Positions 1 to 64,000 of a DNA stretch of 64,000 bases are shown here, piece after piece. The number at the start of each line of letters is the position of its first letter. Position 1 is the stretch's first letter. Under the pieces are notes generated by a model, which was not told the origin of the DNA, did not search any database, and saw only the letters and a program-made list of their open reading frames with translations. The DNA comes from Floccularia luteovirens (taxonomy: Eukaryota > Basidiomycota > Agaricomycetes > Agaricales > Squamanitaceae). The position numbers were made by a program, and so were the translations under genes. Where the stretch lies: positions 620,001-684,000 of the forward strand of contig VSJF01000006.1 in NCBI GenBank assembly GCA_009739215.1. Direction: 5' to 3'.

Positions 1-30
1 ATATGATACTGATCGATGATGGTGTTATAG

Positions 31-1537
31 AAAAAGGGATGCGAGTACAAGTTTTATACTGAATTCCAATCCCACGAGCCGGAATTTGACTACCTCAAAT
101 CGCTAGAAATTGAGGAGAAGATCAACAAGATCAAGTGGTGCAAGCGACAAAACTCTGCACACTTCCTATTATCAACAAATGGTAGGTCTCCTTTTACTAG
201 TAAAGTACGTGTTAACCTCTGGCGCTAGATAAAACCATAAAGCTGTGGAAAGTGTTTGAAAAGTCCTTACGGGTAGTGGCCGAAACTAATCACCACGATG
301 GTCAAAGACCACTACCACCTCCATCATCCCTGGGACACTTGAGGTTGCCCCGAATGACGATGCAGGATAACATTATCGCTGCTGTTCCTCGTAAAGTCTA
401 CTCTAATGCACATGCATACCACATACATTCCATATCCATCAACTCCGACCAAGAAACATATATCTCAGCTGATGACTTGCGGATTAATTTATGGAATCTC
501 AATATCAGTGACCAAAGTTTCAGTAAGCGATCTAATGATCTTCCTTATCTAGGTTCAATGATTTGACCACGACTTTTAATCAGATATCGTTGACATCAAA
601 CCAGTAAACATGGAAGAGCTCACAGAAGTTATTACGGCAACGGAATTTCACCCCACTCATTGCAATCAGTTTATGTACTCGAGTTCAAAAAGCAATATTA
701 AACTCGCCGATATGCGGGACTCGGCGCTCTGCGATCGACATGCGAAATGTTGGTTCACTAGTCCTCTTATTCTTCCCAAGACTAATTTTTTATTGCACAG
801 GCTTTGAAGAAGAGGAAGATCCTTCAACACGTTCCTTCTTCTCAGAGATCATTTCTTCTATCTCAGATGTTAAATTTAGTCATGACGGTCGGTATATACT
901 TTCACGGGACTACCTTTCATTGAAGATATGGGATGTAAACATGGAGACACGACCTGTGAAAACGATTCCTATCCACGACCATTTACGAGGGAAACTTTGC
1001 GACCTCTACGAGAACGACTGCATATTCGATAAATTCGAATGTGTGTGGGGTGGTGATGATAAGTACGTACCCTCGTTTCTTATTTCCATTTTTGTCGCAC
1101 TTCGCACTCCAGGTCTTTGCGACGTCATACCTGAATTATTTTACATTTAATCGAGGATTCTTGGACTGATTGTGATCTCGTTATATCTAGGCACGTGCTT
1201 ACTGGCTCATACCACAACTACTTCCGGATATACGACTGCGAAACTTTGAATGATGTAGTGTTGCAAGCAGATAAATCGGCGTTCAAAGCTAAAAAGATTG
1301 GTGGACCGCTTCCTGGTACCAAACCTCCCATGAAGAATGGGCTGAGGCCGGGTGGATTGAGGGATGCTATGCAGGTTGACACGCTTGACTTTAACAAAAA
1401 GATATTGCATACAAGCTGGCATCCGATGGAGTACACAATCGCCGTGAGTGCAGCTACAAACGTTTCGTAAGACTAATTGTTAACATCCTTATCAGATCGC
1501 GGCCACAAACAATCTATTCTTGTATAGTGCAGCATGA
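31..1537 (+). CDS. CDC55: PP2A regulatory subunit B (PR55/Cdc55), 5' end outside window
   Basis: Regulatory B subunit of protein phosphatase 2A, a WD40 beta-propeller that directs the phosphatase to mitotic and checkpoint substrates. The window opens in an intron. Exons read as about 31-181, 229-522, 584-748, 801-1062, 1191-1443 and 1496-1537, ending LFLYSAA-stop. The family hallmarks are plain: [96 protein letters not shown] and a C-terminal ILHTSWHP segment. Splice phases agree at every junction and there is no break. The first roughly 60-90 residues lie upstream of the window. It is followed by about 1.4 kb without a gene. Identification is very secure because this family is highly conserved. 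Confidence 0.95.
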
Positions 1538-2913
1538 TCCAGCGGACGCTGGTTACTGCTGGTTCACAATGACAGACACCCTCCCATCCACGCTCTTTTG
1601 AGGACAATTTCTCTGCAGGATAGACGGACTAATGTGACAGCATTTCATCGTTCTCATACGCACGGACAGCCTTGGAACTTTTTTCTTTCAAATGACATGT
1701 CACCCCCTTTTTTCAACGTGTCAATCCATTTACAATTGTCGCTCATACATAACCCCTTACATCTATCTCCTCCACAAACACATTAATTTCTGTTTCTTTT
1801 ACAAAGGCCTTTACCCCACCTGTAGCCTGGCAATTCAAGCTGTCGATCCTTCACTTACGCTGTTTGTGCCTATTTGTCACCCTTGTCAACTGCATCTGTC
1901 GGCCTCCACTGATCCCCTCCAACCCACCCTTTTTCATTCAACATCCACATCCAAACTACGCCCTCATATATATTGAATAGCCTTCGTGTCTTCCCTATCG
2001 CAATAGGATTCCTAGATCGGGAGAGGCACGAGGAGAAGAGAAAGAGCAGAAGAATTGGTCGAGAAAGAAGTTCGTAATGACGTCGAATTAAATAAAGGGG
2101 TCGACCTTGTATCATACCGTATTTTCCACAATTATTGGTTCTTGTTACATATCTGCTGAAAGTTAATCTCTTTTTCGAAAGGGAAAAGGTAGAGTTGATA
2201 ACAAGTTGCTCTGGGCTTCGAGGTAAATATTGTTGTAAATATACTTACTTTAAAGATTCTGGAATTCTGGAATTTAGAATCTCATCGGTGAATCAACATT
2301 CAACGTTCAAGCTTCAGGTAAGATGTCCAGTTGTGTACGTATACGAACGGCAGTTCTGAATTATTATTAATGGTTCAACCTCGGTTTGTGACTCCAAGCA
2401 CACAAACAGGAAATATAATTAGTGTTGATACTCGAATTACGGCGATACATGTGTAGATATGTTTTACAAGATGTGCATCCTTATCAAAGCGTCTTCCCGT
2501 AGAAGCAAAAAAAAGGTTGACGTTCTGCAAGGATATTTGAAAGATTCTTCTGGCCGCGTAGTTTAACGCCTCATGCATGTGGGTCGGTATGCCAGGCGTA
2601 GATATATCACGGCGAAGATAAAGTATATCTGATTTCCTTACAATGAATATGGGAAAAGATATTCTATGAATTAAAATATGTTGCACAACGTTGCTCGGAA
2701 AGAAAATTTATTTTGTCTTTTTCAGAGTTATTTGGATGTATTTATGAACTCGGTGTCAGGTGATCAGTTTTGAGTCATCTGATTCTAAAAGTGACTTCGA
2801 AACAATTGGTGCTGTATGCTCTGACTATATATTCGTAACGAGACCCCTAAAGCTTATCGTTTGTGCCAGTACCCACCCATTCTAATCCGAAGCGTACAAC
2901 AGTATAGGATATA
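1538..2913. other. Intergenic, no gene seen
   Basis: This stretch lies between the CDC55 stop and the Clr2-like start. It holds 3' UTR sequence and pyrimidine-rich DNA. Short open frames on both strands show no recognisable domain, no coherent splicing and no codon pattern like the neighbours. I see nothing else in it. Confidence 0.5.
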
Positions 2914-5358
2914 ATGACACACAGGCGTGTTGCAGAGGGTAAATTGGAGGTTCCCAGCGATGCGTCATGGATAGATTTCCCAAGAAGCGATGGTGATCCA
3001 AGTTGTTTCCCAACGAATATCGTACGAGTCATAGATGATGATGGCCAAGTGAACTTTATGCAGCCGGTGGAATTGTCAGACTTTACTGCTATGAGGTGGA
3101 GGTTGCAAGCGGCAAAAGCTATAGCACTAAAGCTTGAGATGCCTAGTGAGTTGTACAATTGTTTCTTAGCGGGTAAATGCTGAATCTAAGCTATAGAGGG
3201 ACCTTCCTATATATTAAGGTCATGGCCAGCTGGTTATCGAATGTATGATCATCACAAGGGAAGCGCAGACGATCCAAGACATGACATCTATCTTTTTGGT
3301 ATGATTTGAATCTTCTCTTGAGTTGTAATGATGATCATCCCATATGACCCAGGTTCACCGAAAGGTCGTTTTCGATCCATCAACGAGTTCATTCCACATG
3401 CTATCTGGCTAATGGAAGATGATACTATGAATTCCTTGACTTGTGCTTGCAAATATTGCACGAAAAGAGCACAAAAAGAGATCACGGAAGCCATGAGCAG
3501 TATCAATATCCTTCCGTCCAATATAGCCAGAGCCAAAAGAGACCGGCCTCGGGACATCATATTTAAAAAGGAGAGACAACGCGAACATAAACTATACGCT
3601 GCAATCCAGAGAAAGGTTACCAAAGTTTCCGCGAATGTTGTCAAAACTCCCATGCTTGCGGAGCGTAACTCCGACTTGCGTGCGATGTGTTCAAAAACAA
3701 GTATGAATCTGAAAAGGTGGTATAGGGAGGGTGAGATGGTCTGGTGCGCATTAGATAATCCAATCCCCGTCCCGGGAAAAACGGGGGAGGCGATCGTGTT
3801 TTGGCCTGCCGTCGTTGACGAAGTAAGACTTAAGACGGTTGCTCACCCTCGAGATAAGAACGCCAAAAAACCATATACCAACTATATACCTTCATCATCG
3901 TCGTATCAAGATCCTCTAGGGGAGGAAGACGACAAGGGAGTTGTTCTCGAGATCGATGATTCACATCCGATGCCTTGGTCCGTGCAACAGTCAACTACTT
4001 ACAAAACGCGGCTCCTTGGAGTCTGGTATACATATGTAGTTGCAGATGAAAATGTTCTACCTTATCAGGCGCATGTTCCGTCTAAAGGGTTAATGGAGGC
4101 ATTGGCGGGCTTTGACCCAGAAAAACTGGATTTTGAAACCGGAAAACCGAAAAACTTCAATCCTTTTCCTCGAACCTATACACCCGCATTTCAAGATGCG
4201 GTTTCGCCATACGTGACTGCTTTACAAATTGGCAGTGCATTGTCTGTGTACTACAGTTTAACGGACCAATGGCAACTCAAGTATACTATTCCTCCTTCCC
4301 CTTCTCCTCCAGAACCACCTACCACAGAAGCACCGAGTAGCTCTAACTCCCGCATAACACCTCAGGCAGCCAGTAGTAGTACATCTGGGCACGCAACCAA
4401 CGATATGACAAAATCCGAGACTCAAGATGCAATACAGAATGTCTTAGGAGTCAATAACCCACCATCCAACGGTACCTCACAGTTTTCCCAATTTCGGTTT
4501 CAAGGGATGTGGTGGGGTGCGGAGCGAATATGGGTTGATGACTTTGTTCGCTTAAAAGTTCCCCGACGTAGCCTCGCTCCCAATGGTGCGCCGAATATAT
4601 ATCCTCCATCTGGTCCAGGAAAAAGTACGCTGGAAGCATGGCATGCCCTTGGCAAGCAAGGGGCAGAAGAGCTCGGAGCAGGTTCCCGAGGGGTGTTCAT
4701 GAAATTAGAGGGGTTGTACGTGATCGACTCCATGCAAGCAAGCGGGAGCACAAAGAAAGAATGTCGTGCCTGCGGAATGCTTTACGAACTTGCTGACGAA
4801 GATTGGGAAGAACCAATTGAACTGGTAAAGCAAGAGAGGCCGGGGCAGAATGACGAAGGCCGTATACCACCAGAAGGTCATTCTCAACTATCCACATCCG
4901 CCAGGACAGTACCCAGTACCCCTCTTATCCATCCAGGCTTTGAAAACCCTAGCTTGGAAAGTCAATCTGTAAAAAGCACGAAGCCACCCTTCCCGCTTCC
5001 TCAGGCGCCAAACGGATATAAATTTCGGCCAATCTTGCCACCAGGCTATGAAGCCATAATGAGCCTCAGCCTTTTGAGTGGCCGATATTATCCTAATATT
5101 TTAGCACACCCGCTTTTAGATTCAATTCTACGAGAGGCAGTGAGCATTCCATTAGACGAAGGAGGCTTAATGGAACACAATCATCTCTGGGCCCTGGAAG
5201 GGTTAACACCTGGATATCACAACTCTGTCGATCCCAAAAGATACAAGAAAAATCGGCTAGTTATGCTAGAAGATGCAGACAAAATAGCAGTGGTGCAGTT
5301 GCGGGAACACAGGGAGAAGCAGATAAAGGAAGCTGGGATGATGGAAGTGGATGGATGA
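2914..5358 (+). CDS. clr2: Clr2-like transcription-silencing protein
   Basis: Homolog of fission-yeast Clr2, a subunit of the SHREC chromatin-silencing complex (Snf2/HDAC-containing repressor) that acts at heterochromatin. Three exons are supported: 2914-3145, about 3191 or 3197 to 3298, and 3353-5358; both acceptors for the first intron keep frame. The recognisable block crosses two introns: YILRSWPAGYRMYDHHKG, then DDPRHDIYLFG, then RFRSINEFIPHAIWL, followed by a CACKYC cysteine pair. This is the signature of the Clr2 silencing domain in fungi. The middle carries acidic and Ser/Pro-rich spacers, and a second CxxC (ECRACGMLYEL) sits near 4765. About 780 aa in all. The family call is from remembered motifs; the partner complex is inferred from the family. 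Confidence 0.8.
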
Positions 5359-5673
5359 ATTGTTAGTGTAGCAGTGTAAATTAATTAAAGATTTAGAATA
5401 AAATGGTAATACTAACAGTGACAAATCCAAACATTAGCATCGCCACTTGACCTTGGACCGGAGCCATCCAAGAGAGTGTTGTACTCCTGGGCATTCTCTC
5501 TTCCTCCTCGTCTACCATTGAGGAACCGTCGGCGTCGCGTTCAGCTTCTCGCTTTATACCCAGTCCTTGCGGCATCTCCAGCCAGTCGCAGTGACCTCGG
5601 CGGTTCCTCCTCATAAGAATCTTTTGTTGTCATTATCCCATTCCTTGCTATTATTCTTTACTTTCTCTCAAAT
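5359..5673. other. Intergenic spacer and presumed KAR9 promoter
   Basis: Spacer between the Clr2-like stop and the KAR9-like start. AT-rich 3' UTR on the left, pyrimidine-rich just before the KAR9 ATG. No other feature seen. Confidence 0.4.
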
Positions 5674-8554
5674 ATGACATCCCTTGTTAATTCTCCTTAC
5701 AACTCCTCAAACCTCAGCGTCCCCTCTAATTCTGGTGCGCTTGATATGTCGGACTCTCCAGGGTCATTCGTGTCAGCTCTTTCCGCGTCATCCTCAAAGG
5801 TCTCGTTTGATCAGGCGGACGAAGGTATGTACATGTGAACATAACAACACTCCACTGAGCGTCCGGTTAACCACACGTCCCAGAGAATGTTACTATCAAC
5901 GCCGGCCACTTTCTATCCCGAAAACAGAAAAGTCAAGAGTACGTCGCGTTCTTTCAGAACAGTCAATATTTTATGTGTTAAACTTTGCGATAGAGATTTG
6001 CGTATTTTGGCGGTTTCTACACATATGACGGAGATGTCGTTTGCTATATCTGACATTCAAACCCGTATATTTGGTATGTTCGACGCAAAACGTCAGATCG
6101 CTGTCGCCGTTAACATTGTTCTTTCATCAGAAATACAAGAGCTACGACATAAATCGTTCTCATCAACAGATGCTGCGGGCACTACGAGTGTAATCGATCA
6201 GTCTCTCATGAACTTAGACGAACGACTTGAACTCGTGGAGAAAGGACTCAAATCTGTCTATGAAGCACTTCAGCCAATACTCCACCCACCTGCCAATACA
6301 TCAACCTCGCAAGTAGATGAAAATGAGAAAGGAGCTATCTCGCGAAAACACGCTGCATTACTCTCAGAATGGGAGGCTGTACAAGATGAGAGTGAGGTCT
6401 TGCGAGAGGAACTGAAGGAGGATAAATGGTTGACCGTGTTTAGAACGGTCACGGACCAGGCAGATGGTATGATGTCCAGTCTAGAGAAAGCTGTTAATAG
6501 ATGTCAGGTAAGTCATGACGTATTAGTCACAATCGACTTTGACGTATCGTATCCTGCGATGTAGGAGTTCATTTGGCAAGTTCACAAAAGAAGTCCTGAG
6601 GATACGCATACAAATAGTCAATCTTCGTCGACATCTCCTCGGAACGAGAAGGTCCCTATTACTCTCGAGATTTTCACTTCTTTGTTGGATTCTTTCGAGG
6701 CGAAGAAGAAGTAAGTAATGGAATTCGTGACAATTATAAATATACTAACAACCCAAAAAGGCACTACATGCCAGCAACTTCAAAAGTTCTTTCGATTATT
6801 GACAAAGGCGTCCGTGATCGTGTAACAAAGAATGGCGAAACGTTGAGGCGACATGCAGAGTCTGCGCAACGCTGGCGGAATCTTCGTGAGCGGATATCGA
6901 GAACAGACGTTGAGATGGAAAATGTTCGTAAAATTTTGTTGATCGGAGACGCTACACCGAGTGAGGCTGGATCGAGTACGTCTGGCGCAACCTCAATGAA
7001 AAATGGCTATCTTGCAACTCCTCCTAGTGGGTCACGATCATCCAGGACAAGCTCTGCTAGCACCCTTTCTAGATCAATATCCCCATTCCGGAAATTCGCT
7101 AGGAGGATTACAGGGGCAGCAGGGGCAACAGTTACACCCCTCTCGATTAACAAGAACAAAGCACCACGTACGCCGTCGTCCGAACCACCCACACATACGT
7201 TACGCCGTCAGAAGACGTCTCTTTTTACTAGTCTTCGTTCAGGTGAACCACCAACGCCGGTTACACCTGGTCATAAACACTCTCAGAGCCTTACACCTCA
7301 ATCCTCACCCCGCGCGATTCGCTCCGAGGCCATCCCTCCGCTAAAAGGTAACATCAAGCAAAAATGGAATAGCTCTACAAAGGTTGAACCAGAAGAGCGT
7401 TCTTCAACCATCAAAGGGACACCCCCGCGGCGACCACCCTCCTCTACTGGTATATACAACCAGACTGGCGATATCCCACCAGTACCACCAATAGGAACCC
7501 CGCATAGACGTAGTCTCTCTCGTACATCAATGGCATCATCGCGTCCGTGGTCGCCTATCACTTCATCTATATCTACTACGCAATCCTCCCATCATCCCCC
7601 ACCACTACCGACGTTCAGGCCTCCTTCACGAGCTCAAACACCATCGCGTGCCATCACACCTGGTCTTTCTGTGACGCCTCGCTCACGCCCAAAGACGCCT
7701 AGCCACATTCCTGCACCATCCAAGACCTGGCGTTCTATTTCTGGCGTACAATCAGAGTTCGGATGGGACGGCGATGATGATCGTTCATTCTCTCCAGCTT
7801 TCTCAAACTCTGGAACGAGTTCCAGTCTTGTGCCACCTCCACGACCTCCAAGTCGATCGATGATACCCGTCCCAAGTGTGCAGCTCTCTACTCCTTCGCG
7901 TCCACCTTCTACAATGTCCAACTATGGTCGTTCAGAAAGTCCTTCGTATAAAACATTCCGTAATTCTGCTTCACGTGCACAAACTCCTGAAGCATCGCTG
8001 AGAGCAAGAGTACAGCAAATGCCATTCTTTCATGGTACTGTGGGCCGGACAAGTGTGAGGCCGTCTTTGGGCAAGCTTCCTCCTTCAAGTTTCAGAGATG
8101 CGTCGAGTCGTATGTCTTCACGTCCCAGCTCTCGCGCAGGCGCATATACACCGACAAATGACGAGAATCTACCTCTGTATGAGTACATCCCAGGAAATGT
8201 GAAGGATCCCTTAGATGCTGAGGTTGCTGCAGTGGTTAACTCGATTGCACACGGTTTGCTGGTAGAACGCGTGGATCCTCCTTTGCGTAAAATACCCAAG
8301 GATGGTGAAGAAATCAAGGCGCAGTATGCGTTCTCGAATTCATTGAGCAAGAAAGTTGTCACCTGTCGCCTAACAACTCTTACGAGACCTGGCAAGACCA
8401 GCGGCGATATCACCACCAAAAAAGTGATGTGTCGCGTTGGAGGTGGTGAGTATTTCATTGACTGTGTTAGTTTCCATAGTATTAACGCTAATGTCATTCT
8501 GCAGGGTGGCAGGACCTTAGTCATTTTCTCCTAAATCGTCAAGCAGGGATGTGA
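5674..8554 (+). CDS. KAR9: KAR9-like spindle-positioning protein with C-terminal GAS2/GAR-like domain
   Basis: Cortical microtubule and spindle-orientation factor; Kar9 links microtubule plus-end proteins to the actomyosin system. Start chosen at MTSLVNSPYN. Exons: 5674-5824, 5884-5938, 5994-6507 (probably split again by a 57-nt in-frame intron at 6074-6130), 6565-6710, 6761-8445 and 8505-8554. The helical N-terminal half contains DIQTRIFEIQELRHK if that intron is removed, and EDKWLTVFRTVTDQADGMM, the most Kar9-like stretch. A long Ser/Pro/Arg-rich disordered region follows (about 7000-8200). The last exon joins to give CRVGGGWQDLSHFLLNRQAG, the shape of a GAS2/GAR microtubule-binding domain. 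About 840 aa. The role is inferred from the family. Confidence 0.78.
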
Positions 8555-9430
8555 AGCATTATTATGTTTATCTTAGTACGTATAGCGGAACATAAACATA
8601 AGTTGGTAAACGGGATCCAGAGGAAATTATTGTTTGCAGGTATCCTGTGTACTTCCGTCATATGTTCGACGGTCAGTCAGTTTAGTCAGTCATTATCCAG
8701 TTGTATTCATACCCATTATGATCGTTCATTGTTGCTTTCCCGATAATATGAATCACATTAGTAGTTATGGATACCGTTTTCTTGTGGTACTATAGAGTAC
8801 TTGAGTCATAAAATGTTACTTTAATTCTTGTGTGAAAGGTTCCGTGTTGCAGTATTTTTATCAGCTCAAACGTCATAGATTCAAATTAGACGCTAAACCA
8901 TTTTTATCTGATCAGTGATGATCATAAGAATGCCGAGGGTTAACATGGGAATCTAAAGAACTTTGAGACAAGGTTCACTTTGTACGTACATCCCTTATTC
9001 TTAATCGAGGATTGTCACGGAATGATAACAGACCCGTTCAAGCTGTGCTGCCTGAGAATGTGAGATGTCTAAGATATATAATGTTTAACTCGAGTTAATT
9101 AAGGAATGTTGATATACTACGTCGTAGGCACACCAAGGCACCAAGGAGAAACTATACTATATCTGATGGCGACCAGATAGGAACCTATTGTGCAGGTTTA
9201 CCATGACAGATGTACGGCATCCGGGTGGAAATGAAAAGGAGCTGGAGTGCACCTGGAAGCGAAACAGAACAATGCGATGATTTTCTCAGGTGGAGATTGC
9301 ATTTCTAGCACAGCCAGACCTCCGCATTGGTAGCACACGCCCATCCCATGCTTCCGAACCCCTGTGTAAACGCCCGGGCGGGATGACCCTCAAATCATAT
9401 AGCCCTTCAGCTTTGTTCCGCCCTTGTCTC
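8555..9430. other. Intergenic, no gene seen
   Basis: AT-rich region between KAR9 and the TRAPPC12-like gene. No coding signal and no repeat recognised. Confidence 0.4.
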
Positions 9431-9438
9431 TATATAAA
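9431..9438 (+). promoter_or_regulatory. TATA box of the TRAPPC12-like gene
   Basis: TATATAAA lies 59 nt upstream of the chosen ATG at 9497. It argues against an earlier in-frame Met at 9290, which would sit upstream of the TATA element. Confidence 0.5.
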
Positions 9439-9496
9439 TCATATACAGCCCTTTGCCTTGGGCCCCTTCTTCAGTCAAAGACTCACCCCTCCAACC

Positions 9497-11964
9497 ATGC
9501 AACTCATCCGCAAGTCGCCCTCATCAATCCCTCATTTCTCATTTTCTCAGTCATCATCAACATCCTCTTCCCCGTCCTCATCACCGTCCTCATCACCATC
9601 GAAACTGAGGTCTTTATTTAAGTCAGGAGCAAAGGCAGAGAGTATCTCTGATGCTCAGAGTGTGTCCAGTGTCTCGAAAGTGAAGAAGCTGCCAGGCAAG
9701 CTAGCCAAGAAAGTCAAGCATCAGTTCCGTCAGTTGATGTCGCACGGTCACATGACGCGCAACAAGCCTCGCTCATCCCTGCCCATCGCTATTCACGACT
9801 CTGACTCTCCTTCACCCATCATTGACATTGCCCCCGAATTCCATACACGACTTCCTTCATCTTCAAAGTCAGATAGTGAAGATACCTGGGCACCAAATTC
9901 TAGGCTAAAGTATTTCAACGACCTTGACGCCCTTAGCAGTGTCGACAGAACAACGATCACCTCAAGTGGCACCTCTTCGCATCGTCTATCTTTGGCGTCG
10001 GATACTTCTAGCGAGATCATTTTCAGTACTTTCCCACTTCAAGAAGAGGAGGAAGCAACCCCTGTACAATCTGTCCCTACTTTCTCCAAGGCCACTATGT
10101 CTGAACACTCCGGATATGCAAGCCCTCCGACGGTTTACATAGAACCAGAGGTACCTGATCCTTTTCTTATGGATGAAGAAGGGGATGCGTTGGAAGCAGC
10201 CCAGCGAGAGGCATCTCCAGCGCCCCCTTCAGAATCACAACAGACAATGTCACCTGCCAATATCCCCTTAAATATTCCAACGTCACCTTCACCTGCTGCT
10301 TCTGAGGTTTCACACTCTCTGACACTAAACGTAAACGTAAACAAAGATGTTCCTCCTCCCCCTCCTTCCGAAGGTGAGAATGCAGAATCCGAGGCTCCTG
10401 AACTGTATCTCCCTGGGCTTGTACTACCTACCATGTTTTTGCCTATTCCCAATGTACGCCGTTCTTTTTCAAATCATTTGACGTGGTGGCTTTCCAGGTC
10501 AATAATGTATACTATATGTAATAGACCGACCCTTTGACTACTCTTCTGAGTAAATATATTTATCCTCCTGACAAGCGTCCCGCGCGAGACATTACTGGTG
10601 ATTGGCAACGCAGCGACTTTCATACACTTGTTGTGAGTTTCTATCGAGGATAGGTTGCTTTACTTTTTGTGATAAACGCGTTATGCTTTCCCCCCATCCT
10701 TAGATGACAAATAGCTGGCGTGCTCTCGCCAAAATGGCAAGGGATCGTATCGTCTCGGCAGATCCAGCGGACCTGAATCTTATTCTCGGGGTGAGTGTGC
10801 AACGCCTTTCGATGAAGACCAGTTTTCGTGACCGTCTTTTCTTTTTCGAAGTAGTTGTGGCATCTGCGTCTTTCATGCCTCGCTCGACTGCGGCTATTCA
10901 ATCAAACGTCAGCAGAATGCACAAACCTTTTCGTTGTGCTCAATGCCATAGAGCCTGTAGAGGCAGCGTAATTGGGTATTCGAACGCATCTTACCGTTTG
11001 AACTGGAGGTCATGCATGCGCGTCTTGCTTATTGGGCTGGAGATCAAATGGGATACCTTGATGCACTCAGTACACTTCTGACCAAGTGTCGTAGCAAGGC
11101 GCGTAAGTCAGGATCAGGATCAGACTCTACTGGTCTTGCTATGTGGAAAGAGCGTGGCGCTCGGGTTGGACTCATCATTGCGTCGCAGATGGTTGAAATG
11201 AAGGTTTGTTACCTTTTTTTTGCGTTCTTGCTTGTCATTTGGTGTCTATACTAATACACTTGATCAAGGAGTTCACAGCGGCCACGAAATTGCTCGAGCC
11301 ACTCTGCAAGCAACCAGACATACCTGGGGGGAGCAGCCCATCTATGCGTTCCTCCGTGGCGCGTATATACTTACAAGGAGGTAATCTCGAGGCAGCAAAA
11401 GAACATTTTGCTATTGTCGCAGAGGATCCAAATGCCGAAGACTCATTGAAAGAAATGAATGCTTCTTTGCTTGCGTGTGCAGAAGGAGATTGGACCCAAG
11501 CTACAGAGATATTACAACATGCTTTGGAACGGGATGCGGAAAATTATGTTGTATGTATCTAATTACCTTGATCAAGCTGACCTTATTGACACGACTGAAG
11601 TAGGCTGTTAATAACCTCTCTGTTGCACTCCTTAGTCAAGGCAAGCTTAAAAGAAGTGAGACAAACAATTCTCTCTCATGTTCCATAACTTGAATTGACA
11701 ATTTAGGGTATTGACTGTCTTGGAAACGGCATTGAAAACCTCCCCTTCGAGTGTGGTTGTAGCTGAACCATTCTTGTTTAATCTCTGTAAGAACATATTG
11801 ACACTTACACCGATATTCAACCTCCTGATCATATTCATTTAGCAACACTCTACGAGTTACGGTCCACTTCAGGTGTGGAAAGAAAACGGGATCTTCTTAT
11901 CGAAGTGGCAAAATGGAGTGGTGATGGTTTGAAAACCAACTGTTTGAAGCTCCCAACGAATTAG
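9497..11964 (+). CDS. TRAPPC12: TRAPPC12-like TPR protein of the TRAPP complex, with two frame breaks
   Basis: Fungal counterpart of animal TRAPPC12 (TTC15), a tetratricopeptide subunit of TRAPP tethering complexes in ER-Golgi traffic. The long first exon (9497 to about 10498) is Ser/Pro-rich and poorly conserved. The next exons carry KYIYPPDKRPARDITGDW, MTNSWRALAKMARDRIV and LWHLRLSCLARLRLFNQTSA. The C-terminal TPR part matches human TRAPPC12 closely: HARLAYWAGDQMGYLDAL, EFTAATKLLEPLCKQPDIPG, VARIYLQGGNLEAAKEHF, NNLSVALLSQGKL, FLFNLSTLYELRST, TNCLKLPTN-stop. Two one-base disruptions occur. Near 10965-10975 the frame moves between ...AIEPVEAA and NWVFERILPFELEV. At about 11650-11707 the exon after the intron is one base out of phase. 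A 52-nt intron (10957-11008) could hide the first by deleting conserved sequence; the second has no such escape. Confidence 0.8.
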
Positions 11965-12146
11965 ATCTTCATCTTACCAAAAGTCAGTGTATTATTTCTA
12001 GGGCCCTAGGGCCTTAGTTGACGTTATACATAGCCAGCCACGAAAAAGCAACATTTGGGCAGAACGTTAGATTTCGTACCCCTGCAATTTATTAATCAAA
12101 GAAAATAAAGTATATAATAAGATGAGTGGTCCCTTCCAGTCATATT

Positions 12147-14062
12147 TCAGTAGATTCCGGGTATAAATTTATACTTGACGACTTCGCAGTAGCGATCCCA
12201 GTCTTTTCCATATTTAATGGAGCATCTGAGGAAATAGCAATTCAGTAATAACCTTGACAATCAACTTGAAATGTACATACCGTTCGAAGTCACGGGAGCA
12301 TCTGTGGATGAGAACCACAATGAAGAAGACAGAGTAGAAGTAAGGGATAATAGTTGCTGTGCCAATGACAGCACCCCATGTTAAACTCATAACCCAGTCG
12401 GCAACGTAATTAGGTTTGCGAGAGTAGGCCCACCATCCACTGGTGAGTAGTCGATTACTAGAAATTGAAAGTAAATATGTGGATTTAAGTTCCACTAAAT
12501 TCGAAAAACGAACCCATGGGCAGTTTGGATGTAGGTAGGATTTTCAACTACATTGCCGGGAAGTTGTGGGAAAGTCTTCCTGAACTTGTAGATCCCTTGC
12601 GTTTGCATTTTGAAATGACTCTTCTGAGCCATAGCAGTATCCCATCTAAGGTTTACGATGAGAATGGAGAAGGTAGAGCACTCCAAGATGTGCTCACATG
12701 AAATAGGCAGTCAGAATGGTGGTATAAAGAACGATATATCCAACAGTGGAAAATCTGTAAACTGAGGGATCGTGGGATGCCATGTATACAACAGAGTATA
12801 CATATGACTGACAAGTCATTAAGTATAATCATGATAACCCATTCATTCGAACACTTACGAAAGGAACTCCGGCGAAATTCCAGAAGATAACCAAAAATCC
12901 CCATCTAAATAACAGTTGAATGAGCCTGGAGATAAACGTGACCCAAAACAAGCCTACTTCTCATGGTACATATCCCATGTCTGTGGAATGCATTCTTCTC
13001 CTTTGGCACTAAAAAAAATTGACATCATTGTAACATATGCGCTCAATTAGGCTAACCATGCGTTAATGTAAAGTCCAGTTGCAAGGATCATGAATGCCAT
13101 GTTCTACAAAACTTCAAGGTCAAGACAGTACATTATAAAGAATTTCGATACGTACGGGTGTGACATAACCGTACTGTTCATATTGTTTGCAGGCTCCGGA
13201 TATAGACAGATAGAATACGATGATCCATGGAACACGCACTTCGGCCCACATTTTGAGGTCAATAGTCCCAATGCGTGGGTTAAGGCAGGCACCCATAAAA
13301 TAATCATAGACGATATTTCCAGACATTCTGATGGTTGTATTGGTAGCCCATGCATGGAAGTAGGTGAGGAACGAGACACCAAAGCCGTATATCATAGAAA
13401 CAGACATGATATGTCCGTAATTGTCGATGATTTCGGTGAGACGGAAAGCACCTGTCAAATGGAGAACTGCAGAAATGACCAGTGTTGCGTAAAATGATGA
13501 CAATGCGTTGCAGTTGTACATAAGCGTTTTATAGCCTAGAGAAGGTACAGGGAGACCTTCTTGCTGGTAACCTGGCATCACCCAAGCAAGGAATAATTGG
13601 AAAAAGAAGTTGCCAGAGTAGACTTTCCACGCGTAAAGATTTGGGCTAGCATCCTGCAATCCGAGATTATATTTATCGATCTAACGAAGAAAACTTAACT
13701 TACTTTGCGAACGTGTCCCCACATGCGCCAGAGGAAAGGTTGGATATCACCAACAGATGTGGGGTATACAAGCTTTCCATCGTAAAACCATAAACATATC
13801 CATAGATAGTACATTAGAATGGGGAAACCGGTCATGATAGCAGTGACACCCCAAGGACCACCAAACTCGTATCTAGATAAGATGTCAGCACTCGAAAATA
13901 GTAGATAATACAACCAGAAACGTACTCTTCATGTTTATCCAGACGTTTGTCGCGTTCTTTGCCTGCATCTGTTATGACAAGCTTAGATTTCGCCTCTCCG
14001 TTGGCGGGAGTGTTGTCCCTGTGGCGCAACTGGGACTTGTCACCGTTTGTAGTGGCGACCAT
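12147..14062 (-). CDS. ERG4: Delta(24(24(1)))-sterol reductase (ERG4)
   Basis: Last enzyme of ergosterol synthesis. It reduces the C24(28) double bond of ergosta-tetraenol with NADPH in the ER membrane. Start at MVATTNGDK, stop at 12147-12149. Exons on the minus strand encode YEFGGPWGVTAIMTGFPILM, an SGNIVYDYFMGACLNPRIG loop, [89 protein letters not shown] and the ending KYGKDWDRYC...KFIPGIY. All are hallmarks of the ERG4/ERG24 sterol reductase family, and the GxxLNPR and KPNYxxDW segments fit ERG4. Multiple membrane spans. It converges on the TRAPPC12-like gene (183 bp apart) and shares a 292-bp divergent promoter with MPE1. No lesion seen. Confidence 0.93.
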
Positions 14063-14353
14063 CGTTTGGAAAGAAAGAGTTGTAAAGAAGATATTGTATC
14101 GAACCACTTCGCGCTTTTATAAATCACGAATATTTGTGGATACCACAGTGACACGATGCATATTCTTACATAAACGTAACACCTCCCTTGTTTGCGATTG
14201 ACTGGAAACCCTGAAGAGGCTGCAACTTTTTCTTCCGCTTCTCGTACCACACCTCCTGACACTTCCACAACTTCCTCTTTTTTGAACCTCAAACGTCTGT
14301 TATCATCAGTTGTGTTCTTATTATTTAGCCATTGCCTTGTTTATCCAATAAAA

Positions 14354-16465
14354 ATGGCATCATCCGTTTTCTACAAGTTTAGCTCCCGAAAGGACGAGTC
14401 TCGAGTGACTTTCGATGGCACTGGTATATCTGTCTTCGACTTGAAGCGTGAAATCATTCTCGCCAACAATATGGGTAAGGCAAATGATTTTGACCTGTAC
14501 ATTTACGATGCAACGTCAATGCAAGGTGTGCCAGTACCCCTGCCCACACTTGTCACATGTTCATGATGTTCTGTAGAGTTCAAAGATGATGCGCAGATAA
14601 TTCCTCGTTCATCATCGGTAGTAGTCAAGCGCTTACCAGCATCAAGACCTGGGAAGGGTAAAGCTTCAATCTATACCGCAGGTGCTATGGCGTCTCTACC
14701 CACGTCAGAACCAATTCAGAAAGTTGGGATGGCTGGTTCTACATGGCACAAAGGTGCCATGTCCAAACGATTTGACGGCAAAGACGAAACAGCAACGACT
14801 ACTAAAACTCCAACAACATCAGTACGTTATCTGAAATCAAGTTGATTTTAACGACTTCACCTGTTCATCCAGACAACTACGGTAAATACATCATCAATTG
14901 CAACAAGTGACGAAGCTGCAGCGATGGCTGCTATGTTCCAAGCCCAGACAGCAAACTGGGAAGAAACTCAAGAAAAGATGTCTCAGTTGGTGTCATCCTT
15001 GCGGGGATCTTGTTTATGTAGTAGTTCACAGTCTAATGAACATTTTGTTTGCTTTTGCTCCATTCAATCTTGATCAGTGCAACCCGTGTATATTCCAATA
15101 CTCGAGGTACAGGATTTTCACGCGGTGGCGGGAAACCTCATGCTTCCCACCAACCTTATTCACATCAGGATAGGCCTTTGCCACCAAGTTACGTATGTTA
15201 CAGGTGTGGCCAGAAAGGTCTGCAAATTCATGAGACGCGCAACTTTCGCTCCTGACTTCTAGTTATATCCAGGTCACTGGATTCAAGACTGTCCTACAAA
15301 CAATGACCGTGATTTCGACCATCGGCCCCGCATTAAGCGGACCACGGGAATACCACGAAGTATGCTGAAGGCAGTTGAAAATCCTAATAGTGCAGAACTT
15401 GGACAAGGTGTGATGGTAACTCCAGAAGGAGGATATGTTGTCGCGCAACCCGACTTGTACGTTGGGCATCTATTATCAGGAATTTTGTTACTTACGGCAT
15501 ATTTTAGAGCTTCGTGGCAGAAGCAAGTCTCGCGACCCAAAGCACTGACAGCGGCAGAAGTGCGCGAACGCACCCCAACGGACACATCGTTGTCATGCCC
15601 AATTGACAACCGCCTCTTCCGAGATGCTGTAAAGACACCCTGCTGTAGTACCGCCTATTGCGAAGAGTGCATACAGACACATCTTCTCGAAAGAGATTTC
15701 GTTTGTCCCAATTGCTCAACAAAAATTGCATCTCTCGACAAACTAATTGTGGATAAGCCTACCCGGACAAAAGTTGCTGACTATATTGAAAAGGCTATTG
15801 AAGACAGTAAGAAGGAGGGGGTTGAAGAGATAAGCTCTACGACCACAAAAGCGGATGGCACTAGTACTGGTAATACAAGTGGCCAGGTACGTTTTATACC
15901 TGACTTCTATCAGTATAAATTGGAATTGAATACTATTTAGCAGTCTGAAAATGCAGAACTATACAATCAGGATCAATCATTTTACTCAGATCAACAACCT
16001 GATCTAAGCATGGAAATGTCACAGATGCTAGTCGACAGCATTCCCCAACTTCAAGCTCAAATATCTCAAATATCACTAATGTTGCAAAACTCCTCACTAC
16101 CAAATCAAGTCCGACATCAAACGGAAATGCAGTATCAACAGCTCCAGATTCAACTCCAACAAGCTCAAGCAATATCTGCTGCGCTAGTAGCTGCTTCGAC
16201 TTTCCAACAGCAACAGCAACAGCAGATACAACAACAGGTACAGAATGCTGCAGCTGTGAACGCGAGCTTTGCAATGCAGGGATACCAGCAACATGGGACA
16301 TGGTCGAACAATCAGTTTACGAATCAGCAGCCTGTAGGTCAAGATTCTGCATATCAGCGCCTCCCAGTCAATAATCGACGTAGGACTCTAAAACGCGACC
16401 GGCCGTCAGACTTTTTGGAAGTGGGTGGAGAGAATGAAAATAAAGTGCAACGGTTTTGGGAGTAG
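14354..16465 (+). CDS. MPE1: Mpe1/RBBP6-like cleavage-polyadenylation factor (DWNN, zinc knuckle, RING)
   Basis: Subunit of the mRNA 3'-end cleavage and polyadenylation factor. It contacts RNA and has a RING-type ubiquitin-ligase fold. Start at MASSVFYKFSS. Domains in order: ubiquitin-like DWNN domain (about residues 1-75, KDESRVTFDGTGISVFDLKR), a CCHC zinc knuckle (CYRCGQKGHWIQDCP, completed across an intron near 15222-15275), a RING of Mpe1 type (CPIDNRLFRDAVKTPCCSTA, YCEEC, FVCPNC, about 15595-15720), and a Gln-rich tail (16000-16320) with runs of CAA/CAG codons. Splice phases agree throughout. It is divergent from ERG4 and convergent with VPS5 (126 bp between stops). The C-terminal Q-rich region is low complexity and probably variable. 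Confidence 0.9.
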
Positions 16466-16590
16466 TCTAGGTGTTTATAATAGTAAAACGGTAGATTGAA
16501 CTTTAGAATGATTAGTCTGCTGTAAAATTTTTCACACAATAAATATATATTTGGAGTCCAGACAAAAGCGTACGATATATGTTTGCATCA

Positions 16591-19030
16591 TTACGTGGGC
16601 AACGCATTACCCACAACTCGTAATCCTGTTCCAGCTCCTCCCCCAACCTTCTTCAGTAGCATTTGTTGATAACTCTCCCATGAAGATATTAGCTTGAATT
16701 ATTTAGTTTGATTTGTGTCTTTGTGTGCATACATCAACAAGTCTTACCTCTTTTTGTCTTGCGATCATACCCTCCAGGAACGCATGAAGCGAATCCTTGA
16801 AGTCTTCGATTCGCTCCTGTTCAAAGCGAGCAACTTCTGTCTTCACCAATTTTGAAACATTGTCAAATTCATGTTTTGCTTCAAGAGAACGCCTCTCTGC
16901 CTGTGGTTTATATTTCGGCATATGGGACTGGTACTAATTCGAAAATTTCAAGCTTACTTCGGCAATCTGGTTCAGAGAATGGCCCATTCTATCGGTTGGT
17001 AGCCGTCCTTGCACTCTGTTTTTCTCATGAGATTGTCTCACGCGGACAAGATCACTCTCTGCATTTTTCCAGGCGTGGAAAGTGCGAATACGTGAATTGA
17101 AAGCAAGCTATGAATACGAGTAAGAACAAGCAAAATACACCAAAAACTACAGGTAGACTTACACGGACAGAGTTAATAAGGCGAGCATATTCATCAACTG
17201 AAATAGAATATCCGTCGTATATGCAAGATATTTGTAAAGATCAGTACATACCTGTGGCCATTATAGTTACCATGTCCTGTTCAGACTGCAAATTTTGTAG
17301 ATCCTGTGCCTTGCGCTGAACTTCAGCAAGTCCAGCTAGCGATTGTGCCAGATTTTTCCCAATATCTGATGATGCTAGATCGGAGACTGCCTGAGCAAAT
17401 TCACCTGTAGCGGTTGCAAGCTCTAAAGGTTGTTTAGGACATCAAATGATGGTATTGACATAACATACTTACCCGAGCGTTGTTTTCCTACAGACTCTAT
17501 AGATTTCGCTAATCCGCGCAGCTGGGACTCGAGACTATCCAGATAAGCTTTTTGTCTGTCAAACCACTGTAAATGATTAGCGCGTGACATGTTTGTGAAG
17601 AGTAAGGGATTTACTTCGTCCGTTTCGTGGAACCGGGGTCCTGTAATGGTCTGACCAATGGTGGCGATGAGACCGCCTCGTTCATGCGCAAGCTCAGCCT
17701 TCCTATGCTTGATCTGGATTTACTCAGTTGTCTGATATTAATGAGATGAGTTACAGAAATATAAATACTGACGTCCAAGGCAAAGGAATCACTCTCCAAA
17801 AATAATTTGAGGTCAGGGTCTGACCCTAGAACCGGGTGATTCGCTATTTTTTGAATGCACTTTTCTAACGCATAACGACGTTGCTTGACGAAATGATCGT
17901 CGAACCGACCAAAGGAGTTTTTCTCTGGCACCGGCGGCACTACTACTCCAGGGTTGTTATTCGAGAGGGTTTCATACAGCCAAAGGAAATCGGAGTATCG
18001 CCGAAGAACTGAAAATGCAGATTTTTGGAACAATGGGGAGGTTGTCTAATGATTGTGACGATTCATATAAGTTCGTATAGACAGAATTCAAAACTTACCC
18101 GAGTGTGCACAGTATACATGGTGAAAGATCGAATGGGGTCTCCAACTTTTTGCGGATCGTCTACGGTGATTGTGAATACAGGTTGTAGCCCTGTGTTATT
18201 TCTGGCAGTCTTCGTTGATTCCGGTTGTTTCTGAGATGCTTTCATGAACAAAAAGGAAATACAAAACATATAAAATATTATACCAATCTTCCTTGTTCTG
18301 AGAACTTCAATGTCTGGCCGATAGGTTTGTCGTCATCGCTGTCATCATCAGTTTGCGGCTGAGGGGCAAACTGTAAAGCAGGCTCTTCATTTGTCCAAGG
18401 TGTCTGTTCAGACTGCCAACTCCCAAGTGAATCTCCTCCAAGCGTGAGAGGAGCAGAAGAACTTTCTATTACGTTATTCATAGAGGTCAAGGGAGACAAG
18501 GATTCCGACTTGAGAGGAGTAGCAGATGTAGGTAGTTGCGAGGGGTGAGAATGCACAGGCGGTGACGAGCTTACAGGTGAAGGTCGTTTGACTTCTGCAT
18601 CAGGTGGGCTCGGGGTGCGACGTATACCAGTTTCATGAATTGATGTAGGTAATTCTTCAGGTTCTGTCGGCCTTATTGTGGCAGTCTCATCAAAAGTAGA
18701 TGGCATACTTTCCCGGAAACCTGGTGAACGTATCCGACCCCGTGATTCCTTCTCATCATCATCTTCCAGAGCAGCACGGGCGGAATCTAGAGGATCAACG
18801 GGTGAAGGGGTAGAGTCTATGTTCTCGGTAACACTTGGAGTGCTATGGTCTTCTGTAGAATGGTCTCCTGTACTTGAATTTCCACCAAATACATCATTGG
18901 TGGAATGACTAGCCGCTGCATATGGATTTGCCCAAGGATCCGGTGAGCTTGAGCGCGCAAAAGGACTGGCAAAAGGGTTGTCTTCTAGAGCTTGACGAGA
19001 TGGTGCAAGAAGGTCGTCGAAGCCGTCCAT
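16591..19030 (-). CDS. VPS5: Sorting nexin Vps5/SNX1 (PX-BAR), retromer
   Basis: Membrane-bending subunit of the retromer coat that recycles receptors from endosome to Golgi. Start at MDGFDDLLAPSRQ; stop at 16591-16593 (after VVGNALPT). The first exon (18278-19030) is acidic, Ser/Pro-rich and disordered. The PX domain follows with VFTITVDDPQKVGDPIRSF, SAFSVLRRYSDFLWLYETL, PPVPEKNSFGRFDDHFVKQR and HPVLGSDPDLKLFLES; the RRYSDF motif holds the PI3P-binding arginine. The BAR part is spread over several exons downstream: WFDRQKAYLDSLESQLRGLA, SDIGKNLAQSLAGLAEVQRK, a helical stretch ending RRSLEAKHEFDNVSKLV, then FKDSLHAFLEGMIARQKE. No break was seen. Vps5 is distinguished from Vps17 or Snx4 by this PX/BAR sequence. 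Confidence 0.92.
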
Positions 19031-19493
19031 TTATACGAATGTTCAAGGATATTGTCTTGAACTGAGTAGCAGGGTTGCGCGTCGGAGAAGCTCCCTAAGT
19101 CGGTATCTGGGGTCTTTCCGGACCCTTTTTCGTAGATTATCTCCTTATCTCTGCTTGTTGTTCTGAAGTCGCAGTTCTACAACGTGAAAGACACTGGACT
19201 GTTCGTCCTGCTACCAGTATCGGCCTCATTAAAGAACTCAGACGGACCGACGCTGCCAACAGACGGATCGTTCAATCCTGGCGAAGTTCCAAAAAGTAGT
19301 TTTCATTTCTAGATCATATATCTACATAGACTACAGCAAAGTACAATACATCAGTCAGTTATGATATCAAAAAATAGGGCACAGCAAATCTACGAAAGAA
19401 AAGTGCTAGGTATAAAGAATCAATAATACAATTTCAGTGTTGCGAGAACAAGAACGTGCCAGTGAGTTTAACAAAATATGTAATGGTCACCCT
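19031..19493. other. Intergenic, no gene seen
   Basis: Upstream region of VPS5 and 3' flank of the coiled-coil gene. No coding signal. Confidence 0.4.
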
Positions 19494-20379
19494 TTATGAC
19501 ATCAGCTTCTCTCCCCACACCAGCCTGTGTCGATGAGCCCGGTATGCGCCAGAAAGTGCTATCCACAAGATGATAGTGCAAGTAATGAATGATATGGCGA
19601 AGAGCATTCGCATAATAACCTTCCAACGAAAAGAAACGGGGCTCTTGGACGTAAATATAATCATCCGCCAACGCTCGTAGAACTCCGTATTAAGCCAGGT
19701 CAGGTCATGGACCAAGTCAACTGCCTGTCGAGTTCGGGGATTTGTTAAATAAGCAACAGGTTAGGAATGATGGAACCCTGAAATTGAAGGATCAGGTGCG
19801 AACCTTCTTCCGTCCCGAATCGTAAGCATCTTTGATGTCCTCTACTTGTGTTTGAACCTTTGGAAGCGAGTTTTCAAGAGCCTTAAGTGTAGTTACAGAC
19901 ATATCCAGTTGGGTATTGATTGTGGGTACTTGTGTTATGAGGGAGCGGTCTGCCCTCTTTGTATTTCTCTGTTATAATTGTAAGGAATAAAATTTAAAGG
20001 TCGGAGATGAGTATCATACCGAGACACTAGTGTAAGCTTCCTGCAGTTGACTCTCTATAGCCCGAAAGTTACCTAAATTCTCGGATAATCTTGACTGAAA
20101 AATAGGTATAGCCATTGGCAGTCACTTAAGAACCAAAGCAACACCGCTTGCATACCTCAAGGTCTTTCATCTGGCACTCGTATCGTAACGCTTGTTTTGA
20201 GGCGGATTTCAGGGCAGTTTCCAGTCGGCTGGAAGCACAGGAATGTGAGCTCCTTTGGTTAAAGTACAAGTGGATCTTACTAACCTAGTGGAAATTGGGG
20301 CAGGTGGTGTTACATTCGACTGTTGGAGCTGAGATTCCGACTGTTGTTCGTCAAAGGTATCAAACCTAGAGGAGGACAT
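19494..20379 (-). CDS. Coiled-coil protein with one C-terminal membrane segment, function unknown
   Basis: About 210 aa in roughly five exons. Start chosen at MSSSRFDTFDEQQ; an upstream in-frame Met at 20418 would add only a Leu/Ser-rich leader and is probably UTR. Visible parts: a Gln/Ser-rich N-terminus, then helical segments ALKSASKQALRYECQMKDLE, SRLSENLGNFRAIESQLQEA and NTKRADRSLITQVPTINTQL with heptad character. These are followed by KVQTQVEDIKDAYDSGRKKA, a conserved-looking WLNTEFYERWRMIIFTS motif, and one hydrophobic span (VIMRMLFAISFITCTIILWI) with a short basic tail AYRAHRHRLVWGEKLMS. The layout suggests a tail-anchored or single-pass protein of the secretory or vacuolar system, possibly SNARE-like or tether-like. 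I do not recognise a named family, so the function is left open. Confidence 0.7.
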
Positions 20380-21787
20380 GGAGAGAAGAAGAAAGAGAGA
20401 AAGGCTGGGCAAGGACAAAAGCTATTAGCTTCGGTTAAGGATTTTACATAAAGCATGTTCTCCAAAGTCTGATCGAATTCACGTGTATCAATAACTTGAT
20501 ATATTAACTACCAACGTTCAACGCCAACTTTAAAATCCAATTCCTCAACGACTTCCCATGAATCATACTGCGCACACCACAAAAGATCGCAAGTCTTTGC
20601 TCCAAGCACCACTCAAAACCCTGGACCCTGAGAGCAAAACTATGAGGCATCTGGAGTAACTGCTATTTATGACTTTAATTAAATGTTCGCATCGTGCTGA
20701 TTTGCGTTCGCTTCAATCGCGTGATGGCCTCTCGCGCCAACAGCCAGCTGATAGCTCCGCGCTTTGTGATCTGGAATAGCCCAGACGTCACAGGACATTT
20801 TCATCCCCAGCAACTACCACTTTAATATCGGATAGTAAACCCGTAACCCGGGTAGTCTTGTCCGCTACTAGCCAGCACTCTAAATACAGCAGTTTTGCGT
20901 TTCTGCTCTTGATCATGACCTAACCTTCCCAAGTTGTCCAGGTATGTGTCCACCCTGATGATCCGTACGTTCATAGTCTTATGCAGAGTTTTCAACGTTT
21001 TCTATTCCCTATCTTAGGACTATCTTTTCTTCAGCAACCCAGCAACTGAACATGACGAGAACATATGAGCTGCAAGACTCCTCAAAACTCAATCTTCTGC
21101 TTGGGAACAATAAAATGCTCTCAGCTCACCACGCCTGATATTTTTCAAAGGCGGCAGATGAAAGTTTTCTTATGGTGACGATCGAATTGCCTATAAAACC
21201 TAAGATTATGAGTCTGACTACCACTTATCGGAATGTTAATGTATTCACGTGCCACATCATTTCACCGTGATTACTGTGATATTCAGATACTTGCCTCTTG
21301 CTGCTATGAACAGAAATCTCGGAAAAACGGGCAGCTTCTATCTCGTGTATAAAAGTCGTATTCTCTGTCAGTTCCTCAGCGTCCATATGCACACTCGAAT
21401 ACCAACGCCGGTTTCGTCGAGACTTGGGACCCGGTTAACCTTTTCTCTACCCCCAAACCTTGCCCCTTGTGTGCTTGCAATCCAGAGCCTCACATGCCGC
21501 GTTGTTCAGATGATATTCCGTAATTGCTGTAGCTTATCGAGAGTGATGTTTTGCTGCTTCTTCTATGGTGTCCGCATGCTCATTTTTTCAAGACAGGTCC
21601 ATTTGTCTCTATAAACTACACAACGCACCAGGAAAAATCTCTGATATTTGCTATCACGTATGGTTAGTTCCCTGCAGACTTCACATCTGCTTGAGTCATA
21701 TGATATCTCCAGCCTTGGCCCGGAGGCTGACCATATGCTTCACAGACACCTGTATCATTTGCTTCAACACTAGCACTCTCTGTCGTG
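20380..21787. other. Intergenic upstream of the first GH18 gene
   Basis: About 1.4 kb without a convincing gene. A second TATAAAAG at 21348-21355 has the same CGTGTATAAAAG context as the GH18 TATA box at 21788, but no recognisable gene starts after it. It may be a decayed promoter copy. Confidence 0.35.
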
Positions 21788-21795
21788 TATAAAAG
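21788..21795 (+). promoter_or_regulatory. TATA box of the first GH18 gene
   Basis: TATAAAAG 46 nt before the ATG at 21834. Confidence 0.55.
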
Positions 21796-21833
21796 CGAAG
21801 CAACGAAGGAACAAAAGACAACGAACGCTAAAC

Positions 21834-23395
21834 ATGATTGCCTTCCACTGGATAACAGCTGCTCTCATAACATTCTTCAGTATTGGCAATGTCAACTCAG
21901 TGCCTGTCAACTCAACTTTATTTGATGGGCTAGACGTTGAAGCCCGAGATATTTTGGCCCGTGCAACACCAGCCGCTCCTCACTTTGTGGTGTACGGCGA
22001 TGCATACGACGGAACAACTGGCCCGCCTACGGTATCTCAAATTAAGGTACAACAACTCTGTCCCTACATGATAATATAAGCTGAACAAATTATCGATTTC
22101 AGGGATTCAATGTATTGTGAGTATTTACGCGGGTCATTTTCACTCGCAGGTTAACAAGCGACTCAGTGCACTTTCTTTCCTTCTCCTCGAAGGAGCCTGG
22201 GATAAGGTTTTTATAATAGACTCGTTTAATTAAACATTTTATGACATGTTAGTATTAGGCTTACGAGTGGACAACCCTGACGGCTGCACAGCGCTCATCA
22301 ATCAAATCTCAATATGCAGCTGCAGGAATTAAACTTATTGTTTCTGTCTTCGGTTCGACAGATGTTCCCACGACCACCAACGCAGACCCTATTGCAACCG
22401 CAAACACTATGGCTGCCTGGGTTAAGCAATACAGTTTAGATGGTATCGATGTCGACTATGAGGTGGTCACCAATATCTATAAAGAATGTGAGCTAATACT
22501 TTGATTCTAGGACTTTGGTGCATTCGACTCGGGAACCGGAAAGGCTGAGGTGAGTTCTACATACTAGACCAGACATTTGATTCTGATTTAAAAAAATCTA
22601 GAACTGGCTCATTAGCTTCACAAAGCAGCTTCGCAGCCAACTTCCTCAAGGCACATATATTTTAACTCATGCGCGTGAGTGATTTTTTCCAAATATAAGC
22701 CAAGGCAAAGATAAAGAGCTCCCATTGACAATATCTTTTAGCTGTGGCTCCTTGGTAAGAGATTTCGGTTCGCCATCCACTCTTACTGAACCAAAACACA
22801 GGTTCTCCCCAAGTCACTGGGGCGGAGGGGGATACTTAAAAGTCCATTCATCAGTTGGCAGCCTCATTGATTGGTATAACGTCCAGGTAAGATTTTGTTA
22901 TTGTGAATTTCAATGGGCTAATGATTTGATTTTTAGTTCTATAATCGTAAGTTCTTAACTAAGCCCACCTACTGCCTTTTTAACTGGATGTTAATAGAGG
23001 GTGCATCTGAATACACGACTTGCGCGAACCTTCTTACGACCTCTTCCAGCACCTGGCCCAAGACCTCTGTCTTCGAGATCGCTGCTAGCGGTGTTCCCAT
23101 GAGTAAAATTGTCATCGGAAAACCGGCCACCTCTGGTGATGCTAGTAGCGGATACATGTCAACTTCTACTCTTGCAAGCTGTCTCCAACAGGCCAAGGGT
23201 AAAGGATGGAGTGAGTACTTACTTTGCTGCATTATTATTATTGCTAATGTAACATACATAGATGGTGGCGCTATGGTCTGGGAAGTGAGTATTGCAAACC
23301 CAATTTTCATTACCGGAGTTAATTGTGTTATTTAGTACCCGAGAGCAGCATCATCTTGGATCGCTGCCGTGCGAAGCTCGTCTTGGCCGGTTTAA
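21834..23395 (+). CDS. Secreted GH18 glycoside hydrolase (chitinase or ENGase-like), copy 1
   Basis: Family 18 hydrolase of about 330 aa acting on beta-1,4-GlcNAc linkages (chitin or N-glycan cores), predicted secreted. The signal peptide MIAFHWITAALITFFSIGNV starts the protein, and the mature part begins near TPAAPHFVVYGD. About ten small exons splice in phase: GFNVFALSFLLLEGAWDK, AAGIKLIVSVFGSTDVPT, the catalytic DGIDVDYED (the DxxDxDxE motif, Glu as acid), LTHAPVAPWFSPSHWGGGGY, GSLIDWYNVQFYNQG, VIGKPATSGDASSGY, and MVWEYPRAASSW-stop. It is short, with no chitin-binding module seen, so a fungal GH18 endo-beta-N-acetylglucosaminidase is an alternative to chitinase. A close paralog lies at 28117 and a 3' fragment of a third copy at 26655. 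Confidence 0.88.
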
Positions 23396-24021
23396 AGCTT
23401 CATTTGTACTTAAACCCCAAATCTTGACCCAATTGTATATTAGTATTTAACCTCCTCCTGTTTCTTTCCGAGGCTCAGCACTCAGCTTTTATCTTTCAAC
23501 GTATATTAACCGTTGTTTCGATACTTCTATAGATTTTCTTCAATGAAGCTTGGATTAAATAGCGAAAACGAGAAGAATGATTAGACGTTGCTCAAAACGC
23601 GAGGATATAGAATTAAATTGATAAGCTGGAGTAAAATGACTGATTTTCATTATTGAGTTTCTAGAGTTATTAGGAGCAGTCATCCGTCTGACCGTGCCGC
23701 CCCAAGTTCGAGCTGCTAATCATACTGACGCTGCGTGCTAGTAGCCGTTTGATAATTGTGAAGGAAGTTGCTGTTCAAGAAGATAGATTTCGTCTTATAA
23801 AGCATACCATGATAGAACAGTGGGTGATTCAACAATCATATGTCTAGATCAGGGGACAATTTAAATTTATTAGGGAGGGCAAGCGAGACTTACTGGAGAA
23901 ATAAGAAAAACAAGGGCTGTATAAAACTTAAATATGATAAGGGCTTCGAATACATAAATAAATAATACTGCCCCGTTTCGTTGTACAAAAAATCATACAT
24001 TGATCACAACTATGAACTAGA
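23396..24021. other. Intergenic; 3' flank of GH18 copy 1
   Basis: Contains the 3' UTR of GH18 copy 1. About 23395-23612 is also present, diverged, at 26920-27135 behind the GH18 remnant. Nothing else recognised. Confidence 0.5.
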
Positions 24022-25650
24022 CTATGTCAACTTAGCAAAGGTGATGGCATTTTCCTCTTCTTGAAAGATCATGTATACATTTTTCATGAAAGCAGCGCCG
24101 AGCTGTTCACCATATTGTCAACAAAACTCCGTCAATTAATTGAGAATACAATGCCTTACAATCCACTGGTCAGCAATCGCAATCCCCGAAGTGCACGTAT
24201 CCTGCGATTGCTGAAGTACCATATCTCGAGAATCTATCTCAAACTTCTGTCCGCTAAAAGAAATTGAAAGATTGACATCTTTTATGTCACATGGTATCGA
24301 GAACGTGGTACTGTCGCTATTCAGGTGTGTCCCGGGGATTTTACTATGTATAGCAAGAGCGTCGTTGCGGGGCATCAATATCCGGCTAGTGCCTGCGCTG
24401 AAGCATGAATGTCAAGTTATTGATGACAATTTCAGAGCCTACCTAAGTCTATGATAGCTTGAATTCCAGTGTCCAAATCGTTAACCCCTTTACCGTTAAC
24501 CAGGATGCCATCTACTTCAACACCCCAAAAGTCACCGGGCGAGAAAACATTGTGTAATGGGAAGGAGGTAGAGTCGTCAAATTTTGCATGATTAACATCG
24601 CTACATGAAATTTGAATTTGTGAGTAAATAATTATGCAACTGGTGTTGGAACTAGGTTCTCACCCAAATGTAATCTCTCCGTCATTTAGACCATCAGCTG
24701 AGCGAGGCGTTTTAATCCCCATCATGGTCGCACTGATTAATCCTGCTGTTTGCAATGTCTCCAGGACTGAAGGTCGTTGGGGTATTGTCTCGGAATGTTC
24801 CGGTTAGATGCTACGACTAAGATTCAACCAAAACACACCGTTTGTTTGAGGCCCATCTGCCCATTTGATGCTTGTTCACCTTCAAATTGCGACCCCTCTG
24901 TGTCCACCACAGCGAAGGCATAGTCATGTAGAGTAAAGCCACCAACGTTTATAATGTCTGTGGCTATAATACCAGAAGCATGGCCGGTGGCCATTTGGCT
25001 GTTGAAGATATCACCGGTAACTTTGAAGGTAGAACTCAGATCACTTCCAAATGGAGTTTGACTCTAATGAGAATTTGGAGAATTTTAGGATGCCATCTTA
25101 CAAAACACTGATGTTCAGCACTCACACAGCTCCTTTGTGCACCTTCAATCGTGCAATTCGGCGCAGGGACAAACGTCTCTGGGCTCGCTGTCGTTACCGA
25201 TAAGGTGAAAGACTGGGGAGGGGAGCCAATCAATACAGTTGCTACGTAGCTGCTGTCATTTAGGCTGCATTGAAACATATGAGATGGTACGACTAGCATA
25301 TTTCTGACTGGTACTCACACACTGATGAGTGGTATTGCCGTAGAACCACGGCGACGAATCGAATAACCATTATCTTTCTCAGCTGACGACACGCGCTTGC
25401 GCACGGTCTTTCGCTGATGTTTCTTTGTGTGATTCCATCTTATGAACAAGATGCGTACGTAAATCAATGACATGTTACTTACAATTAATGGATGCACTTC
25501 ATCAAACTCTGGTGACTGCCTGTGCTCAAATGGGAGAGCAGCTACGCTTTTCCTGCGCTCATACGTTTCTGCAATAGGTGTTGCTCTAATATCTGCAATA
25601 AAGATTAAACTTATCAACATAGAAAGAAAAGAAAAGGAAGTAAATAGCAT
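24022..25650 (-). CDS. Secreted pepsin-like aspartic protease homolog lacking the first catalytic Asp
   Basis: Member of peptidase family A1 by fold, probably catalytically dead. Signal peptide MLFTSFSFLSMLISLIFIAD precedes a basic propeptide-like region (KHQRKTVRKRVSS). The N-lobe reads SYVATVLIGSPPQSFTLSVT then TASPETFVPAPNC. The family needs DTGS here, so the aspartate is replaced by Thr and Gly by Ala. Later: TGHASGIIATDIINVGGFTL, FAVVDTEGSQFEG, GQMGL, and a second active-site motif AIIDLGTSRILMP that keeps the Asp (DLG instead of DTG). The C-lobe ends with WILGAAFMKNVYMIFQEE once the 57-nt intron at 24103-24159 is removed; stop at 24022-24024. Six or more introns, about 430 aa. No frameshift seen, so it looks maintained as a non-enzymatic protein. 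Confidence 0.82.
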
Positions 25651-25753
25651 GGCGAGGAAGGGAGAACGTAGTGCTTGGAAGAGGAAAAAAAAAGTATCAA
25701 GACTCGGTCTTGGGGAAGAAGATAAAGAGAATACAGACAAGGGCAACTACTAC

Positions 25754-26135
25754 CCTAGTCCATTGGTCTTTAAGCAGTGTCGAGACCCGTCGGAACAAAT
25801 ACCCCTATTAGAATGACTGGTTACATGGGGAGTTCCGGACGGGGCGCTGCCATGGTCATAAATGGGCAGTGTGTAGGCGAATCTTGAGCTTGGGATACCT
25901 TGATTTATTTCTCACTGTCAAGTTCGATACTTATATGTCAGGATTGCTTGCTGCTCTAGTCCATTATTTTTTTAGACTTCAAGTAATGTCAAAACTCGTC
26001 GGAACAAATACCGTATTCAAATGATTAGCTGCATGGAGTATTCCAAGTGGGGCACTACCATAGCTATAGGCAGTGTGTAGGCAGTGAACCTTGAGCTTGG
26101 AATATCTTGATTTTATTTTTACATTCGAACCGAGC
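25754..26135. repeat. Imperfect tandem duplication upstream of the protease-like gene
   Basis: Two diverged direct copies of about 180 bp, roughly 25754-25935 and 25957-26135. Both contain CTAGTCCATT, then CGTCGGAACAAATA (25788 and 25997), then a shared GGCAGTGTGTAGGC stretch and an ATCTTGATTT-type tract. Copy 2 ends just before the TA target of the Tc1-type element. The repeat lies in the presumed promoter of the minus-strand protease-like gene. Confidence 0.7.
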
Positions 26136-26144
26136 TGGCAGCTA

Positions 26145-26606
26145 CAGCGGTTTCGCAAAATGTTGTCCAACGTGTTTTACCTAGCATGTTTTTTGTTAAA
26201 TCAAAAATCAAAGTAATCGAAAGAATAAAAAAATCATAAAAAAACCTATTTCATCAAGAAAGAGGTATGGGGATTGCTGAATAAGTTGGTGGAGGTCGTC
26301 AATGGCCCGTGCATTGAAAATTCTAGATCTTCTCCTCAAGATGGATGGAGGATTAACACAAACATGACTATCATAGTTGTATGCCCATCAACCAATACTT
26401 TTTGATGAAACACCTGAAATTTTTCTGCAATGTCAGCCATCTCCCAGCCCTCGTCAACCAACTGTAAAGCTCTCTGCTCCATATCAGCACTGATGTTTTA
26501 GTAAACCATTGGAAGCAGAGAATTTTCTGGTTTTTAAAAAAAAATTTTTTTTGAATTACTTTGAAAACATGCTAAAACACGTGGACAACAATTTCCGAAA
26601 CCGCTG
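26145..26606 (-). mobile_element. Short Tc1/mariner-derived element (MITE-like) with transposase remnant
   Basis: About 460 bp bounded by inverted repeats. The left end is CAGCGGTTTCGCAAAATGTT and the right end, read on the minus strand, is CAGCGGTTTCGGAAATTGTT; both continue through TGTCC-ACGTGTTTTA-GCATG for 43-50 bp. Each end abuts TA (26143-26144 and 26607-26608), the Tc1/mariner target duplication. The minus strand inside keeps the start of a Tc1-like transposase: MEQRALQLVDEGWEMADIAE from 26482, then a one-base frameshift, an in-frame TGA where Arg is expected, and VCVNPPSILRRRSRIFNARA and SPYLFLDEIG to about 26240. The DDE catalytic part is deleted, so it can only have moved in trans. 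Confidence 0.85.
26240..26482 (-). pseudogene. N-terminal fragment of Tc1-like transposase
   Basis: DNA-binding helix-turn-helix part of an IS630/Tc1 transposase inside the short element, broken by a frameshift near 26430 and a TGA. No catalytic domain remains. Confidence 0.75.
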
Positions 26607-26654
26607 TAGGGGCTAAGGAGTGAATAACAAAAGACGAGTCCTGCACAAATCTTC

Positions 26655-27135
26655 CAACAAACCACGTCCACCTCTAGTGATGCTAGTACAGTAACAGATA
26701 ATGTCGGCATATGCCACTCTTGCCAGTTGCCTCCAACAGGCTAAGGGTAGAGGATAGGGGGAGTGCTTTATTTGCTAATCGCTGATGTAGCATGAATGGT
26801 GGCTCTCTAGTCTAGGAGTATTGCAAACCCAATCTTTAACTATGTCTTTTATTTGGCACTCGAGAGCAGTTGCATCCTGGTTCCCCACTATCCGGAGCTC
26901 GTCTTGGAGGATTCAAGGCTTCATTTATACTTCGACTTCAACCCCAAATCTTGACCCAATTGTATATTAGTATTTAACTTCCTTCTGTTTCTGTGTAAGA
27001 CTCAATGCTCAGCGCTCAGCTTTTATCTTCCAATGCATATTGATCATTGTTTTGTTTCTTCTATAGCTTATCTTCGAAGTTTGGATGGACCGGCAAGAAA
27101 GTCTAGACGCAGCTCGAAAAGCGAGGATATAGAAC
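26655..27135 (+). pseudogene. Decayed 3' end of a third GH18 gene
   Basis: DNA homologous to the last exons and 3' flank of GH18 copy 1 (23115-23612). Shared landmarks are CACCTCTAGTGATGCTAGTA, CTCCAACAGGCTAAGGGTAG, CGAGAGCAG...GCATCCTGG, CCGGAGCTCGTCTTGG and a long 3' UTR block with CCCAAATCTTGACCCAATTG. The coding part has stops and small indels (for example AGAGGATAG for the GGA TGG codons) and the 5' two thirds are missing. It lies directly right of the Tc1-derived element. Confidence 0.85.
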
Positions 27136-28059
27136 GTGTCGGATGGTATAGAAATATTAGACTTATAATAGCCATGTGACCTATGTCGCGATTTATCAAC
27201 ATGTGAGCCTCACACACACACTCTCTTCCAGTCATATGTTCGGACAGCGAACCACTTTCGCTGAGCTATGCATCCATTTTTGTGGAGCAAGAAGATGGTT
27301 CCTTCTCACACAACAACTTCGGGGGTTTGACTATCCCGGGCCGTTCGTACATTGCAAAACTTTAAATTCTGTTGACATGACAGCAACTCACCAAACAAGG
27401 TATGAAGATTTTGTCGTGGGTTAACCACTATTGCTACCATATCCTTGGGAAACTTCAAGGACTTAGGAATTCCGGTTTTGTTTTGATTACCTTTCACTTC
27501 TAACTTCTAGCGTCTTGTCTTCCCTCTGACTCGGATCGGTGTCCGACACATTTTTGCATATCTATGAATCCTACGATGGCTGAAAGGAGCTTGAAAGTTG
27601 GAAATACCATCTTTACCGGAGTCTTCTTGATTTATTTATCTTTGCGCCCACGAGGTTCAACACAGTCTTTTATACATGTTTATGAAGCCGAAAGGATCAC
27701 ACTGATAGAACCACTTTAGAGTCAGTGCTCTGGTCCTATGGAAAGCACATTGAGATGTGTTCTGCTGGTGCGTTATTTCACATGATACGCCTAAGTTTGT
27801 TATCACACGACTGATAATCTGGGAATGATAAAGCTGAAATGTATTTCTAGATGCATAAGCGCAATTATCATCTATTTGTTTGAGGTTGATCCCACCTCAT
27901 CTGATGACCTGGCGAAAGTCAACGAATATTGATATTTCTCCGTGTTCCAGCAAGCAGTCCACATGGGATGAGCAAGGGACTTTTGTTTCGGTTCAGAGAA
28001 CGTATCGTGTTACACATGCAACGCTGCTCTTCTATTTGTAAAATTTCTCTCGTTAGTGG
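27136..28059. other. Intergenic, upstream region of GH18 copy 2
   Basis: No gene recognised. An open frame at 27176-27424 shows no domain and no splicing logic. Confidence 0.4.
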
Positions 28060-28067
28060 TATAAAAA
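28060..28067 (+). promoter_or_regulatory. TATA box of GH18 copy 2
   Basis: TATAAAAA about 50 nt upstream of the ATG at 28117. Confidence 0.5.
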
Positions 28068-28116
28068 CCAGCTGGTAATCGCACTTCAATGGTCAAAGGC
28101 GCGACTGAGGACGAAG

Positions 28117-29702
28117 ATGTTCACCAGCCTACTCCAGACCATCTCAACTACTCTCGTATTGACTTGCATTGCTAGGGTAGCAGCTATACCCCTGCATAAC
28201 TCATCAACGCCTGATTCAGGATTCGATGTCTTGAATCTTGAGAAGAGAGCGACACCAGCAGCTCCCCACTTTGTCATATACAGTGACAAATTCGTCTCAG
28301 GAGAGACAGGACCACCTCCTGTGTCCGATGTCCAGGTAATTTGGTTATAGTATGAGATTTGTATCCTAGTGCTGACATTTTACTGAAAGGGATACAACGT
28401 ATTGTAAGTAGTCCAGACACCTCGAACACAGAATGCATTATAACCTGGAATAGCGCATTATCCTTCCTACTCACTGAAGGTGCCTTTGACAAGGTAATTG
28501 ATTGTGAAACGTTCAATGAGTGGGATTGACTTTCATGTCCTTCCAGGCCGAGGAATGGACGCAGTTGACTGCTTCACAACGGTCAAGCATAAAGTCACAA
28601 TACAACGCTGCCGGTATAAAATTGATAGTATCACTCTTTGGCGCTACAGATGCACCGACATCAAGTGGTGCTGATCCAATTGATACCGCCAATACTATGG
28701 CTGCGTGGGTAAAACAATTTGATCTGGATGGTGCTGATGTGGACTATGAGGTTTGTTTTGGGACAGCTCCTGAAACCGGTGGCTGATGTGAATTGTGCAG
28801 GACTTCAATGCTATCAATGCTGGTGATGGGAAAGCAGAAGTACGTCTATTCTCACTGATTTTTTGTGTGGCAATTCAATACAGTAATGATAGGCCTGGCT
28901 TGCAAGTTTTACAAAGCAATTGCGTGCACAATTACCCCAAGGAACTTTCCTCCTCACCCACGCTCGTATGTTATATTAGTTTGACCGAATTCTTTTGCAT
29001 CCTAACGACGGATTCTTCACTGTGATAGCCGTCGCTCCGTGGTAAGATTTATAACGAACTTTGTTTGTAACGACTGATTGATCATCATAAAAGGTTCTCA
29101 CCAGGTAAATTTGGAGGCGGCGCTTACCTCAAAGTTCACTCAACCGTCGGGAGCCTCATTGACTGGTATAACGTTCAGGTAATACCGAACCCATTTCTCT
29201 ATCTATGAAAAACTGAACCTTTTTCCCAATATCAGTTCTATAACCGTATGTCCGGTTGACACGAGACCATTGATTCTCCCCTTACAAATTGTTTATTCAG
29301 AGGGAACACAGGAATACACGACTTGCAGCGGACTGCTAACCACATCCTCTAGTCAGTGGCCACAATCTGCGTTGTTCCAAATTGCAAATAGTGGAGTTCC
29401 TCTCTCAAAACTTGTAATCGGCAAGCCAGCTACTGCAGGGGATGCGAGCAACGGGTTCATATCCACCAGTGATCTCGCGTCTTGTGTTTTACAAGCTAAG
29501 AACAAAGGGTGGAGTAAGTGCTCTTCATGAACGAGTACAGTCTCTTTTCATCTGATAAATTTTTCAGATGCTGGAGTCATGGTTTGGGAAGTAAGTGGTA
29601 TTTAAATGATTGTTATAACACTGGTAAACTAACGTACAACAGTTCCCAGATGCGGCAGCATCGTGGATCAAAAGTGTTCGTTCTCTGGCTTTCCCAGAAT
29701 AA
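28117..29702 (+). CDS. Secreted GH18 glycoside hydrolase, copy 2
   Basis: Paralog of the gene at 21834 with the same exon plan and about 330 aa. The signal peptide begins MFTSLLQTISTTLVLTCIAR and the mature part begins near TPAAPHFVIYSDKF. Landmarks in order: GYNVLALSFLLTEGAFDK, QYNAAGIKLIVSLFGATDAP, the catalytic DGADVDYED (DxxDxDxE kept, Ile to Ala at a non-catalytic place), AWLASFTKQLRAQLPQGTFL, APWFSPGKFGGGAYLKVHST, CSGLLTTSSSQWPQSALFQ, VIGKPATAGDASNGF, MVWEFPDAAASWI and LAFPE-stop. All exons splice in phase and no lesion was found, so both intact copies look functional. Substrate (chitin or N-glycan) cannot be decided from sequence. Confidence 0.88.
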
Positions 29703-29936
29703 AGGGGCTTAGAATTTTCTGAAGTTTTCATTTGATGTATTTGTAAGTATAGGATTCATAGCATTCTTTGGTTGTAGGAATTAGGTGTGTTCAAATAACA
29801 AAGATAAGAAATGGTGTTCAGAGTTTAAACATGAAGAGAAAAAACAAGCAGTAGTTGGTCAATCGTTCGTGACTATTGAATGAAAGACTAGCAGGAATGA
29901 GTGGCAGTGGTAAATAGTTTACAGGTCCAATGCTGC

Positions 29937-30065
29937 TCAATGTTTTGGGTTTAATCTTCGAGGGAATCGCTGAGCGCTAGTCTTCAGACCATATGTAGAT
30001 GATACTAAGGTTATTAGTATGAGAGCAAGTTGAAAGAGAATGATAGAAATAACAGTAATCCTCAT
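29937..30065 (-). pseudogene. Truncated copy of the small secreted-protein family
   Basis: A 42-codon frame starting MRITVISIILFQLALILITL and ending NPKH-stop. It matches the first exon of the gene at 31866 (MKITGVSAVISFIFQLTVIA ... VSSTP ... AQR ... RGLNPNPP), with the conserved RGLNPNPPxF replaced by RRLNPKH-stop. A TATA-like TATATATAT tract lies about 145 bp upstream. No downstream family exons were recognised, so this is a remnant or, less likely, a tiny secreted peptide gene. Confidence 0.65.
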
Positions 30066-30709
30066 GTTGGAAAGCAGAGAGAAGTATCAGATCAACATAA
30101 CCCATTCTCCAGGCTTTATTGTTGGAGGCTTGAAAGGTGCATTGAGTTGGAATGGCTTACCGATCTCCTGTCTGCCCATGGAGACCATTGGAGGTCACAC
30201 GAGGTTCAAATATATATATAAACTCTGACCCAAGTTTATGACGATTGTGAACACCCGAAACTTTCATGTAACAGAAAGCCACAGTGCTTTGGTGAAACTT
30301 TGACTGATAACACAACTAGGTATCATAGTCTTGGATCTTGGGTCGCAATGACCTCCCAGGTCCAGTCGATGTCGGGTCCGGCCCGGTGTTCCAGTTGAAA
30401 GCCGAAAACATAAGAAACAAATGTTCAAAATAATCAAGAGGATTTACTTAGTGGTGACGTTTGTCCTATACCTATTACGCTGCACATTCTGGAAGCAAAT
30501 CTATGTTTACCAATAAGGGTAAGAAGTCAAGTGGACTTCTTTTCACAGTTAACCAAAACGAAAGACAAGGAATGGACTGGCAAATGTCCTTTGTATTATA
30601 CGTCAACTGTTCACAATATTTCACTGCACCAAAAATAGTTTCTAAAATATGTCAGATAATATAATGACAAGATAGATATATATAACTCACGACAGCAGAT
30701 GCTGGTGAA

Positions 30710-31866
30710 TTATTGTACTTCGTTATGAGCATCGATATCTCCAACAAAGTACAGAGCGTTCTATCAAGGCTGTTATCAATATACTGTCTATTTTGAAAAA
30801 GCTAAACCATACTGCACGGGCATTGTAAGCAAGAATAGTCGGTGGTTCGCTTCCGTCTGGATTGATCCATTGAGCTACCAATTATATATAAGTTAAGGAA
30901 CAAACATATAATGGGTATAGGAATACCTATCAACTCAGATGTTGCAGGATTCATCGACCAGATAGCTGATTCCTGCAATAAACCAGAGTTGGGGGATGCG
31001 ACGGGAACAGAGTGCGGAGGGGCTTTGGCAGGGTTAGTCTCGGGTAGTCATAAAGACTCTGGCGCGACATACTCTGTTCTACGTTGTTGAAACCAACAAC
31101 CCTTATTTATGCAAATATACTCAGTGGATATGCAAGACTGCGATAACTCGGAATGTCAATACCTACGGTCACCAACGGCCAGGATTGGTATATTTCCCGG
31201 AGCGCCACTTCCTGCTCCAACAAAAAATGGAGCTGCGAAAACTGGGTTCTAAGTTTGAAACCCTATTAATAAATATCCAAGATATAATGACCACTGAGAT
31301 ACAGACTGTTGCCAAGATATCAAACGGTCCTGCAGGATTAGCAGTGACTATCTTCACCTCAAGATCAAGATCCACAAAATTTAGCCCTGAGCTGGTAAAA
31401 AGTTAGTAGTCATCATTATATTAAGCGTCTTGTGACGAACATTGGACCCCCAGCCTGCCAATTTCTGACATAACCCAAAACATGATTATCCTGAGCAGAC
31501 CGCACCTGAAGTCGTCCAGTATACCTACGGAAATTAATGCTAGAAAGGTCCAGGAACGAAAAAGAACATACGTTGCAGGGGGCAGGGGCGAGGTGTGTGA
31601 CCGCTTTGCGGCTGTACACACAAACCGTCAATACTGAGTATTTAAAGCATATGATCCTTACAATCTACAGGAGACGGTACTAGTCCTCTTGCTATCGAGG
31701 TCCTGAAGCTCGATAGTTCACGAGAAAATCGCGGTGGGTTGGGATTGAGTCCTCGAGCTAACCGTTGAGCGTTTGTCTCTGGGTGAGGTGTTGATGACAC
31801 CAAGCCTGCTATGACAGTAAGTTGGAAAATGAAAGAAATGACAGCAGAAACTCCAGTTATTTTCAT
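30710..31866 (-). CDS. Small secreted protein, family copy A, probable C-terminal frameshift
   Basis: Predicted secreted protein of unknown function, about 250 aa in eight or more exons. Signal peptide MKITGVSAVISFIFQLTVIA is followed by TNAQRLARGLNPNPPRF, a motif I associate with secreted agaricomycete hypotheticals. Then KRSHTSPLPPATYTGRLQVR, LGYVRNWQAGGPMF, LEVKIVTANPAGPFDILAT, NPVFAAPFFVGAGSGAPGN, SGLLQESAIWSMNPATSEL, AQWINPDGSEPPTILAYNA and LYFVGDIDAHNE. Its paralog B continues DAHNKDNDTPASAV. Here one extra base near 30714-30722 gives DAHNEVQ-stop, while the +1 frame still reads YNNSPASAV. The short C-terminal truncation may be tolerated. Named domains: none recognised. Confidence 0.65.
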
Positions 31867-31910
31867 GTTGGAAAAGCAGAAAGTTGCTGGTTTCAAGTCG
31901 ATGAAACAAA

Positions 31911-31917
31911 CTTTATA
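31911..31917 (-). promoter_or_regulatory. TATA box of secreted-family copy A
   Basis: TATAAAG on the minus strand, about 45 nt before the ATG at 31866. Confidence 0.45.
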
Positions 31918-32427
31918 ATCGAAGATTTCAAGAGTGGTAGTATCAAACACCGCCTTTCCCAGTGATAATCACCGAAAGTTACGAGTTCCAGTGAAATGCC
32001 TGATGCCAAGATCATGTTGGCATGCACCCAAGATTACATTACATGAGGGCTAGTTGTTGTGTAGTGGCTGAGGTACCAAACGAACATAAAATGGAAGGTG
32101 GCGCTGCGGTATTAGGCACGTCAAGGGTACCTCTTTGTGAAGGGATTTAACTCAACAATGTTCGCTTAACAAAGAGCTCGGCCCGGTGGTTTCGCAGCTT
32201 CGCTGCCTTGGCGGCCCCGCCTCACTTGAATTGATATAACACAGGAAATGTCCAATTCCAATCTACCAGGGCAACAAACAGATTTGTTCTATATCTACTC
32301 CGCATCTACCAGGAAGCTATTGTCCAATTGTTTTCCACTATTTAACTTTGAATGTCCGTTTAAAAGAGCCATAGATGATCCCAATTGTGGAAGTGTGCTA
32401 ATTGCTATAGAACCATCGTCCATTTAC
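31918..32427. other. Intergenic with a GC-rich palindromic patch
   Basis: Mostly AT-rich spacer between the two secreted-family genes. About 32178-32222 is sharply GC-rich and contains the palindrome GCAGCTTCGCTGC and a GGCGGCCCCGCC-type core. It is unlike its surroundings and may be the end of a decayed repeat. Confidence 0.4.
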
Positions 32428-33701
32428 TCACAAATCACCTGTCATGAGCACAATTTTCTATGTCACGGTCAACCTTTATTTGCGAAGGATTTTTTCAAAA
32501 AGACAACTAACCACAGCAGAAGCGGGAGTATCATTGTCCTTGTTATGTGCATCGATGTCCCCAACGAAAAATAAGGTGTTCTGTGCTAATCATCAAGAGA
32601 GTTTATACAGTTACAACAGAAGTGAGACATACAGAACGTATATCATATGCGAGGATAGTTGGCGGTTTGCTTTTGTCAGAATTGATCCATTGCGCTAGGA
32701 GATCAACATCTTTAAAACGTGGTGACGAACTGATGCGAAATATTACATGGCAAACCTTTTAGTTCCATCGTATTCAAATCGATAGACCAGATAGCGGACT
32801 CCTGGAATAACCCTCCGTTCGCGGAAGCAACGGGCACCGAATTTGGAGGAGCTAACGTTTGTCTAATAAATTTGGTGAGGTTGGTATATGATGATTTATC
32901 TTACTTTGTTCGACATTAGTGAAGCCCACAAAACTATGAGGTACTCAGCAAACAAGATATGCAAAAAATAAAATAAAGAGCATACCTGCTATTGCCCGCG
33001 GCAAGCACGGCTCCATTGTGTAACGTATCACCTCCAGCTCCTACAAAGAATGGGCTTGGGAAGGAAGGATTCTAATTTTAGGCTGGTCAAGGGGTGGCTC
33101 TACCGAAGTGCAATAAAATTAAACGCTCATACAATTGCCAGGATGTCAAACGGTCCGCTGGGAGAGCTCGTGCGTATTTGGACTTGAAGGTCCTCTCCTC
33201 CACCAAAGTTTATTCCTGAACTACATGTTATTGTAAGCCAAAAAAATAGCAACGTACGGATGAAAGTTGCAAACATTGTTCCTCCCCCAGCCCAGTTTCT
33301 GACGTTGCCCAGGGATTCATCATCCTGTGTGCGGATTTGGAGTCGGCCAATATACCTGAACGAATAATTAATCAACATAGTTTTATAAAAAGACGGACCA
33401 CAGACATACGTGTTTGGAGGACTAGAGGATGGTTGGGACCTTTTGGCAACTAAAAAAAATTATGGATCCGTTAGCAATTGTGTACTTATGGAACGTAAGG
33501 CGGTAATTTCTAACCAACAGCAGGTGTAGGTAAAATGTCCCCCAACAATTTATTGGCACGCAAGTTACGTAGGAACTGCGGCGGGTTGGGATTAAGACCT
33601 CTCGCCATTCTCTGGGCATTTGTCTCCAGGAATGGTGTTGAGGATACAAATCCCGTAAAGAAACCTAGAGTTAGGAGGATTGACACGGTACCTATGAACA
33701 T
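32428..33701 (-). CDS. Small secreted protein, family copy B
   Basis: Paralog of the gene at 31866, about 255 aa, apparently intact. Start at MFIGTVSILLTLGFFTGFVS (signal peptide), then TNAQRMARGLNPNPPQF, AKRSQPSSSPPNTYIGRLQ, LGNVRNWAGGGTMF, INFGGGEDLQVQIRTSSPSG, PFDILAI, NPSFPSPFFVGAGGD, PPNSVPVASANGGLFQESAI, AQWINSDKSKPPTILAYDI and TLFFVGDIDAHNKDNDTPAS, ending KIVLMTGDL-stop at 32428-32430. About nine exons of 30-190 nt with introns of about 50 nt. The mid-protein exon near 32900-32950 is the least certain. The repeated GRLQV/LQVQI segments suggest a beta-rich fold. Function unknown; secretion is inferred from the leader. Confidence 0.68.
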
Positions 33702-34263
33702 GGTGGTTGGGTGAGGGGCAGACTCGGTAGAACCAAAGAAGACTATGGGAATATAACCTTTATGGTGCAAATGACTGTACACGTCGCGGATATGGACTAC
33801 TTTGCATTGTGAATGTGATACACAAAGCACCCTCGAACGGCATGGATTCACCATGTAGTGATCATCACAAGCATTGCCTGGGCTATAATTAACTTAGTAG
33901 TACACGTTAAATGAGGTTTCCGAGTCGATTTGTACTAGTTCCGGACCTTTCTCGACCCGTTTTTCCCAGGTTTTCAACGTGTTCTGCAGCATGTAGAAAT
34001 GGTTACTTTGCAAAGAAATAGATCTGGAGTCTTTGGAGCAGTCACAGCTTCGTTTTCAATTAAAGCTGGGATCCCATACTCGGGACATAAACCGAACACT
34101 GGATGCCATGAAGAGTTGACGGACAAGGTTTCATTTAGAAAAAGTTGGTGTAAACTGGAATAGCTTCTGTGATCACTTTAGGCTAATATTTCCGATCTGG
34201 GAAATAGTAACTAAAGGTTGCAAGTTACCTCGTTGAGACTCGAGGATGTTTGAAGTCGTCTTC
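33702..34263. other. Intergenic, left flank of the transposon
   Basis: No gene recognised. The last bases, TGGATAC at 34264-34270, are the probable target duplication of the element that follows. Confidence 0.4.
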
Positions 34264-34270
34264 TGGATAC

Positions 34271-34329
34271 GATACGGCTGGCGAGAAGTCCACGCATCAT
34301 TTTGATGTTTGATGTTGATGTTTGCCCTT
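34271..34329 (+). repeat. Left terminal inverted repeat
   Basis: Begins GATACGGCTGGCGAGAAGTC and continues to TTTGCCCTTT. Matches the reverse complement of 38880-38938 apart from one extra T (GTTGATG against GTGATG). Confidence 0.9.
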
Positions 34330-34592
34330 TCCATTTTTGGAGCACTCGGTCACATGCCGTATCTGAGTGCGTTTTTTCCTTGTCTACTCATCAAAATGAG
34401 TGCAGATACAGTAGATAATACTGCTTATTATCATGAGTAAAACATTAAAATTTTCAAGTTATATTATTCCAATTAAACTAGCTGTAAATAAATGCAAAAA
34501 TGAATGTGATTGTAGTGGAATAATGATTTCTATTGCTGAATTACGTTGTAGAATGATGTATTAAGCTTGTATCACCTCGATACACTATGCAA

Positions 34593-37073
34593 TTAGTCAG
34601 AAACATTCAAGTCAATAGATTCAAGATGTGCGTTAATGGCATCCAATGAGCAAAGAGAGAGGTGGTGGCAGATTATCGAGCATTTGTGTTGATCAATAAA
34701 GTCTCTAAATCCGGTCAGTCCATGGTCACCAAGTCCCGATTTACTGGGTCACAAAAGATGCAATTAGAAAATTGGGATGGAAAAAGGACATGAATACTTA
34801 CCCAAGTGGTGTGTGCGTCATGGGATCAAAAAGGGTCATGATTGTCTTATTATTGTCGTTGGGATCCCGATCCAATGAGCCTAGTAAAAATCATTTAACA
34901 ATAATTTGAAGACGTATAACTAGTAGTATACTTACCCTGGATATCTGCAAACATATATTCACAAGCCGAGCTTTGGATGACAAAATGACTGAATGCCATT
35001 ATTGTGGCACCCAGTTTATCAGACCGGTTTCGCATCCCAAGAGTCCCAGAATACTTGCTGACAGCAGATGAGAGCCGACGGGGTTCAATGAGATAAATTG
35101 CAGATATATTATGTAATTCATTGTCATGAATTGCAAGGTGGACAGGTCTCTCCAATTCATTGTCATCGTTGTTGGCCTCCACTTCCTCACTGGTATGATT
35201 ATCCTGTTCCTGATAGTCATCAAGGACTTTAATGATGAATCCATCAGAAACTTGAAATGCTTGAGAACAATAAATGAGAAGGAAAAGGTAATATATGGCA
35301 AGCCTCTTACCTGCTATCTGTGCACCCTTGTTTTGAGCTTGTTTATCAAACAATGTAGCAAAATAGTCCATTCGTTTCAAACGGATTAGATCATTTTTGA
35401 GATATTCGAGTGAGTTTTTGAGTGTAATGTCAATGCCTTGTCCCTTTCCAATGTTGATTAACTTCTTTGCAACATATAGTTTGTCATTGATTGCAAACTG
35501 TGAATAGAACATTTTCGGATAAGTAATGCATTGTGATTATATAATGGTACACTGACTGCATATATATCTTTTGTCTTGCCCCGGTCTGAAGATGATAGGA
35601 TCATGGGTTTTAGATCAATATATCCATATTCTGTTGTGGATGCCTCCAAGATTGAAGGTGTGCCATTATCTTCATTAATCTCACATGAAAGACGCCTGAA
35701 TTTTATCAACTCCTTCGGATTTTCTGACTGCTGTGATTGTGCCATAGAAGCTGACTCAGAACCTCTATCACGTTCAAATGTACTTGTCAAAGGTGCGAAG
35801 TTTCCTCTGTCTATTGATTCGGACTTGATATTAGAAGTTTGTAGGTGATACATTCATAAATCTGAAACCTACCACTGCAAAATCTCTTGTTCCGGCCACC
35901 TCTTCCTGATGCTGGTGTTTGTGTTCCACGTCTAGAGGTACTTAATTGGCGCTTTCGTTTTCCATTGCTAATTGAGTCTAGCACTGACATCTCAAGCTCT
36001 TCACCTTCACCAGTTCTTTGAATAAACTACAATTTCGAAGCTACTAAACATGTATTTCAAAAACTTGAAGCAATGTATCTTACCCGATTTATATGAATAA
36101 ATAATTCAACAGAAAAGGCTGATCCACGATTTCCTTTTGACATTCCTGGAGGGGGGACAAGGTAGATGTCTCGTAATCCATGCAGATTATACTTGTTGTA
36201 AAACTGACGCAGAGTCAGAGTTTCATCTCCTAGTGGTAAAGCAAGATTCCGGCATATACGTAGCTCAGTCTCAGCCCTATTTTCATTAAAGGTGAGAATT
36301 AAAATTAAAACTTCAATGTTTTTGACATACGGCTGTAAGTCTGCAGAATGAGACTCAATCCAACGTGGATTCACACTTCGTACAATATACTCTTTGAGTT
36401 CTATAGACAAGGTAAGTTAATTGGCCTATACACTTGACAGTGGAATCTCGATTCACCTAAGAGTGTCATTGACTCAGCAAAAGGCTGGCAACACTTTCCT
36501 AAAATCCGGTCAACAGTATTTGGTGCATTGCTTCTTCGGCATTCATAGCTGACTGCGAAGGTAGGTGCAGATATATTTTGTCCTCGTAAACTCTCAAGTT
36601 CTATGGCTGGTGTTGCTGGGCCAAGTTGCCGGTTCAAGCGACCTTCCATAAGTTCTCGTCGACGAGTTTGCTCTAATGCAGTATGTTCATCGATTATGCC
36701 AACTTCTTGATGTGCTAATGTTATTTAATAGTTAATTGATAGTCTTGAAAAATATTAGCCAACTGTACGTACCCTGTCTTTTACATGTTCCGCATGGGTC
36801 ACTAACATTACTTCCACTAAGCCCACATTGTAAGCACTGCTTGAATCTCTCCTTTAGGTTATGTATGTGAGCTTGATGTAGCGGATGACTGCTTAATGAG
36901 GTGCAAACCTTGATAGTTCTAATCTCAGCATCACTTATGCCATCTTTATTCAGCTTTTTACAAAGCTGACATAGGATTGCATTAGTCTGCATACGTGGAA
37001 ACACTGTTCCACACCCATTGGCATCATTGTCAGGTCCACCGCAAGGCTGAGTGTTCTTCTGTGACTGAGACAT
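34593..37073 (-). CDS. Alpha-kinase (MHCK/eEF2K type) with N-terminal Cys-rich region, transposon cargo
   Basis: Atypical Ser/Thr protein kinase of the alpha-kinase family, about 650 aa in roughly ten exons. N-terminus: CGGPDNDANGCGTVF, ILCQLCKKL, CLQCGLSG and DPCGTCKRQ, a set of paired cysteines probably binding zinc. A middle region without recognised domains includes RDIYLVPPPGMSKGNRG and a basic Arg/Lys-rich stretch. The kinase domain is at the C-terminus: AINDKLYVAKKLINIGKGQG (ATP lysine in VAKKL), VSDGFIIKVLDD, YLIEPRR, ATIMAFSHFVIQSSACEYMF running into ADIQG (the family's catalytic D-x-Q), DPMTHTPLG, the glycine-rich GLGDHG, and HKCSIIC, the zinc His/Cys set. Stop at 34593-34595. All exons join in phase except one junction near 35815-35880 where a non-optimal donor is needed. 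Every key catalytic feature is present, so the kinase is probably active. Confidence 0.85.
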
Positions 37074-37216
37074 GTTGAGGTTGCTGACGCTGTGGATGTT
37101 CTGAAAGTTTCAAATGGCAGGAAGTTTAGACTGAATTTCGGTAGTTTTTTTAATAATTTAATAATTTATATTATGCAAGCACTATGAATCAGTTATTACT
37201 ACTACTGACTAAAATA

Positions 37217-38811
37217 TCATAACGACATAATTTCTAAGACAGCTGTGAAAATATCCCATGCATTTGTAAGTGAAATAAGTGGAAATCCCAGTTGCGCCAA
37301 TGCATCATCTGCCTGTGCTTGAAACTCATCATCAACAAATTTAAGAACCTCATCTCGACCTTCAATACCACCCAATTCTTCACGAAGTTGCTTAATGAGA
37401 TCACAGCTAACTGTTATTGAACAGTCTCGAGCATTAGCGCGTGCACTTTCTGGAACCAACCATACGTGGCGAGGTGACATTCCACTTGGTAATAGTTTCT
37501 CTTTTTGCCGTTTTAATGCATGATTGTTCCAATATTCACGAAATTCATCCAAGCGCTGCTGTACAAGTGGGGGCCAGAGCCATTTGAAAATCTGACTACA
37601 AAGAATTTAGTATGAAATGAACATACATAGACAATGATACATACACATGTAACCAGTTATTTGAGTTCAGTACTCCTGCCGCTTTTCCAGCGAAGAGTAC
37701 TTCTTTGATACTATGACCCTCACCCTGACGTTTCCACCTCCAAAATGATTCAATTGGAGTATTATGCTTACTTTGAACCTGAACGGCAGTTGGCCATTTA
37801 TCAATGACAAAATCAGGAGCAGCATGAAGCCTAAAGTATTGATTACTAAAATATTCTTCTAAATGATAAAAAATAACTTACCGAAGTGTTTTGTGACAGT
37901 GGACCATATCTGAAATTTCAGAACCTTTATCCGTTGTGAGTTGAATTGGAATGCCTGATTATATTGTGTTTAACGAGTACTACAAATGCTGGAAAAAGTA
38001 CTTACATTCATACAGCTCTACAAAGTCTAGGAATGCATGTCCAATAGCTCGTGATGTACGGACATCAGGAAGGACACGTAGATAAGGTACAAAGGATGAA
38101 AATTCATCTTTGAAAGCATAAATTGGAAGGGAGAGACCATGCCCCATTCGAAGCGCCTGTTCTGCAAGTTTCTCATGCCCATCTGAGTGTAGCTGATGCC
38201 AAGGACCAAGACAATCCAGTGGAACACGCTTGATTGTATTACGACGGGAAAAACAGAGGCGCTGGTTAAATTCAGGCTCGAAATGATCATGAAGTATCTG
38301 TCGCAAATCATCACTAACTTGAAATGAGAAAATAATATAGCAAAAAGATATAGCAAGTTAACACACCGTTTCAAAAGAATGCCAGTATTGGCAAGCCGTT
38401 GTCGGACTTGTGCAACACCCCATTTCCCAGCAAAATCATCCGCTTTGATGTCAACAACTAGTTGGATGGTGTCTTGAATAGGAGTCACCTCGTTTTTTCG
38501 AACACTCTTGATCTCTAGTCTTTTGCGCAGCTCATATAGCTTTGATCGTCTGAGATGAGAGTTAGCATTGATAATGACAGTAGCTTAGGAGTACTAACTT
38601 TATACATAGACCAAATTCTTGCTCTAATCGTGCCATTTGTTGATCTGCAGTGAGACCCGAACCATTGTTTTCTTTGGCATATTGATTGAAGGCCGGCCGA
38701 AGCTCATTATCTGAGGGGTCTAAATTGCATTTATAAGTATAATAACATACATAGGGCTGTTATTCACTTACAGTCATTTTCACCCCATTGGTTACCTGAA
38801 GATTTGGGCAT
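37217..38811 (-). CDS. Integrase-fold (rve-like) DDE transposase
   Basis: Recombinase of the mobile element, about 450 aa in roughly seven exons. Start at MPKSSGNQWGEN; stop at 37217. The N-terminal part is helical and basic (RRSKLYELRKRLEIKSV, KWGVAQVRQRLANTG), probably DNA-binding. The catalytic core has the three acidic residues in order: Asp in WHQLHSDGHEKL, Asp in IQLTTDKGSE about 67 residues later, and Glu in KHNTPIESFWRW about 43 further on. That spacing fits the retroviral-integrase fold. After it come IFKWLWPPL, DEFREYWNNHALKRQKEK and PSGMSPRHVW, as in agaricomycete proteins annotated as integrase core domain. No stop or frameshift found, so it may be functional. Confidence 0.85.
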
Positions 38812-38879
38812 TGCACTGAGCAGATGCAACGATGATGTACGGAGTGTTGTTGTCACAGTGTCGTGTCACGTGGTGACAC

Positions 38880-38938
38880 AAAGGGCAAACATCACATCAA
38901 ACATCAAAATGATGCGTGGACTTCTCGCCAGCCGTATC
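38880..38938 (-). repeat. Right terminal inverted repeat
   Basis: Reverse complement of the left repeat; ends CGCCAGCCGTATC and is followed by TGGATGC. Confidence 0.9.
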
Positions 38939-38945
38939 TGGATGC

Positions 38946-39295
38946 AAAATTTTTAGCTAGCAAAGGATAATCACTCTATGCACTTACAAACTAGTCAGGT
39001 ATAAGTATTACAGTAAACTACATACATGAGGTGTAGAATTTTGATCGCGTCTACATCCAACGTTATTACTATTCTGGCAGAACGACTCCCAAAGGCGCAA
39101 TAATGCACTGTTCCACGAGGAGGATGAACAGAAAATGCGATAATGCGATAATGATGCTATAAAATGAGTCCTTGAGAGTACAGATGGGTGGGATATTGTC
39201 CACTGATTTTGATATATAATGCTATGCGAATAATCAAGTCTTCTGGAATGAATGGGTAAAAAAGGGGGGCGAAAGAAGGTAAAACATTATACTAT
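38946..39295. other. Intergenic, right flank of the transposon
   Basis: About 350 bp between the element and the end of the SIN-type kinase gene. Nothing recognised. Confidence 0.4.
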
Positions 39296-42200
39296 TCATT
39301 GAACTAAACAGCCACTGCCCGACAGCTTGGAATCTCGTTTTTTGTGACCACGAGTATCAGGTAGAGAACCAGGAATTCCAGGTACACTTGTGTCTTCCGC
39401 ATCGGTGACGAGTTCTGAAGGCTCGGATACAGAGGCCATCCTTGAAGTTCGGCGCGTTCTAACTTCTCCTGCAGCAGAAAATCCGCTACCCGATTGTCGC
39501 GTATCAGTATCTCCGGAAGACAGGTTAGATTTTCTTCTGGTTTGTCTGCTTGACAAGCTTTCAGCGGCGGTGGCTGCACTTTGGAGACTACTCGGGCCAG
39601 TACTATCGCTCGTCATAGATAGAGGGCGCTCTTTGGAACGTTTACGAAGTACAGCGGAGCGCTTGCGAAGTAGCCTTTCACCTTTATCATTTGAAGTGGA
39701 AGACGAAGGCTCTGAGATCTTCTGGTCTGGTACGAGAAAAGAACGGGAGCGTTTGAAAGCAGATATAAACTTGAATGCGCTAGGAGGAGTTGGGGAGTTC
39801 TGCGGAGATTGGCTAGTTGCTGGTGCATGTGCATCTACACTAGTTCTGGCTGAATGGGCTGCTGAAGATGCATTAGACATCGGAGGTTTAGGGCGATCAT
39901 CACGAGTATCCGCGGGATTAGAGTAAGCACTTGTAGGGTTTCCTTGTTCTGCATATTGAGCATATAATAGAAGTTGGGCACGTAGGTCACAAGTCGGGGG
40001 TGCGTGGATTGCGCATTTGGAGTGAGAGATAAGACTACACTGAGCACACAGAACTGCACTTTTCTTGACGTTCATAAGACATACACGACATATCATTGCT
40101 GGGACACAATTAAAATCAGGAAGTTTAAGATAAGCAGGATTGCAGACTCACGTTTGCTGAAGGTCGTTTTGACGAAGGCGTGTTCACGTGGTGATATATT
40201 ATCGTCTGGTGACGGACGATTTGAAGCGGATGATCGTGGACCTATGGGGGATGCATTTCGACTATCGTCACCAAAGGTGACTGTATCGAGAACTGGTGAT
40301 TCTGGAATTTCTATATTTGAAAGGTATCTGACAGCTTCAGACTTCTGCAAGTCTACGCTGACACGTCGTAAGAAGGGTATACTATCTTGAGGACGAAGGT
40401 CCTGGTATCAAAATTAGTTATGGTAAACACCTTGCTGAACGTGAACACACACCTTCAGGGCGTTCCAATTATTCTGTAACCAAGGATGCTCAAAAAGAAG
40501 TTCTGCATCAGGGCGTTGAGAAGGGTCTTTGTGAAAACATTTTTTCAAGAAATCTTGTAGAAGTGACGAACAACCTTCTGGAAGAGGGGGCATCTTGTCT
40601 TCGACGATGCGGAACATCACTATACATAATGTGAACATTGTGTATTGAAATCACTGGTGAGTATATGCTTACCGGACATACTATTAGATATATCCGCATA
40701 AGGCGGCCGGCCGGTCAAGAGTTCGATAATTGTGCAGGCAAGTGACCAGATGTCCGATTTCGTAGAGGCGCCTTTCAATTCAATGACTTCAGGAGCCATC
40801 CAGTTAGGGGTTCCGGCTACATCTTTCATTTCACGCTCCATTGCTCTGAGATTGAGTGATACACCAAAATCAGATAGCTTTACGTTTCCGTTCTTGGTGG
40901 TAAGAATGTTTGCTGCTTTGAGGTCACAATGGACAACATGGCTGCGGTGGAGATAGTGCAAGCCCTCGAGGATCTTGACAACATAGCTTGCAACGAGGCG
41001 TTCATTCAGCCTACCGAATGCTTTCAAAGTCTGGCCGAGGGAACCATTTTCGGCATATCTACATTCTTATCAGTATGCAGCCAAAAAAGTATATAGAACG
41101 GATGTAACTTACTCAAGGACGATATTGAGCGTATCATGGTCCCTAGCCATCCCTTCGTATTTCACAATACTCGGATGAGATAAACTCTTCACAATATCCA
41201 CTTCTCTCATTAGTGTCGTCACTTCCTCCTCCTTCAAACCTTCCAAGCGAATACGCTTCACAGCCACCATTTGACCCGTATTCAAATTAAGGGCGCGATA
41301 AACTGAACCAAACTGACCCCGTCCAATGCAATTGCCTAATTGCTAAAATGAAATGGTAGGTTAGATTGTCGAACCTTAACGCAATTATTTACGACTTACA
41401 AAATGGGTCGGTGGCTTTCCATCTTCTCTCACTACCAAGGTCATCCGGACGGCGCTTCCGTCAATTGAATCACGGTTCATTATATCACTAGCACTAGCTG
41501 TTCCTGAAGCTACTCCCAGATTAACCATACTCTCAAACCTAGTCCGTGAAGGCTTAGCACTGGAATCCTCATATGGGCTTGGTGGCAGGCCTCTCTTCGA
41601 GCTGGAGCTCTCAACGTCGCTCTGGAAGCGCCCTCGAAGGAATCGTGGTCTTTCATCAAGAGGGGTGGGCTCAGCACCGGGCGAAGAGCGGGGAGAAGGG
41701 GTACGCGCTGCATAATCTCCTGACACTCTTCGGGGGAATGGGACGGGAGAGTCACTATCAGAACTCCGAGGTTCTTCTACACTTTTCCGCGGAACGTATG
41801 CGCCATTGCGTCTAATTGACGGCTTGGTACTGTTTCTACGGAGAATTCCTCTGCTGTTTGCGGCAGGGGCATCGTCAGGGCTAGTGTCCCTGCGAAGTAT
41901 AGATTCCTTAGGAACAAGTATAAGTCCGTCTGTGCTCTTCCTAGCACGCTGAGACGGCCTTCTGGGGAATTGTGATAGTAGTTCTGGACTTTCGTTGCGT
42001 CTCGCAATAGCAAGCTTTCTAGGAGGAGATATCGAGATGGCATTTGGCGGGTAGGATATAGATCCTTCTTGATCACCAGGTGGGTTAGGGGTATTGAGTC
42101 GAGGTTGGGAAGGAGCAGGGAAAGCATCGAAAAAGTCATCGGGCCACTTTCCCTTGCGTAGGTTTACGGCATTCTGTTTTTCAGCTCGACTTGGGATAAT

Positions 42201-44869
42201 CTCCTTTGGTGGTTCATTAATTTTTTTATCTTTGAAAAACTCTCTAGATGACAAGGTATCATCCATTTCTTCAACAACTCTGGAGAGATCTAAAATAGGA
42301 ACATCGCTCTTCTTGCGTTCCCTGACTTGCTTGACATTTGTCTCCATAGATTTCCTACGTGTGAGGTCATTGGAAATAGCGCTGCCCTCCGTCCTTGTAA
42401 TTGATGGAGCTTCTGATGTTATATCTGTTGTAACTGTTCGAATGGTTCCAAACTTGTTGCCCCCACTGCTATTCCTAGTAACATCCAGTATGCTAGAAAC
42501 TCGTGTGGTGACGGTAGTATCTGTAATGGCAGATGATGCTACAGATTGGCGGATATTGGAAGCATCAGACATTGGATCAGGAACGACATCAAAAGAGGAA
42601 GGCCGAGCAGAACCAGTAGTAGAAGTAGTGATAGGAGATGCTGCCTTTCTCGCCCATGCATACAATCCACCGTCCTCAGAGCGCTTAGCCGGGCGTGCTC
42701 GCAGGGGGGATCTGGGAGGAGGTGTCATCACAACGGGCACATCGGTTGGTGTTACTTCGTCATGTCGTTCAGATATACGAACTTGGCTTGGATTTGCATT
42801 AATCTCGTCGGAACTACTGGAGCTCAAAGTAGGTAACTCTGAAGGCGGACTCCAGCGCTTGCGGACAGGCGTAGGCGAAGTTGAAGTGGGTCGCAGATTT
42901 GGTGTTGAAGCAGATGCACGTGAAACAGAGTTTGGGTTGTATGGACTCGAGGGATTAGAATGAGAGGTTTTCATGTTTTGACCAGAGATGTGTTTGGTTC
43001 GTGGAGGAGTGGGTAAGTCTGCGAATGCTACTAAAGCTATGATGGTTTTAGCCACGCGGAAGAGCGATTCACTGGTTGCCTCGATGAGGTCATCCTTTTG
43101 AAAGAGATTTTCATCCGGAAGACCATACGAAGCGCATGCAGCCAAGAATTTCGCTACGTTGTTACACCGAACGATTCCATCGTCCTTTGGGTCAGGCCTG
43201 ACTACAAAGGTTGACCGGAGTTTGTTCATAAGCCTGTGGATTAGACCGAATAAGATCCAAAAACGAATCAATTTGGACATTATAACGATGCTTACTGGCA
43301 TAAGACATAACCATCTCGAAGTGCATCACAAAACAGCCGCTTCTCCCGTTCCTCTGCGGACACACTCAAGCCAAATGGACCGGGTGAACTAGGTACAACG
43401 GGTGAGCCGGTGTTACCTGTGCTTTTACTCCATACACGTTCTGCTCGAGAAAGCGCTCGCATCCGCAGCTCGACCTCTTCCCATTCCCTAATACCAGACT
43501 CTGTTTTGGTCATGTGTAATGGGATTTTAATCATCTCCTTACACAACACAGACGTTGCCGAACGGATCAATTCACGATGTTCCGGGTTTGAGGGAGAGAT
43601 TAACGAAGTAGAAGATATATTGAAGTGACGATTCTGAGAATAAGAACGTTGCCCAGGAGACACGGCACGTCGGCGAACTGGTGGTGGTGATTCACTACCA
43701 GATTTGAAAGGTGAATCGACAGACGACCGGGAAATGTCCACCGAAGGTCGTCGTTGTGTCTCTGTAGAGGTCCTCGGGGAATCAAGAGATGGTCGTCGTA
43801 TTGGTGAAGGGCTTGGAGAGAGTGGAACATGAGAAGATGATGACGATGTCAAACCTCTTTGGACGGGAGTCACAACACGTATCCGTGTTGTAGGTGATCG
43901 TGCTCTGATAGGGCTATGACTAGGGCTAGACGTACGGCTTGTCAATGCTGGTGAGTGTGTTGCAGTTCTTGATGAACTTCGCACAAGTTGATTTCTTGAA
44001 CCAGGAGTAGGCGTACCAGGGGGACTTCTTGTATTTCTCGGCGGTGTTATGATTTCGCGGGGAACTTCACGCGGGCCGGTCGGGGTGGAAGGCAACGGGG
44101 GTTGTGTAGAGTTATTTGTCGGGTTCGACTTAGTCGCCCTGTGTCTCTGAGAAGGCTCCCGAGATATAACGGAAACAGCACCTCCATTTTCTCGCTTAGG
44201 AATCAAAGGAGCAGGATTACTGATATCACGTTGTTGAGGTTGCAAACTCGACCTCCTAGCACGTTCTCTTGCTGGAGATACAAGAACTTCAACACCAGAT
44301 GATGACGACGCAGGGACAGCTGATTGTGACTTCGGGGATGGTAACGCTTGTGATGCCAGGTGTAATGCAGGAGAAGACATAGACGCTTGACGAAGTGAGG
44401 GAGTTATGAAGCTCGTAAATCCTGCAACCCGCACCTTGTCTTGAGAAACGACTTCGCCTGCTGAGGGGGTGGAGGGGTTCGAATCCCGTACAGCCTTCCT
44501 AAAGGTAACTTTGGACTCTATACGTTTCAACATGCTCGATTTTTCCTTCTCCTTGGGTGTAGCCTCGGATTTTGTGTATTCTTTATTTTTTCCTTTGCTC
44601 GTAATCTCAGTGTTGGGTGGATGAGGGGGTTTCTTAGTTCGCGTAGCGGTTCGAAGGCTTTGTTCCAAGGATGATCGAAATCGATTAAAGGTTTTTGACG
44701 ATGTTTCCGTTGGGGGGGAAAGTGGTGACGACATCTCCATTGCCGCTAAAGGTTGAGCAGAACGAGAGGATGGACCCGCCGTCGGTATATGAGGGATAGC
44801 ATTGACGCGTTGATGCGATGGCATTTGGAAAGGATCGGAAAGGTTTGTGTTTTGGAGTACAGCGGCCAT
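39296..44869 (-). CDS. CH-domain and Cdc7/SepH-like (STE-type) protein kinase with C-terminal zinc finger
   Basis: Very large protein (about 1,650 aa) related to fission-yeast Cdc7 / Aspergillus SepH kinases of the septation network. Start at MAAVLQNTNLSDPFQM. Order: Ser/Pro-rich N-terminus; calponin-homology-like domain across an intron near 43235-43298 (LFCDALRDGYVLCQLMNKLR, NNVAKFLAACASYGLPDENL, FQKDDLIE); a second long disordered basic region (41385-43000); then the kinase: QLGNCIGRGQFGSVYRALNL, MVAVKRIRLEGLKEEEVT, HVVHCDLKAANIL, SDFGVSLNLRAME, GTPNWMAPEVIE, KSDIWSLACTIIELLTGRPP and FHKDPSQRPDAELLFEHPWL. The catalytic loop has HCD rather than HRD, so it is a non-RD kinase; Asp and Asn are kept. 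A C-terminal CxxC...CxxC finger (ICRVCLMNVKKSAVLCAQCS) follows, then an Arg/Ser tail. Exons join in phase. Confidence 0.82.
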
Positions 44870-46412
44870 GTATAGTCAAAAGATTTGCTAATTTGAGCCG
44901 TACAAAGATGACACAATTGACGACTGGACAAACGATTTCGCAGCAGTCAACCGCACGATCCGCTGTACACAGAATAGTTCAAAGACTGAAGCCAGGTTGG
45001 AAGCTGCGAGAAGAACGAATCAGTAAACAGGTTCTGATTGGCATACATGTGTGTGGGTATCAAGAAGCATTTGGAGAAACTCGCTATCAGAATAAGGGAC
45101 TTCCGGCCGATAATGGATGAGAATCGAAGGACACTTACTAAATCTCGGCCAGATAAGGTATATGAAAAGCTCCAGGAAACAGCAACAACGACGAACGAGC
45201 CACACCTTGAACAACGAGGACAGCTGTTGAAAAAACGAAAGGAGGGCGCTTGTAATGGCGGGGCGGCAAAGATTGAGCCAGGGTTAACCGCAAGGCAAAT
45301 AAACCGACGTCAAGGAGGCCGAAGTCTCGGTCTCGGAGGCAAAAATGAATGTTACTTATGAAACTTTGGGCGTCGAGAACCAACTTCCGGTGTGATGCTG
45401 AAAACTTGCCTAACAAATTGTCCAACCAGGTTGTACAGATCAAGTGAACCTGTTTCAAACAAAGTCTAATGTAATTTTACGGAAAGACCTGCGTGATCCA
45501 ACTTTGGATATGTCAAATGAAACATTTATGGGAAAAGTTTTGGGTGCTGCGGGAAAAGTAGTCAAATAAGGACATATTCTGGGCACAAACATATTGATTC
45601 AGAACTTCCAGGGGCATGGGGCCAGCACACGAGTCAGGCAAGTTGTCCAGGCATGATGAAAACATGACGCACATTACTCCCGTTTGAAAGAAATTTTTGA
45701 AAACTCCGCCGGCAAAAACCCAGCACATGAACCAAAGGGTACAGCTGAACCAATCATTTATCATCGGCTTGTCGGCACGACCTGCTGCAACAGCACAGAT
45801 CGACTCTTATGGAGAACACGCTGCAGTTAAGTTAGTAATAAAAACAAAGAACTCCAAGGGATCTAAAGCGGTGACTGCAAGAGACAAGTGACAACCTTCT
45901 ACTATCGGAATGGAACCTCAGCTGGTTACAGCAGTCCCAGCTGATCGGATGCACGTTTGTTCTCATGTGCTAGCAAGTATTATATATTCTTTAACCATCA
46001 GAAGTACAACAAGGTTTGCAATAGATTTGTGGAGTATACGTACGCCACAAAGTTTGAATGAACATTTGAACAGCTTGAACTTAAGGTACTAACTACAGAC
46101 TCACCCAATCATGCATCATGGTCGAACAACTTTTAGAGGTGTCTTCGGTGCAATCCTGTCCTATGTTCTCTCAAATTCTAAGTTCCGTTTCCGCAATCTT
46201 GATGATTACAATAACTTACAAAGAACACAGCCTCGGCGATCAGTTCTGCCTCCGGTACAGTAAATGCGTCATATGGCTGTATGTCATAGTTTCTCCGATT
46301 TTCCTTTGTGATTTGCGTATATGTATACGCTGGTCACAGTGATAGAACTGAATTCATTTGGTGCCTATGGTAAAACACATACATAAAATTAAATATAATA
46401 ATGATTGGTGGA
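44870..46412. other. Intergenic, no gene recognised
   Basis: About 1.5 kb between the SIN-type kinase start and the BYE1 end. Several short open frames on both strands lack domains, signal peptides with partners, or in-phase splicing. It should contain the kinase promoter. Confidence 0.4.
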
Positions 46413-49400
46413 CTACCACCGCCTAGCAGGGCTTGCTGAGCCTTGACCACCTTGTTCATTCCGGGGTCGACGCGGCCATCCAGAGTCAATAGATTGTCCA
46501 AATTCATCATCTCTTCCCCTTCCGCGGCCTCTACCGCGGCCTCCACGCCATCCTCTATCATTTCTTCCATAACCTTGGCGATCGTTGCTTTGGCTAGGGC
46601 GCGACTGACGACCAAATTCGCGATCACGATCATGTGGTCCAGGATTATGGTGTTGTGGACCTTGTGGAGGATAGAAACCAACCGGTGCTTGGTTCGGCCA
46701 AGGAGGTTGGTGTGATGGAACTGGCTGTGGTGGAATGTGTGGGTGGATGGGAAGTGCTTGAGAGTGATTCGGCTGGGGGATGGTTGGGATATTAAGAGCT
46801 GTGGTGGAGGCTAGAGTTCGTAAGACATTTTGGATCTGCTCAGGAGTCAAAGATGCTACTTCTGCAACAAGTGCAGCTGATGCATCAGGATTTCCGGGTA
46901 GTGCTTGTGGAGGATTTGGTACCGTTGGAGACTGGCTAGCTGGTGGAGGCGCTAGTGCGTGTGTTGCAGTTTGTACGAGATGTGCGGGTGGAGGCGCGAG
47001 TTTACCCTTGTTAAGTACCCATATGCCAATAAGATAGTTCACTTTACGTATTGCGGGGAGCTTCAAGTCGTCGAGTAATTCCATGTACTCCGGCAATGGT
47101 TCCGTGGAGACTAAAGGTATCATATACAATTCTCTACCTGGCCAATGATCCTTTGGTCGGTTCCCCCAAGGAAACACTAATCCATGACGACTTGATACTG
47201 CTATTCAGCTAAAGTATTCAACAAAAAGCAATGAAAACATACTTTTTAGCTATCAAAAATTCGCACAGAAGCTTAAAGCTATCTTCACAAGATTCTGAGG
47301 CAGGAGAAAACGCGACACCAATTAACTCTTTAGATGCGTTCATACGCATTTGTAGCAAAAATTTGTTGGAATTTTCTACAGGAACACGTCCATCGATCCT
47401 TAGGACATCAGATGGGAATAGTGTCTTCCAAAGTAGTGAGTTGTGATCCAATGAACGGCCACCCATTTGACGAGCTACCACTGGCGTCTCCTGTGGAATA
47501 CTTGAATCGAGTGGCATGTAGATCTGTTTGATATTGTGGTTAGAACAGGTCAAGCTCCGACACAGTTTTAGAATCACCTTGCCATCCCACACATGAGGTG
47601 TGGCGTCAAAAGATGCTTGTATTGCATCCGGAGAAAGAGCTATCTGCTCTTGTTCCTTTTCTTCAAGGAACATGTCGAAATCTTGATCATTCGCTTCTTC
47701 CATGTGTTCTGGCTCAATATTTGCGCCCTTCTTTTCACTGTCGTCATCTTTGTGGACTGTGTGGACTGAGCTAGACACCAAAGTCGATGTTGGGGAAAGA
47801 AGTACGGGAGAGGTTGGGGTGGTTGAGGATTCATCTCTCGGTGCATTCCAAAGGGAGTTCAGATCGAAAGATAGAGAACGTTGTCTGTCTGCTTTAGCAG
47901 CAAACGGAGAGATGCCAGTCGTGGATTGTGATATTGGAGATGGATTTGTTTGCAATTTATCTCTGGAAGATCCGTCAGTTTCCGTCGGTTGATCGGTCGG
48001 ACGGGGTGATAGCTCAGAAGACGAAGCTGTCGGTTGTATAGTAATGGTCTCTTCGTCAATGTTGATCAAATCTGCTAAATTCAATTCGGGTTCGTGGGTG
48101 ACATCTGACGTGCCTGGAGCGTATAACGGATGCATCGAGGTTCGGGTGGGAGATATTTCGCTAGTGGGTGAATCCACAGACATAGCATGTACAGGAACAG
48201 GAGGAGGTGCTCCCCAAGATTCGTTAACTGATGTTGGTATTGTCGGAGATTCAGGTGGTACAGATATTGACGCCGTGCGTTGACGCTGTACCGCCCTCAA
48301 ACGTGCTAGACGTTCGGTTTCTCTTCTCTCTTCCGCTTCTTGCTCATGCTCGCGCTGACGTTCAAGTTCTCGAGCGCTCACCACGTCTCCATTGATATTC
48401 TCGATATCCTGTAAGCCCTTGTGGGTGATTTTTGCCCGAGGAGCAGTACTCTTTAGTAATATAGAGTGCTCCAACGCTTCCTGCTCAGCAATTCGGATGG
48501 ACTGCTTAGTTTCTTCGTCTGCTAAATCAGTAGAGGACATCAAGGATATCTCTTTTGGGGAAATGCTGCCACAAGTGATACGTTGATGAATTACGACGCG
48601 GTCAGGTTTGCTAAGATTGAACTGGAGCATCCGAAAGCGATCCCTAAAGTCGGCACATATTAGCGTAAGTAAGAAAGGAATGATATGGGGAACGTACTTA
48701 TAATTACCACCTGCATGTGGTATACCTTGCTTATCTGGTTCAGAGTATATATCATAGACACATTGTTCGAGGTCTTTAGCGAACTGTCTGGCTTCTCCAA
48801 GTAGTGCTTCTTTCTCTGCATCATCCAAATCCTCCAACTTTTTTGACACAATCTGCCCAGGAGTTCCCTCATCTTGCACTACACGCACGTGAGGATATCT
48901 CAAAAACACATCGCGGAACAGCTCCTCCAACTTCCCCAAGCAATACTTCCTCACAGGGTCGTCAGCCGCACTGTTGTCGGGTTTACTTTTCTTTGGCAGA
49001 TGTTGTTCAGAGGCATTCGTATTTTTACGCTTGAGTCTGCTACTAGGCCCAGGGAGAAGCTGTGGATTTGGATCTTGCGCGTCGAGAGCTCGTCGCTTCG
49101 GGCTCGAAATGAGATATACCAGGATTTTGGTGCTGATGGTGTGATAAATAAATTGATCGCTTCACAAAACCATCAATATGTTTGCCACTCACTGCATTAC
49201 CTTTTCCATTCCTCCGTGAATCTTCGGCAATATATTCATCCTCACTACTAATATCCTCTTCTGAGTCTTCGTTCTCCTCGCTTTCAGGGCTGCTTTGAGG
49301 TGGCTCCGATTTCACAGCTACAAGTTTCGATGATTGGGGACTCTCGGTTGGGTCACATTCTTCTACTGCCTCTTCACCCTCCCAAATCACTATAAATGAA

Positions 49401-50248
49401 ACTGGTCAGAATGAACGTATTTATGACACAAATATGCAAGATGACAATCGAAGAACTGAAAGTATTGATCCTCCACATCCCACAAACTGTCTCTCTTTCG
49501 CCTATCACTGCCAATAGTACAAATCATATACAGAAAGCACTCAGGGTCGAAACTTCAACAACTCATACTGCACCCTGATATACAAGGACGCTCGATATTT
49601 CGACAAATAAAAGGTCTAGCAAGTTATGAAAAGCTCACTGGCAACGACGAAAGAAAACGGCAGTAGTGAAGGCGAAAGCTACGAGACATATTTACTTCGA
49701 GATTACAGAGTGGAGGAGGCATACTGTTCCCGTGTACATAGATCAAGAAACTCAAGTGTACTCACTGGCTGTTCGACGTCCCGTTGTCTCAGTACAAGAT
49801 GGGCATATATAAATATCTGCGAAAGATAACCAATTTGAGCTGGTGGCACAAGATGATAGAGGGGCAACTTACTGATTTCTTCTGCATCTGGTTCACTGAT
49901 ATCTACACAAATAAAGTGATACCTGTTGTGGACTGTAAACCAGCAAATCGATAGCATATACTCCAGAACGTACCAAGTTCGACATTCTGCGCAGTAAATC
50001 ATCGGCGATCCGTCATCGCCTCGGGTGCAAGTACAGTTGGTTGACTTTGATACCCGTCGAGTACCCCTCTTTTTTCCCTTACCCCCTGCCTTCGTGCTTT
50101 TGGTCCGGATGTTCTCTTTGCTTGTGCGATTTGTGTCACTTTTGTTTTTCGATGCAGGTTCCTTTCCTTTTTGGCTTTTACTAAGTGGTGGGGATGCCAT
50201 TTTGGTATCCAAAACTTTGGCAGCTCTGGTCTTTGATCGTGTAGACAT
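46413..50248 (-). CDS. BYE1: Bye1-like transcription factor (PHD, TFIIS central domain, SPOC)
   Basis: RNA polymerase II-associated protein that binds H3K4me3 through its PHD finger and the polymerase through its TFIIS-like domain. Start at MSTRSKTRAAKVL. The PHD finger is split by introns: CTCTRGDDGSPMIYCAEC, WYHFICVDISEPDAEEI, YICPSCTETTGRR. A very acidic linker (SEENEDSEEDISSEDEY) follows, then the TFIIS_M domain (VRKYCLGKLEELFRDVFLRY, DRFRMLQFNLSKP, CGSISPKEISLMSSTDLADE). After a long Ser/Pro region comes the SPOC domain (VWDGKVILKLCRSLTCSNH, IDGRVPVENSNKFLLQM, VFPWGNRPKDHWPGRELYMI, KVNYLIGIWVLNKGKLAPPP). The tail has an RGG-type stretch (RGWRGGRGRGRGRGR) that may bind RNA. One intron (about 49391-49768) is far longer than the rest. 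Confidence 0.88.
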
Positions 50249-50555
50249 CGAAAAAGAAAAGCCCTCAAATACGAGTTAGTGTAATCAACCTGCCGCCAAC
50301 GATATCGAGTTGTATGTATCTGGTCAAAACAAACTGAGAATAGCTCCAAAATGACTCAGGTGATTATTACGCAATTTTCTCATCACGTGATGCCACACGT
50401 TAATGTCAACAATTCTGAATTTCTATTTTCCAGTTCAAAACTTTGCTTTAACTTTAAGTTTTAATAACCCCAAGAGCCAGAGGATGACCCTCTTTTATAC
50501 ATATACACCATTCATAACCCGAATTTCGAAATTCAAAGCTAAAAATTAATAAAAA
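50249..50555. other. Spacer between BYE1 and the polyol dehydrogenase
   Basis: AT-rich. It holds the presumed BYE1 promoter and the dehydrogenase 3' UTR. Confidence 0.35.
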
Positions 50556-52134
50556 TCAATCCTGGATCTGAACTTTGATCGCTCCTTGCGCCGGGTCGGC
50601 TGCCACATGGAAGGCTGATATTGCGTCTTCTAGTGCAAACCGGTGTGTCACAAGTGGTTTGACATTGATAAGTCCCCCAGCAATAAGTCGAATGGCTTTA
50701 GGATACTAGATAACAGTGTAAAGATCTGGATCACGAAAATTCAGTATTACAACTTACTTGGTTTGCATAACGGTATTGTAAGCTGACATCAATTTCATTG
50801 GCGCTGAGGTGCATGAATGGGAACTGCAAAATGAGATTGGGTTTGATACCGCCTTCCGACAATATAACAAAACTCACCACCAGTTCATTCTTGCCTACAC
50901 CGATGATGAAGACTTTGCTTCCGAAAGCCATGGACTGCACACATCGCCATAAGCTTAGCTATGTGGCAATATAGTTGTGGTGGAACCTACATAAATCGCA
51001 GTATGGATACTACTTTCCACACCTGTACATTCCAGAGCTACCTTGAGGGGCGTACCAGCGACTTGTTTTATCTGGTCAGCTTGCACCTTCGGAGTCGTGT
51101 TGCGCTCAACGAGAACAGTTTTGATACCGGGAACAAGCTTTTTGGCGAAATCCAAGCGACTTTGGAATAGGTCGGTAATTATTATTGGCTCAGCACCTGC
51201 AGCCCTCGCGGACAAGAGCGACACCAGACCAATGGGACCGGCACCACTGATTCTTTTGAGTACATGGAGCAAACATATGACTCATCACTAACCAAATCAG
51301 AAGCGGGTCCCCAAGACGAAGTCCTGAGCGTTCAATACCAGCAAGAGCCACAGCAAGTGGTTCACATAGAGATCCCTCTTCGAAGGAAACATGGTCTGGT
51401 AGCCGGTGAAGCCATTGTGCTGGATGCAGATGCCACCTCGTTAAGGTCCCTATATAAAATATTAGGCTGAGGTTGTAGCTTTGGAAAAAATTGCAAACCG
51501 TGGTATGGAGGGGTTGAGAAAAATACGACGTCAGGACAAGCGTTGTATCTCCCGGTGCGGCAGGCGTCACATGAGGGTTGTGAGCAGGGAACGCCTGCCT
51601 CAATTGCTACTCGATCACCTATTACGGTCCCATAAGACGAATGCTAGAATGTATTCAAGTATAGGTACTTGCCGACTTTCCATTGAGTGACTCCTTCTCC
51701 AACTTCAGCTACTTCACCTGCAGATTCATGTCCTGACCCACACTACGGAAAGTAATGAGATGAATTTCGGTTTATTGTAAAGGAAATTTACTTCGTCAGT
51801 GACCACCATTGAGTCACCAATCCGACCATGTTTCCAGAAGTGAACATCGCTCCTACATGGAAAGATTAGATGTCTTGTTTGTTTTGTCACAGACCCATTC
51901 AAATCACCCGCAAATTCCTGTCGCTCGGACATGAAGAAGCACCTGTCCTGGTCCAGGTTTGGGACGGGGCTTCTGTACAAGGTGGATTTCATGAGCCGGG
52001 TTGTAAAATGCAGCGATGTTAGCATCAGGAGAAGGTTTTTCCCCAGACGCAAGAACTCGAAAAGATGGGTCTTTCAAAACTTTGTTGGGGTTATAGATTT
52101 CCGCATTTCCAACCTCAATGACTTGGGTGGCCAT
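50556..52134 (-). CDS. Zinc-dependent polyol dehydrogenase (L-arabinitol 4-dehydrogenase / sorbitol dehydrogenase type)
   Basis: Medium-chain NAD-dependent dehydrogenase oxidising a sugar alcohol, most like L-arabinitol 4-dehydrogenase of the fungal L-arabinose pathway; a sorbitol or xylitol dehydrogenase is possible. Start at [16 protein letters not shown]; stop at 50556-50558. Zinc-site and family motifs: [32 protein letters not shown], the structural cysteines in [57 protein letters not shown], the nucleotide loop [20 protein letters not shown] followed by [20 protein letters not shown] and [15 protein letters not shown]. About 385 aa in about nine exons. One intron (51619-51672) has a GC donor (GCAAGT) and ends in AG. 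A minus-strand TATA box is at 52190-52197. Confidence 0.88.
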
Positions 52135-52189
52135 AACTAAGACAAGGATATACAGAGGAAATTACACTGATAAGAATTTATATGTGGGA

Positions 52190-52197
52190 TTATATAG
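52190..52197 (-). promoter_or_regulatory. TATA box of the polyol dehydrogenase gene
   Basis: CTATATAA on the minus strand, about 56 nt before the ATG at 52134. Confidence 0.45.
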
Positions 52198-52511
52198 CAC
52201 TCAGTTTGAGAAGATCCGATAATACGGTCCACCATCAGGCCCACCAAAAATGCACACATGGTAGGCAGGTTGTCATTAGCTGGTAAAAACTTCTGTGAGG
52301 GTCACCCGGTCACAAGGCCAATCTTTGATCGACTATGTTTACCTCCCTTCGGGACCGGAAGTCAAATACGGACCGTTGATAACAACCAAGAAAGTAAACG
52401 TTCCGAGATGATAAATTTCAATGTGATTTGAATGAGATATGCGTGCAAACGAGTTAGGAAAGTGTAAAACTTCAATTTTAAAGTCAGAGTACAGTATCCT
52501 AATGAGGAGTG
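52198..52511. other. Upstream region of the dehydrogenase gene
   Basis: Intergenic promoter region and 3' flank of CBK1. No specific operator could be assigned. Confidence 0.3.
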
Positions 52512-54456
<1,945 letters not shown>

Positions 54457-55203
54457 GGCTTAGAGGTGACTGATGGTGAGAAGGTGGTAAGGAGGGGTGG
54501 GCTTTGAGATCGATGGTTAGGAAGGATATGGCTTATAAAAGGGTGATAGGTGGGTGGTTTGGATCGAGGTTATATGGACTTATAATAAGAGAATACAAAT
54601 ATCCTCATGATCAAAGATCAAAATGGCATGTAGCAACGCATGCCGAGCTTTACAACAGTATCAATACAAGATATAATACTTTATGTGACTTGCTACGGTA
54701 GTAGCAATGTACCTCAGTATAGTTTCACACCTTCAGGCCCTCCTTGTATGTATGTATATGGGAAGCATACCAATGAGGTCTAACAACTGAAAGCCCATAT
54801 TTTGATTAGGGTGTTTTTAGTGCCAGCGCGACCATCAACACACCCTGGGAATATGTTCCCGGGAGCTTTTAATTTAATGTGTCACGGTCCCCGATTAAAA
54901 CTGCAACTTTTGGTTTCTTGTTAGTATGTCGTTGTCGATTGTTCTTTAATTCAAGTCTTTTGTCATTTGGTGGAACAGTTGTTTATATAGATATCTGCGA
55001 ACTTGGTTGTAGGAACTTGGTTGAGTTCTTCCGATTTCGAGCCGAGTGCTTACATTCATCGAGTGATATTTGGAGTAGGCGCCATTGCCAAACAAACGCG
55101 AGATAAGTGCCTTGCCTTCAAAGACTTACTGCAGCTAATTGCGAATTGTCGTAAAGGATTGGTTTTTCTTGTATTTTCCTTCGACATTACTCTTTTTAAA
55201 AAT
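54457..55203. other. Divergent intergenic region between CBK1 and PRP4
   Basis: About 750 bp holding both promoters. No gene or repeat recognised. Confidence 0.4.
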
Positions 55204-57180
55204 ATGTCAGAACTTACCTTTGACACGCTCGTTGATGATGGGAATACTCTTGGATCTGAAAGAGCAAGATTAGAAAACAAGGTCATTCTCGACGAACTTG
55301 AACGGAAGAGGAAGGCAAGGACTTTGGCCGTGCCTACGGATGATAACCGTGTCAAAGCTAGGCTACGAGAGATAGGAGAACCTATCACACTGTTTGGAGA
55401 ACGGGTGAGTTGCGTCACCAATGCGACGCGTATCTACTGTTAACGCTTTTTGAAGGCAGCGGACCGTAGAGATCGGTTGATATATGTTTTGTCCCAAATC
55501 AATGCTGCAAGAGGAGATGATGCTATGCAAGTCGATGAATCCTCTGAAGATAGTGAAGAGGACGTTCGTTCATTCCAATTTCACGCATACTCAAAAATAT
55601 CCAACTGATTTAACCTCGTTAGGAAGAAGAATTTTACTCTCCGGGATCTCTGGAATTGTTGGAGGCTCGAAGACGATTAGCAGAGTTTTCCCTCCCCAGG
55701 TTGGATTCATGCTATCGATAGGTGAACATAGTCAAGGTGCTTACTATACTTCTTTGTGCTTTTCTTTCTCTTCAGAGCTCAAAAGCGGATCGCCCAACAG
55801 CGAATAGACAGTAGAATGGACTTGGGACGCATTGTAGACATTCGTAAGAAGGTATTTGGTGAAGTGAAAGTGCGTACTTCAGGATCAACTATTTTTATAG
55901 TGTTTCATCTTTGTCCACAGAAATTTGCGAACTTAGGCTCCCAAATCGGGGATGAACGTCCTATATCACAAGTACGCTTTGCGCCTAATAATAAAATTCT
56001 TGCAACTGGTAGTTGGTCTGGGACTGTTAAACTCTGGAATGTTCCGTCATGTACACCTATCCGTTCACTTCGAGGTTTGGGTTTTCCCCACCATATATAC
56101 TCGCAATATTAAAGCAAGAACTTAGGCCACAGTGACCGGGTTGGCGGAGTTGCCTGGCATCCTCAAGCAACACTAGATCAAAGCGCAGAGGCTGTAAACT
56201 TGGCTAGTGGAGGAGGGGAGGGGAATGTAAATCTGTGGTCTATGAACAGGCAAGTCTCTGGCCAGCAATAATCGTCACTATATTTAAAAGGTTAAACCTA
56301 CTAGTGATTCACCATTATCAATTATGAAGGGGCATCAAGATCGTGTTTGTCGCGTAGCATTCCATCCTTCAGGTGATTATGTTGCTAGTGCAAGTTTTGA
56401 CACGACATGGAGGTTATGGGACGTGAAAACTTCAAAAGAATTGCTCTTACAAGAGGGTCATTCGAAGGAGGTTTACGCGGTGGAATTCCAAAACGATGGG
56501 TCTTTGGTAGCATCAGGGTATGTCTGACCGGAATAAATATCAATGTTAAATGACCTGACTATTTTGGGCTTTAGCGGATTAGATGCTATTGGCCGAGTGT
56601 GGGACTTGAGAACAGGAAGAACGGCAATGGTTCTCGATGGTCATGTACAAGCAATTTTTGCTATTGGGTTTTCGCCCAATGGGTTCGGATGGTTTTATTG
56701 CATTTTCGAAAACAAGTACTCACCCTATTCTTTTCTACCTCAGATACCAAATCGCGACGGGTGCTGGGGATGACACTATTCGAATCTGGGATATGCGGTC
56801 ACTAAGGTCTTTGTATACTATCCCAGCACATTTGTCCAACGTGTCAGACATTCGATTTTTCCGAGCCAACGATATCTATTTCAACCATACACAACCAGAT
56901 GTTTCCATGGACGGTAACGATGATGAAAGAAGACCTGATGCTGAAAAAGAAAAAGACTTTGCTTTCGAAGAGTGGAGATATCGATCTGGTCTTTTCTTTG
57001 CCAGCTCAGGGTATGACTGGCCTAGTGAAGCTTTGGAGTGCAGATGATTGGCAACTTCTGCGGACGCTTACAACAGATGCCGGTAAAGTGATGTCAGTCG
57101 ATATTTCCAGCGATGGCGCACTCCTTGCCTCAGGAACATACAACAGAAACTTTCAATTATTTGCACCGGAGGATGTATAA
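55204..57180 (+). CDS. PRP4: U4/U6 snRNP protein Prp4 (SFM domain, WD40)
   Basis: Core protein of the U4/U6 and tri-snRNP particles in pre-mRNA splicing. Start at MSELTFDTLVDDGNTLGSER, stop at 57178-57180. The N-terminal SFM (splicing factor motif) is ARLREIGEPITLFGERAADR then RDRLI; an acidic stretch and ELLEARRRLAEFSLPRARK-type helices follow. A seven-bladed WD40 propeller then reads GDERPISQVRFAPNNKILAT, GSWSGTVKLWNVPSC, GHSDRVGGVAWHPQAT, GHQDRVCRVAFHPSGDYVAS, FDTTWRLWDVKTSKELL, GLDAIGRVWDLRTGRTAMVL, GAGDDTIRIWDMRSLRSLYT and ASSGYDGLVKLWSADDWQ. About nine exons, all in phase. It converges on MBP1 with 168 bp between stops. Confidence 0.93.
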
Positions 57181-57348
57181 ATACTTAAAACGTTTAACAT
57201 TAGTTGATGTAGCTAATAACTCCCTGCACGATTATTGGTGAATATAACAAGAGCAGTTCTCGTAATTTTGTACGTATAAAGATTGAAACAAAAAGGCCAA
57301 TAAATTCAGATTATGCCATCTCTGACCTAGTATAATCTGAGAATGATG

Positions 57349-60156
57349 TCATGAGGTGACAAGGGTATAGATACACACCTTCTGCATAAATCCAGATACA
57401 CGCCCAAGATCCACTATTTGTGCATCACTTTCCACCGCAAGGACAAGATTTTCCAACATCTGAAACTTTCATTAGTATCCTCACTCGTAACAAGAACACT
57501 TCATCATTACCTCCTCAACCTTGTCGATTGGGATGCCTGTACATAGAGCGACGATCTTTTTACACTGATATTCTTTCTCTGCACTGGCACCTTGCAAGCT
57601 CTTAAGCCGCATCCTCACCAATTCCTCCATTCGTGTGTGCCACATCTTAAGACGCCGCAGTTTGATCAGACTTGCGATAGAGTCCGTCGTGGGGATAGGG
57701 GGCTCGGAATCTACGTTAAACGAGATATCCACTGTCCCCCCAATGCCCTCCATTGTCGAGTTCGTGCCCCGCCATCTGAAGGCGGGTGAAACTGATTCTC
57801 GGGCATCATTTCCACTTAGATCAGTTCGTCCCGTCCAGTCGAACTGCTCTTCTTCCGTGATTGCCTTTTCAACATTTCGTACCCGTTGGCTAATTTGGTC
57901 TAGTTCTCCGCATCGCCCTTGCCATATTTGTATTTGTTTCCTTTGTTCTGATAACTCTCGCGTGGCTGCTCGGAGGTGAGCTTGAGTTACATCAAGGGCG
58001 TCTTGTTTGGATTTTATCTCCCCTTGGAATTCTGCGCTAAGATTTTGGATAACGGCAGTTATATCTAAACAGAATGTTACTGCCGAGATGAATCAACACG
58101 TCATTAGAACGAACCTGCAATAACGTCTTGACTCTTTTGGACTGGAGCTGGGGGTCCAGAGCGCAAGGAAGAGAGGATATCTTCAGCTCTAGGTCCGCCA
58201 CTGAGTTCCTGTAGATAATGTAATTCAGTGGGATCCAGTTCGATGGGGGGAACGCTTACTTCTGCTTCGACACCGAAATCACCTGGCCTCAGACCCAGTT
58301 TATTCGGTAATATTCGATTGGCTCCGACATCTAATAACGTCCTCACCAAACTTCGGTTTCCAACCCTCGCAGCGATATTCAGTGAAGTGTCACCATGCTC
58401 ATCTTGCAAGTCAACCAGCGAACGAAAGTCACCACCTTGGTGCTGAGCAATCCAGTAGAATATTTGGTCAAGATAATATCGTGCAGCGACAGCACGCCCT
58501 TTCACACCAGCAAGTGAAACTATATGGTGAATAACAGTCTTTCGTGAAGTATCCAAGGTTCGTATTGAAGGATGTAAAGCAATAATCAATGTAGTTAAAC
58601 GATTGTTGGTCCTGCATTATGCGTTGCAAGACAAGCGCGTATCAATGGTGTTTCACCAAGGTAATTGCCACGATGTATGTCTGCCCCATTTGCTATTAAT
58701 GAGTCCACGATTTGTTGACGAGCAAGGCTGGCAGCTAGATGAAGTGCAGTATGTCCCTGGTCATCCAAGATAGTATCAATATCTATGGGTTGAGAGACCC
58801 CTTGGTTTCCCATAACTGCTTCGGAGGAGATCTCACGAATGAGATCCAATACGGGCACTGGATCATCACGTTGACATATTGCTGCGATGACAGCTGCCCT
58901 ACGGCTATCCTTTAGGGGAGCAGTTGGGTCCATACCTCGGATATAGGAAGGTTTTGATGCGAATCTTGTTGTATGAACATCAAGGTCAGCGGGGCCTTGC
59001 ATATTCATTTTGTTCCCATTGGTGGTAGATAATGAGCTTGGTGGGCGAGATGATCCGTTGAACGCAGGTTGGGAGGTACCAACAGTGTGGGAGGAAGCGA
59101 GGGACTTTTGTGATGATAATTGCCAGGAAGTTTGGCTGAGAGGAAGATAACGGAGGCGTTGGTTCCTGGCGTGCGCGTTTTGCAGGTGAGGGGTTATCAT
59201 CACCGTTCATTTGAGGACCGGCTGAGGGCGGACGTGATCTACCCAAGGTTTGGAAGTCTAAACGATGTTTTAGATGATACATAATATTCTAAAGAAAAGA
59301 TTATACCGGAAGCGGCAGCCATCATTGAGTCTGCATCTGCTTCTGAACGGTTGCGTTTTAAAAGTTGAGCTCGGAGGTGGTGTTTGGGAGGCTGGAGAAA
59401 AGGACGATGGTTGAGAGCCAGTTTGATAATATGGATTCGGTGAATTGAAACCTGACGGACGAGTGATTGCTAAACTTGATGTAGAAGGAGTAAAAAGGCC
59501 TTGCGCTCGACCCTGGTTTAGGAGTCGAAGGGCGGAGCCTGGCATTATTGGAGGAGGAGCGAGTGTTGAAGGTAGTGAGGGAATGTAGTTGCCAGAGGCA
59601 CCCAAGCTGGAATACGAGGATGAAGCAGACAGGGGACGCGGGGACGCGGTACCCGCGGGTGTGGTGACAGGCAAAGCTCCCAAAGAATTAGTAGATGGCA
59701 TGAAGTCGAAACAAAGGCGAGAGCAAAGGAGCGACGCCATATTGAATTGAGATGTCCCGACCTCTTTCCAGAGGTATCCTTGAAGATAAGCGTTAAGATA
59801 AATAAAGGACTCATGAAGCTAGGCAAGATACATACCACGTTCCTTGATATTTACCATATCCACCTTGCACAATCTCATGCTTTCCTGGCAAGATCTCTTT
59901 TTCTAGTATCTTCGTGCGACGCCCTTTATCAACACCCGCAACTTTAAGAATTTGTGTCGCGTTAACATAAGAGTCGTTGCGTCTGCGCATGACAGCGATT
60001 CCGCGGACCATACATTCGTATACCTGGAATGACGCGACCGCGTTAGAGGAGAATGACACAGGGGTTATCAGAGACTACCTGTACTGAAGAATATACGGCA
60101 TTGTATATCTTCACTGGTGGTTGAGTGCTGCCTGGAACTCTTGGACCCGACTGCAT
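57349..60156 (-). CDS. MBP1: APSES/KilA-N transcription factor with ankyrin repeats (Mbp1/Res type), with a frame break
   Basis: DNA-binding subunit of the MBF G1/S transcription factor. Start at [19 protein letters not shown]. The APSES domain crosses the first introns: [80 protein letters not shown] Ser/Pro region and the segment [19 protein letters not shown] lead to [10 protein letters not shown]. Ankyrin repeats follow ([74 protein letters not shown]), then a coiled-coil C-terminus to RVSGFMQKV. Between about 59100 and 59190 the frame must shift from [14 protein letters not shown] to [16 protein letters not shown] with no usable intron. A second change near 59370-59460 can be explained by an 85-nt intron. 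The exact stop (about 57349) is approximate. Confidence 0.82.
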
Positions 60157-60537
60157 CTTGAAGCGGCTAGAGGAGAACGACGAGCTTGGGTGGTGATGCG
60201 AAAGTGGTCAGGTGGCCATACTTAAACGCGACAACGCGTGGTCGGAGATACAATTATGCTCTATATAGTTCCATCTATCGTGACTCGTACAATGGTACAT
60301 GACAATCTCTAGCAATTGTCTGGTTTGATTAAGATCATAACTATGTATATCAAATGTGGCCCACTGTACATGTCTGTGCTATTATAAAATGTAGGTCTAG
60401 GATGTTTGTTTGGCTGTGTTGTGGCAGCCGACATAACATACATAACCCGGAAGATACATCATAGCTACTGTGATCCATAACCAAAGAGCCATTATTGCTA
60501 TTCATCTTAACCTAATGCACATCGTTATCATCCCCTT
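60157..60537. other. Divergent promoter region of MBP1 and the channel gene
   Basis: About 380 bp; no gene. Contains both start-proximal regions. Confidence 0.4.
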
Positions 60538-63500
60538 ATGACTGACTCTATCTCAGAATATCAACCCCTTCTCGCCTCGTATGTCTCTTTCTTTGCTGTC
60601 ACAATGTCTCCCAAGTTCTTGACGCGTTTCCACAGAGAAGATGTCGAGGCAACTTCAGTCTACCCTGTTATTCATATGATACGAGCCGTGAGCCATCAGT
60701 ATATTTCACTTCAGGTGATGTCTGATCTGTGATATTCCAGGATGTCATAGTAAGCCTTCATTATATTATGATGCATCCCTCTTTACCAGAACGTAAAACG
60801 TCTATATTCTGACCTTACCCAGTATTTTATAGGTTTGCTCCTCCAGAATCAAACACTTTTTATACTGATACAGATCAATAGATACACCTTTAACATTTCA
60901 AGCTGTCAGTCGCTAACATCCTATCCAATATTATTGATACAATTTATATTCATTCAGCTGACCGCCCCTGATTTAACTTACACCCTTGTCCGTCCGCTGT
61001 TAGATAAATATCTGGCGATCCAACGAGATGGAAACATGTCCATTGTTTTTTGCTTGCTCCTCAACCGAGTCCACTTTCTTCAAGATGACAATATGACCAC
61101 CGCTGCTGTTTCCCGTTCTCGAGCAGAGCTTTGTGAAATCCTTGCTACACGCATATTCCGAGAATATGGCAATAGCATGCTAAAATTGACCTCAACTCTG
61201 ACAACAACCTGGCTCGTATATAACGGTGCAGATTCAAACATGCTTACGAAAGCCAGGCAAGCGCGAGATGACGATTTGGAAGATAGAGTTGGTAACGCGA
61301 TTGAGATGGCCATTCTCGGCAAGGCAAAGAAATTCATAAAGAGCACTGCCTGTCAAAAAGTTATAAATGGAATATGGTCGTAAGTATGCCACCAAATACT
61401 CTAAGACTTTGGCTCAGTACCCTGATCAAGGGGCAAATGTGTGTATCAAGCAGAAAGCAGTCACTCAATCTTATCAGATGTTTGTTTTTCACTTCTAAAA
61501 TGTGATAATTTTCTTATTAAATTGCAGACGTACAAACGAACACCGGTGCATTTTTATGACCCGTATAAAGCACCATTGCTTGATCACTACCGGTTAGCCA
61601 AATCCCTTACCATAATTTGCATTCAAGCGTCCACTAACTATACCTGGCATCAGTCTAAAAGTTCCCGCTATTCGATCTGTATTGGAGTACTCCAAGTGTG
61701 TGCCGTGTTCCTGCACCCACAACAATTTCTGAGCTGATATGATTAGCTTCTTGATTCTCTTTGTATTATTCGTTCTAGCAATCGAATTGAGCGAGAGAAA
61801 TAGGTTGAATACAGCAGAAGTTGCATTTATGGTTTATGCCCTTGGTTTTACACTTGAGAAGGTTGCTGCCATGCAAGAACACGGAATCACTGGTAATAAT
61901 ACTCCACACAACGCGCTCCAGATTATTCATTCTTTTTCAGTTTATTTCAAGGGAACATGGGTTAGTCAAGATCAACATACTTATTCAAAGTGAACTAAAG
62001 GGCTCGTTGAAGAATGGATTTGATCTAGCATTCGGTATGCTGCTTTTTTTGTGATACGTTTCGTAGCGCCTTTTCTGATTTCCCCAGTAACCACTTACTG
62101 CATATATGCGTTTCTGCGCCTATTTGGGGTTTACAGTGGTAGTTCGTCACTTACTATAGATTCTTATGATGTGTCCTAATATCCACCTAGGAGAGTGGGC
62201 CCGCACACTGGGAATTGACTTTCTGGCACTTACCGCATGTTTACTGTTTCCGCGGTGAGTTGGTTTCTGTTGTCGGGAAGTCTGACAAGATATTGATGGT
62301 CGCAACATCAAGGCTTGCGTTTGTAACTTTGAAGAATAATCTAATGGTTCTCTCACTCCGTGCTATGATGATGCAGTTTGTGTTCCTTATGCTTGTGGCC
62401 GCTTTTTGTTTTTGCGGGTTTTTATACGCTTTATGGACGTGAGTATACTTACCGGACTTTGCATTCCCTCTCTGAATTGTCCGCAGGTTGAGTCGCAATG
62501 AAGCAGGGTAAGTAAATTTATCAATTAAATTGATGTTTGTGCTCATCTCATCACGTTCCAGATATACTGCTGGGTCAGTTGCCATCCATTTTTATGAAGT
62601 CTTCTCATCCTTCTCTCAGAACGATTGCGTGGTGGATGTTAGACCTTTGGTTCGGTCTTGACGCTAGTGGATTTCAATTTGCAAGTCAGTGCTTAATACT
62701 GCGTAAACCAAAGTATCTTATAGTATAATGCAGCCCAATTTCACCCCATGTTCGGCCCCTTACTGATGGTTACTTATGCCTGCCTGAGCAACACGCTTCT
62801 ACTTACCGGTTCGTCTTGCCATGAATCAGACCAACCAACTCATTATCTGACTAACCAATTCTAGTTCTCGTATCTGTAAGTTTACCAACCCTGATGTAAT
62901 GTATCGTTAGAAATGACTCACTGCAAAGATACTGTCCAATACATTCGCCACCATTAACGAAGACGCTGCTGCCGAGGTATTTATCTCAAATCCACCAAAT
63001 TTAAATAGATCTCTCACCATTGTATAGGCAATGTTCCGCAAAGCAGTGTCCACCATTGAAGGGTTTGTTTACTTACCTTCGTAACGTGACCTTTGTTAAC
63101 GAGACCGGCAGAGTAAAAGCGGATTTCCTTTTCTCATATCAGCCTCCTGTGAACGTACTCGCATTAATAGTGTTGTTACCTGCAAGCTATTTCCTTTCTC
63201 CCAGGTGGTTTCATAAGGTAAGATAGCAATAAAAATGACATACACACTCACCAAACTTGGATGTAGGTCAATGTATTCATGATCAGGTGACTCCCAATGA
63301 TTGCCGTTTTTGAATCTTCACAAACTCAAATACTCACCAGGTTGACGAATTTCCCATTGCTTTTGTCGATCGCTCTTTATGAGCGCCAGTCGAAGAAAGC
63401 AGGATCAGCAAACTTCTATGAGACAATCAGTCATGTTACAGAAAAAATATTCGATACACTGCCTCGCGGTTTAAAGAGGATGAGTAGGTTCTTTATGTTC

Positions 63501-64000
63501 ATCTTTTGTTGCGCCCTTCCTCATTTGTCGTTATAGCCTTTCTTCGAAGGACTTGCAGGTTCACACGGTGATATCGACGCAGTACGTATCATTTGTCATG
63601 GCACTGGTACAAATCACCAAAGCTGCCATTAATAGATTTTTGAAATTGAAGACGAATTCGAGAGTGCTCTAGAGACACGAGATGACTATGGTACTTTCGA
63701 GGAACAACATATCCGCACCACTTCTTCGTCTTCGTCCAAACGACCAATACCTACATCATCATCTCAGCGTTCTCCCTCAGGTGGACGACCCGGTATTCGA
63801 GCAAGGGTTGATTCTGTGATGGCTCGTATCCCGGATGTTACAAGCCCCCTTGCCCAGCTATTTCAACCTCTGAATGTTGGTGATGATATAGCCGAAGAAC
63901 CAGGAACAAACAAGACAGGGTCACCCACCAATATAAGCTACGGCCCAGCGAGCCGGCGTAGACTTACATCTATTCAGTCAATCCAGAGACGTCCCCAAGA
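60538..64000 (+). CDS. YVC1: YVC1-like vacuolar TRP cation channel, 3' end outside window
   Basis: Fungal TRP-family channel that releases Ca2+ from the vacuole in yeast. Start at MTDSISEYQPLLAS. The cytosolic N-terminal part reads SVYPVIHMIRA, SIDTPLTFQALTAPDLTYTL, RPLLDKYLAIQRDGNMSIVF, CLLLNRVHFLQDDNM, DDDLEDRVGNAIEMAILGKA, CQKVINGIWSGKCVYQAESS, DTYKRTPVHFYDPYKAPLLD. Membrane spans follow, among them FLILFVLFVLAIELSERNRL, VYALGFTLEK, FGMLLFFVIRFVAPF-like sequence, MMMQFVFLMLVAAFCFCGFL, a pore region TIAWWMLDLWFGLDASGFQ, and MVTYACLSNTLLLTVLVSIL. The C-tail begins SNTFATINEDAAAEAMFRK, then a late hydrophobic stretch (NVLALIVLLPASYFLSPRWF) and an acidic/Ser-rich region still open at 64000. 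About twenty exons, all short introns. The middle exons (61630-62160) are the least certain. Confidence 0.85.

Follow-up and report, generated by a model that had tools for sequence, protein, structure and literature searches.

The window, a 64-kb stretch of the Floccularia luteovirens genome (contig C19, 620001-684000; 27 Mb in 22 contigs), contains a complete two-gene DNA transposon at 34273-38936 in the register of its family (TACGGCTGGC...GCCAGCCGTA), which encodes a transposase and an alpha-kinase. We regard it as probable that this is an autonomous two-gene IS3EU transposon whose kinase works for the element via phosphorylation, be it of the transposition machinery or in silencing or repair. 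The ends, the 6-bp duplications and the near-identical dispersed copies demonstrate that the element moves as one unit, and the co-divergence of the kinase, the purifying selection on it and its kept motifs suggest that it works for the element.

Boundaries of the element and its two genes

The inverted ends are perfectly complementary over 45 bp (34271-34315 against 38894-38938), followed by 15 more bases after a 1-nt offset. In family register, the left TIR occupies 34273-34330 on the plus strand (58 nt, beginning TACGGCTGGC, with a 1-nt indel against the right arm) and the right TIR 38880-38936 on the minus strand (57 nt, ending GCCAGCCGTA). The inverted ends of the initial annotation are thus present (58/57 nt, one indel), while its coordinates were two bases off at either end, since the register of the family assigns the outermost GA/TC pair to the flanking DNA. 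It had also named a near-perfect 7-bp target duplication (TGGATAC/TGGATGC), which has one mismatch and stands in the wrong register against the six sister copies described below. The better reading is a perfect 6-mer, TCTGGA, read directly from the sequence at 34262-34267 and identically at 38937-38942, where it adjoins the tip CCGTA. On the left it lies beyond the 5-bp TACGA at 34268-34272, a partial repeat of the tip TACGG which is found in the window copy only (absent from all six sisters) and may reflect imprecise processing during insertion. By chance, a 6-mer match with 0-10 nt of slack is seen for 0.33% of position pairs drawn at random from the window.

Between the ends lie, as claimed at the outset, exactly two unbroken genes on the minus strand, both open after predicted splicing and with 143 bp between their coding regions. 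We assembled the gene models manually, using introns with GT..AG borders (predicted lengths of 49-62 nt in both genes), and corrected them against a sister copy and annotated relatives. The final models of 429 and 637 aa differ from the Pfam-scanned versions of 431 and 653 aa by three splice changes, two of them outside the Pfam-matched stretches and the third adding three residues within the kinase domain, with none of the motifs named below affected. The first model placed a premature stop in all six sister kinases, which was rejected: that stretch is instead taken to be a 57-nt intron, present in both lineages, and three annotated Suillus relatives, whose proteins lack corresponding residues, agree with this. 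Two more intron borders were revised by comparison.

The transposase gene (37217-38811, minus strand, 429 aa) has seven exons at 37217-37595, 37645-37830, 37882-37954, 38006-38313, 38367-38549, 38599-38719 and 38772-38811. Its product matches Pfam PF24764 (rva_4) with 43.3 bits against a cut-off of 26 (scan of the first model, 431 aa), and D159, D226 and E269 are the putative catalytic residues; among 40 aligned homologues (of 87 found), their columns hold D in 39, D in all 40 and E in all 40, respectively. A sequence-based search of the transposase profile against solved structures gave no match.

The alpha-kinase gene (34593-37073, minus strand, 637 aa) is predicted to comprise 11 exons at 34593-34743, 34802-34880, 34936-35259, 35311-35497, 35557-35810, 35873-36026, 36084-36276, 36331-36400, 36457-36714, 36773-36851 and 36909-37073. 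The protein has a Cys-rich N-terminus (C11, C21, C35, C38, C61, C64, C75, C78) with no Pfam family at E<=1, a middle part with basic clusters (KRKR at 278, NKRF at 301) that suggest a nuclear location, and a C-terminal alpha-kinase domain matching PF02816 (Alpha_kinase) with 84.4 bits against a cut-off of 21.3 over profile positions 17-185 of 185 (first model, 653 aa). The set that we take to characterize alpha-kinases (ATP-site lysine, D-x-Q, glycine-rich loop and zinc His/Cys residues) appears complete by motif, as the initial annotation had it: YVAKKL at 399, FSHF at 543, ADIQG at 558, GLGDHG at 591 and HKCSIIC at 607, where the ATP-site lysine is presumed from the YVAKKL motif. The kinase matches MHCK A (E=1.5e-6, in an alignment that spans the C-terminal motifs only) and eEF2K (E=2e-4). 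These two are host signalling enzymes of the same alpha-kinase family by sequence, whereas the window kinase is transposon-borne and carries a Cys-rich N-terminus. A structure prediction based on the Suillus relative P0002 (5 sequences) was unusable, with a mean pLDDT of 33.

Copies, derivatives and relics in the genome

Searching the whole genome with PF02816 returned nine loci (matches in none of 14 control genomes), namely the window, six dispersed copies and two diverged relics (L013, L020). Seven of the nine alpha-kinase loci found are therefore parts of these elements, which, for this genome, bears out the suggestion that atypical kinases multiply through such elements. The six sister elements have about 75% DNA identity to the window element and carry both genes in the same order and orientation; the two genes thus occur together at unrelated loci, adjacent to each other and enclosed by ends of one kind, as had been proposed. 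Five of them measure 4766-4768 bp and the sixth, L015, 5147 bp owing to a 381-bp insertion. Their TIRs are 115 bp long, with arms identical in five of six and slightly diverged in L015, and all six are flanked by perfect and different 6-bp duplications (ATAACA, GACGAT, ACCAGC, AACATA, AGTTTC, GTCCTG) flush with TA[CT]GG..CCGTA. The termini read TACGG..CCGTA in the window copy and five sisters, and TATGG..CCGTA in L015. That there is no single element, i.e., that a transposase-only element merely sits beside a host kinase or that the inverted repeats arose by chance, is a reading which draws on nothing beyond the view of a single window and is refuted by the seven copies: these lie at unrelated loci, yet have related ends, an identical arrangement and orientation of the genes, and duplications of 6 bp, leaving the reading practically no probability.

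The five near-identical sister copies differ pairwise by 2-7 substitutions, so that their transposition looks recent and the element was seemingly active not long ago. Both genes are open in four of the six sisters and in the window copy (five of seven). In L019 the transposase carries a nonsense change and the kinase a frameshift, whereas in L015 the transposase is open and the kinase is interrupted by the 381-bp insertion; one copy in the genome shows CpG-type decay.

To find copies lacking the kinase, a case raised in the initial annotation, the genome was also searched with the transposase and the TIRs, all match counts being lower bounds. The kinase gene is present in all seven full copies, in two of them in damaged form. 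The window transposase as query yielded 38 exon-sized matches, which belong to the seven elements and to two distant relics, C22:890218 and C2:16471. A PF24764 search up to E 0.1 gave seven matches, one in each of the seven elements, which are weak exon by exon (E 0.014-0.033) and in six of seven cases exceed the curated cut-off together with their neighbours; one control genome, Escherichia coli, also gave a match, below the cut-off. The sister TIR query returned 14 matches, of which twelve are the ends of the six sisters, one is an end of the window element and the last, C14:1679785, is a 162-bp miniature element (MITE) with both ends TACGG..CCGTA and a perfect GACGTC duplication, and the window TIR query added a single end at C18:579016. 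As to the alternative raised at the outset, that TIR pairs elsewhere flank unrelated DNA, these searches gave the full elements, one miniature derivative and the one single end. All eight two-ended copies (six sisters, the MITE and the window copy, the latter after allowing for its 5-bp tip repeat) have a 6-bp duplication.

Among the relics, no kinase match lies within about 5 kb of the transposase relative at C2:16471 (L024, approximately 29-30% identity; 9.9-kb stretch), nor any transposase match in the roughly 5 kb to each side of the kinase relic L013 (C2:820184). At L020/L026 on C22, a transposase relative (decayed, 23-24% identity) is followed about 3 kb on by a kinase relic, with order and strand preserved and no recognisable ends, which is suggestive of an older transposase-kinase pair.

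Relatives in other fungi and the IS3EU superfamily

Outside this genome, 87 relatives of the transposase were found, 84 of them with a species name, which we take to be Agaricomycetes throughout (Boletales, Agaricales, Polyporales, Atheliales and others). For the kinase there were five, from Hygrophoropsis aurantiaca and four Suillus species, and an alignment-based second search gave the same five. Close kinase relatives look limited to Boletales, in a search that relies on common 5-residue words, so that neither the rarity of the kinase nor universal pairing is proven by these counts. In H. aurantiaca, the kinase relative (54% identity) and the transposase relative (68%) each lie on an 8052-bp contig, and thus apparently on the same one. 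None of the four Suillus kinases has a listed transposase on a contig of the same size, so that pairing is apparent for one of five kinase relatives. Among viral contigs, nine pattern matches contained no relative.

The ends TACGG..CCGTA and the 6-bp duplications place the element in the IS3EU superfamily, together with TIRs longer than 30 bp and an integrase-type DDE transposase. IS3EU elements have TA..TA ends and usually 6-bp duplications (PMC10045372), and for rusts, ends of TAYGG..CCRTA, TIRs longer than 30 bp and 6-bp duplications are given (PMC12730594, Kojima 2025). The element resembles IS3EU/GingerRoot generally in its TA..TA termini, its 6-bp duplication and its integrase-like DDE transposase, whereas the word kinase does not occur in that account (PMC10045372).

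The initial annotation knew of no transposon family defined by this gene pair, and this is not borne out, as Kojima 2025 (PMC12730594) has an alpha-kinase in TET+ IS3EU families, which according to the accessible text occur in seven rust species and Tuber indicum. In all of them the TET/JBP gene lies between the transposase and alpha-kinase genes, and those two are oppositely oriented; the term alpha-kinase appears twice in that text, with its role uncommented. Our element shares with them the transposase and alpha-kinase genes as well as the TAYGG..CCRTA ends, the TIRs longer than 30 bp and the 6-bp duplication given for the rust families, and differs in having no third gene, a co-oriented pair and a host of the mushroom lineage, a comparison made by description and not by kinase sequence. 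A Tet_JBP search of the F. luteovirens genome gave no match, in a search whose control likewise matched nowhere.

Further fungal elements offer partial parallels. Styx of Zymoseptoria (PMC10853768) is likewise IS3EU-derived and carries extra genes, a 36-bp TIR and a 6-bp duplication, and its proposed ancestor encodes two proteins, but Styx has four coding sequences and no alpha-kinase named within it in the available portion of that report. KDZ/Plavaka and other TET/JBP-carrying elements (accessible text of PMC12730594) are also fungal DNA transposons with a captured regulatory enzyme, albeit with other transposases and with a dioxygenase in place of a kinase. In the literature searched, an alpha-kinase is joined with IS3EU in PMC12730594 only, and subscription papers or Repbase reports may hold an earlier description. 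Together, the superfamily and the pairing of transposase and alpha-kinase are already known from rusts and a truffle, and within this literature the novelty lies in a co-oriented form of two genes that lacks TET and in the evidence that the kinase is under selection.

Selection on the pair and the possible role of the kinase

Selection was estimated by comparing the window genes with those of sister L018 (Nei-Gojobori, own script, bootstrap). The transposase (429 codons, 86.9% aa identity) has a dN of 0.072, a dS of 0.964 and a dN/dS of 0.075 (bootstrap 0.050-0.111), and the kinase (635 codons, 74.3% aa identity) a dN of 0.160, a dS of 0.913 and a dN/dS of 0.175 (bootstrap 0.134-0.225), with 0.123 in the N-terminus, 0.166 in the middle part and 0.201 in the kinase domain. 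Introns are 63.3-66.6% identical between the two copies and exons 77.5-82.6%. Both proteins are thus constrained, the kinase less than the transposase, and the similar dS of the two genes fits joint inheritance since the split of the two lineages. At the level of sequence comparison, the kinase has co-diverged with the transposase under purifying selection, with its predicted catalytic and zinc motifs kept, and the proposal that it has been selected on is borne out by its dN/dS.

These values also bear on whether the kinase is a mere passenger, captured in an ancestor, of no help to movement and perhaps useful to the fungus. Its weaker constraint would fit such a passenger, as would the two sisters of six that keep perfect duplications around a damaged kinase, damage that may however postdate insertion. 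A dN/dS of 0.175 over a dS of 0.9 and the presence of the kinase gene in every full copy speak against it, and a neutral passenger does not readily explain why an alpha-kinase also occurs in IS3EU elements of distant fungi, so that we consider this reading improbable.

Under the explanation that we favor, a kinase working for an autonomous element, the transposase would bind the inverted ends, as its fold and catalytic triad suggest, and would integrate the element, in the manner of retroviral integrases and IstA, at cuts staggered by 6 bp. The kinase would enter the nucleus via its basic clusters, where its phosphorylation would raise the success of the element by acting on the transposase or transpososome, by countering host silencing or by steering host repair. 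Silencing is our first guess, given the TET dioxygenase genes of related elements and the CpG-type decay of one copy in this genome. Several observations count against this explanation: the kinase evolves at about double the rate of the transposase; its damage in two of six sisters (L019, L015) implies that it need not be supplied in cis; and 87 transposase relatives stand against five of the kinase, one of those five apparently paired, alongside two relics unpaired within the surrounding stretches covered.

A narrower version, which overlaps with this explanation, makes the kinase a direct transposition cofactor that phosphorylates the transposase or a transpososome subunit and thereby turns cutting or insertion on or off, but plays no part in countering silencing. 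The co-oriented pair kept as a unit with similar dS, an element of two genes only, both selected, and the basic clusters pointing to the nucleus are in keeping with it. Nothing specific speaks against it, and the 87 to 5 ratio, from a word-based search, gives no sign that this type of transposase needs such a kinase; we consider this version possible and rather unlikely.

We found no account in the literature of a kinase role for a eukaryotic DNA transposon, and with several young copies of the pair in this genome, five of the seven intact, the role of this kinase is open to experiment. More broadly, we put forward tentatively, as a serious possibility short of a probable one, that alpha-kinases are the standing second gene in one branch of fungal IS3EU, a signalling enzyme owned by the transposon and kept by selection because it phosphorylates the machinery of transposition or silencing. 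PF02816 is described as highly expanded in the rusts, with 79 and 39 genes in two table columns that according to the accessible text refer to them (PMC4469406). The element is in itself a caution that alpha-kinase expansions in basidiomycete gene-family tables may include transposon genes; if our proposal is true, the large alpha-kinase counts of rusts and the kinases of Boletales would be transposon genes and not an expanded host signalling family.

Left flank and sister copies

Between the left target-site duplication and the left end of the window element lies TACGA (window 34268-34272), a partial copy of the element tip that was found in none of the six sister copies. One of these, L015 (fetched as G000 C1:17500-27400, G000 being the genome that holds the window), is located approximately 22 kb from the start of contig C1 and carries a 381-bp insertion inside its kinase gene. 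Compared with the sister copy L018, 17 of its 18 substitutions are C>T or G>A and 13 fall at CpG sites, a bias and placement in the sequence hinting at methylation-linked decay of this copy.

Transposase and kinase relics

On contig C22, a distant, decayed transposase relative (L026 5307-6578) and a kinase relic (L020, about 4834-5028) share a strand at a spacing of about 3 kb. The L020 relic is apparently interrupted by a roughly 327-bp repeat that occurs in L013 as well. Contig C2 holds a solitary alpha-kinase fragment (L013 4735-5037; C2:820184), near which neither the G-rich loop nor HxCxxxC was found, nor any transposase match within about 5 kb, and, close to the contig start, a stop-containing transposase relic (L024 4960-5319, C2:16471-16836; about 29% identity) with no kinase match within about 5 kb.

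A miniature element

On contig C14, a 162-bp miniature element (L025 4786-4947, C14:1679785-1679946), bearing the inverted ends of the element family and a perfect GACGTC duplication, is a non-autonomous derivative.
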